NCBI GenBank assembly: GCA_025617745.1
Contig: CM046858.1
Location: 36,411,119 to 36,475,118 of the forward strand
Origin: Heliocidaris erythrogramma
Taxonomy: Eukaryota > Echinodermata > Echinoidea > Camarodonta > Echinometridae
DNA: 64,000 nucleotides
Direction of reading: 5' to 3'
The notes beneath the pieces are model-generated. The model did not search any database, was not told where the DNA came from, and saw only the letters and a program-made list of their open reading frames with translations. The position numbers and the translations under genes were made by a program. Numbering within the stretch: the stretch's first letter is position 1; each line of letters opens with the position of its first letter. Of the stretch, positions 1-64,000 are shown piece after piece.

Positions 1-1831
1 CCCAACTTTGACAACTCATTTGAGTTGGGGAAAAATCAAAAGCATAAGAAATTTTGCCCCCCAAATACCATGCAACGAAAAAACAAGGGCCAAACTTTTT
101 ATTGTATTGACTATTTGAAGACGATTATTCCTAGATGTCTTTGCTTTTTATGTCATTAAGAATTTAAAAAGTTGAACTTCAGTTGAACTGAAGAGAATCT
201 GACAAAGCGTAGAACTACTACAAGTACTCGCAAACACATCTTTGTAGACTAACGTTAGTACTATAAAGTGTACGGTACATGCCGTCTCCCTAGTAAAAGT
301 TCGACAACAAATAGCACTATCAACCGTGAATGCAACTCGCAAATTGAGGCACAATCACAAATGAAATTGGAAAGGAAATGTTTCCACCACTCTAAAAAAT
401 CGTGAAGAGATATCTTACATAGGTGCATATTCCATCAAAGGTTCCGTATGTGACTTCCAAAGACAGAAAAATACATAATACAGCATGATGGTTTCGAAGA
501 GGAAATTGAAAACGTCGTCACGACGATTTGCAAGCTCAAACATGTGCTTGCCATGACCAAAGATCGTGAAAAGAAAGATAGGACACTCTCCCGATTGTGT
601 AAAGGGTCCGATGTAACGGCCACTTACGTTACATAAAATTAGGGGGAGACGGGAATGCCCTATTTTACCTTTTAAGATCTTTGCCATGACTTACAATGTC
701 TATGCTTATATTGCAGGTTAATGCGCACGCCACGTGCGCTATGAAAAATCCTCTGCGATAATGTCCGTTCTCCATTCAAAATACACACATCTCCGCGAAG
801 GATCCTGCAAGGATACAACCGCCCTGAAATAGCGCGGAGGTTGAGGGGTGCCATCGATCTCAACACATACAAAGAGTGTGCTCAAAAGACAAATTAGAAC
901 TTACTAAGCGCCTTCGTACCCATTACAATAGCTCACAGAACAGAAAACATCTACCGGGGTGGCTGATTTAAGCACTTTACTGGAGCTCAATAGAGAGCTT
1001 CGTACAAGTGCTCTGTCAGCCTCGGAAGACCATACGAGGCCGTGTTTGTAACTATATTGATAAGATATGTAGTTATTAGTTCTGAATTATATTTATTACT
1101 GAAAATATTTCAGTACTTGAAAGATAAGTAGATCTACATCGTTGGAGATAGAGCACAGGCTTACTGTAGTGTAGTGTTAGATCTAACGTTGGTCCCGTCC
1201 ATTCCAATACGTGTGGTGATTTTGGAGGCGGTTTATTTTTCTCTGTTGCGGCCCATAGGCCGCACCCCGACTTTGGGATCATATTTTGAGTGAAAATAGT
1301 GCGGCCTTTCCGCCGGCGAATACGGTATTCTATTTTTTCAAAATTTGGTTCGTTTAACCCAAATTTGCTGTTATTTGGCGTATTTACCACGGAGATGTTT
1401 TTGTTTTTACCCGAAAAGCGGGTTGGTGGTTTATTTCTCGCATGCAGTACTCCTAAATCCGCCTGGACGTACACTGTAAACTAGGTGCAGGCATTGGCGG
1501 GTCTCCTGCTGCACCAGCAGGTACTGGGCGATTTTTTTTTCAATTTGTTTTTCACTGATAACATCACAGCTTAAGCACCTGTTTTGGTTGAACAGAATTT
1601 AATATGGACTTTGCTGTCATGGAAGTTTACATTTAAGAATATAGCCTACATTATCAATTTAATAAAATAAGTTTGCTTACACCTGTAACTGTTTTTTGTT
1701 GTTGTCTGGTCATAAAATAGACTTTCTTGGATTAAATACCTATGTTCCTGTACTAATGGTGGTTCTTTGTTGCTACCTTTGACCCTCTTTCCGACCAAGT
1801 TAAATGCTCCCCCTGTTTGTTTGTATTGCAG
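1..1831. other. Upstream stretch with no recognised gene
   Basis: Several short open frames occur, the longest on the minus strand at 1076-1474 (132 codons), but none matches a family I know and none has convincing splice borders. Around 1195-1525 the composition is slightly richer in CpG and holds a small inverted repeat (GCGGCC.CATA.GGCCGC near 1249-1263), so it could contain a 5' noncoding exon or promoter of the SENP gene. I cannot prove this. Confidence 0.3.
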
Positions 1832-1952
1832 CCCTGACAGAAGTAGAGAAAAGCCCATCATTAGGCTTCTCACAGAGTTTCACTGTTTTCAATCAACAGT
1901 CATCCTCACCAGCAGTTAGCAATAGTTCAACAAGACCTTCTTCGTCAACGGA
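1832..1952 (+). CDS. SENP6/SENP7-like: SENP6/7-like exon, N-terminal Ser-rich linker
   Basis: Acceptor TTGTATTGCAG before it and donor GTAAGT after it. It encodes a Ser/Thr/Gln-rich stretch starting [16 protein letters not shown]. It starts in phase with one base missing and ends with two bases (GA), which the next exon completes to Asp. No fold is expected. It is the first exon I can support; the start codon lies upstream. Confidence 0.7.
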
Positions 1953-4900
1953 GTAAGTTCTGAAGAACAAAGTAGAACCAGGTTTTAGAGACGGTGTAAA
2001 GTACTGAGAAGACTGAAAAGTCTGCTTTGTTGCAATGTTTATTTCAGGTCATGAAATAGTGATTAGGTATGTTGTATTATCATTCTTTTTTTTGGGGGGG
2101 GGGGAGGGGGTAGGTGGGGGGTTATTGTTATTAAAAATTCAATTCTTGGATATAGGTTTTTCATTTCACTGTCTTTTATTCCTTTTTATCCCATTACCAA
2201 TTAAGTGAATAATATAATCAACATTACTAGTGCTTTCACTGGATATTCTGATAGGTCTTTAATAGTCAAATACTTGTAGCAATCAGAAAATGAATGCATA
2301 GATGCAGTTTATGTTTGTAAGTCGTATCATGCACCTAATTGGACTCGCCTCACTTTAATAATAATTCACCCTTTGAATTCTCTATTTCAATTTTTTCATT
2401 GACCTTGTAGCGAAGAAGTTGAAGTGGTCAGCACTAATTTATCGGATGCTTCAAAATCATCAGCACAACTACATATAGTCCTGTCAAATCAACATCGTGA
2501 TCCACAGGTAAAGAAAAAGCCTCTTTAATCCTATGGGAAGCCAGGTTAAATCTGGTTTAAAAACAAAGTTGAGTTCTCATCATGCAATTTCAATCTTCAA
2601 AGTAACTGTCTCAAATTGGGAAAGGTTGATCATGTGTACATAAGAATAGGTGTGGACTGTGAACCTTTGGAACCATAAAAAAAGTGACAAATTCTCGCTA
2701 CCTCAAATATGCAATTTTCGACGTAGAGGGCAATATTATGCATGGAAATGGTCCGCATCTTCGTCAACTTCACTTCCGGTCCGTATTGAAATACTACGGC
2801 TTATGAATAGAATGAGTGCTAAAATGCTTAATTTTTGGATCGCATGACATAAACCACTCAAATTTTGAAAACGCAACCAATTGTCTCAATAAATCATGGT
2901 ATCTTTTCAAACATGTCGGTTAATTTATACTCAAACTCGAGGATTTTTGTAATACCTGTGTACATTTTCAATGCAAAAAGACAAACACTTGTCGACCCAA
3001 TCGGGATATTGTCAGGACTGCGCATGCGTGGTTTGCATGACAAATGCCATCTGTTGGCGAAATTGCGTATTTGGGGTAGCGAGAATTTACCCAATCTCGA
3101 TGAATAGCACATGCACTTCACGCAGAAATGAACATATGAGACTGCACACACATCAGCTATTTCTCGTCATATATCGAATATGAGGGCATTTGAAGAGCAA
3201 TCCGTTTTCAGGGATTTCTAGATGTTCTTCCAAATTGACATAAAAGGAATGAGAAAGCTCACAAATTGTTTTTCACTTTTTTTAGAACTCAACCTTCTCC
3301 TTAACTAGTCCACTTTATATTGAGTGCAAAGTGGCATGCTCTGTGTTCTATAAAACTTACCATAATTCTGTAACAAAATGAATTTAAAAAATGAATCCAG
3401 TATTGAAATGAAGAAAACCAACAAATTAATTTCATGTTGGCATGTTTTTTGTTTGTTCATGTATTTACAGAATTATGGTAATTTTTATGGAATAAGGAGG
3501 TCGACACCCGACGCTCCATAAATCAATGGACTAAATCTGTCCACTTAAACCTAGACTAATCTTAGTACCGGTATGCTTTTAAAACTACCAGCCATTGAAT
3601 ATTGGTGACCATCTCTTGGAATTGTCATCTTACTATTTCCTGCTCATGCTGACAAATTCATCATAATACCCCACACTTTGCAGAGGTGGTGTTGTCGAAT
3701 GGTTCGAACATTTGGCTGGATATGTAAGTCGTGGGTTCAAGTCCCGGCATGGAACTTATGTTCCTTGGTATGACATTCACGTTAATCTACATTTGTCATT
3801 TGCCATACTTGATTCAAGGAGAGGAATATGCCAGTTCGTAGATGCAATCTGAGCATCATCTGTGACAAGTTCTAAAGCCCGCTGACACGAATACTTGATA
3901 TGCGCTCATGAATGTCATGCAATAATTATTCATTTATGCCTCAATGGTGCGTTCCATGACATCCAGGTGGAAGTACTCCTTTTAAAGAAGGAAACATAAG
4001 TTATGCATGAGGCATCTCTATCACTCCCAGGGTGATTTTTCTAAAGTGCACAAAAAGGGTACCCTCCATGTTCAAAATATCTGGATATTTGGGCCATTTG
4101 GGACATGTGCTCTATTTGGTATTTTGGCAGTACATGTACTTACATGTATATTCATTATGTACCATGTTAACCTTTTGGCCACTGAATTGTCTAATTCCCA
4201 TAACTCATGACCCACCCGGTTCCAGTGGGCAATGGGTTAATAGGAATTAAAGCCAAGGTAATAGTTTACAAAAGGTTATTAAGGAGAAGTTGCTTCAATG
4301 CGTTATGCTTTATATTACCACTGACTGGAGAGATATATCTGTATATATATATATATACAGTCAAACTTGCTTTAGCGACCACCTGTTTCTCATTGAAATA
4401 TGTACTTAAGGAACCTGTACATAAAGACCACCTGCTCTTAAAGACCGCTTTTCTTGTCTCCCGTGAGCGGTCTTTATTATACAGGTTTAACTGTATAGTT
4501 TATTATGCTTAGTAAATTTTTCTCCAAGAAAATCGTGAAGACACTCACAAAGCCCACTATTATGTTTCTGAACAGTAGATTTGTCTTCAAATTAAACACA
4601 CATTTTCTGTCTTCAGTGAGCTGTACTCTAATCCATTAATTTCTTGATTTTTAAATTGACTTTTTAAAGGTACGATTTACATCTTTATTGTAATTTTAAT
4701 TCTCCTCCTGTGGTCTGTTCATGTTTTTATTTTTTCTCCAGGCATATAACAGGAAAGACTCCAAAGCAATTCCCAAGAAAACTGCATCACCTGCCAAACA
4801 TAGTTCCCCAGGTTTCAGTCAGAGTACTTGGAACGGCGTGCAGACACAGAAGCATGAAATCAAGCTTAACATTGTAAAGGCGGGAGGTGACAGGTTGGTC

Positions 4901-7900
4901 AAGTTTCTTTTCCTTGCGTAAAATTCAAGATCAAGATATTGTACAAAACAGTCTCCATCTAGCGAATATATGACACATTAGTTGATATAAAAAATTGGTC
5001 GAGATCGAATTATTAACCAAAAATATAAACATTTTGGTAGCAAGGTTTTATTATGAGTTGATTCTCAGATTTGTTGGAGAAATAGAGGCATGTCATGCTT
5101 TTAACACATTTACTGATGGCATTGTCACTTTTTTGTTATAAATCTTTGTGATTTTATAGACAGATTATTTGATGGGCAATTCCATGATTAAGTGGACATC
5201 AGGCCAAACTTTCTTTCTCAAATTCAGGTCGATTTTGGGGGTTTAAATACAGGAATTGTTTTTACAAAGGGGGTTCATACTCGCCAAAAACAATTTTATT
5301 TAATATGGCCCTTTATAGAAGAATCCGAACCATACACAAATTTAGATAGATGGGACTTCACACAGTTTTTTAGTCATGGACAGAAATATACCGCATATTT
5401 TGTGATTAGATAATTTGTAGGGCATTTAGTCACACCAATTTAAAAGAAAGTAGGCAATAATAAGTTGTTGAAAAGGTATAAAAATCTCAAATATGTAGTA
5501 CTGGACAAACCGTAACGTGACTACTGTAGTGTTACTAACCAAGGTTTGGGGCTCTACTTAACAAATTGAGAGATACAATCTCTAAGCAATTTGGGGCAAC
5601 ATTTGTCATCATTTAAGAAGTAATCCTGATATGACTCCAAGTTTGAGGTACAATACAATAAGGAGGAATATTTTTTCAAAAACTTTGGTTTGTTTCTCAT
5701 GTCCTTTTTTGTAACGTTCTTATTACAGCTCTTATTTTATTAATTTACTTTTGATTTCTTTATGTACTGTAGACCTTTGTTAGGTGAATATATATTTGCA
5801 AGAGTAGGACTTCAGATGAAAAAGCTATTGAATTATCTGTATCAAAAATATTAAAATTTGATAAAGTGTAACGTTACTAATCATGGAATTGCCCTCATAT
5901 TTATGCTCAAAGTTTTAATTGTAGTCCATTAGATAATGATCAGAAATGTTTTCAAATTCTCTAGTTCTTAATATTAAGCATGGTATGTTTGTTTGCATGT
6001 CAAGAAACATGTGGTTTTGGGTTTCACTGACATACATGTATGTTCAACAGCAGTTATCCATGCCTTGGATAAAATGTACAAGCACTTGGTCCCGTTTCAT
6101 AAAAAAAACTTGTTATCAGTAACAACTGTTACATTTCTATCACAAACTTGCTTCCAACCAATCAGATGCAAGGATTTCAGTAGCTTATCATAACTTGTTA
6201 TTAATAACGAGTTTTATGAAACTGGGCCCTGGGCCCTCTTGCATAAAAAGTTGCGTTTAAAATTGCAACTGTTTATGCAAGAGGGCTCATATCAGTCATG
6301 ATAATTGGGATGCATAACTAAGATCAAGAACTCCTCTTGTCATTTTAGCAACCCCCCAGCTGCAATACTTGAGAAAGCTGGTTGGTGCAGAACTGCAATG
6401 AATAGCTCCTCCCCGCAGTGTGGTGGTCGAGGAAGGGGGCGAGGCAGAGGCAGGGGGAGGGGCAGAGGGGACCACAACAACCGTGGTAGTGGAAGGGGGC
6501 GGGGCCTAAGAGGGAATGCTACAGGCTTGAACATGGCAGGGTAAGACATTGTGTTTAGAAGTTAAGCGTGGATAATAAAAATAGAGAAAATATCAATAGT
6601 TTGTTTTGGAAATAAAAAATGAATAATAATAATTTAAAATTGTTGCTTTTAAGGTTACTTTGCTTCCCTAGACTTCATTCTGATTTCTGTCTTTAAAGAA
6701 AAAATGAATATATATTAAAGAAAAACTGGTTTTTAATGATGCATTTACTTTCAAAACTGAAGTTATTCTAATAATGTGACATGTGAAATGGGATGTGAAA
6801 TGTTACTCAATAAGTTTGTACAAAGTGAATGTAGTGGTGAAAGCCTATCTTTGTGTGTGTGGTTTTCTAGGAGACAGCAACAGACAACTCCTGTTTCCAC
6901 TGGGCAAGTTCCTCAAGCACACTCGAGGAACTGGCTTCATGCCCACAGGTTAGATTAAACTTGAAGAGGCAATTGCTTCATGGAAGCCATTACCGCTTCT
7001 TTTCTTTGTACTTTTCAAAATTACTCTATATGCTATATATTTCTTGGGGTTTTATTTTCGCGAATTTCGCAAATTGAGAGTGGCTCGTGAATTTAACAAC
7101 ACGCTAAAATTTACCAATGTAAGTAGCCAGTTGAATTTGCTGTTTCCTTCACAGAAGTTCACCGCTTAGCTTTGCGAAAGTACATCATCGTTGGTTCTTG
7201 TAGATCTGATAAATTTCCTGTTTTGCAAATTTAAACACTCGCTAAATAGTCTGGCTAGTTCTATTCACAAAAATTTATAGCGCATACAGTATCTGAGGGA
7301 TGAATGAAATTTGTTGTTTGAAAAAAACAAAAGCTGGCTATTTTCGGTGAACATTCATTGGTGTTACAATGTGTTTGCTGGTGTATTATCTTGAAGATGT
7401 GATGTGAAAGTTCAATCAGGAGGTGAATTATGGTCACAGTGGGAAAATTGGGAATTTATTTTTGTTCACATACAATATAGAATGTTGAAATGCTCCCAAT
7501 GTATCGATTATTAAATTAGGGAGGAAAATGATAGAATATGGATCGTTTACTCTTTCCAGGCATTAACCCCCCCCCAAAATAAAAACACCAAACAACAGCC
7601 CCCCCCCCCCCAAGAAAGAAGAAAACAAACTGAATGGGATAGATCACATATTTCAGTGTATACTTTATAATGGCCCGTATTCACGAAAGAGGTTTAAACC
7701 ATGGGTAAGGTTTAAACCTCCGTAAGCGTTCTAAAATAAGCGTAAATAAGCGCACATTGCCCATGCACGCTTAAAGAAAATATACGATTGGATTGGATTC
7801 CGTGTGCATGTATGGTTAAAAAACCCAGGAGGGGGTTTAAACCATGCTTTATACCAAACCTCCTTTGTGAATTCGGGCCCTTATGTTTCTTTTTTATGTA

Positions 7901-10900
7901 GGATACCATTTACCTCTTCAAGCTCCCAGTTGCCTGTCCAGGAGCATACCATCTCCATGATAACGACACCACACACCACAGCTGGCACCAGCAACTCCAC
8001 CAGCAACGTTGCAACCCACCTGTCCCAAAGTGTCAGCAACATGGCAAGCACCTGTCCAACTGCCAAGGAAAGTGGCAATAACTGTGCTGTATCTTCCACC
8101 CAATCATCGGTAGATCTATCCTCCAGCCCCACAGACACAACACCGAGAAATGAGGCCACGGCAACAGAAAGCAAGAAAGAAGGTATGTTACAAGGAGACT
8201 GCTCAGCAGGTAATTATTTCTTCCAAACTGAATGAAATATGATCTTATTGTGAATTCTCCCATGTCTTGTTAGGGAGCACGTATGTTGGCTTTCTTTTCG
8301 TCTGAAGCCCATATGCTTGCTATTAGCACCAAGTGTCTTGTGGACTCGCAAAAACCGTGATTACAGTAGTATGGTAGGTTAGGGGAAAGCTTTGGGACTC
8401 TTTGCGTGAGGTTGGCCTGATGCCAAATTAAATGTATCCCACATTGAAAGTTGTATTAATCAGGAATTCACAGGTACTATAAAACCAGAAATGTTTGTGT
8501 GCATGAAACTTTCGTGAATTTCGTTAGTGGTCGAGATTCGCGAAGTTTCATGCCGGGAAATAAATCACAATTGAAACAACAAATTATTGCAATTTGTGAA
8601 AGTTTCTTGCTGCAAAATTGGCTGTCTTGAACGATTCGCGAAAGTTTCTGGATTTGCAGTATGTGAATTTAAGGGTTTGACAATCATCTGTTCTGTAGTA
8701 CATTAACAGTGCTGGCAGTTCCTCATTTCACTAGTAGAAACGTTGAATACATGTTTAAGTTTGGGATTAAGTTTTGTCTAAGGATTCTAGGTATTCTAGG
8801 TTTGAATGTATGGATATCTCACAAATGGCCTTGTAGTTAGAACAGTTTAATTTGAGATTAGGAATTCAGTTATAGGCCTAGATGCTTTGGCTACTATGGC
8901 TCCATGAACTGTTTCCAACACTAGTCAAATTCCTATTAAAATTTAACCCTGGACCTTATATCTTTCCAATAACCCTATGTCTTAACCTTAAATGTAACCT
9001 AAAACTGAATTGACAAAATAAAACCTGTAGCAAATGCTGTCAGAGCAAATATAGGATCACGATAGGCCTAACACTTATTCTTGAAAACTGCATTTTAATC
9101 TGTTGTCTCTCTGTGTTATACCTTGTTCGTGGTCTAGAATGGATTGTAAAAGATGAATAGATGAAGCAATGATTACTATTGTTCATTATTGCAGAGAATT
9201 CAAATGCTGCAGGTGCTGCAAGTTCAGAGAGAGGAGAGTCTTCCCAAAGCAGTGATTCTTGTGATCCTTCAAATTCGCCCAAAGAACCCTTGGTAACTTT
9301 TCTCTCAAAGAATCATTTGTCAAAAACTCCGTGAATTTAGATTCCTCTATAAACATGAAGATATAAATTTGGCAAACCTACACTTTGTCCTTTGTTGAAA
9401 TAAAAAAGTAATTTTTAATTGAGCTTTGGAATAGGCTTATTGTCAACAATTCTGGTTGTATTTGTTTACATGTTTAATATCAGGAGAGTTTTACATTAAA
9501 TTGTTGAAAGGTATGACATGAAAGAAACTGTTTTTTTCTTTCATTTAAAAATAACAAGCATAGGAAATTTGATGTCATGATATTGTATAAAATCAAGATA
9601 TTTGTCTGCATTTACCAACATATGCCACTCTCCATCCAGATGAGTTGAATTGTTACCTGGTAGACAGAAATTTGTAGAATCAATGATCATCTTGGCAGCA
9701 TGGCTTATGAATTCACTGTGATAATATTTTAGCTTGCAATGCGCATTACAATACACTAATATACAGTGCCTCAAAAAAAATAAGTCAGAAAAAAATTTTG
9801 AAGCAAAATTTCATATCTATGAATAGCTTAGTGTCCCTTCTATTAAAAGACACCTAAAGATCGCCATATATCTTTTTGGATGCACTGTAGTAGCTGGACA
9901 AGTTAATCTCACTCATTATTAAAGATATGTTTTAGAATTCTCTAAGTTTTATGTTATTTAGCTTTTTTTTTCATGCATATTCAATAGCTGCCGTTTTCCT
10001 TTGTGTTTTCTCCCTTCCTGTAGGAAGCTCTGTGCTCACATTGTGGGGTATGGTCCACAGATGATCAATGCTGTACATTCTGTCTATTTGATTTTTCAAA
10101 AATAAAGCCAAAGAAAACCCGCCCAAGAACAATTTTTGCAACTGCAAGACCGACCTACCGTAAGAAGGACACAAAGGCATACAGAGACTCGATTGTGTCA
10201 TCTACCAAAGATTCTGTGTCAAAAACGAATGCTGTATCAGGAACGACTTCACAAGGAACAAGTGTGATGTCGAATACAGGAGACCCGCGGGTGGAAATGC
10301 ACAATCGAAGCTAATCAGCGTGAAGTCCCTTGCCTCAATTCCGGGGGTCTCTGTGAAAGCACATCCTACAAAGAAAGAAAGATTCATCGTCATGAAAAAT
10401 TTATCACCTGAAACAAAGGCCACTTCGACAGTTGCCAAGGCCCCGTCAATAGATACAAAGACATTCTACTTGAACAGGATTCAAGCGGTCAGTACGGGAG
10501 GCATTACTAAAATGGCCGCTTTGACAAAGAATACAACGGACAATGGGATCCCGAAGAGTAGGAAGAGAACCTTGAAGTCTGGAGGAGGAAGGAGAACTCC
10601 TGCAAAGCGAGCTCCACCCAAGAGAAAGGAACCAGGTGAGTTGGAACATACCAAAGACGTAAGGCTATTTTGCTAGATTAATAATCCTTTCTTGTAAAGT
10701 GCCTATCACATTATATGATATAACATCCCTATGGGCTTATCATAGATTCAACTATATCATATAGCCACTTTATTGAGGAAAGGGAAGAAATTATTTTTTT
10801 TGGTCACAAGAGCTCTTGGGGGATTCGCTGTACATATGAGACTTTCATGCTTATAACCCAGTCACACCAATGAGAGCGATACCAGACAGACAGACAGACC

Positions 10901-13900
10901 AAACACACAATCACATTACCACAAATAGTTCAGAATCGGTAGTTTGGAGTGGCGTTAGGCAATGTGACTGAGGTATTGCCAGGTAATTTATTTTTTATTT
11001 TTGTCTTGAATATCATTTCAAGCTTTGAATTTTTGTCATATCTTTTTTTTCTTGGGTTATACAATTACATTGCTTTCAATCATGAACACCTTTCATACCA
11101 GGGGAGCGTTTCATCAAGCGTTTTGTCAGTGATTTTTACCGACAAATGTTATAAGCTACTGAAATCCTTGCATCTGATTGGCTGAGAGCAAATTTGCTAG
11201 TAAAAATCACTGACAAAACGCTTGATGAAACGCTCCCCAGATGTCAAATACTGGGGTTGTATTCTGAGAATTATTTCATTTTAATTTTAGTGAAAAGATT
11301 TCTATTTTTCATAACAAAATGTTGAACTGCAGCATTTCATTGGTGTTTACGTAGATGTCTTCCATGTCAGCCACTTCTGTGCATTCATTAACTAATGATG
11401 CACTGTAAGACTATTAAAATCATTTCAGTAAGATCAAGAAAATATAAATCTCAGAATACCACCCCTGGTGAAGATCCTGGAAATGCTTTAATGTCTTTGT
11501 TCTATTGGTTTTATTCACCTGCAGAAATAGTTCTAATATCAGATAGTGAAGATGAGGAGGAAGAAAGTGCCAAACAAAAGTCTACCACAGCAGCTGCTTC
11601 AGAAGATGGTAAAAATATATATATATATTTCACAACACAGTACATTTTTCAATGATGATGATAGCAAGTGATAGTGAAGATAAAGATTGATATTTAATAG
11701 CAGTTCAGGGGGGGTGTTTCACAAAAGTTGGCCATAGAGTCATGCCTAAGTGCCAATGTGCATTCGGTATTTAACACCTACTAATCTCATTTATAGACTT
11801 TCCAATGGCACGCATCCCCTAAGCACGATCTGACCACTGCAGTGATGCGTAATATACAGCATCTAACTAGGAAATTAAGTGCGACTTTAAGTCCAACTAA
11901 ACTCTTTGTACATGCATGGATCTGGACATGGTTAGAGTTTGATTTTCATCCACTTTTGTTGTTTGTTGTTTCGAGTGATGATGATAAAGTGAAAATGAAT
12001 ATAACGCTCTAATTTTAGGAAGTAAAAGTGTTCAAGGCACAACAGCATGCATGAATATGGGCAGTGTTGGAGTTTTGAATCCTTAGCGGCTGCTTGTGTT
12101 CCTTCATAGCCAAAGTATTTTACCTACCGTTATCTTGACATACATGTCCATGTGTAGTGAGATGCAGTTCTTTTGAGACTACCTTCATGGGTATTCCAAA
12201 GACTATAACAGAAGCAGTCTATTGACCAAAAAGACAACCATTACTAGGTGATCTGTCGTAGTCGACAGATCACCTCTTATATTCGTCAGAATTTTCTTTC
12301 TTTATTTATTTATTATTTATTTATTTATTTTTATTTTCTGGCACTTTCTTGTTGCAACGAAATCTCAAAAACTTTCCGGTCAATTTTCATGACATTTCCG
12401 TCAGTCATCAGGTCATATAAGGGCAAGCTCCAAAATCTTTTTCAAGATCATCAGGTCATCATGACGTCATCCAGACGCCATTTTGTGAAATCACATTATC
12501 GTTCATATCTTCATAACAAGTCATCAAAAATGAACCATATTTGACACACATGAACTTCAGGTCAAGGGTCAACATAAAATGTCATCAAAATCCGCGCACG
12601 CATCATAACGCGCACGTACGCGCGCGTCAAAATTAAGAAATGCTCAAAATCACTTTTTAATCAAATTAGAGTACGGTTCAGGACATTTTAAGCATTTTAA
12701 AATTTTCCGTCCGTGCACGTCCGTGTGCGCGTTATGCACGCGCGCAGCGCGTACATAACGTGAAAACGCCGTTTTTTCGCATGGCTTGTCTTCCTGACAC
12801 TATTCTTGACAATTTCCAACTATTTACAGTCTTTCTCGACCTACCATAATGCCACACGCGTGCGTGAAACTTTCAAATTCGTGCGCGCGTCAATGGGCAT
12901 TCTAATGTAAAAAGTGGTAAAAACATGCCTATCTAAAATCCACCATAGCTCGTCAGAATGCACGGAAACCTCCCAATTTCTTTACATATTCTGAAAGCCT
13001 GAGAGTTGTAGATTTGAATTCATGCAGAATTTTTGCCGATCTCACGTTCTGACGTCATCCTATTTGCATATGAACTAAAAAAAATGATTTTGAAAAAATG
13101 ACGTCATCATTTTTGTATTCATTTGATAATATTTCAGTAATAAGTGGTTGATTTTCTTCCAAATTTCGATATGTTATAGCTGAGACAATTCTCTACAAGA
13201 TCAGTCACCACGGTTCTTCATTTTGATGACGTCATCACAGTGAAATTTTCAATTAAAAACGACATGTCAGAATTTCCCCTATTTGCGTGTTATGTCTATG
13301 GAAGATGATTTTTTTTCGAATCATGAATCTACATGACATCGTTCTCTGAGAAGTATCTCAGTTATTTTTGGTCTATTTCCTTCCAGATTTTAATATGTTG
13401 TAGCCTGATAAATACTCTTTCTATGAGGGTTCGGTTTTTTCAATCTGATGTCGGGATCATTGCCAATTTTAAACTACAAAATGTGATTTGAGAATCCCGT
13501 TTTTCGTTTACGTGTTCTCTATGGGAAATATTTTGGTATATTGGTCAAAGCACTTGACTCCCATTCCGGTGACCCAGGTTCGATCCCCGGTGGGTCCATA
13601 ATTTTTTTTTTTTTTTTGCTTCTTTTTGCCTGTCATTTTACCATCCTCTTCGACTATTATAACATAAACAATCACAAACCATGCAATAAACTGCCTTATT
13701 TTCCGTGTTATATCTATTAGAAAGTAGTGTGCAGTAGTTTGTGTACAACCCTACGGAAATTGTGATTCCCTGTCGTGTATTAGAGCTATGGGGTTTATCT
13801 CCCAAGCATCCTGCAATATCAAATAGTCCTATTTGACATCACAATATCTCAGAATTCGTTTAGTCAATTATCTTCAAATTTTTGTCAGTCATCAGTCCTA

Positions 13901-16900
13901 ATAAGGTCAAGTTCCCGCATCTTTTTCAAGGTCATCAGATTATTGTGACGTCATCCAGGCGCCATTTTGTAAAGATCAACTTATGATCGTATCTTCTTCA
14001 CGAAATGTCATCTCTCTTTCATATTTGGCATGGCTAAGGTCAATGTCACTTCAGTCATGGTCATCACCATTATCATTATCATCATCATTATTATCATCAA
14101 CATCAATATCATCATCACTGAGATGATATTCATGATGATGATGATTATCATCAGCATCATTATCATCACCATCAATCATCATCATTATCACCATCATAAT
14201 CATCATTATCATCGTCATTATATTATCATCATTATCATCATTATCATCACCATCATCATCGTCATGATGATATTCGTGATGATGATGATGATTATCAACA
14301 TCATTATCATCATCACTGTCATGATATCCACGAATCATCCAAAATTCATGTTCACACACTCTATGCCCCATTGAAACAAAGGGGGCGCTATTTCACTAAA
14401 ATAGGTAGTAGAGCCTACGAATTGAAAATGCTAGGAAAAGGCTGAAATCATAAAAATTGCGAATAGATTCATTATAATTACCGATATCAACGTCATGTTT
14501 CACATTATCATTTTGTCATTCGTCTTCGTCAAAAATATGAAGATCAAAAGACAGATCCCCTAATTCGTCTTCAGTGACGAATTCAATGTCTAGTTTATTT
14601 TCTTTTTCCAATAGTTGATATCGTAATTTCTAACGTTGATGATTCCAAATAGAGATTAAAGTATTTTGGTTTGAATTCTTGGATCCCCCTCTCTCCCTAT
14701 CACTTTTTCTCTCTCCTTTTTTTTCTCTTTCTCTCTCTCTCTCTCTATATATATATCTTTCTCTCTCGTTCTTTCTTCTCTCTCTTATAGCCACAGAATC
14801 AGATGAGGAATTAGCCAGGTCTTTCATGACGGTGAAAGCCAAGATGAGAGATCAGGTAAGATGAAGCTTCTAATTATCTTTGAAGTATTCAGTACTAATC
14901 TAATATTTCTTGCAGTTTTGAGACCATGTGCAATGCTTGCATTTAACGGGATACGCCACCAGGCGGCCGTGGGGAAAGTCAGCATTGCGTAAGCCCCATT
15001 TCTTCGTACATAAAGTTTGTACGTTAAACGCGTCCGTCGGACTGCTGGGATTACATTTCGGACTGCACGAAACCGACCGAATCTCGCACGAGAGCTCGAG
15101 CTCAGGCAGAGCGTGCATGTTGCCCGGCGACCAGTCTGTCCAAAGTTTGCTCCCCGCAGGGCAACGGCATGATTGGGTAACGATCACGGTGCCCTCTCAC
15201 GGCATAAAAACGTCCACAATCTGCGGTTGAGTATCCCTTTAATATTCAGGAATTTCGCGATTGGTTTGTATTTGTGAAAGTTTGATGACTAAAAATTATT
15301 GTAAATTGTAAATTCTTGCAATCAGTGAAAGCTTCTTGCTGTGAAAATGTTGCACATGTTTCTGGTTTTATACTAAGTTGATTCTGATGAGAGGGCTCTC
15401 ACTTTACAAAGGAAGTAGATATTTGAAGCTGAGAATATGCTTTCTGAAATGCAAGTTTATGCAAAAGAAGATTTGAACAAATTTGTACTTGGAAAGAATA
15501 ATGGGGAAGAGAGAGGTAGGGATTGATGAATAATTGACAAAAACGTTACCTTAAGAGTGCTGAACATTTGGATATGTGAGTTAAAACTTTGTGGAGATAA
15601 TGTTCACTTTTTTTTAAAAAAGGTATCATTTAATTAGGCAAACGTATGCCCCTACATGTATTCATGATCAACATGTTGACCAACAATTTGTATTTACAGG
15701 AAGGAAACTTAATTGGAAGACCGGACACTCATGGTGGAAACGACTCTACCGACGGTCATCAGCCTCTGCAGAGTGATCGGAACTCTCTAAAAGTAGCCTT
15801 CAATGTAGCCATCTTAAGGTTTGGCTCCTGGCCTATGTTTACATTTGGAACCAGGATTAAACTGCCCGCTGTATCGATGACACCAGAGGGCTTTGAGTTC
15901 CACTTTCAGCGTAAGTTCACCTCTATACTTTTCCCTTAGAGTGTACCAATCTCTTCAAAATTTGTGTGCAGCTAGTATGTATAAGGTCAACCCCAAAATA
16001 CTGTACCCAGCATTCTTTGGGTTAGCAGTTTAGGAGTATGAAGAAGAGAGAAAAAAAAATTTGAAACCTTGCACACATAACCCAAGTTGGACTTGGGTTC
16101 CATGAGCACCCTTTGAGGAAAAGAACCCCTAACATACAGAGCAAAATAGTGTTAAGTGATTGGGACCGTTTAAAAAAAGTATTTTGTGTTATTTTAATGT
16201 TGCAGACCATGACTGTTGAGTGTCTCAATTATTCTAAAGGTACTGTTCAACATTTTTGGGGATGATGGCCCAGAATTCATTCAAAAGGTCTGTGGAAGCA
16301 AGACAAAGAAAGAAAAGAAATACTGAATCAAATGTTTCTCCCAGAACATTGACAGTTGTAGGTGAATATGTCAGTTTCTACACAAGTGCATACAGAAGGG
16401 GCATTTTTATCCTTCTATCCAAAATAATTATAATGCCAGCAATTTGATTGATTTTTTTTTTTTTTTTTTTTTTTTTTGGGGGGGGGGGGCAGTTGGCAAT
16501 AGCTCCATGCTGTATTCAAACACTTCATTTCATGATTTTGTTTGAGCACCAAGTATGTTATGCACTGTCAAGAATCTCGGGTGTAGCTACTTCCAGGTGT
16601 TTACAGGGTTCCCGAGCTATCCTGGAAATCAGAAAAAAACTGGAAAATGAGTTTTCTTCTTTTAAAGATGAAGTTGAGTTGGTCATGAGATTGAATTGTG
16701 AAAGAGACTGTCTCAGAGCAATTGGGAAAGGTTGATTATATAGCACATAAATATTGGTGTATGCTGTAAGGTTTTGGAATCACCAAAATGATAAGACTCA
16801 GCCCTGCTGAGAGTCACATGCACTGCATGAACACAAATGTGTATATAGGACTGCACACAGATGTTCGGCCTGAACATTTCAACTGTTTCTTTTCATATTT

Positions 16901-19900
16901 CGAATGTGAAGGCATTTGAAGAGCAATCCTTTTTCGGAGACATATCTACTATGATAATCTTCCAAACTAACATAATAAGAAGGAGAAAGCGCACAAATTA
17001 GTTTTACCTTTCCCAGAACTCGACCTTCACTTTAAGTCAGGGAGTTCATTGGCCTCCAAAGAAAGTAGTCAGTGTCTTTTATTTATTCTTGCGTCCAAAC
17101 AGTGTATCCACTTAATAATTGACATGCATATGCCTTAATAGAGTCTGCAACTACTGTTAATTGAAGACGTTTCAAACTGGAAGTACATGTAGGTTGAAAT
17201 AATGATCCTAGAACTTTGAAACTTCGTCCAGGAAAATAAGGAAAAATCAGGGAATTCATGAAATACTGGGAATCCTGGGTTAATCAAACATATTTTTTGT
17301 TATCTCTGCAGAATCAACCCACAAATGTGGTAAGGTAGAGTTGCTTCTCAAGGATGTAGAGAAATGTGATCATTACATCAGTGACAATGGCTTCTCGGCA
17401 TTCTTCATCAAAACCACTCCTTGCTTCGCGGCATTAGTACGATCCAGGCTCGGTATGAACCGCAAGGAGGCACACTTTGACCCTGGTAGTAGAGGTATGT
17501 GTTTTCAACTCTTTGACTTATAAAATTCATTCAGCCTAGTTGTTCCTGAAAGTTAATGTTCCATTACCACTTAATGCTATAAAGCAGGCTTCCACAGATC
17601 TTTTATTTGAGGGGGTTATTTTGGGCATATTTTTAAAATCCAGGCAGTCCTACTTAACCTCGTAAAGGTACATAAAAGTCTTATTTTACAATGTTAACAC
17701 AGTAAGACTTAAAACAGATTTGTTGCCTTGACAGAATCCAAGAAGTTAATTTAATCCTCATTATTCTACTTCTATGTTTATTTCATTTGCTAGCATTTCT
17801 TGCATATTAAACTTTCTATATATTTGTATTTTATGTATTGATATGTTTATATCTTTTTATGGAATTTTGAAATAAATCTGAACTTTATTAGTTAGCAAAA
17901 GGCAATAGTTGTTAAAGTTTGGTTCTTTCTGAAATTAAGATCACTATATGCCATGGGACGGACTCCTGATTATTCGTGTTCAGCCAAGTCTCACAATATG
18001 TGATTACTTTTATAACATATTTGTACACTATTGTTAAAAACAGAACTCTCTCTCTATCTTTTTGCCAGAGGAACACGAGAAAATGGTTGTGATTCGTTCT
18101 ACGGAGGATCGTACTGCCCATTCCTACAAGGAGCAAGTGCAAAAGGTGCTAGCTGCCATGGCTGAAAAGAGTAATAACCTAGGAAGTGGTAAGTGGCTGA
18201 TTTCGTAACTGAATACAATGGCCCCTATGCTACTTATAGACCGCTTCTATAATGTATACAAATTTATGCACATATATTCTAAGAGCATACATTACCAAAG
18301 CGGTCTATTCAGTGAAACCTGAGACTTGCCCCCCCCCCCCATTTTAGGCCCTCCTCAATTGCCGCCCCGGACATTTGCCCCCCCCCCCCCACCCTCATTT
18401 CGTTTAGTTAAAATTATACATATATAATATATATCTATATCTATATCTATATCTATATCCATCTATTTAGAATCTTCCGATTGTGTTGAAATTCAGCAGG
18501 CATCTAGGTATCAGGGATGCCGAGATGCTTACCAAATATCAACACAAACGAATGATTCTAAGTACGCATCTCATGAGCGGTTTTGAAACTGGGCCCAGGC
18601 TAAAATCGTGTTATCATTACCATTGTGTTATAAAGAGCTTAATTTCTAATGAAATGTTAAAAAATTGGGTCCATGGTGTCACTGTGTTTATACCCAATAT
18701 CGTGTTATAGTGGATAGTGCAGTGTGTGGCAGAACCTGCGGGGAATACTGCATTATGCCTATAGATATTATGCAAATTTGCACAGCAATTTCATTGACCG
18801 CCGCTGTGCTATTTCAATTCCATTGCTATTTGTTACTTTGATTTCATTATTCTGATTAGTAGGGCTGGGACTAAAATTCGGGAAATCCGGGCGGGCCTGA
18901 GAGCTGCGGGTCCCGGGTCAAAAGTCAAAATACTAGAAGCCTGTTACCCGAAAATACAAAGTTTTTAACTGTGGGACTGATCATGAGGAATGAGTTCTTA
19001 AAACCCATTTAATTCGTAATTGTTACAAGTGATATCAGTAATCAATAGCAATTAATCATCAAACAGTTACTAAAATCTTCCTGTATGATGTTTATTTTCC
19101 ATCATTTTGGACTTAAATTGTCAGTTTCCCCACCAGATTTTATGCTTATGATCTACACTACTGTCTGTACAGAGCACTACATGTACATGTATGTATAGCT
19201 GATTCACAGTCTTGAGATTTATAGTGGTCCAGCGCCCTCTAAGTTCAAATACCATATAGGTAGTTTTTTATTTTTTTGGAAACCAAAAGAGGTGAAACAA
19301 ACTTTGAAAGTCGAAAACCTGGAATTAAATTCTATCATTCTTGTAAGGATTTGAATTTATTACTGTTGTTTACCACTTGTAGTACTTGTCTAATGATGTA
19401 GTTGAACTCATTTTGTTGACATTTTAATGACAATTGTTCTCTTGGTTAAGAAAATACTGTCATCAGTCCCATGTGTTTAAAATCGTGTCATGTTTTTTTT
19501 CACGACTACAGGAAACCATGAATCGTAGACCTTTTGTCCACTTGATATACCTTTTAGGGCTTAAAAATTTGTTTATTGATTTTCGGGTAACCGGGTTCCC
19601 GCCCGAAAATTAGGTCGGGTTCCCGAAAATTAAAATACCCGAAATTCCCACCCCTACTGATTAGGTTATAGCTATTTTTAAGAGGGATAATGTTCTTAAT
19701 TATTTGATAGAAGAGAGTTGAGAGGAATAGTAAAAAGAATAAAGCAGGGGTTGGTGTCACTAAACAAAAATTTCTAGTTAGTTATTTTTCTAGTTAATTT
19801 AGAATCAAAATAACTCCCTTTGTAATCAATCAATCACATTGATATTTGGCAGGTGTCCCCGCAGCATACATGTAGCTTGTGGTCGCCTACCAAATATCAA

Positions 19901-22900
19901 AGCGATTGGTTGATTGAATCGCGAGTTATTGGTATTCTAAATTAACTAGAAAATTAGTTAACAAGAGATTTTTGTTTAGTGACGCCAGCCCCAGAATGAT
20001 AGACCCCCAGAGGAAAGACCGGTAAATTGAGAGAAAAATATGATAGTTGATATATTGTTTTCAGGTTTTCTTGGACTCAATACCTTCTTGTTTTGTAAAT
20101 TTCAAGACTTTTTGTTTTATAACTTTTGAAATAGAAGAAAGTGAAAGGACTGAAAGGAGAAAGACATTGCTGACATTAACCTTTCATTCCTTTCACTTTC
20201 TTCCTCATAACCGATTCAGAACTTTTTATTTTCTTATCCAAATGTGTTCCTAATTGTTTCTTTTAAAATATATGAAAGAGACAGAAATGAAAGGAGAGAC
20301 ACATGACATTTTTTTGGTTATTTTTCAAATCATTTCTATATGAGTGAAAATTGATAAAGAGGAAGTTAGCAAAAAGACACAGACCTTGCAGTCTGTATCT
20401 TTTTACATAACCACCTCTGTTTCCATTTTCTAATACATTTCTTAAAAATTAAAAAAAAATACAATAACATATATACATTTACAATAATACAATATAACAT
20501 ATATTCATTTTTTATTTTTTTAAATTTTTTTTTCTTTTTTTTCTTTTTTTCCCTTTTTTAAACATATACATGTATACAAACAAAATCTATTTACAAAGGG
20601 GATGACATTTAGAAGATGTCATCTGCAGGCGGCATCCCCTTCAGCAGGTCAGCCAATGACTGAAGGGTGACATCCCCCTTGGATGTCATGTCAGGAATTG
20701 AGGTGTCGGCTGCTGTGGCTGCTGTGGTGGTTCTCGGGGCTGCCAGCATCCTCCGGGCTTCATCGGAGACGACTGTGGTTGGAGCTTGGAGTTGTGTAAA
20801 TGTCTTGGTGGGTGATGCCATGATGCACTGCCCAGAGGATTGCTGTATGATGCTGGGTTGTGTAATCTGGTCGAGAATGGATGAGGCAGGTGCAGGTGCT
20901 GGTGCTGGTGTTGGTGTATGATGAAATGCTGGTGCTTGGTGATAGTGCGTCTGTGGTGTTGTGAAGCTGGCGGCCCTCTCCCGGTCTCTTTGGTTAAGCT
21001 TGGCTGTTTCTTTGGTGAAGTGTCGTATTTACTTTGTATGTGACGTCTTGGAAAGCGCTGAAGAATGAGGGGTGGACAATGTGTGTTCCCGCCGTCAAGT
21101 AGTGGGCCCGGGCTGCCCGCATGCTGGCGTGGGGGTCCGACAGTCTCAACATCTCGGTGACCTGGTGTTGTAGCATTGAGATGCGGGCAGCGCTGGTGTT
21201 GATGACCTCGTCCAGGGTCTTGTCTTCAGGCTTTGCTGATGGTGGTGTTGATGTTGCCCTGGACGAGGACGTCTGTCTTGACAGCGTAGGTGGCTCAGGC
21301 TTTTGAGAGGTTGATGGCTGCTGGGGTTCTGGCTGAAGAGTTGCTGGCTGAAGAGTTGCTGGCTGAAGAGATGCTGGCTGGCTTGCTATAACTGGCTGGA
21401 GCTGTCTGGATGGTTGCCGAACTATGTGGCCCGACAGAAACTCGAAAGCATTCAGTATATACTGGGGTCTCGGCGTAAAGGACTTGGCCCCCTCTCCAGA
21501 CTTCTTCTTCGTTAACTTGCGAAATCTGGTCCTCATGTTGTGGAACCAGATTCGGAGGTCTTCAGTAGTCCGGCCCATGTCCTCTACCTGGTGCTGCCAC
21601 AGTACATCCTTCTTTCTTATATCTTTGTAGTCTTTGTGGTATTTGTCGTAGATAGCCGGCACCGGCTTCAGCCATTCCACCATCTCCCCCTCTTGTTGGC
21701 TGTTCAAAGTGGTATGCTGCTGGCCCGTCTTATCTTTCTTGGCTGGTGGTGGAGCAACCGATTCTGCATCACTAGCTTCTTGGCTGTCTTGAGTTTCTTG
21801 TGTTGGTTGTATAGAGGAAGGCAAGGAGACAGCTGCTGGATCATCAATATGAGGAGGAGGAGGAGGAGTAGGTTCAGCAGCAGCAGCAGTAGCCCTGGTC
21901 TTTCCCGTCTTGGTAGCGGCTGGCTTGGCTTTCGGCATGTTGATGATGAAGAGCGCGTAGTAGAGATGTGTATCCTATGCAAGTAGAATGTAAATTGATC
22001 GTGACTCACAATGCAGCGCTATATATACTGCTAGCGAGTGGGGTGACGGGTGCGGCATGTGCGCTCGCGAGTGCGCACATGCCGCACCCGTCTTGGCCAT
22101 CTAGCGGTCATTGCCGCGACGTACGCCACATGAGAGGCATCTCAGTACCCATCGCTGAGCAGGCAGACGGCCAGCAGCACTACGAGATGGGTATGGCGAT
22201 ACCCCAACTAGTAGAGCGTACGGTCGATCTACTCATCACGTCTCTGGCGATGCATGTCGCGATGTCAATTCCGGCAGCGACGCCTGCGACAAGCTACCCC
22301 CATTTTTAAACCGTCAAAAGATTTTCTGAGCGGCCTGCGACACGTGGCGGCCCGACCACGATTTTTCAAGACGGAGTTTCAACCTCTGTGATGCGTGACG
22401 ATGCATCTCTCTATGCCTACTGCGAAATCCCGTAAAATGCCAAAGTCCCTACGTCGCAGAGCGTTGCGAAGCTCGAATCGCCACAGTGAAAGGCGGCCAT
22501 TAGCGGCATCCGGTATAGAAGGACCACCTGTCAATAAAGACCACAATTTTTGTTTCCCTTGGGTGTTTCTCATTGAAAATGTGTATCAAGGAACCTGTTC
22601 ATAAAGACCACCTGCTCATAAGGACCAATTTTCTTGTCTCCCTTGAGCAGTCTTTATATACAGGTTTCACTGTATGAAGAAGTCTTATCTTGTCCTGCAT
22701 GTTGTTGTTGATAGAGTAATCTTTTTTTTTCTCTCTCAGGTTTGAAGTTTGAGCCCATAGACAGTACAAGGACCAGTACCCTTTTAAAGTCCACTACCAG
22801 ACCGGATATGAAAAAGGCAGTCATCCTCACAAGGTCAAACAATGGCGCTCAGACTCCCACCGTCAACTTCACCGACCATCCCGCTTCCATTACCATGCAA

Positions 22901-25900
22901 CAACTGAACATGCTACGGAGTGGTCAGGGTGGGGTGGCCTCTACTCGGGACACAAAAACCAAAACCAGCTCAGATGACCAGGCCGATAAGTAAGTTTGGC
23001 TTCTTGACCATCAAGAATTGTTCACACATACTGTGGTACACCACCGCTGCAAACTATACACTATTTTACATGTAAGGTGAGAAAAAAACGGTGTCTTCGG
23101 GTAACAGAGACCTCTAAGCATTCTCACTTACCTGTGTTATGAAATGCAGAAAATTAATGTTAGGTGCACTCCACTTTATATGTCATTTTAGTTTACAGCT
23201 TCATATGATGCACCACGCGTTACCCCGGGGTAGCGTTGTACCCGAGGTACCGTAGTGTCCCTGTATTAAAGAGTTGCGACATGGACGTCTCACTTTTCTG
23301 GAAATAAAATGCCGTTCGAATTCCATTGAGAACACCCAGGTGCTCATCGGAATTGAATAGAAATGTTATGTAATAGTGGAAATAAAATGGCGTTCAAATC
23401 CCCAGTTGTCGCAACTCTGTAATTAATACAGGGACGCTATGGTACCCCGGGGTACAACGCTACCCCGGGGTAACACGTGGTGCATCATATAGGAACAAAG
23501 CTTTTGTGGAATTAACTCGTTGGACACAATTCGATTTTGGTATAACACATATTGGACAGAGACTCCATCCAGCCTGAATTTTCATAGACTCAGTACTTGA
23601 GGGGTCAGTTATATAGAGGGATAGTTTATTTAAACTAATGTCTTTTTTGTTTACTGGTATTCTGTTTTATTAGAGTATGTAAAATAAAATTGTCACAGGA
23701 AGTTTGGAAACTCTAGGCAAGGTTCAGTTCTGGGAAAGGTGAAAAAGAATTTGTGAGCGTTCTTATTTTTAGGGGGATCAGTTTAAAGAACATTATAGTC
23801 GAAATATCACCTGAAAAGGATTGCTCCTGAAATGCCCTCATATTCGAGTGTTCGGGCCTCTTGTGTATGCTGTCCCATATACCAATTTCTCTGTAAAGTA
23901 CAGGTGCTTTTCAGCGAGATTTCAAAAATCTCAATTCTTGGGTAGACATAATCAACCTTTCCCAATTGCTTTGAGACAGTTTCTTTCACAATGTGATCGC
24001 ATGACCAGAGCTCGACTTTATCTTGAATCAACACTATTTCTTGTGTTACTGTATTTGGTATTATTGGAAATTCATTCAAGTCGTGCATAAGCTAAATACC
24101 AGTAAACAGATATGTCACATACATCTTGTACATGTTCTTTGTCATTGCAGTAAACTATTTGTCTATCCGCCACCACCAAAGTTTGGTGGCATCACTGTGA
24201 CAACAGAAGATAGAGACTGCCTCGAAGAAGGGGAATTCCTTAACGATGTCATCATTGACTTCTATCTCAAGTAAGTTGGAAAAAAAAGTTGTCAGCTTTT
24301 TCTTTTTAATTGGGAATTCCATGGTAGATTGGAGAATTACACTGAATTGAATTGAATTGAAGGGGATGGAATCAAATGTCCATATTCTGAAATTTTTTTC
24401 TTTACTGAGTAGTTTCCAAATTAAATTTACAGAAAGTGGGTATAATCACATATCCTTCAGTTTTTAGCATTTCTTCATTCTCTTTGTGTGGAATTGTAAA
24501 AGTAGATTTGAAAAATACAAACCTGTCCGATGTATGAATACAAAAGACTTATTTATAATATCACATTGAAGGAAATGAGCAAAATTCTTGAACCCTGCTC
24601 TACTTAGCTCTCATTGTTTATTTTATGTTAAATCAATGATACAAAGTCTTAACTTGTCACACTTTTTTTTTGGTCCACGGTTTTGGAGAAACTGAGTGAC
24701 GTTGACCGGAAGATGACACATCGATTTTGTATCACTCATACAATGTTGAACTTTTCACTTACAATATGATGATAATGAAAATATCTGTTATTTATAAAGC
24801 CTCTTGCCAGTTTCAGCTGCTCATAATGCTATTGCATACCAGGGGGGTGTTTCACAAAGAGTTACGTTTGGCTTAAAATCATGCATATATGGTATTAAAC
24901 GTGTGATCTCATTGGTAGATTTCCCAATAGCGCGCATCCCCTGAGCATGATCTGACCAATACGGTGATGCGTCATACACCGCACACAACTAGGAATTTAA
25001 GTGCGACAGTTCGTCAAACTTAACTCTTAGTGAAACACCCCCCAGGTACCCATTTACACCTGGGTGGGGAGTGGCAAATGTAGATTGATGTCTTGCCAAA
25101 GGACGTTTGTACCAGGCAAGTGAATAAACCCCTATACCTCAACACTTTCATATTGTTTTTATCAGGTATATCGTCATGGAGAAACTGAGTGACGTTGACC
25201 GGGAGAGGACCCACCTGTTCAGCTGCTTCTTCTACAAGCGTCTGATGCAGCAGGACACGCGAGGGAACATCTCACCGGACCTTAACGGCCTCACCCCCAA
25301 GGAGAAACGACATCAGAAGGTCAGAAAATGGACGCGTCATGTCGATATCTTTGCCAAAGACTTCATCATAATTCCAATCAATGACTGGTGAGTGTGTAAT
25401 ATTCAAAAGGAAATAGTCATAGTGTTTTCCATTATTTGTAAAGAGAAGGGAGAGAGAGAGAGAGAGAGAGAGAAACAAAAAGAGAGAGAGTGATTTTTAA
25501 CAAGGATGTTTCAAAGGAAATAACTGAGCTATGACTAGGTAAACACACCACGGCTTTATTATGGCAAAAGCTAACTTTTTGTGCATGAAGCTACGGCTCG
25601 ACTCGATAATGGTGGCCGCTATACGAGGTCAGATATTGACCGCGGGATACATAATGGGTGGCCGCTGGCCGCGTTAGCCCGGTGACCGCTATATGAAGGG
25701 TCTACAACACATTAATTTTCTGCGGTGGATGTTTTAGTGGCTGCTATAGACAGGTTGCTGCTAAGACAATTTTGACTGTATAGTGTGTTCCAGATTTTGT
25801 GAAAGAGAAAGAAGGGCAGAGTGAAAGATGTAATCAGATACACAGTACTTTTTGTTTGAGTTTGATTGTTTTTTCTTAAAGGGGAATAACTTTGAGAAAA

Positions 25901-28900
25901 TGTCAACAAGACACTTCAATTGAAGAATTGAAAGTAAGGCCAAGCAAACATGTCATCTGTGATACTGTAAAACTAGAAACATTCGCGACATAAATCATTC
26001 TCAAATCCTTAATGACGGCTAATTTTGCAGCAGGAAACTTTCGACAATTGCAATTATAATTTTATGCTGCATAAAACTTTCTGGAATATTGACCACTTGC
26101 GAAATCTGCGAAAGTTTCATGCAAATTCATTTTCTTGTTTTACAGTAGACGGCCTTTATTCTCAAGATGGAGGATTCAGTCTTTATTGCCCTTTTTTGAA
26201 ATTGAAGGATGATTTCTTTAGTGGTGGGCAGGTCCAAGCTATCTTGTCCCATACTTTACCGACTTCATAGTAGGATTTAGTATATCTGATGACTGTATCA
26301 AGCTGAAAGCCTTCCTTGAGCTTGGCTCAGACAAAATATCAAGTATAAGGATGTGTTTATATCAATTTACATGTATGTTCATATTAACATAATACAATTC
26401 CTTTATACTTTGTAATGTAGGGGACATACTGTGAAATTCAGAGCTGCCAACCATTCCGTTTTTGACAGAATTATTACCACTTTTTAACCAATATTACGGC
26501 ATTCCGTTTTTTCTTCATAAAATACGTTTTTTTAGCTGTTTTTTAAGTGTTTGCGTGTGTTCTGTGTACTAGTACACGAAAATACAGTGTTGTCTATGAC
26601 TTCCGGGTTTGAGCTATCGATACACGTAATGTTACAGTCCCACCGACGAAACCGACCCCAAACTGACCGATGGTATGTACATGTACAGTATATCATTGAA
26701 ATAACGCAAGTTTCGATCGCTCTTCCGTCGTGTGACTGGGTCTGTGACTGGGTCGTGTGACTGCGAAAACATGTTTTATTCGCATGCAGCGGTGCCCATG
26801 TAGCGTGCGACCCATGCAAAACGCATGTAAGCACAGCACCGATCTCTATATGTGGGACAATGTATTACCGCTTGCTGAACTGCGCACGGGCTTTGACACG
26901 ATCGTGGATTTAACGGAATTATTTCGCGAAACTGGAGAGGATTTGATCAAAATTAGTGGAAAACGGTCACAGAAGTTTAAAGAGGAGTACAAACAACGAT
27001 TTCCTGTCATAAAGCCAATCACAAAAGGCGTTGAATTTGCATTTTGCATGTGTAAGTTCTCATTTAGATTTTCAACAAAAAGAAAAAAAAATGAAATCCA
27101 AAATCTAAAGCATTTTTATCAAAACCAGTGCGGTGTAGCAGGTCATGCAATATTCCTGACACTTGTATAATTTTCCTTCTAGTTCTATTACATGTACATG
27201 TATATGTTTTTGAAAATTTCTAGTTCTATTACATGTACATTTATGTTTTTGAAAATCAACCTTGGACTCTGTCTCTGGAGTTGGAGATGCTGATTTAATG
27301 GCCTCTAAATAATGCCCCTCCAATCCTCCATAGTGCTATTTTCTCAGTTTCAAGGGGACGTTGCCCCCTTGAGACTCCCATCAGGGCGCTGCCCCTGAAC
27401 CCCCCCCCTCCCCCCCCCGGACCCCGGCCATATTTGTCCCTCTTTTTCGATTTCAAATGTTGGCAAGTAATGAAGTGTGAATATGATCCAAGTAATGCGT
27501 GACTGTGAGCACACATCAAAGGGAAAAATGTGATGAGAAATTTCAGCATAAGAAATGAGCATTATTTCTGCAATGGAAGTATGTCGCGCGAGGTTTTAAG
27601 TTTTGTTTGAAGGTATTCCTTTTTTTTGCTGTAAATTCCTTTTTTTGGCCATCATGATTCCTTTTTTTGGTTGCACAAGGTTGGCAGCTCTGGAAATTGC
27701 TGTGGTATATGCAATCTAAACATAAACAAAACATGGTATATAACAAGACTACAAAGTTTACGTAAATTCAGAGTCACAAATTCCTTCATTTATACATATT
27801 ATAGGGAATGTATTATGAATGGTGTAAATTAAAAGAAAACAGATAACTGTCTGTGTCTGTGCACATGTCTTTATGGAGGTAACATTTTCTTTCAGGAATA
27901 CATGCATATTCATTGCACAGTTGATATAGTCAACATGATTTCAATATATGCATTGCATGCATGTAGCACAGCACAGAAGAAATAGTTTGATTCAAATGTG
28001 GAGATTTTTAATAAATCAAATGAAATTTAAAATATTCCTCTCCCTCTGTGTTTGTGACTGTCGTAGTACTACTTTTTTGGTATTGTACATGTCATGAATA
28101 TTTTATTAAATTTTTTGCAAATAATTTTTTCAACTTAGTGCTCATTGGTTTGTTGCCATAATCTGCTTTGCTGGGGAAGTGATCCATATGAAGAAAGGAA
28201 GTGGTAAATCACCATCACAATCATCCAGTCCCTCGTCATCAAATCAGCCATCGCCGGCATCCGCCGCATCGCCTGCCACGCCTTCCCCCGCCACTCCCTC
28301 CCGAGCCACGCCCTCACCATCGGACCAGTCAGCCAATCATAGCACACCGGCCGAACAGGCCTCAAAGTCATCCGACCCACCAGCCAATCACAGGACTCCA
28401 GGTGTCCAATTGTCTTCATCAAAACAACAATCCACCAATCCAAACTCTGGGGCGGAGCTCCCCTCAAAGTCACCTTCAGGGCAGACAGCACTGTCAGCGC
28501 ATGACAACAGCGAATCGGCCAATAAGACGGCTGATGCTGGGCATGTCTGCCAGCATCCAGCCACTCAGGGAAGTGATAGCACAAATGAGGAGGAGCCTAT
28601 GGACACTTCAGAGAGTCCCGATGAAATAATGGAGGATCACAAAAGTGAAAGGACTTCACAAGAGCTGAAAAACTCTCAAAACAATCCTTCAAGTTCTCCA
28701 CTTACCATGTCCTTAGGAAACAGTACAGAAGCACTTGATGCTTCAAACAATACAGCAGCTTCAGAAAAGGTAATTAATCATGTATCCTGTGCAAAAGCTA
28801 ATTGTGAAAGTAGCTGTCACGAGGGGAAACACTTCAAGTGAAAAATCTATTTTTTTTTCTCTCTTGCGAGAAGAGCACTACTTGAAATACAATGCTGTCT

Positions 28901-31900
28901 GTAGGGATCTGTTCTGTTTCACCATATATGGGCATTGATGCAAGGAGGTGGTTTTGAACTATTGTAATTGATTTGATTGACATTTGAGAGGAATCATGAC
29001 TACAAAGCATGTCAGTTTTGATTTGATCGCAAATGATAATTGTGTTGTTTATATTGTCATAGTGAGCTATTTTATTTAGAAGCAAACTTTAAAAAAAATA
29101 AGTTTGTTACTGGTTTTTAACCCCCAATTTAGTTGACATGTATTTGATTCCATCACGCTTGCAAACAAAAACACTTTGACCAGGAAAGTTTCAAGCATTT
29201 TAAGGGTAAATCTCAGTGACATTCTTCAAAATCAAAAGGAAAATTTATTTTGATATAGCAGAGATGACTCTTACAAAGGAGAATTGTCAACTGAGAATGT
29301 ATAGATAGTATGATTATATGTTTTTGTTTTTTATGGAGTAGGAAGTACATGTACATGTAGATCTGTAGCTTTAACATAAAATCCCGTGCATGGAAACCAA
29401 AACATTCAGAGCATAATATTTTTCATGATTGATCCACTGACCTCTACCACCTGGACGTTTCATTGGCTCAGAGAAGTGAAGTCGTGGTCCGCCATGTTGC
29501 ACTTCTGAAAAATCAACGCGCGAGAAAGCTGGAATACAGATTTGTCAACGATCATGCGGACGCCCATGCGGACGCCCATGGTCAAAACGCGCAGACAAGT
29601 ACAGATGTTCAGTGCGTAACTTGTAATAAACCACATCGCCCTCGGAAGAGTAACATGGCCCCGCCCACTTCAAGTGCTCGCACGCGCAGGAATGGGCGAT
29701 GATCCATCCAGGTGGTAGAGGTCAGTGGATTGATCCCCTTTAAATCAGTTTTATCATGAAATATAGTTTTGAAGAAAGTCTCAAGTTTTCTAGTAAAATT
29801 TCCTTTTCTTTAATTTGACTATACCTCGAAATTCTATTTCAATTCCATTATCATCATGTGCACAATTTTGTCACCATCCTTTTCTGTATAGGGTAAATCC
29901 GAAAGTGCAATAGCATCGAGTCAAGCCAACCCAAGGTCCAACTCTTCTACGACGACCATCGAGTCTCTGGTAATGAATGGCGGAGCGTCCAAGGCAAAGC
30001 TTCTAGATTTTGATTATCAGCAATATCATGTTGGAGAACACAAGCACTTCAAGCAGTAAGTGCTTGACTGGGATCTGTATTCCATGAATTTCCTAACAAA
30101 GAAGTTTAAAATTTACGGAACAGGGGTATGCAGAACTCTTTCTGACATGGGGTAGTGTTGAATGCTGTGAAATTTGCTCAGACCTGCAGGCTTGTCAATA
30201 GAACCCCCCAAAAAAAATCATTTACTGGACACCTTTGTTTTTTAAGTATTTGATATCATAATTTATGCAAGAATATATTCAACTAAAAAGGCCTTGAAAG
30301 AAAAAGAAAGAGCGAAAGTGGTTTGGTGTGAGATGAAATGGATTGAATGCGTTTCCATATTCTATGTAAATTTCTCCATTTGCCAAGTGTGAACGTGATT
30401 GATTGCATGTAAAGACCATATTTACTGTCAATCTAGGAATTGACATTTGATGGCCCCTTTAGGTGGGTATATTTTTCTGTCAACTGGAAGTTTCCACAGT
30501 AGTGTCTCTTCAAATGAACTAACCTTTTCAAATGTTTTTTTTTTCTCAATACCGGTACACTGTGCCTAATATAGATTTTCTATCAGTCACTATATTTTTT
30601 TGTACTGAAGAATCCAACGTATTTGTATCCAAGTTCGCAAAAGTTTTGATCCCAAGTTCTTTTCACCTATTATGTTACATGTACTTCTTTTATTTACAAT
30701 ATCAGGCCAAGCATCCTTGTGTTTGACTCGTTAGCTGGACCTCCAAGGAGAAATGTCATTGCCAAGCTGAGAGAGTGAGTACAATTTGCAAGCATATGTG
30801 CATGTACACATAAATTCGCAATGCGCGGTAATGGACATTTCTAGTTATGAACTGGCTTAATGGTGATTTTAAGATATATGCATTTCCCTTAATTTGTTGT
30901 TTTATCTCATAGTTTTATAAAATATGTAACAAACATTGTGGGGTCTATCCATAGAAATGTTCGAGCATGTTGACATAAAGAGAGCATGCATGAGACAAAT
31001 TGGATAAGACTCTACTCTTATTGTGACATTTGATTTCCCTGTTTAACCCTAATAGAGCCGGGTTATTTAGACCCATCTCATAGCCGGGGGGGGGGCTGAT
31101 TCTGCCCCCCCAAGATCTCGGCCGTCCACCGCGCATTCGCAATGAAAAATCGGCACACACGTCGCCGACCACGTAATCTACAAAACTGTATAGTCAATTT
31201 CTCCGAAAAATGTCACAACTAATTAATTATGCTAATTTATGCATAAAATTAATGGTTTGCTCTAATTAATTAAATAAATCCCCAAAACTGCTAATTTTTT
31301 GTATAGAGACTCTTTGTCAGATTCTGATCAAATAAACCAAAGAAAAAAATCGGTAAAATCCTTTTTTTCTTCTGTATTTTATTGTTTTTTAAATTTCTTA
31401 TGTATTTCTTTGTTTTCCGACTTTTTGTTTTTTATTGTTTTTTCGATGGAATTCGTCGGCGACACTATTTTAATCATAAACAACATACAATTAATTGTTT
31501 TTAAACAGTAAAAGTAAAAATAATGAAACATTTATGTTTTAGCTGGAAGCACAATTTGCATTGGATTTGTACATGAAATCACGTTTTTGAGCAATTTTGG
31601 GTCTGACATGCACTTGCGTAACTCCGGAACCGCACGCGCGGACATCACAAATTTGGTCTCAAAAGTTGCGCAAGACTTGAAAGAAAAAAGTAGTGAAGCG
31701 GCGTGCTGACTGCTTTTCGCGATGCAAACATATTACGCGAAACGTCGGATTCCGCCCCCCCCCCCCGGGCCTATTAGGGTTAAACCATGATGAGAACATC
31801 TTTGCTTGTTCCAACGTGAAGAGCATTACTTGAAAAATCTGAAAACTTTCATTGACACGTCCTTCTGTTTTCATTTGATACAGCTACTTGACGATAGAGT

Positions 31901-32570
31901 GGGAGAAGAGGAAAGAAGGGAAATGTGAGTTTACTACTGCCAACATGAAGGGCATGAATCCAAAGATACCTCAACAAAACAACTTCAGTGACTGTGGGCT
32001 TTATGTCTGCCAGTACGTAGAGACATTCTTTGAGGTAAGAACAAAGCTTAATTATGGTCCATCTCCAAGCATATACTTAATTTCGTACAAATTTTCATCG
32101 GGTAATATATTTGCTTCATGCTTTATTTCCTTAAGTTTAAATAGAGATAAAGGGTTTGGGGCGTAGCTTGCGATTGGGTTATAGGTTGGATTTACATGTA
32201 CAGTGAGGGATAGGGTTTAGTATAATGGTTGGTCCAGAATTGAAGTTAGGAGTTCAGTTTGTGGTAGAAACTATTTTTGCTGGAGCATCATATAAATTAT
32301 AATTTAAATGAATAATGAAAATGATATAAAAGTTGTTTGTCTATTGATATGAATTATTTATTATGAGAAATCATGTGGTATTATAGCACTATGCACAAAT
32401 TATTATATCTATTATCATATACCTTGCTCTTGCAGAAGCCTATAAGGAACTACCACTCACCGATGAGAGGGCTCCAGAATTGGTTTCCGGAGGAGGTTGT
32501 TGCCAAGAAGCGCCAAGAAATCTGCACCGCCATCCAGGAGCTTCATGAGGCATACAAAGTAAGGAGGTGA
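1832..32570 (+). CDS. SENP6/SENP7-like: SENP6/SENP7-like SUMO protease gene (21 visible exons, 5' end missing)
   Basis: This is a C48 (Ulp1/SENP) cysteine protease that trims poly-SUMO chains, probably in the nucleus. Exons with GT-AG borders and compatible phases are 1832-1952, 2411-2507, 4742-4893, 6349-6540, 6871-6948, 7902-8182, 9195-9292, 10024-10635, 11525-11608, 14791-14855, 15700-15910, 17312-17494, 18069-18188, 22740-22989, 24151-24270, 25166-25387, 28139-28769, 29892-30055, 30706-30774, 31884-32034 and 32436-32570. Together they give about 1345 residues. Order of domains: disordered Ser/Thr-rich N part with an RG box, a Cys4 knuckle and a SUMO-interacting motif, a PH-like pre-catalytic domain, then the split protease domain (YPPPP and [15 protein letters not shown] entry motif, [15 protein letters not shown]). 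The long insert between His and Asp is the mark of SENP6/7 rather than SENP1/2/3/5. Exon 1832 opens with two bases of a codon, so at least one more upstream exon exists. I see one frame break, in exon 10024-10635. Confidence 0.92.
2411..2507 (+). CDS. SENP6/SENP7-like: SENP6/7-like exon
   Basis: Preceded by CCTTGTAG and followed by GTAAAG. The first base completes the Asp codon begun in the previous exon, then [17 protein letters not shown] follows. EEVEVVS could act as a weak SUMO-interacting motif (acidic residues next to V-x-V-V), but this is only a pattern match. Confidence 0.65.
2566..3296 (+). mobile_element. Repeat family A, copy 1, with a nested MITE
   Basis: Ends AAGTTGAGTTCT and AGAACTCAACCTT. 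Shared family blocks: CTGTCTCAAATTGGGAAAGG at the left, GGCATTTGAAGAGCAATCC and TTCCAAATTGACATAA at the right. Related copies lie at 16672-17037, 23719-24023 and 39936-40810. A different element is inserted at 2689-3088. Confidence 0.75.
2689..3088. mobile_element. MITE nested in repeat family A copy 1
   Basis: AAATTCTCGCTACCTCAAAT and its near complement ATTTGGGGTAGCGAGAATTT are the ends. It interrupts family A between AAAAGTGAC and the GCACATGCACT block that is contiguous in copy 2. Confidence 0.75.
3358..3481. mobile_element. Short MITE, 17-base inverted ends
   Basis: TTACCATAATTCTGTAA and TTACAGAATTATGGTAA are exact complements; 124 bases of AT-rich interior. Confidence 0.75.
3683..3860 (+). 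mobile_element. tRNA-derived SINE fragment
   Basis: Head GAGGTGGTGTTGTCGAATGG with B box GGGTTCAAGTCCC at about 3731-3743, and the family body CACGTTAATCTACATTTG. The tail is lost. Same family as 54572-54927 but more diverged, hence older. Confidence 0.7.
4356..4495. mobile_element. Pogo/Tigger-like MITE, copy 1
   Basis: TACAGTCAAACTTGCTTTAG at the left, CAGGTTTAACTGTA at the right; TA target likely. Interior TAAAGACCACCTGCTCTTAA. Same family at 22515-22674 and 43000-43196. Confidence 0.78.
4742..4893 (+). CDS. SENP6/SENP7-like: SENP6/7-like exon
   Basis: Acceptor TTTTTTCTCCAG, donor GTTGGT (weak at position +3). It encodes a Lys/Ser-rich basic linker beginning [19 protein letters not shown] and ends with two bases (AG) completed to Ser by the next exon. 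Confidence 0.65.
5174..5894. mobile_element. Non-autonomous element, GGGCAATTCC ends
   Basis: GGGCAATTCCATGATTA and TAATCATGGAATTGCCC are exact inverted ends 721 bases apart. The interior contains GTAACGTTACTAA and a looser copy of it (GTAACGTGACTAC). No ORF of note. Confidence 0.72.
6088..6228. mobile_element. Foldback MITE (GTTTCATAAA ends) with shared core
   Basis: GGTCCCGTTTCATAAA and TTTATGAAACTGGGCC are the arms. The interior, read on the minus strand, has ATAAGCTACTGAAATCCTTG followed by CATCTGATTGG, which also forms the core of the otherwise different element 11101-11238. Confidence 0.8.
6231..6288. mobile_element. 58-base palindromic mini-element
   Basis: GGGCCCTCTTGCATAAAAAG pairs with TGTTTATGCAAGAGGGCTC; almost the whole unit is hairpin. 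It abuts the preceding foldback with only two bases between. Confidence 0.75.
6349..6540 (+). CDS. SENP6/SENP7-like: SENP6/7-like exon with RG-rich box
   Basis: Acceptor CATTTTAG, donor GTAAGA. After [20 protein letters not shown] it encodes an Arg-Gly run (seven RG pairs at about 6427-6471, then a second shorter RG patch). RG boxes commonly bind RNA or are targets of arginine methyltransferases. I do not know an RG box in vertebrate SENP6/7, so this may be lineage specific. The reverse strand is also open here only because of the repetitive purine composition. Confidence 0.7.
6871..6948 (+). CDS. SENP6/SENP7-like: SENP6/7-like short exon
   Basis: A 78-base exon after a TG-rich tract ending GGTTTTCTAG, donor GTTAGA. 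It continues the RG exon with [19 protein letters not shown]; phase fits on both sides (the GG left over from the previous exon gives Gly). Small, low-complexity, supported only by phase and borders. Confidence 0.55.
7023..7290. mobile_element. TA-flanked MITE with TTTCGCGAA interior
   Basis: TACTCTATATGCTATATATT at the left and TATAGCGCATACAGTA at the right; interior TTTTCGCGAATTTCGC. Related in style to 8474-8661. Confidence 0.6.
7672..7880. mobile_element. MITE with GGCCCGTATTCACGAA ends
   Basis: GGCCCGTATTCACGAAAGAG and TTTGTGAATTCGGGCCC are inverted; interior has GGTTTAAACCATG, GCGTAAATAAGCGCA and CCCATGCACG. Truncated relatives at 44588-44766 and 48781-48920. It ends about 20 bases before SENP exon 7902. 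Confidence 0.8.
7902..8182 (+). CDS. SENP6/SENP7-like: SENP6/7-like exon, Thr/Ser-rich linker
   Basis: Acceptor TTTTTATGTAG, donor GTATGT. 281 bases encoding a Thr/Ser/Asn-rich disordered segment ([18 protein letters not shown] onward) ending ATATESKKE. It directly follows a foldback MITE that ends at 7880, only about 20 bases before the exon. Confidence 0.65.
8474..8661. mobile_element. TACTRTAAAAC MITE
   Basis: TACTATAAAACCAGAAATGT at the left, TTTCTGGATTTGCAGTA at the right, with CATGAAACTTTCG and GCGAAAGTTTC inside. Relatives at 15240-15376 and 25971-26148. Confidence 0.72.
9195..9292 (+). CDS. SENP6/SENP7-like: SENP6/7-like exon
   Basis: Acceptor TTATTGCAG, donor GTAACT. Encodes [20 protein letters not shown] and ends in phase 0 with SPKEPL. 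Ser-rich, disordered. Confidence 0.65.
9772..9889. mobile_element. Tc1/mariner-type MITE
   Basis: TACAGTGCCTCAAAAA and TTTTTGGATGCACTGTA at the ends, TA target. 118 bases. Confidence 0.72.
10024..10635 (+). CDS. SENP6/SENP7-like: SENP6/7-like exon with Cys4 knuckle; contains a frame break
   Basis: Acceptor CTTCCTGTAG, donor GTGAGT. It opens with [17 protein letters not shown] followed by TFC: a C-x2-C-x9-C-x2-C spacing typical of a zinc knuckle or ribbon, then a basic patch ([11 protein letters not shown]). The first frame stays open to a stop near 10312. The reading then has to move to another frame to continue as [17 protein letters not shown] and reach the donor with the right phase. Exon length is 612, whereas the phases of its neighbours require length 1 mod 3, so one base appears to be missing; the GGG run near 10288-10291 is the likeliest place. 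I could not find a convincing small intron (the possible ones are 28 to 57 bases). A sequencing or assembly slip is more likely than a real break, because every later exon keeps its frame. Confidence 0.7.
11101..11238. mobile_element. Foldback MITE with 39-base perfect arms
   Basis: GGGGAGCGTTTCATCAAGCG onward to 11139 is repeated as an exact complement at 11200-11238. The core carries ATAAGCTACTGAAATCCTTG and CATCTGATTGG. Perfect arms suggest a young insertion. Confidence 0.88.
11525..11608 (+). CDS. SENP6/SENP7-like: SENP6/7-like exon with SUMO-interacting motif
   Basis: Acceptor TTCACCTGCAG, donor GTAAAA. Encodes [14 protein letters not shown]: a hydrophobic I-V-L-I core followed by phospho-type Ser-Asp-Ser and a run of acidic residues, a textbook type SUMO-interacting motif. 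SENP6 and SENP7 carry several such motifs, which let them grip SUMO2/3 chains. Confidence 0.8.
11708..11908. mobile_element. Foldback MITE (GGGGGGTGTTTCAC family), right end lost
   Basis: Begins GGGGGGTGTTTCACAAAAGT, shares GCACGCATCCCCTAAGCACG and GTGATGCGTAATA with 24842-25043, and fades after AACTAAACTC. Confidence 0.7.
12240..14015. repeat. Complex repeat block with long direct repeats
   Basis: Blocks at about 12400-12535 and 13880-14015 share TTTTTCAAG(A/G)TCATCAG, GTGACGTCATCCAG(A/G)CGCC, ATTTTGTGAAA/ATTTTGTAAAG and an ATCGT..TATCTTC stretch. Between them CGCGCACGTACGCGCGCG-type tracts, several TGACGTCATC motifs and the tRNA-like module at 13537 occur. An exact dyad GTGATCTGTCG.TAG.CGACAGATCAC starts the block. 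I read it as an old non-autonomous repeat, family unknown. Confidence 0.6.
13537..13618 (+). mobile_element. tRNA-like module with poly(T)
   Basis: GGTTCGATCCCC at about 13578 is a strict B box, preceded by TTGGTCAAAGCACTTGACTC (D-arm and anticodon-arm like) and followed by GGTGGGTCC and a run of 16 T. The acceptor 5' strand does not pair well, so this is a tRNA-derived SINE piece and not a tRNA gene. Confidence 0.55.
14050..14335. repeat. ATC/ATT trinucleotide microsatellite
   Basis: About 285 bases of imperfect (ATC)n and (ATT)n with short reversals to (GAT)n. Both strands are open through it only because the trinucleotides contain no stop in some frames. Confidence 0.95.
14688..14790. repeat. 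TC-rich simple repeat before a SENP exon
   Basis: CTCTCT and TTTTTCTC repeats with a short TATATATA core, directly upstream of exon 14791, where they serve as polypyrimidine tract. Confidence 0.9.
14791..14855 (+). CDS. SENP6/SENP7-like: SENP6/7-like short exon
   Basis: 65 bases after a long TC-rich tract (14688-14788) that doubles as the polypyrimidine tract; donor GTAAGA. Encodes [19 protein letters not shown] and RDQ, phase correct on both sides. Confidence 0.7.
14935..15232. other. GC-rich unidentified block in a SENP intron
   Basis: This 300-base block is much richer in CpG than the intron around it and is open on both strands. It contains GCGGCCGTGGGG, AACGCGTCCGTCGGACTGC and GCCCGGCGACCAG. 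It has sharp edges, but I found no inverted ends or promoter boxes. It may be a repeat head of unknown origin. Confidence 0.4.
15240..15376. mobile_element. TACTRTAAAAC MITE, partial
   Basis: Carries AATTTCGCGATTGG, GTGAAAGCTTCTTGCTGTGA and ends TTTCTGGTTTTATACTA. The left terminus is degraded. Confidence 0.62.
15700..15910 (+). CDS. SENP6/SENP7-like: SENP6/7-like exon, start of PH-like region
   Basis: Acceptor TTGTATTTACAG, donor GTAAGT. Encodes [13 protein letters not shown] then a conserved-looking beta-rich part ([30 protein letters not shown]) that resembles the PH-like domain located before the catalytic domain in SENP6/7. Confidence 0.8.
16448..16489 (+). repeat. Poly(T)-poly(G) junction
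   Basis: About 28 T followed directly by about 11 G. Comparable T-to-G steps occur at 2084-2105 and 59167-59203, and the complement (C run then A run) at 44972-44996. Confidence 0.9.
16672..17037 (+). mobile_element. Repeat family A, copy 2 (no large nested insert)
   Basis: Carries AAGTTGAGTTGGTCATGAGA at the left, GGGAAAGGTTGATTAT, GCATTTGAAGAGCAATCC and ends AGAACTCGACCTT. Length 366, the closest to a plain copy of the family. Confidence 0.75.
17312..17494 (+). CDS. SENP6/SENP7-like: SENP6/7-like exon, PH-like region continued
   Basis: Acceptor TATCTCTGCAG, donor GTATGT. Encodes [33 protein letters not shown] and [19 protein letters not shown]. Beta strands plus a terminal helix fit the second half of the PH-like domain of this family. 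Confidence 0.82.
18069..18188 (+). CDS. SENP6/SENP7-like: SENP6/7-like exon
   Basis: Acceptor TCTTTTTGCCAG, donor GTAAGT. Encodes [17 protein letters not shown] and a helix [17 protein letters not shown]. Links the PH-like domain to the protease entry. The next intron, 4.5 kb, holds a hAT element, a foldback element and the reverse-strand MADF gene. Confidence 0.8.
18237..18307. mobile_element. 71-base deletion derivative of the TAGACC MITE
   Basis: TAGACCGCTTCTATAATGTA at the left and TACATTACCAAAGCGGTCTA at the right match the ends of 40513-40753, but the interior is nearly gone. Confidence 0.75.
18860..19656. mobile_element. hAT non-autonomous element with perfect 8-base target duplication
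   Basis: Ends TAGGGCTGGGA (18860) and TCCCACCCCTA (to 19656) are inverted and typical of hAT. The eight bases CTGATTAG occur immediately on both sides (18852-18859 and 19657-19664). The ends continue with CCCGGG/TTCGGG-rich subterminal sequence. No transposase remains in the 797 bases. Confidence 0.88.
19747..19992. mobile_element. Foldback MITE, arms about 105 bases
   Basis: GGGGTTGGTGTCACTAAAC at 19747 and GTTTAGTGACGCCAGCCCC ending at 19992 begin two arms that pair for about 105 bases (TTTTCTAGTTAATTTAGAAT, TGATATTTGG). Transcribed within the SENP intron it would form a long hairpin. Confidence 0.85.
20609..21938 (-). CDS. MADF-type DNA-binding protein nested in a SENP intron (one frameshift)
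   Basis: The minus strand is open from the ATG at 21936-21938 to a stop at 20994 (314 residues), and a shifted frame continues to a stop at 20609. Residues 1-80 are Ala/Pro-rich. Residues 82-172 form a MADF/Myb-SANT-like helix-turn-helix domain ([36 protein letters not shown]). A Gln/Pro-rich repeat (LQPATLQP) and a coiled stretch follow. The downstream frame, [16 protein letters not shown] to [18 protein letters not shown], looks like the natural C-terminus, so one small indel near 21010-21020 separates them, giving a protein of about 440 residues. There are no introns. Such proteins are common as accessory genes of PIF/Harbinger-like transposons and as domesticated copies; I see no transposase partner or clear terminal repeats. 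GC content is well above the surrounding intron, which suggests an inserted gene. Confidence 0.75.
22019..22030 (-). promoter_or_regulatory. TATA box of the intronic MADF gene
   Basis: On the minus strand the sequence AGTATATATAGCGC lies about 85 bases upstream of the MADF start codon, leaving room for a transcription start near 21990 and a short leader. A compact TATA-type promoter directly in front of an intronless ORF supports independent transcription. This is inferred from sequence only. Confidence 0.5.
22046..22091. repeat. Perfect 19-base inverted repeat upstream of the MADF gene
   Basis: ACGGGTGCGGCATGTGCGC at 22046-22064 is repeated as its exact reverse complement at 22073-22091, with an 8-base spacer. 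It lies just upstream of the TATA box. It could be a cruciform, an operator-like dyad for a protein dimer, or a subterminal transposase site. Confidence 0.85.
22515..22674. mobile_element. Pogo/Tigger-like MITE, copy 2
   Basis: Interior AAGACCACCTGCTCATAAGG and right end CAGGTTTCACTGTA. The left terminus is truncated. It lies 65 bases before SENP exon 22740. Confidence 0.72.
22740..22989 (+). CDS. SENP6/SENP7-like: SENP6/7-like exon
   Basis: Acceptor TTTCTCTCTCAG, donor GTAAGT. Encodes a basic, Thr-rich linker ([31 protein letters not shown]) leading into the protease. KAVILTRS and the flanks lack strong acidic residues, so I do not call a second SIM. Confidence 0.75.
23203..23490. mobile_element. 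Foldback MITE with long CCCCGGGG-bearing arms
   Basis: ATATGATGCACCACGCGTTA at 23203 pairs with TAACACGTGGTGCATCATAT ending at 23490; the arms run about 85 bases and include TACCCCGGGGTA. Also AAATAAAATG(C/G)CGTTC occurs twice as an internal direct repeat. Confidence 0.85.
23719..24023 (-). mobile_element. Repeat family A, copy 3
   Basis: Reverse orientation of the family: AAGGTTCAGTTCTGGGAAAG at the left, GGATTGCTCCTGAAATGCCC, CAACCTTTCCCAATTGCTTT and GACTTTATCTTG at the right. It lacks the inserts seen in copy 4 and so shows the empty site. Confidence 0.75.
24151..24270 (+). CDS. SENP6/SENP7-like: SENP6/7-like exon, protease domain entry
   Basis: Acceptor TTGTCATTGCAG, donor GTAAGT. Encodes [16 protein letters not shown] and [18 protein letters not shown]. 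The YPPPP ... GGI and [11 protein letters not shown] strings are hallmark residues of the SENP6/7 catalytic domain N-lobe that contacts SUMO. Confidence 0.95.
24684..24709 (+). repeat. 26-base intronic copy of SENP catalytic exon sequence
   Basis: The intron carries an exact 26-base copy of exon positions 25177-25202 (starts TGGAGAAACTGAG, ends TTGACCGG), 493 bases upstream of the source. Similarity stops abruptly on both sides. It has no splice acceptor of its own and would not be spliced in. Confidence 0.85.
24842..25043. mobile_element. Foldback MITE (GGGGGGTGTTTCAC ends)
   Basis: GGGGGGTGTTTCACAAAGAG at the left and CTCTTAGTGAAACACCCCCC at the right; interior CGCGCATCCCCTGAGCATGA, GTGATGCGTCATA. 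A second copy is at 11708-11908. Confidence 0.82.
25045..25105 (-). mobile_element. SINE body fragment
   Basis: The stretch GGTACCCATTTACACCTGGG, then GAGTGGCAAATGTAGATTGA and TCTTGCCAAAGGACG, matches the body of the SINE at 54572-54927 in the same strand. Only about 60 bases remain, abutting a foldback MITE that ends at 25043. Confidence 0.7.
25166..25387 (+). CDS. SENP6/SENP7-like: SENP6/7-like exon, protease domain
   Basis: Acceptor TTTTATCAG, donor GTGAGT. Encodes [46 protein letters not shown] and IIIPIND. The F-Y-K-R-L and R-H-V-x-I-F-x-K-D-F-I-I-P motifs match the C48 fold just before the catalytic His. A 26-base exact copy of 25177-25202 lies in the preceding intron at 24684-24709. 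Confidence 0.95.
25590..25780. mobile_element. Partial MITE of the pogo-like type
   Basis: Right end AATTTTGACTGTA; interior repeats GGTGGCCGCTATA, GTGACCGCTATATGAA and GGCTGCTATAGACAGG. The left end is not clear. Confidence 0.45.
25971..26148. mobile_element. TACTRTAAAAC MITE
   Basis: TACTGTAAAACTAGAAACAT and TTCTTGTTTTACAGTA ends, interior GCGAAAGTTTCATGC. The best preserved copy of the three. Confidence 0.75.
26439..27692 (+). mobile_element. hAT-like element with transposase N-terminal fragment
   Basis: Inverted ends CAGAGCTGCCAACC and GGTTGGCAGCTCTG; the six bases GAAATT flank both directly (26433-26438 and 27693-27698). Inside, the plus strand frame 26757-27170 contains [19 protein letters not shown] and a C-x-C pair (FAFCMCK), resembling the start of a BED-type zinc finger as found at the N-terminus of hAT transposases; the catalytic part is absent. 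1254 bases, in the SENP intron before exon 28139. Confidence 0.7.
28139..28769 (+). CDS. SENP6/SENP7-like: SENP6/7-like exon with catalytic His and Ser/Pro-rich insert
   Basis: Acceptor TTCAACTTAG, donor GTAATT. The junction gives [13 protein letters not shown]; the His of the AHW motif is the catalytic base. The exon then runs about 195 residues of Ser, Pro, Thr, Ala and Asn with short reiterations ([18 protein letters not shown]), followed by acidic patches ([18 protein letters not shown]). This is the loop that splits the catalytic domain in SENP6/7, and its position between His and Asp is diagnostic. Confidence 0.92.
29432..29730. mobile_element. Non-autonomous element with 24-base perfect inverted ends
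   Basis: ATCCACTGACCTCTACCACC TGGA and its exact complement ending at 29730. The interior is GC-rich with CGCGCA motifs and a tandem CATGCGGACGC pair at about 29553-29579. A plus strand open frame exists (29463-29702) but has no family resemblance. Confidence 0.8.
29892..30055 (+). CDS. SENP6/SENP7-like: SENP6/7-like exon, insert end
   Basis: Acceptor TTTCTGTATAG, donor GTAAGT. Encodes [19 protein letters not shown] and then [19 protein letters not shown], returning from the disordered insert to the folded domain. Confidence 0.8.
30706..30774 (+). CDS. SENP6/SENP7-like: SENP6/7-like exon with catalytic Asp
   Basis: Acceptor TTACAATATCAG, donor GTGAGT. Encodes [20 protein letters not shown] and KLRE. 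The Asp of FDS is the catalytic triad Asp, followed by the usual Gly-Pro turn and helix. Confidence 0.93.
31047..31779 (+). mobile_element. TTAA-flanked (piggyBac-like) non-autonomous element, copy 1
   Basis: Ends CCCTAATAGAGCCGGG and CCCGGGCCTATTAGGG, each bordered by TTAA (31043-31046 and 31780-31783). TTAA duplication with CCC ends fits piggyBac. 733 bases, no coding capacity, in the SENP intron between the Asp and Cys exons. Confidence 0.85.
31884..32034 (+). CDS. SENP6/SENP7-like: SENP6/7-like exon with catalytic Cys
   Basis: Acceptor TTTGATACAG, donor GTAAGA. Encodes [35 protein letters not shown] and [12 protein letters not shown]. The Q of PQQNN (oxyanion hole) and the C of SDCG (nucleophile) are both present, so the triad is complete and the enzyme is predicted to be active. 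Confidence 0.95.
32436..32570 (+). CDS. SENP6/SENP7-like: SENP6/7-like terminal exon
   Basis: Acceptor TGCTCTTGCAG; stop TGA at 32568-32570. Encodes [18 protein letters not shown] and [20 protein letters not shown], then YKVRR. This is the usual C-terminal helix of the SENP6/7 domain (the NWFP motif matches). The last 50 bases of this exon are the founder of the tandem array that follows. Confidence 0.92.
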   Translation, partial: KPIRNYHSPMRGLQNWFPEEVVAKKRQEICTAIQELHEAYKVRR

Positions 32571-33260
32571 CATGACTCGAGGGTACCCTGGGCCTCCTGG
32601 GGACCAGGGAAAGTAACCCCACCATAACCAAGATGCCATCCACTTTTATACATGGTAAGATCTGTACAGCCATCCAGGAGATCCGCTGGTAAGGAGGTGA
32701 CACGGCTCAAGGGTACCCTAGACCTCTCGGGAACCAGGGAAAGCAACCCATACGTAACCGAGACACTATGGATTTTTGTAAACGGTGAAATCTACAGTGC
32801 CATCCAGGACCTGGAAGCGGAATACAAAGCAAGGTGGTGCCATGACCAAGGGTACCTTGGGCCTCTGGGGAACCAGGGAAAGTAACCCCACCATAACCAA
32901 GATGCAATTGACTTTTATACATGTTAAGATCTGTACAGCCATCCAGGAGGCCCGATGGTAAGGAGGTGACACGGCTCAAGGGTACCCTAGACCTCTCGGG
33001 AACCGGGGAAAGCAACCCATACGTAACCGAGACACTATGGATTTTTGTACACGGTGAAATCTACAGTGCCATCCAGGACCTGGAAGCGGAATACAAAGCA
33101 AGGTGGTGCCATGACCAAGGGTACCTTGGGCCTCTGGGGAACCAGGGAAAGTAACCCCACCATAACCAAGATGCAATTGACTTTTATACATGGTAAGATC
33201 TGTACAGCCATCCAGGAGCTGCAGGAGACGTACAAAGCAAAGAGGCAGCATGATTGATGG
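32519..33260 (+). repeat. Tandem array derived from the SENP terminal exon and 3' flank
   Basis: The block CATCCAGGAG/C recurs at 32531, 32671, 32801, 32940, 33070 and 33209: spacings 140, 130, 139, 130, 139. Units therefore alternate between two types, and the higher-order period is exactly 269 (32671 to 32940 to 33209, and 32801 to 33070). The first unit is the coding 3' end of the last SENP exon; the later ones keep a recognisable version of its peptide ([14 protein letters not shown] versus EIYSAIQDLEAEYK) and of the flank (GGTACC, ACCAGGGAAAG, CCATAACCAAGATG). The two 269-base dimers are nearly identical, which points to recent unequal exchange. Confidence 0.9.
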
Positions 33261-33724
33261 GCACCCTGGGCCTCTCAGGAAAATGGGAAACCAACCCATA
33301 CATGATCAAGATGTCATGGACTTTTACATACAGTATTTTCTGCATAGGGTACTGATACAGCTTTAATATTTAGCACAACTAGGGTGTCTATGCTATTTCT
33401 TTATACATGCAACTAAAGCATCTTTGTGTGATAAGCAACCTTTGGTCACAATCAGATTTCCTTTGTTAAGATGGGAAAGGAAATGAATGCACGTATATGT
33501 ATATCTTTTTTTAAAAAACATTTTATATTGTAGGATGATTATTACTTGGCACTGTGGATGGTTGCCATTAACATTGAATTCTTATTGTGATTTCAATTTA
33601 AATATTCTGTCGAAAAGATTTAAACTTTATGTTGTGGGTAGCAGGCCACTTGCTCATCTGAACTTTAAAACCTCCCCACACCCCTCCTCCGGTTAAATCA
33701 GATATCAAAACATTGCCTGTAAGG

Positions 33725-34009
33725 AAAAGTAGTTAATAGAGGAGATACTTACTTATGCCCGTCACTCCTCCAGGAGCATAGGCCGCTAAGAACAGTCCGC
33801 CAGATTCCTCGGTCCTGGGCTGCCCTCTCTAACTGTTCCCAGGTGTGTCCCATCTTCTTGCTGTCTGCCTCAAGGTCGCGTCGCCAGGTGTTTTCCGTCT
33901 TCCTTGGCCGGCCTCTTTTCCGTCTTCCTTGGGGATTCACGTCCTCTTGATGAGGGCCCTTCCTCTCCCAGGGTAAAGGTTTTTTGGTCTGTTCTTAGCG
34001 TTTCTGTAA

Positions 34010-34046
<37 letters not shown>

Positions 34047-34135
34047 GGGATGGGGTTGTTAACCCCATGCCCAACCCTCCTCCTTCATCCGGGCTTGGGA
34101 CCGGCTGTCTATTTCCCAAAGGATACATCCAGGCG
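33725..34135 (-). mobile_element. Internally deleted LINE (RTE-like) remnant
   Basis: On the minus strand NPQGRRKRGRPRKTENTWRR, DLEADSKKMGHTWEQLERAA and QDRGIWRTVLSGL form the familiar C-terminal tail of an endonuclease-reverse transcriptase ORF2, ending with a stop at 33749. The upstream part holds a leader-type segment (GGGGTTAACAACCCCATCCC, then an A run of about 29, then CTGTTACAGAAACGC) normally found near the 5' end of such elements. The whole middle of the element is missing, so the copy is a deletion derivative. Confidence 0.75.
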
Positions 34136-35006
34136 GAGTTAGAGGATATACGTGTACCCTGAAATGACTACTATGCACAATGATCTCTGAACAAGACAAT
34201 TTACATTTCACCTGTTCTTCAACTACCACCACTGTCTGTTATGGGGTTTGAAGTTATTAGTCCATATTAAAAGATTGTTTGAATCACAATGTACTTGTGA
34301 TTGAATATGAGTTTTTATCATTTGGAGATCCTGAAAGTGATTGCAGTATACAGTGTATCTGATAATTTGGTAACATAGATCTTAAAGGTACTTTGTATTT
34401 TTATGACATGGTTGTTAAATCAGTTGAAATTGTTTATTTCTTTATCTTAAAAGGTAGAAACATCATTGCCTTTAAAAGTTTAAAAGACTATGATCAGTAT
34501 TTAGCAAGGTCAGCATTAATGTTCATTATCAATAAAAATAATATTTGCATTGCAAATTTTGCAATATTTACAAATGAAAGGTAAAGAGGACCTTTACTAC
34601 TTCCTTCGGAAAGCAAAGCATTGCTTCAATTTCTAATTTCTTTTTCGATGAGGTCCATTGAGATACGAAACACGTAATATATGTTCCTTAAAGATGACAG
34701 ATTTACATTCAGATATTTTTGCATAGTGTGATTATTCATTTATTTACGGTGGTGCGATTAAGGAGTATTAATTCGTTTTTACACGTCCAACAGCCTGGCT
34801 GATTTATAGCGATGTGCAGTAGAGACTACACATGTTCAGTACAGTCAGTATGCAAATATTATTTTACAGGGTTTCTAGATGTAGGCTACGGGTAGAGGAG
34901 TTTGTGAGAGTGCAGAGAATCTAAAGGTGCTCTTTCAAGGCCCATAGTGTTGAGAAATTAGCATTGTCTTGTAAACTCACTTAATTAAGAGTGTACATTG
35001 TATTAA

Positions 35007-35767
35007 CCCTAATAGGCCCGGGGGGGGGGGGGGGGGGGGGATACCGCCCCCCCTCGACGTTTCGGGTAATATGTTCGCATCGCAAAAAGCAGTCACCACG
35101 CCCCTTCACTACTTTTTTCTTTCAAGTCTTGCGCAACTTTTGAGACCAAATTTGTGATGTCCGCGCGTGCGGTTCCGGATTTACGCAACATTTCGTAAGT
35201 GCATGTCAGACCCAAAATTGCTCAAAAACGTGATTTCGTGTACAAATCCAATGCAAATTGTGTTTCCAGCTAAAATTCATAAATATTTCATTATTTTTAC
35301 TTTTACTGTTTAAAAACAATTAATTTTATGTTGTTTATGATTAAAATAGTGTCGCCGACGAATTCCATCGAAAAAACGATAAAAAACAAAAAGTCGAAAA
35401 ACAAAGAAATACATAAGAAATTAAAAAAACAATAAAATACATAAGAAAGGATTTTACCGAATTTTTTTTTTGGTTTATTTGATCAGAATCTGACAAAGGG
35501 TCTCTATACAAAAAATTAGCAGTTTTGGGGCTTTATTTAATTAATTAGAGCAAACCATTAATTTTATGCATAAATTAGCATAATTAATTAGTTGTGACAT
35601 TTTTCAGAGAAATTGACTATACAGTTTTGTAGATTACGTGGTCGGCGACGTGTGTGCCGATTTTCGTTGCGAATGCGCGGTGGACGGCCGAGATCTTAGG
35701 GGGGGGGCGGAATCAGCCCCCCCCCCCCGGCTGTGAGATGGGTCTAAATAACCCGGCTCTATTAGGG
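35007..35767 (-). mobile_element. TTAA-flanked (piggyBac-like) non-autonomous element, copy 2
   Basis: The same element in opposite orientation, flanked by TTAA (35003-35006 and 35768-35771). The two copies are nearly identical along their length (I estimate above 95 percent from the compared stretches), differing mainly in G/C run lengths and a few substitutions, so they moved recently. Confidence 0.88.
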
Positions 35768-36969
35768 TTAAAGGAATGTTGTTGGGGTTCACTGGGAAAG
35801 TCTAGAGAAGGTAATAGAAAGCCATGGGTTGTAACAGAATGTGTTGGAAGACATTGAACTTGAAGGTAGTTTCAGCAGTTTGCAAGCTATCATCATCAGT
35901 TTAGATGAAATTTAATATCTTCTACAAGAGAAACTGATAAACAGATGTGAAATTTTTGGACCAACAGCCCTTGAGAATTGTTTATAAGAAATCTAATAGC
36001 ATTATACATCCTCCCAGTCATAAGCAGTGAATACATGTCGGCCAGTATACATGTATGTGGGCAGGCATGTATTGTGTATTAAGAAAAGTCTCTGTTTGGC
36101 TATGCATATACATTCTTCATGTACCTCTGCAATATGATTGTAGGGCAATGCACAAGTCATGTATATTTTCGCATAAGAGGAGAGGGAGTTTAATAATATT
36201 TATCATTTTGACATTGAATTGAGAACAGCTTTTTTGAAAGGAAATTACCCTGCATTCAAATCAGTTTAATAAAATAATGGTTTCTCCAAAATATTAAATG
36301 ATATTTCATTTGAAAATAGTTTGACTTCACTAGTACAGTGTATTTTAATTCTACCATCTGCAATGCACAATGTACTTACATTGTATAATAATATACGTTT
36401 AAATGATTTGGTTTCTTCGTGTCTCGCTCTAAATGAGTGACTTGTTTTGTTCATTTATTCTGTCCAAATTTAATTGTATTTGCAATTTTAGTTACACCTG
36501 GGACAACTTTTTCATCGAAGATAGTTATTTAAAAAAAATGTAAGATTATTTATTGAAGTAGTTGGCTTTGTGCCGTATTGTTGAACCAGCGTGACGATAC
36601 GATTGTGACAGGAAGAAATTGTAAAAGCATCAATTTTCATACGTCTACTTCGTCGTGAGGCTGACAGGAGGGTGTGAGCGCTTTGCCATTATACAGAACG
36701 CATACAGGCAATATTGCAATATAAAGCAGAAGATCGTTTTTGAAATACCAATGACTTCAAAATCTGTGCTTATTTCATGCAAAACTACTAAAATTAGGTA
36801 GTTACCATCCATTTTCCACTAGTTGATGAAGAGAGAAATCCCCGTCAGGTTTAAAAGATGGTGTAAACATGTGTAGGGCAATCCAAATCTTAAAAGCGTG
36901 TAACCACAAGTTTGCTTCATGCCTGGCATGCGCGTGTGATAATGCCCTTCTGCCAGCAACACGACTTCG

Positions 36970-37044
36970 TGTGTTGAGAGCCAGAAGGGCGTTAACTCTG
37001 TGTTAAAACATATGAGTTAACGTCCTTCTGGATCTCAACACATG
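36970..37044. repeat. Hairpin sharing GAGCCAGAAGGGCGTTAAC with 43826-43896
   Basis: TGTGTTGAGAGCCAGAAGGG at the left pairs with TCCTTCTGGATCTCAACACA. Upstream (36640-36830) the sequence AAAATTAGGTAGTTACCATC also occurs inverted at 43385-43410, so two loci 6.5 kb apart share an element. Confidence 0.65.
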
Positions 37045-38667
37045 ATTTCATTTTAGGAATGTTCATCTTGGAAGCATCCAACAACTGTGCCATTTCTTTT
37101 TGTTTCTTCTATTTATTATTCACTGTGCCATCATTATCTGAAATTATAAAAGCTAAATGAATGATAACACAGACAAATACATATACACGTACATGTAAAG
37201 ACGTGTCCTTATTTTGCAGTGGTCAAATTGACTTAAAAGGTCTACAAATCGAGTTATTTTACTGCTTTTGATGAAAGTTTTTTTCTTGTTATTGTTTAGA
37301 ATATACAGAATGGCATGACAGTTGTATTTTCTGGAATTATTTTTTTGATGAAAAATAATTGTGAAGGCCGGCAAATCAAAATGTTATGTTACTGTGACAA
37401 TACTATGCTTTGTATTCTCAATGTCTTTTTGATTTTCTGGAGATACATTTCTCATTATAACATTCTTGTTTGTGTGTACCCGTGAATCTTAAGAATATTT
37501 AATGTCCCAGATTCTTTCAAGGTATTTACAATGTTATGTACTTCAATAATAGTGAAATTGTAAAATACCCATATGTATATTTAATAGTGGTTTTAAGTTT
37601 ATCTTGCAAATTCAACATTTATGAAGAAATTTAAAGTGAGCATTATTTTGTGAAAAAGAATTTATAAAGATAAACTGCACATGTGTATTTTTATTTCCTG
37701 AAATTATTCTTCAAGATGTAGGAATGACAGTATAATTATTAGACAGGATATTGATGTATTTATGTGGCTTACTGAAGTATCCTGGCACCGATAGACTAGA
37801 CAAGTCCAGAACGCAACGTGCATACTGTAATTGTGGAAAGTCAAAATTTAATGGCAGATATTATTAGGATAAGGAGCTGGTAAATACCGGTCTCTAGTAC
37901 CTTGAATAGGCTGAATGAAAATTGTCAGATATATGTCAAATGACAACTTTTAATCCGCTGATATTGATCAACAATTCTGCCTTTTCCATCCTTTTCCACA
38001 TGCGTCTTTTTGTGCCGTTACACTTCGCTGAGCTACTGTACTTGATATTAATTAAGGTTATGGCTCAAGGCAAAGTCAAATGGATTAAAAACATTTGCCA
38101 TCCTTTCAGATGACTCGAGAAGATTTTCGTTATTCTTCCATGTACTGGAATACATCATTCACATACATGTATTTGGGAAAAATACCACCATTGAAAATGA
38201 TAAGTAGTTTTTCTTACTGTGTAGATCAGACTTCTTACCATGAAGATCAGACCTTCATGAAATAACCTGCAACAAACTGATCGCGTGGGTATAGCAGAGA
38301 CCAAGTAGTATTCCAGCTGTGCATTTGGCTTATAACCCAAGGAAAGTATGGCACATGGCAGGAACAAATCTTGTATAATTGTTAAAAGAGATTATTACTG
38401 CCAATGGCATCTCGAAATAGCCAGAAAATACATAGTTCATGAATGTTTATTAATTTGATTAATTTTTTTTTTAGAATGTATGAACTCCAAAATGTTTTCA
38501 GAGTGTTAATACAGTACATAATGACTGTGTCTAAGGGTAAAATCTTGGGTAGCTGAATTTCTTGTCCTTGTCATGTCAGACACTCTGATATTGAAAGATT
38601 GTTGAATTTAGGTTGAATTTTTGGATACATTGTGTAATGGTTCTAGGCAGAAGTGTCCTATCGTTAA

Positions 38668-39568
38668 AGGAGAATTAAGCCCTGATTACAAATTTACTTA
38701 TATTGGAAGGTGTAATACATTCCTACTTATTGGCCTAAATCATTTTCTAATAAGATATCAGAAAAGGGTATAAATAAAGATATTCCAACACCCGGTATCG
38801 TCTCCTACTCATTTACATGGGGGCTGTCATTTTCTTGCTGATTTGGAGTTGTACATGAACCATTGAGAAATGTTCCAGTCAGGAAGATATTTTGAATCCA
38901 AATCCTAAATTGATTTGCTTCATTACCTAAAATCCCATATGTGACGGAAAATATAAAGTGGGTGTTTACATGTATTATAAAAATTAAATCTTTATAATGA
39001 TACTTTTAAATTGTCTGGTTTTGCTTAACAAAAATCTATTTTCTTGGGTTTGCCAAACAGAGCAGAACATAATACATGCAGCATGCATTCTGACTTTTCA
39101 AGTCCATTATCCGAAAGCAGGTGAATGCATAGTTTGCTGCTATAGATGCTCAGGGAAGAAGCATCCATAAAATTTGAATTAATTTGCTCCGTCCCATACG
39201 TCCAGTATCGAGAAAATAGATTTCTATTAAGCGAATATCGATTTTCAACAGAAATATATAAGGAAATCTACAGTTTAAAAATAAATTGACATATCTATTC
39301 TAATTTTTAATCTCAAATGGGTTTTTAATTTTGAAAAAGGCAATTGAGCATTTGGATTAAGAAAATCTTTTTGTACACATAAACAAAATGGCAGCCCCCA
39401 TGTGCTGCTAGCAGACGATACATATTGCTAGCAGATGGTAAATTTTGCTCAGAAAAAATTGATTTGTATCGATCTCGTATATTTTGACGCGAAGCCATAT
39501 AGTCTAACAAGTAGGAATAAATAACACCTTTGAACACTATCGTCTTTATTTTTGAGCGTAATTCTCCT
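38668..39568. mobile_element. TTAA-flanked (Kolobok-like) foldback element
   Basis: Ends AGGAGAATTAAGC and GCGTAATTCTCCT inside TTAA repeats (38664-38667 and 39569-39572). AGG ends with TTAA suit Kolobok. An inner inverted pair (ACATGGGGGCTGTCATTTT near 38815 and AAAATGGCAGCCCCCATGT near 39386) extends the foldback. No ORF of note. Confidence 0.65.
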
Positions 39569-40189
39569 TTAATGTTTCGTTAATGTAACCCATTTTATTC
39601 CTCCTAAAACCCAGGTTTTTACCCCAAAATCAATTGATTTAGATATTTTATACTTCATGTGTGGAATCATTATTTTCTTGAATATTTGCAGATTCTTACT
39701 GATATCTTAAAATGACAATCAGCCCATGTTGGTGTTAAAAAAGATTGTGTACTGCTGTAGATCCAAAATGAACTTGTCCTGCCCAATTTAGTTATTTATT
39801 GTACTCTAAGGCCATTTTGTATTTATTCATTTAAACCCAGTGCTGGGACTAAATCACCCTTAACAAAGGGAAACGTAGATCTCAGTCTACATTTAAATTC
39901 TTTTGTTAAATTCAACTTTAGACCAAGCTAAAGAGAAGGTTGAGTTCAGGGAAAAGTGAAAATTAATTTGTGAGCTTTCTCATTTCTTTTATGTCAGTTT
40001 GGAAGAACATCATAGTAGAAATGTCCCCTGAAAGAGATTGCTCTTTAGATGCAACGTGACGAGAAATAGCTGAAGTGTTCGGGCTGAACATTCATGGCAC
40101 GTGTGTGCAATTCCTTACACCCATTTCTGTGTGCAGTGCATGTGCTTTTCAGCGAGAGTTGGTTCATTTCAATATCATTTAAGATCCCA

Positions 40190-40456
40190 CACTATGAACA
40201 TGGCGAACAAAGAAGCGGACAAAATATACAGCTCCTCATTGTACCTTCCACAATTGCTCTGGCAGACAAAAGAACATCCCTTGATTGCTATTATGTAAAA
40301 GTATGTAGAACAGGTGTCACATGCATATTCACCTGTTCTACTTATTTTACATAATAGCAATGAAGGGATGTTCTTTTGTCTACCAGAACAATTGTGGAGG
40401 GTAGAATGAGGAGCTGTATATTTTGTCCGCTCTCTTTGTAATTGTGTTCATAGTGC
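40190..40456. repeat. Large inverted repeat, arms about 125 bases
   Basis: CACTATGAACATGGCGAACA ... TATTATGTAAAA and its complement (TTTTACATAATA ... TGTTCATAGTG) pair at roughly 90 percent with a loop of about 25. It opens similar frames on both strands, which are a by-product of symmetry. Confidence 0.85.
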
Positions 40457-40512
40457 CAAGACCTCACGGTATACACCAATTTTTATGTAGATACATCATC
40501 AACCTTTCCCAA

Positions 40513-40753
40513 TAGACCACTTTGGTAATGTATGCAAATTTTATGCATACATGTACCTTTCAAACACAGGTTGTTCTTGACAACTTGAAATTTTGCCGGA
40601 CATAGCTACAAATAATGTATGCAAGCTGGATTCCAAGCATTGAGGCTCATTTATAAAAAGCAGGTTCATGGAATAGCTCATTACGAGGTGCTCAGAGAAT
40701 ATATGTGCATAAATTTATGTGCATAAATTTGTATACATTACAGAAGCGGTCTA
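40513..40753. mobile_element. MITE with TAGACC ends, nested in family A copy 4
   Basis: TAGACCACTTTGGTAATGTA and TACATTACAGAAGCGGTCTA at the ends; TA is probably the target. Interior AATTTATGTGCATAAATTT. Confidence 0.75.
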
Positions 40754-42999
40754 TTTCTTTGAGACAGTTTCTTTCACAATGCAATCCTTGACTGGAACGC
40801 AACTTTATCTTTCAACCCAGCATCAGGTTTAGATTTTGAGTAGAATAAGGGCCTAAATGATCATGCAGATCTGTGGGCTAACATGCCAGGGAAGACCGTG
40901 TTTGGAAAGAATGAGGATGCGTATTGAATTGGACACTAAATTGAGTCTAGATATGTATTGTTATTGTATTGTATATATTCTACATATTGTAAAATAAAAC
41001 ATTTGAGAGAAGATTACACACACAAAAAAGAGATGAAGCAGAAAATGCAATAAAGACAGTTTTGAAAAAAATATTGTCAGTCTCTACACGTGTATAAATA
41101 TTTCCCCTTTATTCGTGCAACTTTTCTTTCAACTAATCAGACTATCAAAGACTTGCTTATGATCTGTGGTTGCAAATGTTCTATGCATTTCTGTGTTTTA
41201 ATCGATCTTTGCCTCCTCTTCTCACCTTTTGTTTTATCTGGGCTTCCCCCCTCTATTTTTGAGTGCAGTTTTGTTTCTCTTTTTCTTTTTGTGATATGAA
41301 ACGCCCCCCTTTTTTCCCCTGAATCACCTTTTCTGCTCTGTCTCCCTCAAGCATTTTCTTTGAAATAAGCACCCATCCACTCCCTCCAATAATTTCATCT
41401 CTATCCATTCTCTTTTTCTGTTCTGTATTCATCTTCTTTCCTCCAGTCACAACCTGTATAATTCTTCCCCCACCATCACTCTCACTCTATCTATATTCCT
41501 TCCCTCTACAATTGTTCATATTTATCTCAAGCTTTCTCTATAAAGGCCAATTAAAAAACCCCTGTTTAGCATCTGCCATTTTTGAAAAAAAGGAGGGAGG
41601 AAGACCCTTTTTTTGGTAATATTTAAAGGGGAAAAATAATTTTTGCAACAATATTTTTGTATAAAAGATTTGTTACAAAAATAATTTTTCCCTTTTAAAT
41701 ATATATATCTAAAAAAAGCAGGTGGGTTAAAAAAAGAAAGGGGCGGGAACGCTAAACAATTCATTTTTACTTCGCCTAATGTGTTATTAAGGTTTCATTC
41801 CACCTACAATTGTATAAATGTGAACAGCACAAGATTCAAATACATTTTATAGAACTTACATGTATATATCCTTGAAGAAATATGAAATATCTTTTATTAT
41901 GACCAGAACACTGGTAGTATATACTCATCACCAATAAGATACACGGCAAGCACATGCAAAACAAACAACACCATGTATACTATGTATACAAACAAACTCA
42001 TGCACATAAAATTCCCGGATAAAATTAAACAAATTGCAGCATTCAAAGCAATACTACTACTTATAAACATGATGAACCCTGTATGCCTCTGTGTGACATT
42101 TCCTATAAATGGCCCATAACTTTTTTGATAGATCAGCAGTTTCAAACAAATTGTTTCATCTTCAGAATTTTCATGAGAAATTCCTGTAATGTAATATACC
42201 TTACATATTTCAATTAACAGGAATAGAGAATTCTAAAATTATATTAAACATAAAATAACTGATAGTGCGAGTTCGCATACACGGACTTGTGCGACTTTGA
42301 TACAGAAAAGTTAACTGGAGTTGTGCCAGCAATCTGAAGGTGCAAATATGAGCCATTTTTGTGTCGGTATCACAAAAATAATAAGTACATGTAGTTATAA
42401 TTGATTTTCAGCCAATTGAACTCTAATTGTAAGTTAATGTACGGTATACTTTAACCATGATAAAACTCTCATTTTAGCTTGCTATATAAATAATCTGGTG
42501 AAGTCACCATCAATTCACAAATTACATTTTACAAGAAACAAGCCTACATGTATATAGGATTTACAAGTGTGCATGTACGGAGATACCGCAAGATTGTTAT
42601 TGGGTTAATCTAAAGGGAGAACAGCATGACAATGAAGTTTGCAAGTCAGATGTTGCACAGAAAAGAATGAAATGTTCTGGACCACTGCTAACGTTGAAAG
42701 GTGGCTACTGATGACTATATCTCCATTTTCAAACAATCCTCAGCAAAGTACTTGTAAGATTATGTTTTCCAAACAAAAATTTCACACTTCTCTGAAATTA
42801 ATTCTGGGGATTATTTTTAGTTACCTAACAATGTCAGACCTGCCAACCTCTGGAAATCAAAAACTGTATTCTTTAATCCCAAAAGTTGTATTTTACTGAA
42901 AAAATTGTATTTTCCCCCAAAACGCGGACTGATACGCAGATCAATGCTTTTTATACTCGGGCGATGAACTGAACACTGAATGTTCACTACTGTTCTATA

Positions 43000-43196
43000 T
43001 ACAGTGAAACCTGTCTATAAAGACCACTCAAGGGAGACAATAAAAGCGGTCTTTATGAGCAGGTGGTCTTTATGTACAGGTTCCTTTCATACACATTTCA
43101 ATGACAAACACTTTTCAAGGGAAACAAAAATTGTGGTCTTAATGGACAGGCGGTCTTTCTATACAGGTGGTCGCTAAAGCAGGTTTGACCCTGTTA
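43000..43196. mobile_element. Pogo/Tigger-like MITE, copy 3 (reverse)
   Basis: TACAGTGAAACCTGTCTATA at the left; GGTCGCTAAAGCAGGTTTGA at the right. Same family as 4356-4495, inverted. Confidence 0.78.
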
Positions 43197-43257
43197 TTTT
43201 GATATAACTGAGATGTGAACAAAATGCTTGCTGTAGATGGGAATCAATACATCGTTG

Positions 43258-43554
43258 GGTGCCAGCTGGCAGAATGGCGTTTCTGGTAACGCGCGTCTAA
43301 GATTTTGATTGCTCCATACATGTACATGTTATACCATTTTTCAGACATGACGGCGATTTCTCTATATGTAATAAAAAGTTAAAATGGATGGTAACTACCT
43401 AATTTTAGTACATGTAGTTTTGTAACCAATATGCACATATTTTTAAAGTAATGGGTATTTTAATGCTAACGACCTTCTGCTTTTATGCAATTGTGCACGT
43501 CCGCGCATACCAGAATGGCGCAGCATGCTTACGCCTTTCTGCCAGCTGCACACC
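43258..43554. mobile_element. Foldback element, GGTGCCAGCTGGCAGAA ends
   Basis: GGTGCCAGCTGGCAGAATGG and CTTTCTGCCAGCTGCACACC at the ends; interior GATGGTAACTACCTAATTTT shared inverted with 36790-36820. Confidence 0.68.
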
Positions 43555-43825
43555 AACATGTTATAAAAACATCACAAGTGTATCTTCACACAACACATAC
43601 CGGTACTGTATATACATGTATTTAGCTTAATTGATGATGATAAATCTGACTCTACATATGTGTTGCCTCTACCAGAGTTACTAAAAAAAAAAGAAGTCAT
43701 CCCAAATTCATCCTGACCCTAGGATTCTGAAATCTATTTTTGTCAAAAATTTCATCCTTGTGAGAGTTACATCAAGCAATATTATCATAAAAAATATAAC
43801 TGTAATGAGTCAATGGTTAATATCG

Positions 43826-43896
43826 TCTGTTTGGAGCCAGAAGGGCGTTAACCCATATACATTTACATATACGCCCTTTTGGCCCTCAACAGACGA
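43826..43896. repeat. 71-base hairpin
   Basis: ATCGTCTGTTTGGAGCCAGA and GGCCCTCAACAGACGAT pair; a small relative of 36970-37044. Confidence 0.65.
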
Positions 43897-44587
43897 TATG
43901 ATAATATCTGCCTTTGTACAGGGATAGTTCATAAAGACATAAATGCAACCATGAACAATGTTATTCTGCACAACATGCATTTTTTAGGACAATCAACAGA
44001 CCTCTCACTAAAATAAAAATAAAACTACACGTAGCCTCAAGAAATACCTCCCCTTGTATTTACACATCTTTCAATGCCAAAAACTCAAGATAAGTGAGTT
44101 GTTGTATATGTAGCTTAGTTTCAGTAAATCAGTTCTGGTTACTACACTTTAAAAGTTTTGAAAAGTTTTCATTTAAATAGAGGTTACAATCGGTAGGCCT
44201 ACCGGTACTTACATGTACATGTATGAGGCATCTATTGTACAGAACTGTATTACCAAAAACAAAGAAATGGTGGAATGAAAATTGATTTGGTCTCTACATG
44301 TAAGTACACAGATATATGACCTGAGAACTTGGTCTATAACACTCCTGACAAAAGAATATGTGCACTGAAACACCAATGATCATTTAAATTAATAGCAACA
44401 AACCACATTCATTTCTACTAAAATAATTTCTGTAGTCGACATACATGTACAACAAACACTTCACAGAAGCAACTGAGTAATGATTATATACAGTGTAGTA
44501 CTTCCATATACACTCTGAATCAAGTCTTTATATTCCAATTCATGACTGAATACATACATGTAGTGGCTCAAATTCATGTCTGTCATT

Positions 44588-44766
44588 CATTACTGAGGTT
44601 TATGTAACGCACGGTTTAAACCTCCATAAATGTAGTATGCATTTGTCTTCATGCTCAATGGTTGAGCAATACGTTTGAATGCGCTTATTTACGCTTACTT
44701 ATTTCAGTCCACGGTGGAAGTAGAAACCATGATTTAGACCATGGCTTGAATCAAACCTCTTCATAC
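44588..44766 (-). mobile_element. Relative of the 7672 MITE
   Basis: GGTTTAAACCTCCATAAATG, GCGCTTATTTACGCTTA, AAACCATGATTTAGACCATG and AAACCTCTTCAT match the interior of 7672-7880. Confidence 0.6.
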
Positions 44767-45637
44767 ATGTACCTGCCAACCTTCAACAGCAAAACGTTGG
44801 AATATCTCAAGGCAAAGTGAGGAATACAACATATTTGTATGCTTTTTATACAGTTTTTCAGAAAAAAGTGGAATCTAGGGTGGATAACATTATGGTATGA
44901 ATGTCAAAAAATGGGAATCATTCCTCCAAAGTGGGAGTGGTTGGTAACTTTGCCTCTTTCATGAATTTGCGCCCCCCCCCCCCCAAAAAAAAAAAAGCTT
45001 TATAATCAATATAAATTACAGAGCAAGGCACATATCTACATTTTATTTCAAAGTCTTGAACATTCACGATTTCACAGGAAGACAGTTATTGTATATATAT
45101 AAACTTCTAATTTGCATTGAGTGTTTTTACAGCATACTTGTCAAAAAAGTGATGAAATAAGAACTTATTGCTTGATATACATGTATTTTCAGTCTCTTTC
45201 CCTTTCAACATTTGTTAGAAAACATAGTAATGTGGAAGAGTTTGGCTTGATACATTTGAAAAAAAAAGACTTTTTTTCTGAAATGGAAATTGCTTGTGAA
45301 ATAGAACCAATGGAGGAATGTCACACATATTGCTGCTTAACATGTATCATACACAATCAAGCCTTGTTCAATATGATTTCAGAGAGGTAAATATAAGAAT
45401 GGAAGATATCTGATTCTATTTCTACTCTGCATAGATAATGTTTTTGAAGTCATGTACATGTATATGAAGCTGATTGACAAATTATCATTAATATAGAAAT
45501 ACCTGGAAATGAATGGCAGAAATTCTTTGGAGGGGAGAAAACTGTTTAGCTGCAAGTTTATTGGAATCAGTTAATTGCTCTAGCTTTGTGAGCTTGAAGA
45601 TTATCTATAAAATGGCTTATTGCTTTTTCGGTGTCAT

Positions 45638-45643
45638 TTTATT
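45638..45643 (-). terminator. Possible TTLL2 polyadenylation signal
   Basis: TTTATT on the plus strand reads AATAAA on the minus strand, about 85 bases after the TTLL2 stop codon. Position fits a short 3' UTR, but the hexamer is common in AT-rich DNA. Confidence 0.4.
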
Positions 45644-45727
45644 GACAATCTAGGAAGAATTTCATCTTCCATAAAGTTCAGAGTCATTCTGGCAGCTTTG
45701 CTATGATGCACATGCTCTAAGTTCCAA

Positions 45728-48031
45728 TCAACCTTCTCCACTCATGACTGTTTGTGAAGTTAAAGGAGCCCATTGTACAATCACTTCTCTCTGTTGCTTA
45801 AGGCTTCCACCAGACACCTGCTGTGTTTCCTGCAATGCGTCTCGAGTCAAACGTTTTGTGGACTGGGCCCTGCATATGGTCCTTCGCAGCATTTTCTGAG
45901 TCTCCTTGATGATGGTCCTGATGTCTAAAGAGGGAGTGCTGGCACGGCGCGTCGCCTCATTAAAGGGAAATGTCAGCATAAAGTCTCCTACCCGTTGTGG
46001 TGGTAGCGCTGAGGATCTGCTCTTTGTAGCGAAGGAAGAGTCCTTCCCCTTAGACCCTTGCACTCCTCGTTCACTTCTCATGATAGATGACGGACCATCT
46101 CTAACCCCCATCTTCAAACCAGTTCTCGTTGTCAAGGGCTTAATCAGGGAGGGAGATTTCTGCAAACGCGCATCAGGATCTGAGGGTGATCCCTGTGAGT
46201 TGCCTGATGAAGGTACGGGTCCTCGTTTTGAAGTTCCTGTGTTTGCGTATTGATTGGTCTGCATAGGTTCTGGGTTGTGTGACCCCCGGAAAGACGGAGG
46301 CAGTTGAGACTGAGATTTACTGTATGACATGCTGGATGATGTATCCGCCTTGCCAACACCAAGGTCTGAGAATGAAGGATTTCTAAGGGAGTTGGTGGAA
46401 GATCTCCGCAGAGGTGATGCAAGAGGAGTGCGCTTTCGATCCAGTCTACTACGTATCAGCTCTCTCCTGCTGTCGAGTTGCTTTCGAGTATCTTCCAGAC
46501 TGGGCAAGAAGTTATGGAGGGTACTGCTTGGCTTACTGGAATGAGAATTATCAGCTTCATCTTCAGACTGGTGGCTTTGCGAGGTCTTTGTCTCCTTGAC
46601 ACTCACTTCACTGGCTGTTCGCTTACAAGCAGCCGCTATCTCATCATCATAATCATCCTCCAAGTCTTCTGTTATATGTTTCTGGGATGAAGGATTTGAG
46701 GTAACTCTTTGAGTAATGTCTTTGTTGATAGGGGCCAGCTTATCATTGCTTGGTACTCTACTCCATGATGAAACTTTGGAAAGAGAAGATTTAGGTCCAG
46801 CTTTCTTGATTCCACTTGTAGATGCTACAGAACCAAGATTAGATTTATCTCTCACTGAAGATTTGGGTGCAGCTCCTCTCTTGCTTGGTATAGCAAAGTT
46901 TCGTCTATTTGAGGTGTACACCTGCTTCTGTTTGAGCTTGACTAACTTCTCTCCTCCACGGTTCTCATCACCATCTTCAAAATGCATGAGGTCAAGTATA
47001 TCACTGATAAGTGCTCTCTTGATGGTATGGTCCACAGCGCAGTCCAAGCCTAGTGCAGGACTAAAGTTTACCTCAAGGAGCCATGGCTTAAGATGTTCGT
47101 CGATCAGAATGTCATAGCCAAACAGTTCTACACATCCAGATGCCTTAGGGACAGTAGGGGCTTGAGCCAGCATAGTCAATGTTACAATGTTGCATATCCT
47201 CTGCCAGATGACTTCATCATTGATACCCTGTTGACGAAAGTAATTCCTCAGCATGGTTAGACTCCATTTGCATCCAGGCCCAACACCTTCCTTGTGGGTG
47301 GTGTAAGAAGGGCCTAACTTGTTGATGCTTGTATTTGTCAAGTGGCAAAACATGTTCCCTAAAGAAGTCAGATCAAACTTCTCTGTGCTGAACCTAACGA
47401 TTCCTTCCTGGTACATGTAGATGTGCAGAGGATTGAAACTGGTCACCAAGACATAAATGCGCAAGTCAAACTTGTAGCCCCCTATGAGAAGGGGATTTGT
47501 GATGTATCTTTGAGCAACAGCGCTACAGTCGTATGTCAAGTCAGACAGGTCTTTGAAGATGAAGATGCCACGTCCTCTGGACATATCAGCTGGCTTGCAT
47601 ATCCAGAGTGTCTTCTTGCCTGATTCCTTATCTGCCTGCTGCCTTTTGGAGTACTCTGCAACAAACTTTGTGTAGTCGTTGGGCAGATTGAACCCGTTTG
47701 GAGTAAAGTTGAATATTGCTGACCCATACACACCCTTCATCCGCCTCATGTTCCTTGCCAAGGCGTCCTTCTTGGTGATAGCAATGGTCTTGGGAAAGTG
47801 ATTCAAACGCTGCCATGGCATGAGGTCGGTGTAATCGCAGAGGCGAAAGCGGTTGGTGCGCCACCACAGGTTCCAGTCAAATTCTTCCATCTCCTCCTCC
47901 ACGAACTCCTCCCATCCCCTATCGAGGAGGACTTCCCGCACCACCTCTGGTCCCACGCCATTCTCATTGAGTCTGAAGATCAGGGGCTTTGTGTTCCTGG
48001 GAGAAGCACATCCATGATTCTCGGACAACAT
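45728..48031 (-). CDS. TTLL2: Tubulin polyglutamylase TTLL2-like
   Basis: A 767-residue protein in one uninterrupted coding exon. TTLL enzymes use ATP to add glutamate (or glycine) side chains to tubulin C-terminal tails, affecting cilia and sperm flagella. Residues 1-355 are the TTL domain: KPLIFRLNENG, DWNLWWRTNRFRL, PNDYTKFVAEY, ATP-grasp loop KPADMSRGRGIFIF at about 146-159, DLRIYVLVTSFNPL at 189-202, CHLTNTSINK at 229-238, and the Mg-binding region LFGYDILIDEHLKPWLLEVN at 303-322 with Glu and Asn intact. Order and spacing match human TTLL2 best. The tail (355-767) is Ser/Lys/Arg-rich and disordered. I chose the ATG at 48029-48031; the codon before it is GTG and an in-frame stop lies a little further up. 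The gene reads toward the SENP gene. Confidence 0.92.
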   Translation of the reverse strand: MLSENHGCASPRNTKPLIFRLNENGVGPEVVREVLLDRGWEEFVEEEMEEFDWNLWWRTNRFRLCDYTDLMPWQRLNHFPKTIAITKKDALARNMRRMKGVYGSAIFNFTPNGFNLPNDYTKFVAEYSKRQQADKESGKKTLWICKPADMSRGRGIFIFKDLSDLTYDCSAVAQRYITNPLLIGGYKFDLRIYVLVTSFNPLHIYMYQEGIVRFSTEKFDLTSLGNMFCHLTNTSINKLGPSYTTHKEGVGPGCKWSLTMLRNYFRQQGINDEVIWQRICNIVTLTMLAQAPTVPKASGCVELFGYDILIDEHLKPWLLEVNFSPALGLDCAVDHTIKRALISDILDLMHFEDGDENRGGEKLVKLKQKQVYTSNRRNFAIPSKRGAAPKSSVRDKSNLGSVASTSGIKKAGPKSSLSKVSSWSRVPSNDKLAPINKDITQRVTSNPSSQKHITEDLEDDYDDEIAAACKRTASEVSVKETKTSQSHQSEDEADNSHSSKPSSTLHNFLPSLEDTRKQLDSRRELIRSRLDRKRTPLASPLRRSSTNSLRNPSFSDLGVGKADTSSSMSYSKSQSQLPPSFRGSHNPEPMQTNQYANTGTSKRGPVPSSGNSQGSPSDPDARLQKSPSLIKPLTTRTGLKMGVRDGPSSIMRSERGVQGSKGKDSSFATKSRSSALPPQRVGDFMLTFPFNEATRRASTPSLDIRTIIKETQKMLRRTICRAQSTKRLTRDALQETQQVSGGSLKQQREVIVQWAPLTSQTVMSGEG

Positions 48032-48191
48032 CACCGTCTGCTTCTCACCTACGCTCCATCATGCTCTTGACTACAATGTATTGACCAACTTGGCTACATG
48101 GAACTGCTGAGTTATGATGATCCCATCCAAATGTTAATTACAGGTAGCCGAGGATTGCACTTTGAGCTCCAAGGAACCAAGGAATTACCAT
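48032..48191 (-). other. TTLL2: TTLL2 5' UTR and splice acceptor
   Basis: On the minus strand the sequence TTTATATTTCCTTTATGCAG ends at 48192 and is a strong acceptor, so the coding exon probably starts at 48191. The leader contains a short upstream ORF that begins at the first base of the exon (ATGGTAATTCC..., 17 codons) and ends before the main ATG; it could dampen translation. Confidence 0.6.
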
Positions 48192-48534
48192 CTGCATAAA
48201 GGAAATATAAAATAGAATATCAGAAAATCATTAGAATGTAAAATTCAATTCATCAGTCCCTTAATTGATTGAAAACACATGTTTTGAGCTGCGCACATGT
48301 CATAGGCTTTCATGCGGACAAACTTTTTTATACATGTAAAAGAATCTCCACAGATTATTATTGTTGGCTTACTTATTTCATTTTACATGTATGAATGATA
48401 GTAGAAGAAGAAGCAAACCAGAAATCTTTTCATTCTCTTTCTCTAGACATGAAGAAAGCTTCACACATGCCTGAAATATTCAAATTTCAAAAAGGAGTAC
48501 AGCACTCAGTGCAATATCAATGCTTTAATGATAT

Positions 48535-48709
48535 TAAGCAAATAATTACTGTTCGTGAAGCTGATGGGACAAACTATCACTTCCGAGGCGATCTGGATGT
48601 AGCTGTCTTTCCGAAGCAAAGCTGAGGAAGATAGCGTATACATTGAGATCCCCGAGGAAGTGATAGTTTGTATCATCGCCTGAAACCAAAAAGGTGATTA
48701 TTTGCTTTA
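48535..48709. repeat. Inverted repeat
   Basis: ACAAACTATCACTTCC (near 48567) and GGAAGTGATAGTTTGT (near 48657) are exact complements, with looser outer arms TAAGCAAATAATTAC and GTGATTATTTGCTTTA. Looks like a small foldback element upstream of TTLL2. Confidence 0.7.
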
Positions 48710-48780
48710 TATTCCACATCTGAAACAGTTAACTGGTACGAGAAAGACAATTATTGTCTACTTCTCGAAAAAACAATTTA

Positions 48781-48920
48781 GGCCCGAATTCACAAAAAAA
48801 GTTTAAACCATTACATAAACCCCCTCCTAGATCCTGGGTGTGCACATTTGTTTTATTTTTAAAGTGCGTGAATGGGCAATGGACGCATATTTAACCTTAT
48901 TTTAGTACGCTTATGGAGCT
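48781..48920 (-). mobile_element. Truncated relative of the 7672 MITE
   Basis: GGCCCGAATTCACAAAAAAA end, then GTTTAAACC, CCCCCTCCTAGATCCTGGGT and GTGCGTGAATGGGCAATG. The other terminus is missing. Confidence 0.65.
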
Positions 48921-49380
48921 ATTCGTAAAGGTCACACACTTTTCATTCTGACCATTTGTATTAAAAGGTCACGCACTTTCATTTCGCGTGTACCCAAAAT
49001 ATTGATAATGCACTGTGACTCTATAATGGACTGAAGAGATCAGCGAAACACATTTATTATTCCATCATTCTTCTCGGGTCGATCGATGGGGAAAACTATG
49101 CTTTATCACATGATTACAATTTGACCAATCTAACTGCAAGATTCTTGGTATGTGGAATATAAACAGTAATCCTCCATTAAAATTATTTGTTAATGTGAAT
49201 ACGGATGTTTCTGTTCTGTTAAAAAAAGCAACAAAAAAAGGAACATAATAGGCAAATTAACAAAACAAAAATCAAAACAAAAACAAAAAAAAACAAAGAA
49301 AAATATGAAAGTGTCCACACAGCCTTTAAAAGGAAAGGAAAGGAGGGCCCTTCCTATACATGTACATGTACATCTGTAGA

Positions 49381-49561
49381 TACAGTGAAACCTCGTTATA
49401 ACAAACTCCTTGGAACCAAGGATTATATATATATCAAAACCTTGTTATATCAGACAGGGCAAAAAACAATAGAATACAAAGAGGTGGGACCTGCAAAATC
49501 ACCTTGTTATAACCAAAGTTTCTTTATAGAACAGTATTCTTTATAATGAGGTTTCACTGTA
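49381..49561. mobile_element. Tigger-like MITE
   Basis: TACAGTGAAACCTCGTTATA and TTATAATGAGGTTTCACTGTA (shared 14-base exact ends). 181 bases in the putative TTLL2 5' intron. Confidence 0.82.
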
Positions 49562-50552
49562 CCAACATGAAAGGAACTGCACTCAGTACACAGTAAGTTT
49601 GCTTTTGGGCTTATCCAGACATAGCACTTATCAACATGTTTGCACACTGAAATGGCTACTTGATGGAGAGGTTGAAAGACTACAAAAGAAGCCACTCAGT
49701 GTCAGATACACTGTGCAAATAATGACATCTGACTAAAATGATAAGCACTCTTGTTGCAACATGAATGTTGCCAATTTATAGAATTTACACAACATGTAAG
49801 ACCCATACTGAAACTGTTAAGATAACCATCATAAGGTTAAGTCTGCCAACGTGCATACATGTAACTGTACTATTAAGGTTGAACAAAACAGTTAACAAAC
49901 ATCAAATTTCAGTCTTTCTTTCATGGGAACCTATACCGTACGGATACAAAAACAAACTAAAAATATTAATAAATTGTCTGATTTGGGCATTTGATTTCCA
50001 GGTTTCTACATGTGTTACCTTTCCTGTCACCAAATTCAGCACTTCAAAATTAATGAGTTTGCTATTAAACATACATGTACATACATACATTGTACATGTA
50101 CATGTAGATTTAATAACGATAAATGTATTTTTGCAATATCAAAATAACCAGCTATCTTTTCTTGTTAAATTGAAACTGTTTTAGCTAGGATTTTGATGAG
50201 ATTTTTGGCACAATGACTCTTTAGGATACAATGACCGACATGAACATAAATTATTCTAGGCATACATTGTACACTATGTTCTGGACTTCCAGTAAGTACT
50301 TATAATACAAAAATATTAATTTTTAAGTAAAACATTTTGCTGCAGGGTCAGACATACATATGATGTAAGGCTCCCTTTCACATGGCAATAAGGCCAAATT
50401 AAAAAAGAAATTAATACATGTATATGAATGTTGTCCATTTCAGTTTCCAAACTTTTTTAAACTTGAAAAGGCTAACAAATATTGAAAATGGACGATTTCC
50501 AATTGATTGCTTGTCTGTAACTATTTAATAGCCTGTTCAGACCACAATTTAA

Positions 50553-50740
50553 CTGGGCGTTGTGGCGTGCGCCTGTAATCCAGCTACCAGTGGAAGTTAT
50601 AAACTGATTCAGCGGACCCAGGTTCGAGACTGAGTCATGTCTTTCGGATGGTGACGTTAAAGGTCGGTCCCAGACGTAAATAATCATATCTGATTGATAC
50701 ACGTCTGTAAAAACCCAATTACACACACACACACACACAG
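50553..50740 (+). mobile_element. SINE with a 7SL RNA-like head
   Basis: The head CTGGGCGTTGTGGCGTGCGC continues CTGTAATCCAGCTACC and, 40 bases on, GGTTCGAGACTGAG. This follows the 5' domain of 7SL RNA (GGGCG, GGCG.GTGCCTGTA.TCC.AGCTAC) base for base over most of about 35 positions, including the site used by Alu and B1. The tail GTCTTTCGGATGGTGACGTT ... GGTCGGTCCC is of a kind seen at the 3' end of marine invertebrate SINEs and LINEs, and the copy closes with an AC dinucleotide run. Confidence 0.65.
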
Positions 50741-51662
50741 GAAAGTTATACAGGACTCGTATAAAGAAAGTAAGAAACATTGTATGAAGAATCATGATTA
50801 ATTAGTGAAAGGGGTGTCGAGACTACAACATCGTATAAAGAAACTGGTTTTGGGAAAGTCAGCTGACACCGTATGTTTTGCATCAGGTTACATCAAGGAC
50901 AGTAATGGAGCATAAAATATTACAGCTGACTGGTCACATCAGTGCGCGGCCAACACGATAAGCCTCGTCCATTTATACGACTCTCGTACGACACTCGATG
51001 TTCAGACTACAAGGGGATGCTTTATTATTATTATTATTTATCGAGTTTTCGAGGTAGGCCTAGGCCTAGATCAAACAACAACGTTAAGTTAGACTAAACA
51101 GGGGGTAAGCAGTAACAATTTAAGAAAATCACATTTTTTAAAGCGAAGATCGAGGAGCATTGCCGAAAATATTCTGAAAAGAAATAAGTCCATGTCAAGT
51201 TTATAAGAATAAGAATTAATTTTTAAAAAGATTCTAAGTCTATAACTCTAAGACAAGAGTCTGAGGCGTTCAAATGAATGTTAATCATTGTTAACTTAGT
51301 TATAGTTAGAGTGTAACAATTAATGCATGATGAAGGGCCTAGATGGGGTGTGGGGGGGGGGGGGGAGCGCTTTTGTGTAACAACAAACGTGAACTCTAGT
51401 CTAACGTTAACTCCATCCAGGGAGCTCCAACGTTAACGCGCAGCATTGTGGCTCCCTGGAGTTAGTCTAACGTTAGAAAAAGAAAATGTCAAAAACTGTC
51501 GTGATCTAAGTGTTAACCTTAAGACTAGTTATGATCTAAATAGCATCGGCATATCGGTTGCTCATTTTTTTCAGTCGTCAAACACAAAGTGGTGAATAAA
51601 TCATCACGCATGCCTGTCTACACTGAGATCTAACTTAGTATAGTAACTAGTTAGTTATGGCA

Positions 51663-51777
51663 GGGGGTCCTAAAGCTACGCGGGTCCTAAAAGCTACGCA
51701 CCACTTTTAATACGCACTGTCTATTGGAGAATACGCGCTCCACATACAAAACAAAGTGCGTAGCTTTAGGTCCCCCC
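51663..51777. mobile_element. MITE with GGGGGTCCTAAAGCTACGC ends
   Basis: GGGGGTCCTAAAGCTACGC and GCGTAGCTTTAGGTCCCCCC; the left end carries an extra partial repeat of the same motif (GGGTCCTAAAAGCTACGC). Confidence 0.75.
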
Positions 51778-51900
51778 ATCATACACTTTTTATACAGTCT
51801 TTACAGATCAACTTTCTATTTATTCTAACGTCTTAACAAAATAAGTTATTAAGTAACAAAGTGATACTGATATTCTAGCGTCATCTCTTCTTAGTCTTAC

Positions 51901-52260
51901 CAATTTTGTCCAAGACCAAGTTAAAACTCCTAACAAAACAGTGCACAGCATGCGTGACAGCAACAGGCCTGACCAATCAGCTTTTAAAAGCCTTGACTCG
52001 ACTCCTCAAAGTTCTGCTAGCTGCTTGTTCAAGTTGGTAGAGTTCATGTCAAGAGCCGCCGCCCGGGCCCGGGGTACTCGCGTCGGACGGGCATGCAGGG
52101 TCGGTGGCGGTACGGTCCGCAGCTGCAGCCCGTCTGATCTGGCATGGCCAGAGAGAAATGGTTTGCCGGCCAGAAATACACCTGTCGCTTACAATATACA
52201 CAGCACAGCATGCAGCATGCAGTATACAGTGCGTCATGCATCGTCGATACGTAACTTAGT
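51901..52260 (-). promoter_or_regulatory. Candidate TTLL2 promoter and first noncoding exon
   Basis: This is the only strongly CpG-rich stretch upstream of TTLL2 (52050-52140). It includes a CCAAT-type element (CTGACCAATCAGC on the plus strand at 51970-51982). Reading on the minus strand, AATTG followed by GTAAGACT at about 51901 makes a good splice donor. A noncoding first exon here joined to 48191 would give a 3.7 kb 5' intron. No open frame of interest. Inference only. Confidence 0.3.
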
Positions 52261-53110
52261 TACGCATTTAAACTCGAGAGGGCGCACTAGTTTCCAGGTA
52301 TCGGAGGGCATACTGGTATGATCGAATCTCTTTGCCAGGCATCCTGATTCAGGGGGCACCATCGGCGAGGATGGGCTTTCTATTTCCAGCATACTATATA
52401 AAGATTTTCCAAATGCAAATTAGTTTGTATTCAGTGGCGGATTTAGCAGGAGAGGGGGGGGGGGGGGGGGGGGATCCCGGCCCGTGCTCCCCTTTTGAAA
52501 AAAATGTATACATTGTGCGCCCCCTTTTAGAATTGATAACCTTTTGCTTTTTGCTTGCCAGAGGTTCGAGGAGGAAAACTGGACCCCATAAAATTGGACA
52601 CCCCCCACTGAGCTACTTTTAATATAGGTTTTCCCGGCCAATTTCGCACGTTTGTCAGTGTGTTTGATAGAAAGTTCCTTCAATTTAGCAAAAATCCTCG
52701 TTACGGCGCATTCTGTCTTTCGAAATTGCAACTTGTACATTCAATTTAATATTTCGAACAATGAAATCTGCACATGTGCCTTTCGAATTCATAAAAGGGG
52801 TCTTCAAATTGACACGTGCTCTATATTCAGTCAAATTCGCCAACACCGGTCGAAGGGGTTATTTCAGTCATTCAATTTCGTGGATGGGCATCCAAATTCC
52901 CAACATTTTCAGTCAAATTACCTCATAGTTTTTATTTCCATTTTAAAAGGTGAGAACATAATTATGTATTTAAATGTGATTTTTGTTTCGGCCACACACT
53001 GTTAAGCAGTAAATAACTCGAATTTGTTGTTCTGTAACGCCCCTCTTCTTTCATACATGCCATAAGGCATACCAGTACGACAGAGCCCCTTCATCTTCTT
53101 CGGTACAGTC

Positions 53111-54212
53111 ATGGCAGCACAAGTTAGATACAGGCGCATATCTCAACAAGATAGAGAAAGACTTATAGAAGCATTTGAGGGACATAACCTTGACTACCTA
53201 GAACTGGCCGACACGCTCGGAATAAAGCGCTCAACGGCCAGATCAATTGTGGCCACATAATAATCTCCGGACCGGGAGACGCAACAAGCTGCCAAGGGGA
53301 GGCGAGTGAAACGTGAAGATGGATGACGAAATGAGAGCTCGTCTCCAAGCCACTGTAAGCAGTAACCCCTTAGTCACCCTTGAGCAACTGAAGATAGATC
53401 TACGGGCAGCTCTTCCGCAGAAGCCCCCGGTATCCGTCTCTACTATTGCTAGAGCACTTGACGGAAAGCTCATCACGACGAAACTGGCGGAGGATGTCCC
53501 AGATGCTAGAAATTCACCGAGAATCCTAGACACGCGCATGGAGTACGCACATTGGTTTATGGCCGAGGGTGTCGTTGCACACTGTGTCTACATTGATGAG
53601 ACCGGCTACAACTTGTGACCAGACGCTCTTATAGCCCCACGCGGGGTCCCTGCACGTCGGGTCGTACATGACCAACGCGGTCGGCAGTGCAATGTCACTT
53701 TTGCAGTTTCAAGTGAGATTGGGCTCGTCCACCACACTATTGCAGTGGAAACGGTGACGAGGGAAACTTTCGAGGCTTTCCTGGCTACCACCGCTCATGA
53801 ATGCGAGAATGTCTCCCCCCCCCCCCCCCCCCCTGATGAGGACGTGTACCTGATTTTAGACAACGCACGTCCTCATGTAAGAGCTCAGCTACCTGGTGAT
53901 GCAAGCCCAAGGATTCATTTGAAGTTTCTTCCTCCGTATTCTCCATTTCTCAACTGCGTGGAGATGGCCCATTCTGCGTTTAAGGCAGCCATCAAACGAG
54001 ATCTGGCCCGCCCGGAGTTGCAGCAGAGGGTAGGCGACAGAGAAGCAGCACAAGAAGCTGGGGTCAACATGCAGGAGTGGAGAATCAACCTTGTTCAGCA
54101 GGCAGCTCGACGAAATACGGACGCAATAACGCAAGAGAAAGCCATCCGGTGGTTTAAACACACCCAGACATACCTCCCAAGATGCCTGGCCCGCCAACAA
54201 ATTGATGGCTAG
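53111..54212 (+). pseudogene. Tc1/mariner-type (IS630-like) transposase, broken
   Basis: The reading starts at ATG 53111 with MAAQVRYRRISQQDRERL and a helix-turn-helix (YLELADTLGIKRSTARSIV). It meets two stop codons near 53258 and shifts frame before 53313. The catalytic part then reads to the end apart from one stop after DETGYNL near 53616. DDE residues are visible: D in YIDETGYN, D in LILDNARPHV, E in FLNCVEMAHSAF. A C(16) run near 53814-53833 encodes a proline stretch and may be slippage. At least three disabling changes, so not active. Confidence 0.88.
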
Positions 54213-54571
54213 AACTGATCTAAGAACTGTATTCTTTATTCCTAATGATGGTTAGCATTAATGTAACACCCACCCAATGCAGTTCTTGACATATGAAAGA
54301 AATAATCACGATGTAAATTGAAACCTCCACACACAATACACCATTGACGGAAAAGTTGCCAAGATGATACAGGAATAAAAAATAATCCGAAAATATGAAA
54401 TATTCTGATGCTCATACAAAACAATGATGAAAGAATTGAAAAAAAGTAGAAGAATAAACGCTTAAAGGCGTCTGCTAAATTGACTTAAGTACGTGTTAAA
54501 TTGGATGCCTATAGAAATGAATTCGAATGAACGAGCGCACTATATTTGTGATCACGTGACTACATAATTCT

Positions 54572-54927
54572 AAATAATAATAATAATACCTGGCATTTAT
54601 AACGCGCCTTTCCCAAAGTGGCCCAAAGCGCTCGATATATATTATTACCCCGGTCATTGGATTCTGGCACGCCCGCACACATTGTATGCACATTCTCCAC
54701 TCCCTGGGGAGCATTCCAGCAATGGGCAGTACAGTGACGCTCACATGCTAAGCAAACGACATTAACTTTCGCCATCCTATATACCGGGTACCCATTTAAC
54801 ACCTGGGTGGAGAGTGGCAAATGTAGATTAACGTCTTGCCAAAGGACGCTAGTGCTGCGGTGGGATTCGAACCCCGGACCTCGTGGTTCACAGGCCGGGG
54901 ACTTATCCACTGATCCACAACACCTCC
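54572..54927 (-). mobile_element. tRNA-derived SINE inserted in the Tc1 element
   Basis: On the minus strand the head GGTGTTGTGGATCAGTGGAT (A box) and GGTTCGAATCCC (B box) are intact pol III promoter parts of tRNA origin. A body containing CGTTAATCTACATTTGCC follows, then a LINE-type tail (GGGAAAGGCGCGTTATAAAT) and a run of ATT repeats. It looks full length at about 355 bases. Related pieces are at 3683 and 25045. Confidence 0.85.
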
Positions 54928-55162
54928 ACTAATAAACTGAATGAAAGATTTGCGAATTCATGCTTGTTTAATGAATTTCAGTTGAAAAAGTATTAATTAG
55001 AATGAGGTTAAATGTAATCTGAATGCTCCAAAAATGAATTTGAACGAATAAATAATGAAATTAAAATACCGAGCGTGTCCTCTTGGCTAAATTTGGCTAA
55101 ATTGAATGAATGCTTTATCAAATGGACTGACAACAATATGAAATTGGCCGGGAAAACCTATA

Positions 55163-55235
55163 ATAATAATAATATTCCGTTTTTATATAGTGCCTAATAC
55201 ATCGAAGATGTCTCTAAGCGCTTTACAGATATACA
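55163..55235 (-). mobile_element. LINE/SINE tail fragment
   Basis: On the minus strand TGTAAAGCGCTTAGAGACAT and TAGGCACTATATAAAAACGG followed by ATT repeats. This is an L2/CR1-style 3' tail. It directly follows the right end of the Tc1 element, whose TA target lies in the ATT repeats. Confidence 0.6.
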
Positions 55236-55913
55236 GGGGAGGGGACGACGTTTTTTCTCCCCCCCCCTCACGGAGCGAATTTTGGAGGGCTGGCGAGAAA
55301 AAAATTCTCCCCCACCTCCCCACTGAGTGAGTTTTTGAGGACTGGCGAGAAGAAATTTTATATACGAATCTCCTTCCAAGCAGTTCCCCAAAGTTGACAA
55401 CCCAGTATTTCTGTGCCCTGGATCCACCCCTGTGTATTGATAAACAATTACTGAATTTACAGAATAAGAGATAGACTTTTAAAAGAAAGCTACCTTATAA
55501 GAGAAATTTGATTAGCACATAATATGAAATAGGATATGAAAAAGTCGTATGAAAACGTAAAATTATTATGCAATGTAATCAGCGATGGATTTCATTATTT
55601 ATCAATTTCGTCAAAGAAAGAAAACTGCATGAAAATTCATGACATCGCGAGCAATTTAATTGAGAATTAGCACTTTCAGTTTTTAGTAATAACCGTTGAA
55701 TTCAGCAAATCGTCCCAGCCTTGTTCATTTCTGTAAAATAGGGGGAATAAAATTGTTTCTAAAAATTCCAAGAACTCATAATGATATCTCACCTTCATTA
55801 TACCAGTGCCCTTCTTCTTCTTCTTGATAGGTATTTGAACTTGCAAAATATTAATTTAACATTTTCCTTTCTCTTATGAATTATTTTATTTGCTGTTCTC
55901 TTCTTTTGAAAGG

Positions 55914-56620
55914 ACCAGTGGCGTATCTACGGGGAGGGGGGGGGGGTGGGTGGGGCAGAGGGGGCACGTGTCCCGGGCGGCACTTGAATGGAGGTTAGAG
56001 GGGGGGGGGGCGCATAAACGCAAAATAGAGAAAGAAAAGGGGAGAATACAAGAAATTTTTATGGTCTTTGAGCGTTATTTGTGCCCCAGTCAAGGACAAA
56101 ATGCGTAAGAAATGGTGTTTTATGGGGTTTGAAATGCGATTTTTTTCTAAAGCTCGGTGGTTTCGCTCCCTCGCATAATTGTGTTCAAGATCTATTTCGC
56201 GACCCCCATGGCGCTTTTGTAGTGTTAACCATTAATTGACTCTAGTTGTTTTGCCCCCCCGCATAAGGGAGGAGCTCGTTAAATTTTTCGCCCCCGATGG
56301 GATATAAGTGCATGAAAAGCACTTTCAAATTATAGAACATTAGAAAGAAATTATAAATTTGCCTTGCAATTGCCTTCCTCAAATATATTTCTTGAGGGTT
56401 TTCATTCATTTTGCGCCCCCAAAATAGGAATGTTCAAAATTAAAAAAAATAAAATATTTTGCTAGGTCGCTGTATTCCCTTGGAATATTTTTCTTTGTAA
56501 GGGTAAAATACATAAGAAATTTCAAGTTGAGGGGTGAAAAGGAAAAAAAATTCTGCCGCTCGGTCATGTTGCTCCCTCGCTTATACATTAACTCATCAAA
56601 TTTGGGCTAACACCCCCGGG
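55914..56620. mobile_element. hAT-like repeat, left end only
   Basis: Begins CAGTGGCGTATCTACGGGG with long G runs, a terminal sequence common to hAT-type MITEs. Beyond it is AT-rich DNA interspersed with GCCCCC blocks; no matching right end was found. Confidence 0.4.
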
Positions 56621-56766
56621 TTATGTATGTGCATCAAAACACATTTTCATGTGGTGCCATCATTTCTAAATTAAAGACATTCATTAATCTGAGTTTGGAC
56701 TCTTCTGACATAATGTATATTAGAACACCTCGTAGAAGCACCCGCTAAGCTAACACATAGCCTAAC

Positions 56767-57015
56767 CAGTGGCGGATTTAGGGGAGGGGGCAATCCCGGC
56801 CCGTGCCCCCCCCATTTGAAAGAAAAGTATGTATTGTGCCCCCCTTTTGTTTTTGCTTGTCAGAGAATTATGGAGGGAAACTGAACCCTACTGAGCGACT
56901 TTTGGAGAGCTGGCGAGAGCAAAAGAATACGGGTCTCCCTCCAAGCAGTTTCCAAAAGTTGACAATCCTGCATTTGTGTGCCCCCTCCCCTTATACAAAA
57001 TCCTGGATCCGCCCA
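56767..57015. mobile_element. hAT-type MITE, near complete
   Basis: Starts CAGTGGCGGATTTAGG and ends CCTGGATCCGCCCATG. It is the uninterrupted relative of the element at 52432-55432. The flanks do not give a clean duplication. Confidence 0.7.
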
Positions 57016-57509
57016 TGTCTGTAACATTGTTACTGTACGCATTTCATGTGTCAACGGAACAGGAATGAAAGTCTTGCATTTGCTGACCGAATGTTGTTAG
57101 ATGTCTGTCGAGAATTAAAGGGGAAATTGAAATAGATTTCGTATTCTGAAAAGTTATCCTATATATATTACATCTCCATACAACTGCCATATGCATATAT
57201 TGAATTCACCACACTCTGTGAACTAGCTTTCGGATTTTTAATCGTCATCTTACTATGACAAAATAGTTCTCCTTCTGGGTCTGGAAAACCTTGTCCAGAC
57301 TCCTGTCCTCAAGTTGCTTATTGTGATGGCGAGCATGCTGGAAGGCAGAAAACACAAACAAAACAAAACATAACAAATAACAAAACAATTCCCAAACAAA
57401 ACAAAAAATAAAATAACAGATTAACATCTGAGAATCTTGGGTGTATGTCTATCAGGAAAACAATGATCTTTAAACTTAGCGAGAATGGCGTGTAGGACCA
57501 AAGTTAGTA

Positions 57510-57939
57510 CGCAAGACGGGGAGGGGGGTGTCACACCCCACTCAAAATTTCTGTCGGCAAAAAATAGGGGGAGGGGAAAAAGGAAGATGGAAGAGGAAAG
57601 GGAGGAGAAATGAGAAAGGAGAAGAAAAAAGAAAAGAAAAAAGAAACGGGAAAGGAAAGGAAAACAAAACCAGAAAGAAAAGAAGTAAAGGAAAAGGGAA
57701 GGAAAGAAAAAGAAGGATAAAACTGGCCATTTATTGCTTGCTCGCTTCGCTCGCTCGCAAGAAAATTTAATATTCGGGCAAAATGGACGTGTATGACCAA
57801 GATCTCCACATCTGTGATTTTTCTGTTATTATTTATACGGGGGGGGGGGGGGGGGGAATTAGGCATTATTGTCTGTAAATTTGGGTGTCACATCCCCCCC
57901 CCCCCCCCCATCTAAACAAAAGTTCTAGCGACGCCCCTG
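57510..57939. mobile_element. hAT-like repeat, right end, with purine-rich interior
   Basis: Right end TAGCGACGCCCCTG stops exactly where the TTLL2-like pseudogene begins. GGGTGTCACA occurs near both ends in inverse position. The middle (57556-57725) is a G/A-only low-complexity tract that opens long frames with no meaning as protein. The left terminal sequence is missing. Confidence 0.5.
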
Positions 57940-58272
57940 GAAATCCTCCTCGATAAGGGACGGGAGGAGTTCGTGAATGGGAAAAAGGCAGAGAGCAACT
58001 GGAACCTGTGGTGATGCACCAAACGCTTTCGCCTTTCTGATTACACCAACACCAGGCCATGCCAGTGCTTGAATCACGTCCCCAAGCCTCTTGCCCTCAC
58101 TACAAAGGACAGCTTGGCAAGGAACATGAGACGGATGAAAGTGTGGTATGGGTCAGGAATATGCAACTTCACTCCAGACATGCTAGATGGGGTCAACTGG
58201 ATATGCAAACCATCTAATTACTTCTGTCAAGAGGACGTGGTGTCATCATCTTGAATGATCTCTCTGATTGAT
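57940..58272 (+). pseudogene. Truncated TTLL2-like pseudogene fragment
   Basis: Translation gives EILLDKGREEFVNGKKAES, NWNLW, stop, CTKRFRLSDYTNTRP, LTTKDSLARNMRRMK, YGSGICNFTPDM and NWICKPSN, colinear with residues about 33-165 of the intact TTLL2 at 45.7-48.0 kb (roughly half of residues identical). The second Trp codon of the NLWW motif has become TGA. The segment matching residues 114-140 is deleted. After KPSN the frame shifts; in the new frame RGRGVIILNDLSD, the ATP-loop, is still readable. The 5' side is cut exactly at the end of a hAT-type repeat (57939). It lies about 10 kb from, and opposite in strand to, the intact gene. It keeps no intron trace, so it could be a retrocopy or an inverted segmental copy of the single-exon parent. 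Confidence 0.88.
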
Positions 58273-59436
58273 ATTAGACTACCCTTCTTTTGTTGAGACG
58301 GCTACGGTTCAACTGACATGCTTTGTTATGTTTGTGTGAGTGATTTAGATGGTCCAAGTAACTTTAAGACGTGAAATCCTATCGGCTCAACGGGGTGCTA
58401 CTTTAAGTTTGGAGACATTCTGGTGCTTAAGGAATATGAATGATTTGCCTATTTACCATATTTTAAAGTGGCATTAAACTGGCAGACCTTGTACAGCGCC
58501 ATCTTACAGTGTTTGCTAAATTAACATTATAACTTGAAAATTAATTACATAATAGGCAAATTTTATATTTCAAGCTATAATTTTTGACTTGGCATTGTGG
58601 AAAATTGTGTGCAGGTACATTCTAAGCTTTTACAAACGAGAATGGGGCATGATGGGAAAATGAGAGGCACAGACACTTAGGAGCTCCAGTTTTCTGTCAC
58701 TTTAACTATTCTGAAACAGAGTTTGTGGATCTCAGTTTACTCCTCTATATAAATTACGGCTCCCTTATGCTAACAGAAAAAAAATAATCTTCCAGCAACC
58801 ATTCTACGCGATAAAACCATTTAGGCTAGTTAAATTCAGAATTAAATAATACCAATACAAAATTAATGAACCGCTGCATCGTTTGCTTGATTGTTAGAAA
58901 TGATGATCATGGCTTAATTATTTGAAATTATTTCGACAGAATATTATTGTAAGTTTGTACCTTAAAGCCTCGCCTATCGATCCCAATTTTCTGCAATCAC
59001 GTAATAGAATGCATTACTATTAAAAGTAGCGAGATACTCTTCAACAATTACGAGAAATAATTGAAGAAGATGTAGCATGATGACGGAATGATCCATTTAT
59101 TATTCATGAAAGGCAACCAGCAAAATGTTTTGAATTATTTTTCTAATGACTGGACTTTGTGTTGTGATTTTTTTTTTTTTTTTTTTTTTTGGGGGGGGGG
59201 GGGGCGTTTTGTATGAACGTCATGAAATTTGCGTCTGACTTTCTTTCTACTGCTTTTAGCCTTTCCGATCACGATATGCACCTGTGATCTAGTGAATGTG
59301 ACAATGGATTGAGATCAATCGCTTTCATTGTACGAAGACAGTGTCCTTATATACGAAAGCTCTGGAATCGACAACGGAATTAACTCATTTTCACTCGCAG
59401 AAAGAGCAAAATTGAAGAACTATCAAATTAGATGGC

Positions 59437-60807
59437 TGTCACATGGATAACATAAAACAAAATAGACACATGCCATTTACCATTCCACTTCATGAATTTA
59501 TTACAGTCACCTTCAATAAGTGGATAATATCTTCGTTTACAAAAATCAAGTAATCTTTGACAATTTCAGTTATTAAATTAAATCCAGATGACTAACAAAT
59601 GGGAATCAATAGTGTTTCTATTAACTAATCTACTCTTGTGAAGGCCCTGGAGTAACCTACCCACAAGGGAACTTTTGCACTGAATCGTGAACCAACTTCG
59701 AATCCTACTCCTTCACACTCACTCTGAATATAAGACCCTGTGCTGATCTTAACTCAGTACCCTATTAATACTCGACTCTTGCTTGCTCTACATTAAGATC
59801 CTGTATCGATCTTAATTCATATCTCATCCAAACTATCACATTTAATAATGACTTCCCTAGCATACCTTACATTCATAAGACAATCTGACATATCTTATTT
59901 TCACTAAACCAAATATCATTTGGAGACCACACGCACAAACTGCAAACCAGGCCGGACATAATGCAATGCATGTAAAGTTTCGTGAATAATTCAATGTTCA
60001 ACACTGGTCATACATAAGCTCCACAAATTGTTCATCGTTCAACATTATCAAAAGTGTGATGTAATCGCGCAAATAATATCACCGCGTATTGTCCATCTCC
60101 TGCCTCACTGAGCTGATGATCCGTTGACTTCGTCGTATCCAAACGGCTTCGCCGATGTTGCTAGATGCATGTCTTTCTGCACCTCATCAAGACGGGTTGG
60201 ACGGGAATCCTACCCCAGGCTATGTGCCATCGGTGGTGCTTGATTTAATGAACCAACATTTTCTGCTCATGCGAAATGGCGGTCAACACCCCTTCAGAAA
60301 ATAACCAGTCAAGTCTACAATACTTCTGACAAACGGCAATTACTTTACTGCCAGTGTTCAATTCAAAGTACATACAAAACTGCTGGAGAAGCCCTGCAAA
60401 GGCAGGTCTTCCTTCTCTACCTGGTTGGGTGTGTCTGCCCCAATACTCTCTACCACTTGCTTGCTACAACCCAAGAGCGTAGGCAAGCTTAATTTGCATA
60501 TTTTTACACCTGCAAGTCTAAATCTGAGTATATACAAAAGAACCCTCCTAACTGAAAAAAATAACCCCACAATACACTCACATAAAGCCTATCCTGGGCT
60601 GAATAAAATGAGGAATGTACAAAATGCACCTTATCACAAACAATAGCACTTCCACTTGCACTACATACTCCACCGATGGCACAAAAGACTCTTCATTCCA
60701 CCCTCAATCTATCCATCTATATATATGTATAGATAAAACAGGAGAAAGGAGGAGGAAAGAGGAAAGAGAAAAGAGGATAGTAAATACAATCCCATTCACA
60801 TGTGACA
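59437..60807 (-). repeat. 3' LTR of the Gmr1-like fossil
   Basis: The LTR is about 1.37 kb. Its ends are a 9-base inverted repeat, TGTCACATG at 59437 and CATGTGACA ending at 60807. It is followed directly, on the pol side, by a polypurine tract (AAAAAGGGGGAGA on the minus strand, about 60810-60823). The partner LTR is outside the window, so the target duplication cannot be tested. Confidence 0.75.
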
Positions 60808-61264
60808 TTTCTCCCCCTTTTTAAAATTGTATTTACTCGTCCATTTTCAATTTTGTAGAATATATCAAAGCACTAAATAATTTTATTTTTTTCTAAAAAC
60901 AAATCCATACTCTCAGTACATGTTTTTTTTTTCAACTAGGCAATTTGGCCTCGTTTAGTCTAGAACATTTTTTTTTCTCACTAGTTCTATGTGTTTGGTT
61001 ATACTACGTCCAAAACATTCTTTATGTCTATTTATTTACTTTTTGTCCGACTCCAGATTTTTATTTCGTTATGTTGTGCAAATTTTTTCTTTCTTACCAT
61101 GTAATGAACTGTTCTGTTTTTCTATATTCTAGAGCAGAATAGTTTAGAAATAAATTACAATAGTCTACTTGACAATTCTTATTCCCTTTCACTTAATCTT
61201 ATGCACATAAAGGAAAATCCCAATTTAACTTTTCTCCAATATGGGGAAAGGTTTTGCTAAATTA

Positions 61265-64000
61265 CTTACAAACGGCTAAGGACATCTGCCCCTACATTCT
61301 CGTTGCCGCGGATCGCTTCTACGCGAAATCTATAGGGTTGCAACGCCAAAATCCAGCGCATATTAGTCTCCCATTAGCGGGGTTTACGCTGTTCATGTAA
61401 ATTAAGGGATGACGATCAGTTTCAAGCACAAACTGTCTACCATACAAGTATGGCTCGAACTTTCTTGTAGCCCAAATTATGGCTAGACACTCACGTTCTA
61501 TCGTGGAATATGCTTGTTCTCTCCGAAGTAACTTACGACTTGCATACGCTACTGGGAAACGTTCATCTTGATATGTCTGAAGCAGGACTGCTCCAATTCC
61601 AATGTTTGACGCATCTGTCCTAAGTGTGAAATCTTTTGACAAGTCTGGTAGATGAAGGATGGGTGGATTGGTTAGTTTGTCCTTTAGTGTGTTGAAGGCC
61701 TGCTCTTGGTTGGTTTCCCATCTGATGTGGTTTGGTTCAGCTTTCCTAGTCCTATCCGTTAGAGGTGCGGCAATGGCGGCATAGTTGGGTATGAACTTCC
61801 TGTAGTAGTTGGTCATGCCCAGGAATGATCGAAGTTCTCGTTTGGTTTGGGGTCTGCTGATTTATTGAATGGCCTTGATTTTCTCTGCTCGAGGACTAAC
61901 TGTTCCATCTTCGATTACGTGCCCTAGAAATTCAACACTTGATTGTCCAACGAAGCACTTACTGGGTCTGGCTGTCAACTTTGCAGCTCGTAGCCTGCTG
62001 AGTAACTCGGTAAGTGTGGTAAGGTGTTGATCCCAAGTGGTTGAGTATATCAGGATGTCGTCGATGTAGTTTACTGCTCCATCCAGTCCGTTTAGAAGTC
62101 TTCTCATCATTCGGCTGAAGGAGGCAGGGGCATTCACTAAACCGAAGGGCATAACTGTGAATTGGAAAAGACCATCAGGGGTGAGAAAGGCGGTTAGCGG
62201 TTTTGATTCTTGTGACATAGGTACCTGCCAGTAGCCTTTGCTTAGGTCTATCTTAGTGAAGTATTTTGCATGTGCAACTTTGGTGAATAATTCATCTTGA
62301 TCTGGTATGGGTTCAGCGTCGAATATGGTAACTTTGTTGAGCTTCCTATAATCAACGCAAAAACGATTAGTACCATCAGGCTTTTTGACAAGAACAATTG
62401 GGGAAGCTATGGGGCTATCTGAAGGTTCTATGACTCCCATAGACAACATGGTTTTCACTTCTTCTCTGACGGTGTCCCTAAGAGAATGAGGAATAGGGTA
62501 AGGTTTACTCTTGAGATGTTTATGATCATTTTCTTTTAGCAAGATGTTGTGTTCGCCGAGTGATGTACGACCAGGTAGATCTAACATGACGTCTTGGTAG
62601 TTGGTGAGAAGGTCATTGACCTGTTCCTTTTGTGAGGGAGAAAGATCTGGATTAATGGTAACATCAACAAGTGATTCCTTGGCCTGTAATGGAAATGGCT
62701 GCAAGAGAGATTTGTTTGTTAGTAGAGGTGGTGTTGTGTCTTCGTCTTCGGCATCGTCATCCTCGCATTCGATCACTGCAGTACAAGCTGACTCAGTACC
62801 TGAAAGAGAAGGAGAAGTGTCATTTCTGTCATGATATTTCTTGAGGAGATTGATATGGAACACTTTTGTTTTACCATTCAAATCGATTCTGTAGTCTGTT
62901 CGGCTTACTTTGGAGACAACTTCAAATGGGCCCTTCCATTGTAGAAGAAGCTTGTTTCGGTCCGTTGGTAGTAGAAGAAGTACTCTGTCTCCAACTTGAA
63001 ATTCTCTGTGTCTTGCTTTCTGATTGTAGTACCTTGCATATCTCTCTGAAGATTTCTGTAGTTGAGCATGAGCATTGCGGCAAGTCTCATCAATCCTGTT
63101 TCGAAGATCCAAGATGTAGTGGTAGGTGGATTTGGTTTCAGCCGTCTCAGCTTCACCTGTCCAGAGTTCTCTGAGGATGTCGAGGGGTCCGCGAACTTTC
63201 CTTCCGTAGAGAAGTTCAAATGGGGAAAAACCCATACTTTCTTGAGGTGATTCTCTGACTGCAAATAGAAGTGGGGTGATATACCTGTCCCAGTCCTTTG
63301 GATTCTCTGCACACATACGTCTCAACATCTGTTTTAGACTTCCGTTGAAGCGTTCAACAAGACCGTTTGCAGCAGGGTGATATGGAGAGGTCGTGAAGTG
63401 TCGTATAGAAAGTAGCTTGCCTACTTCTTTCATGAGATCTGACGTAAACTGTGTTCCTTGATCTGTCAGCATTTCCTTTGGAATCCCAACTCTGGTGAAG
63501 ACGCTTACAAGGGCCTCAGCTACTCTTTCTGTCTCAATGCTAGGTAGTGGAATGGCTTCAGGATATCTGGTGGCATAATCTATAATAGTGAGAATGTAAC
63601 GATTCTTGTTATCTGTCATAGGATGTATTGGTCCAACGATATCTACAGCTATGCGTTCAAAGGGAACTTCGATGAGTGACATCTTTCCTAGTGGGACCTT
63701 TGTTACTCGGCCTTTAGCTAATGTACGTTGACATACATCGCATGATCGGACATATCTGGTAATGTCAGAATTCATTCCAGGCCAGAAGAAATTGGTGATA
63801 ATTTTTTCTGTTGTTTTCTTTGCTCCTTGGTGGCCTCCTAGAAGATTTTCATGAGCCATCTGCATTACTTGCTTACGATATTGGCTTGGTACAACAACCT
63901 GTGTGATTACTGTGTCTGAATCCTTGGAAGAATGAAATGATCTGAATAGAATTCCATCTTTGTGGAGGAAGGAAGATTTATTACCGTGACGACTTACTTT
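61265..64000 (-). mobile_element. pol region of the Gmr1-like fossil (INT, RT, RNase H)
   Basis: Parts, on the minus strand: integrase at about 62900-63870 with the H-H-C-C finger (CDVCQR), the D-D-E core (DIVGP, TDQGTQF, LVERFN) and a GPF/Y-type module (WKGPFEVV); an acidic linker; reverse transcriptase at about 62000-62620 with VDYRKLNK and YIDDILIY; RNase H at about 61330-61800 with TDAS. The reading is open at the window edge, so the polyprotein begins further right. Confidence 0.9.

Follow-up and report, generated by a model that had tools for sequence, protein, structure and literature searches.

The gene end lying upstream of the array is that of an animal SUMO protease of the SENP6/7 type, on the plus strand of the window (the whole 64,000-nucleotide stretch analysed). 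Its penultimate exon (31885–32034, where 31885 marks the 5′ limit of the frame searched and not necessarily of the exon) bears the catalytic Cys (NFSDCGLY), matches Pfam Peptidase_C48 over residues 24–50 (E 1.1e-7), and is followed at 32035 by its native donor, GAG/GTAAGA. The terminal coding exon, as defined by translation, occupies 32436–32570 and closes with a TGA stop at 32568–32570. When joined, these C-terminal exons match the SENP7 structure PDB 3eay (E 1.5e-29), and the C-terminal helix of the terminal exon aligns with human SENP7 through KREDIRELILKLH.

Six matches to CCATCCAGGA are found at 32530, 32670, 32800, 32939, 33069, and 33208, giving spacings of 140, 130, 139, 130, and 139. 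Tandem Repeats Finder reports 32517–33218 as a repeat of period 269 (2.6 copies, 93% matches, score 1218), so that the six-unit array described in the sequence-only reading is borne out, as is its origin in the end of the terminal exon, which is homologous to all six plus-strand units. Unit 1 (32517–32656; 140 bp) comprises the final 17 codons, the stop, and 86 bp of flank. Unit 2 (32657–32786; 130 bp) encodes KICTAIQEIRW before a stop and differs from unit 1 by a 10-bp gap in the helix region, while its sister, unit 4 (32926–33055; 130 bp), reads KICTAIQEARW and then a stop. Unit 3 (32787–32925; 139 bp), encoding EIYSAIQDLEAEYKARWCHDQGYLGPLGNQGK before a stop, and its sister unit 5 (33056–33194; 139 bp) both contain EIYSAIQDLEAEYKAR, which corresponds to a 21-residue stretch of the terminal exon. 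The frame following KAR continues for 16 codons (WCHDQGYLGPLGNQGK) to a stop at 32885, rather than the 29 formerly claimed. Unit 6 (33195–33333; 139 bp), with 20 residues and then a stop, is the most diverged and adjoins the downstream flank. The sisters are close, with 5 differences in 130 sites between units 2 and 4 and one in 139 between units 3 and 5, against 33–42 between adjacent units and 20–43 for the other non-sister pairs. This pattern of near-identical sisters and distant neighbours shows, as the earlier reading stated, that a dimer of two diverged units was amplified.

A second SENP locus (G000:C6:35799435) resides on the same contig, 644 kb away. Its array keeps the unit order but is shorter by exactly one 269-bp dimer, so that unit number varies, four there against six here, within one assembly. 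Whole-genome DNA searches, which scored the best candidates and skipped very common words, located the array at these two loci only; a whole-genome search for the SENP C-terminal exons, again scoring the best candidates, returned the same two plus one match at E 0.9. The terminal exons of the two loci are separated by a single synonymous difference, at 32501. The collinear block surrounding the second locus stops 344 bp short of a 500-N gap, and the loci are therefore probably two haplotypes of one gene, a recent duplication being less likely.

Comparison of the units of the array studied here (W) with those of the second locus (B) suggests that B2 arose by unequal exchange, which would have fused the left of W2 to the right of W4. 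All five sites that distinguish W2 from W4 split it, B2 being W2-like on the left (columns 25, 26, and 40) and W4-like on the right (90 and 135). The mosaic thus comprises five sites, of which the three on the left adjoin the 10-bp gap and could reflect a single event or the way the gap was placed. At column 139, the sole site separating W3 from W5, B3 agrees with W5. Within W, dimer 2-3 is distinguished from dimer 4-5 by 6 of 269 sites, a higher proportion than the 9 of 1377 at which the array surroundings differ from one locus to the other (Fisher P 0.024), or the 8 of 1092 with exons left out (P 0.041). Given equal mutation rates and no conversion, which this comparison presumes, the dimer copy would thus seem older than the split of the loci, and locus B would seem to have lost one dimer. 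Between loci the array itself (W1, 2, 5, and 6 against B1–4) differs at 7 of 494 sites, not significantly above its surroundings (P 0.15).

Most probably, the tail of the SENP6/7-type gene was copied into the flank downstream of it by a tandem duplication whose 5′ breakpoint fell within the final coding exon, at about codon E of EICTAIQ, and whose 3′ breakpoint lay some 86 bp beyond the stop. Two copies then diverged, and the 269-bp pair was amplified, presumably by unequal exchange, or by replication slippage. Because unit 1 retains the stop, units 2–6 would lie beyond translation, probably in the 3′ UTR, and be drifting.

It had been proposed that unequal exchange might supply alternative C-termini. 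The exchange is consistent with the mosaic unit; the supply of C-termini is not upheld, as both loci encode an identical exon end and stop, units 3 and 5 show no sign of constraint, and the available frame is no longer than chance would give. Against the exon, units 3 and 5 show dN close to dS (0.26 and 0.24 for unit 5, with eight of its nine changed codons non-synonymous); the unit 3/5 peptide shows no excess conservation, since 69% of trials that placed equal changes at random gave an equally conservative result. Within unit 5, the coding-homologous part has changed faster (12/54) than its flank (8/85; P 0.047). The longest forward stop-to-stop frame in 32571–33333 spans 85 codons, a length equalled or exceeded in 185 of 500 dinucleotide shuffles.

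Some constraint is seen between unit 6 and the exon (dN 0.13, dS 0.78), which would fit past or rare coding use, and random changes are as conservative in 3.4% or 4.5% of trials, depending on direction and uncorrected for the pairs tested. The unit's non-synonymous codon count is unremarkable (P 0.24 and 0.22), its coding part (13/54) does not differ significantly from its flank (26/85; P 0.44), and this weak signal can be accounted for by selection acting solely on the branch of the exon. Very probably, then, the array is an exon-seeded minisatellite of variable copy number (six versus four units) whose repeated peptide is a leftover of the seed and not a C-terminus in use. It resembles an ordinary variable repeat beside a gene, not a store of alternative protein endings, and judged from the DNA would be without effect on the SENP protein.

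The donor-like AAA/GTAAGG noted earlier in the exon's last codons (32556–32564, encoding K-V-R) is real, ranking at the 98.2 percentile among 3600 plus-strand GTs in the window by matrix score. Such a site might let the exon splice past its own stop, as was suggested, but acceptors in the array are mostly poor, and 3′ sites within the helix copies are weak. The predicted RNA fold of 32571–33333 is not unusual (z −1.16; 1 of 20 shuffles as good), nor are those of the four units folded out of six (z +2.1, 0.0, +1.2, and −0.6 for units 1, 2, 5, and 6). The earliest AATAAA past the SENP stop, a sequence motif on the plus strand, lies at 34531–34536, preceded by variants such as AATGAA (33482) and ATTAAA (34266); if this AATAAA or an earlier variant is the polyadenylation signal, the array falls, as is probable, in the 3′ UTR.

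The terminal exon of the gene (32436–32570, plus strand, delimited by translation) contributes its last 17 codons to the start of a tandem array, the remainder of which follows the TGA. Unit alignment reveals six units on the plus strand, starting at 32517, 32657, 32787, 32926, 33056, and 33195 and measuring 140, 130, 139, 130, 139, and 139 bp, where the end of unit 6 is placed by assuming one unit length. A period of 269 was found independently with 93% matches, the monomers being 130–140 bp. Units 2 and 4, which both lack 10 bp of unit 1 in the region of the C-terminal helix, differ at 5/130 sites and units 3 and 5 at 1/139, whereas neighboring units differ at 33–42 sites and other pairs at 20–43. 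The near-identity of these pairs beside such diverged neighbors indicates that a diverged pair was amplified, which bears out the dimer proposed in the sequence-only reading. The G+C content of the array (0.51) equals that of the exon (0.51); both exceed the downstream flank (0.36) and the last intron (0.31). An AATAAA lies at 34531, and the array is probably situated, to judge from its position in the DNA, in the 3′ UTR, without effect on the protein. It is an exon-seeded, dimer-amplified tandem array that follows the stop of a SENP6/7-type gene and differs in copy number between two loci.

The host gene, on the plus strand of a window (contig C6, 36411119–36475118) from a 1.06-Gb genome of 26 contigs, resembles SENP6/SENP7 (Ulp2-type, C48 family) in possessing a C48 domain, the Cys motif, and the C-terminal helix. 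The Cys exon matches Pfam Peptidase_C48 (PF02902) at 32.3 bits (cut-off 20.7; E 1.1e-7); at E 1, Pfam gave no family for the terminal exon by itself or for the unit 3 peptide. Alignment of the C-terminal exons with human SENP7 (PDB 3eay; E 1.5e-29) spans chain residues 203–314 and includes the C-terminal helix, the human counterpart of which is KREDIRELILKLH. SENP7 chains rank best (E 1.5e-29 and 1.7e-29), and those of SENP5, SENP2, Ulp2, and SENP1 follow at E 6e-5 to 2.3e-4 among the ten PDB matches, all listed, in which a SENP6 chain is absent. By this measure the predicted host protein is nearer to SENP7 than to SENP1/2/5. The comparison with human SENP7 is one of proteins.

The array has the head-to-tail units of high identity of a variable-number minisatellite (VNTR). 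Textbook minisatellite units are 10–100 bp; since the present unit is longer, it constitutes a long minisatellite or a small tandem-duplication array. DAT1/SLC6A3 is described as carrying a 40-bp VNTR in its 3′ UTR (PMC4472402), with 3–11 repeats (PMC8502797). As so described, that VNTR is like the array in having tandem units past the stop codon and a variable copy number, in the array probably between alleles. The array differs in its longer unit (139/130 bp, with a 269-bp dimer), which takes in the final codons of the host coding sequence, in a 3′ UTR position that we infer, and in that the copy numbers compared come from two loci within one assembly and not from a population. The array is of a known kind, probably a 3′ UTR minisatellite, with an unusual seed. 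On present evidence it is an ordinary gene-adjacent repeat. It exemplifies cleanly the seeding of a repeat array by a coding exon, past that exon's own stop; a single assembly contains two states (six and four units) and a probable crossover footprint.

The second state was revealed by a genome search, which located a further copy of the exon with four units at C6:35799435, 644 kb upstream (locus B), exactly one dimer fewer than in the window. Genome searches placed the SENP insert exon at these two loci, and the C-terminal exons at the same two plus one match at E 0.9. Megablast of 163,882 bases (the first 63,882 of the window and another 100,000 lying downstream) on a 140,000-base stretch surrounding the second copy reveals a collinear block from approximately 1568 to 85,853, in which insertions intervene, the one between 59,332 and 73,812 being the largest. 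Plus-strand rows of the block exceeding 400 bp sum to 63,926 aligned positions, some repeats being counted twice, with 2.0% mismatches. In the second copy the right end of the block, at 35851775, falls 344 bp short of a 500-N gap (C6:35852119–35852618). This gap and the block at C6:35.77–35.85 Mb suggest an unpurged haplotig in the assembly. Locus B probably represents a second haplotype of this type, recent duplication being the less likely reading, and the two arrays are probably alleles.

At all five sites separating the second and fourth units of the window (W2 and W4), the second unit of locus B (B2) is W2-like on the left (columns 25, 26, and 40, which adjoin the 10-bp gap and may count as one) and W4-like on the right (90 and 135); B2 alone carries a change at a sixth variable site, 74. 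The third unit, B3, is W5-like at site 139 and carries a change of its own at 64. Exchange of unit 2 with unit 4 and loss of 269 bp would yield B2, and the mosaic suggests, on a thin argument, a product of unequal exchange. The two dimers of the window differ at 6/269 sites, compared with 9/1377 between the loci in nearby sequence (Fisher P 0.024), or 8/1092 once exons are removed (P 0.041). That the dimers have diverged more than the loci nearby suggests that the longer array may be older than the locus split, the argument again being thin. Array and locus B counterpart differ at 7/494 sites, which is not significantly above their surroundings (P 0.15).

One question is whether the repeated peptide matters. 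Between the exon and unit 5 there are 11 differing sites in 17 codons, and 8/9 changed codons are non-synonymous (dN 0.26, dS 0.24); simulation puts this in the centre of what neutral change would give, with P 0.69 in one direction and 0.63 in the other. Ten sites separate the exon from unit 6, six of them third-position (P 0.077 for the excess), with dN 0.13 and dS 0.78; the conservative nature of the changes gave P 0.034 and 0.045, uncorrected, and the count of non-synonymous codons P 0.24 and 0.22. Unit 5 against unit 6 gave P 0.29 and 0.48. Since the exon is itself under selection, the unit 6 pattern needs no coding role for unit 6. Protein selection on the repeated peptide was accordingly rejected, units 3 and 5 bearing no sign of it and that of unit 6 being weak and explicable. 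The open frame of 85 codons was likewise discarded as a signal, 185/500 shuffles equaling or exceeding it.

Recombination of unit 1 with a later unit within their shared CCATCCAGGA would keep the helix frame and swap the last residues, so that the array could serve as a reservoir of occasional new C-termini. Computed joins at CCATCCAGGA are in frame for units 2–6 and would end in ...AIQEIRW (unit 2), ...AIQEARW (unit 4), ...AIQDLEAEYKARWCHDQGYLGPLGNQGK (units 3 and 5), or ...AIQELQETYKAKRQHD (unit 6); copy number does change between the loci, and the unit 6 peptide is somewhat conserved. Against this, unit 1 is unchanged through the stop at 2/2 loci (0/54 sites differ), the whole terminal exon differing once, synonymously, at 32501, and the unit 3/5 peptide bears no sign of selection. 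We therefore consider such a reservoir very unlikely, and the alternative C-termini that the first inspection had envisaged lose ground. Were in-frame exchange with unit 1 to be found, it would mean repeat recombination editing the C-terminus of a conserved enzyme.

An additional donor might also be provided by the AAA|GTAAGG in the last codons: paired with an acceptor within the array or further downstream, it would create another C-terminus and excise some or all of the array from the mRNA. Sites were scored with a consensus splice matrix not trained on this species, percentiles being taken over the 3600 GTs and 3603 AGs of the window. The donor-like exon end noticed earlier (32559) does lie in the 98.2 percentile of GTs; CTG|GTAAGG of unit 2 reaches 99.8, as does the native donor, and ATG|GTAAGG of unit 4 99.6. 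Acceptors at 33279 (unit 6; score 4.0, percentile 97.9) and 32608 (unit 1; 3.4, 97.0) compare with 3.9 and 97.9 for the native one, which lies outside the unit because the repeat starts inside the exon. Joining 32558 to 33279 would give ...AYKENGKPTHT, and to 32808 or 33077 ...AYKDLEAEYKARWCHDQGYLGPLGNQGK, in frame. However, scores such as these are reached by about 2% of the GTs and AGs of the window, GTAAGG is lost from units 3, 5, and 6, and, apart from the two acceptors at the 97th percentile, those in the array are weak (−0.8 to 0.0 for the helix copies of units 2–6; −7.0 and −4.9 for the CTACAG ones). A stop-skipping intron can be drawn on paper; its use we regard as very unlikely. There is equally little likelihood that the array is a living reservoir in which in-frame unequal exchange or AAA|GTAAGG splicing gives individuals different C-terminal helices.

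That the array length or second locus is a misassembly artefact is very unlikely: ending 344 bp before an N gap is the usual sign of an unpurged haplotig, but that would be an error of placement, leaving both array versions as real alleles, and units diverged at up to 43/138 sites, with private sites at each locus, would hardly arise by the stuttering of one sequence.

We rejected derivation of the unit from a transposon or dispersed repeat, whole-genome DNA searches, which skip very common words and score the best candidates only, having returned only the two SENP loci. RNA structure gave no signal, unit 1 folding worse than 199/200 of its own shuffles. Rfam at E 1 over 31000–35000 found nothing within the array, and at gathering score nothing in the window or in the sequences L006 and L007. 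A bacterial promoter and terminator scan of 32500–33400, unsuited to an animal genome, was likewise empty. Among the papers listed in the literature searches, no title or opening of an abstract mentioned such an array, which is not proof of its being unpublished, and a search for work on SENP7 in sea urchins found no paper.

Downstream of the array, the type-P1 twister model RF03160 matches 34071–34145 on the minus strand (59.5 bits, E 4e-12), below its gathering score of 67.2, near a 31-base T run (34014–34044). It also matches C6:35800703–35800777 and five more places, on C1, C3, C9, C13, and C15, that is, at least seven places in the genome at E 0.001, none above the cut-off; as 62 of 42141 candidates were scored, seven is a lower bound. 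A minus-strand open frame (33749–33994) ends in GRPRKTENTWRRDLEADSKKMGHTWEQLERAAQDRGIWRTVLSGLCSWRSDGHK, which we take to resemble C-terminal tails from non-LTR retrotransposon proteins. Frame, ribozyme-like match, and A/T run may together be one retroelement remnant 3′ of the array. An element of approximately 770 bp lies at 31042–31792 and, inverted, at 34996–35772 of the window; the matches listed show it a single time in the second copy, at another position. This placement suggests a mobile element that has inserted differently in the window and in the second copy.
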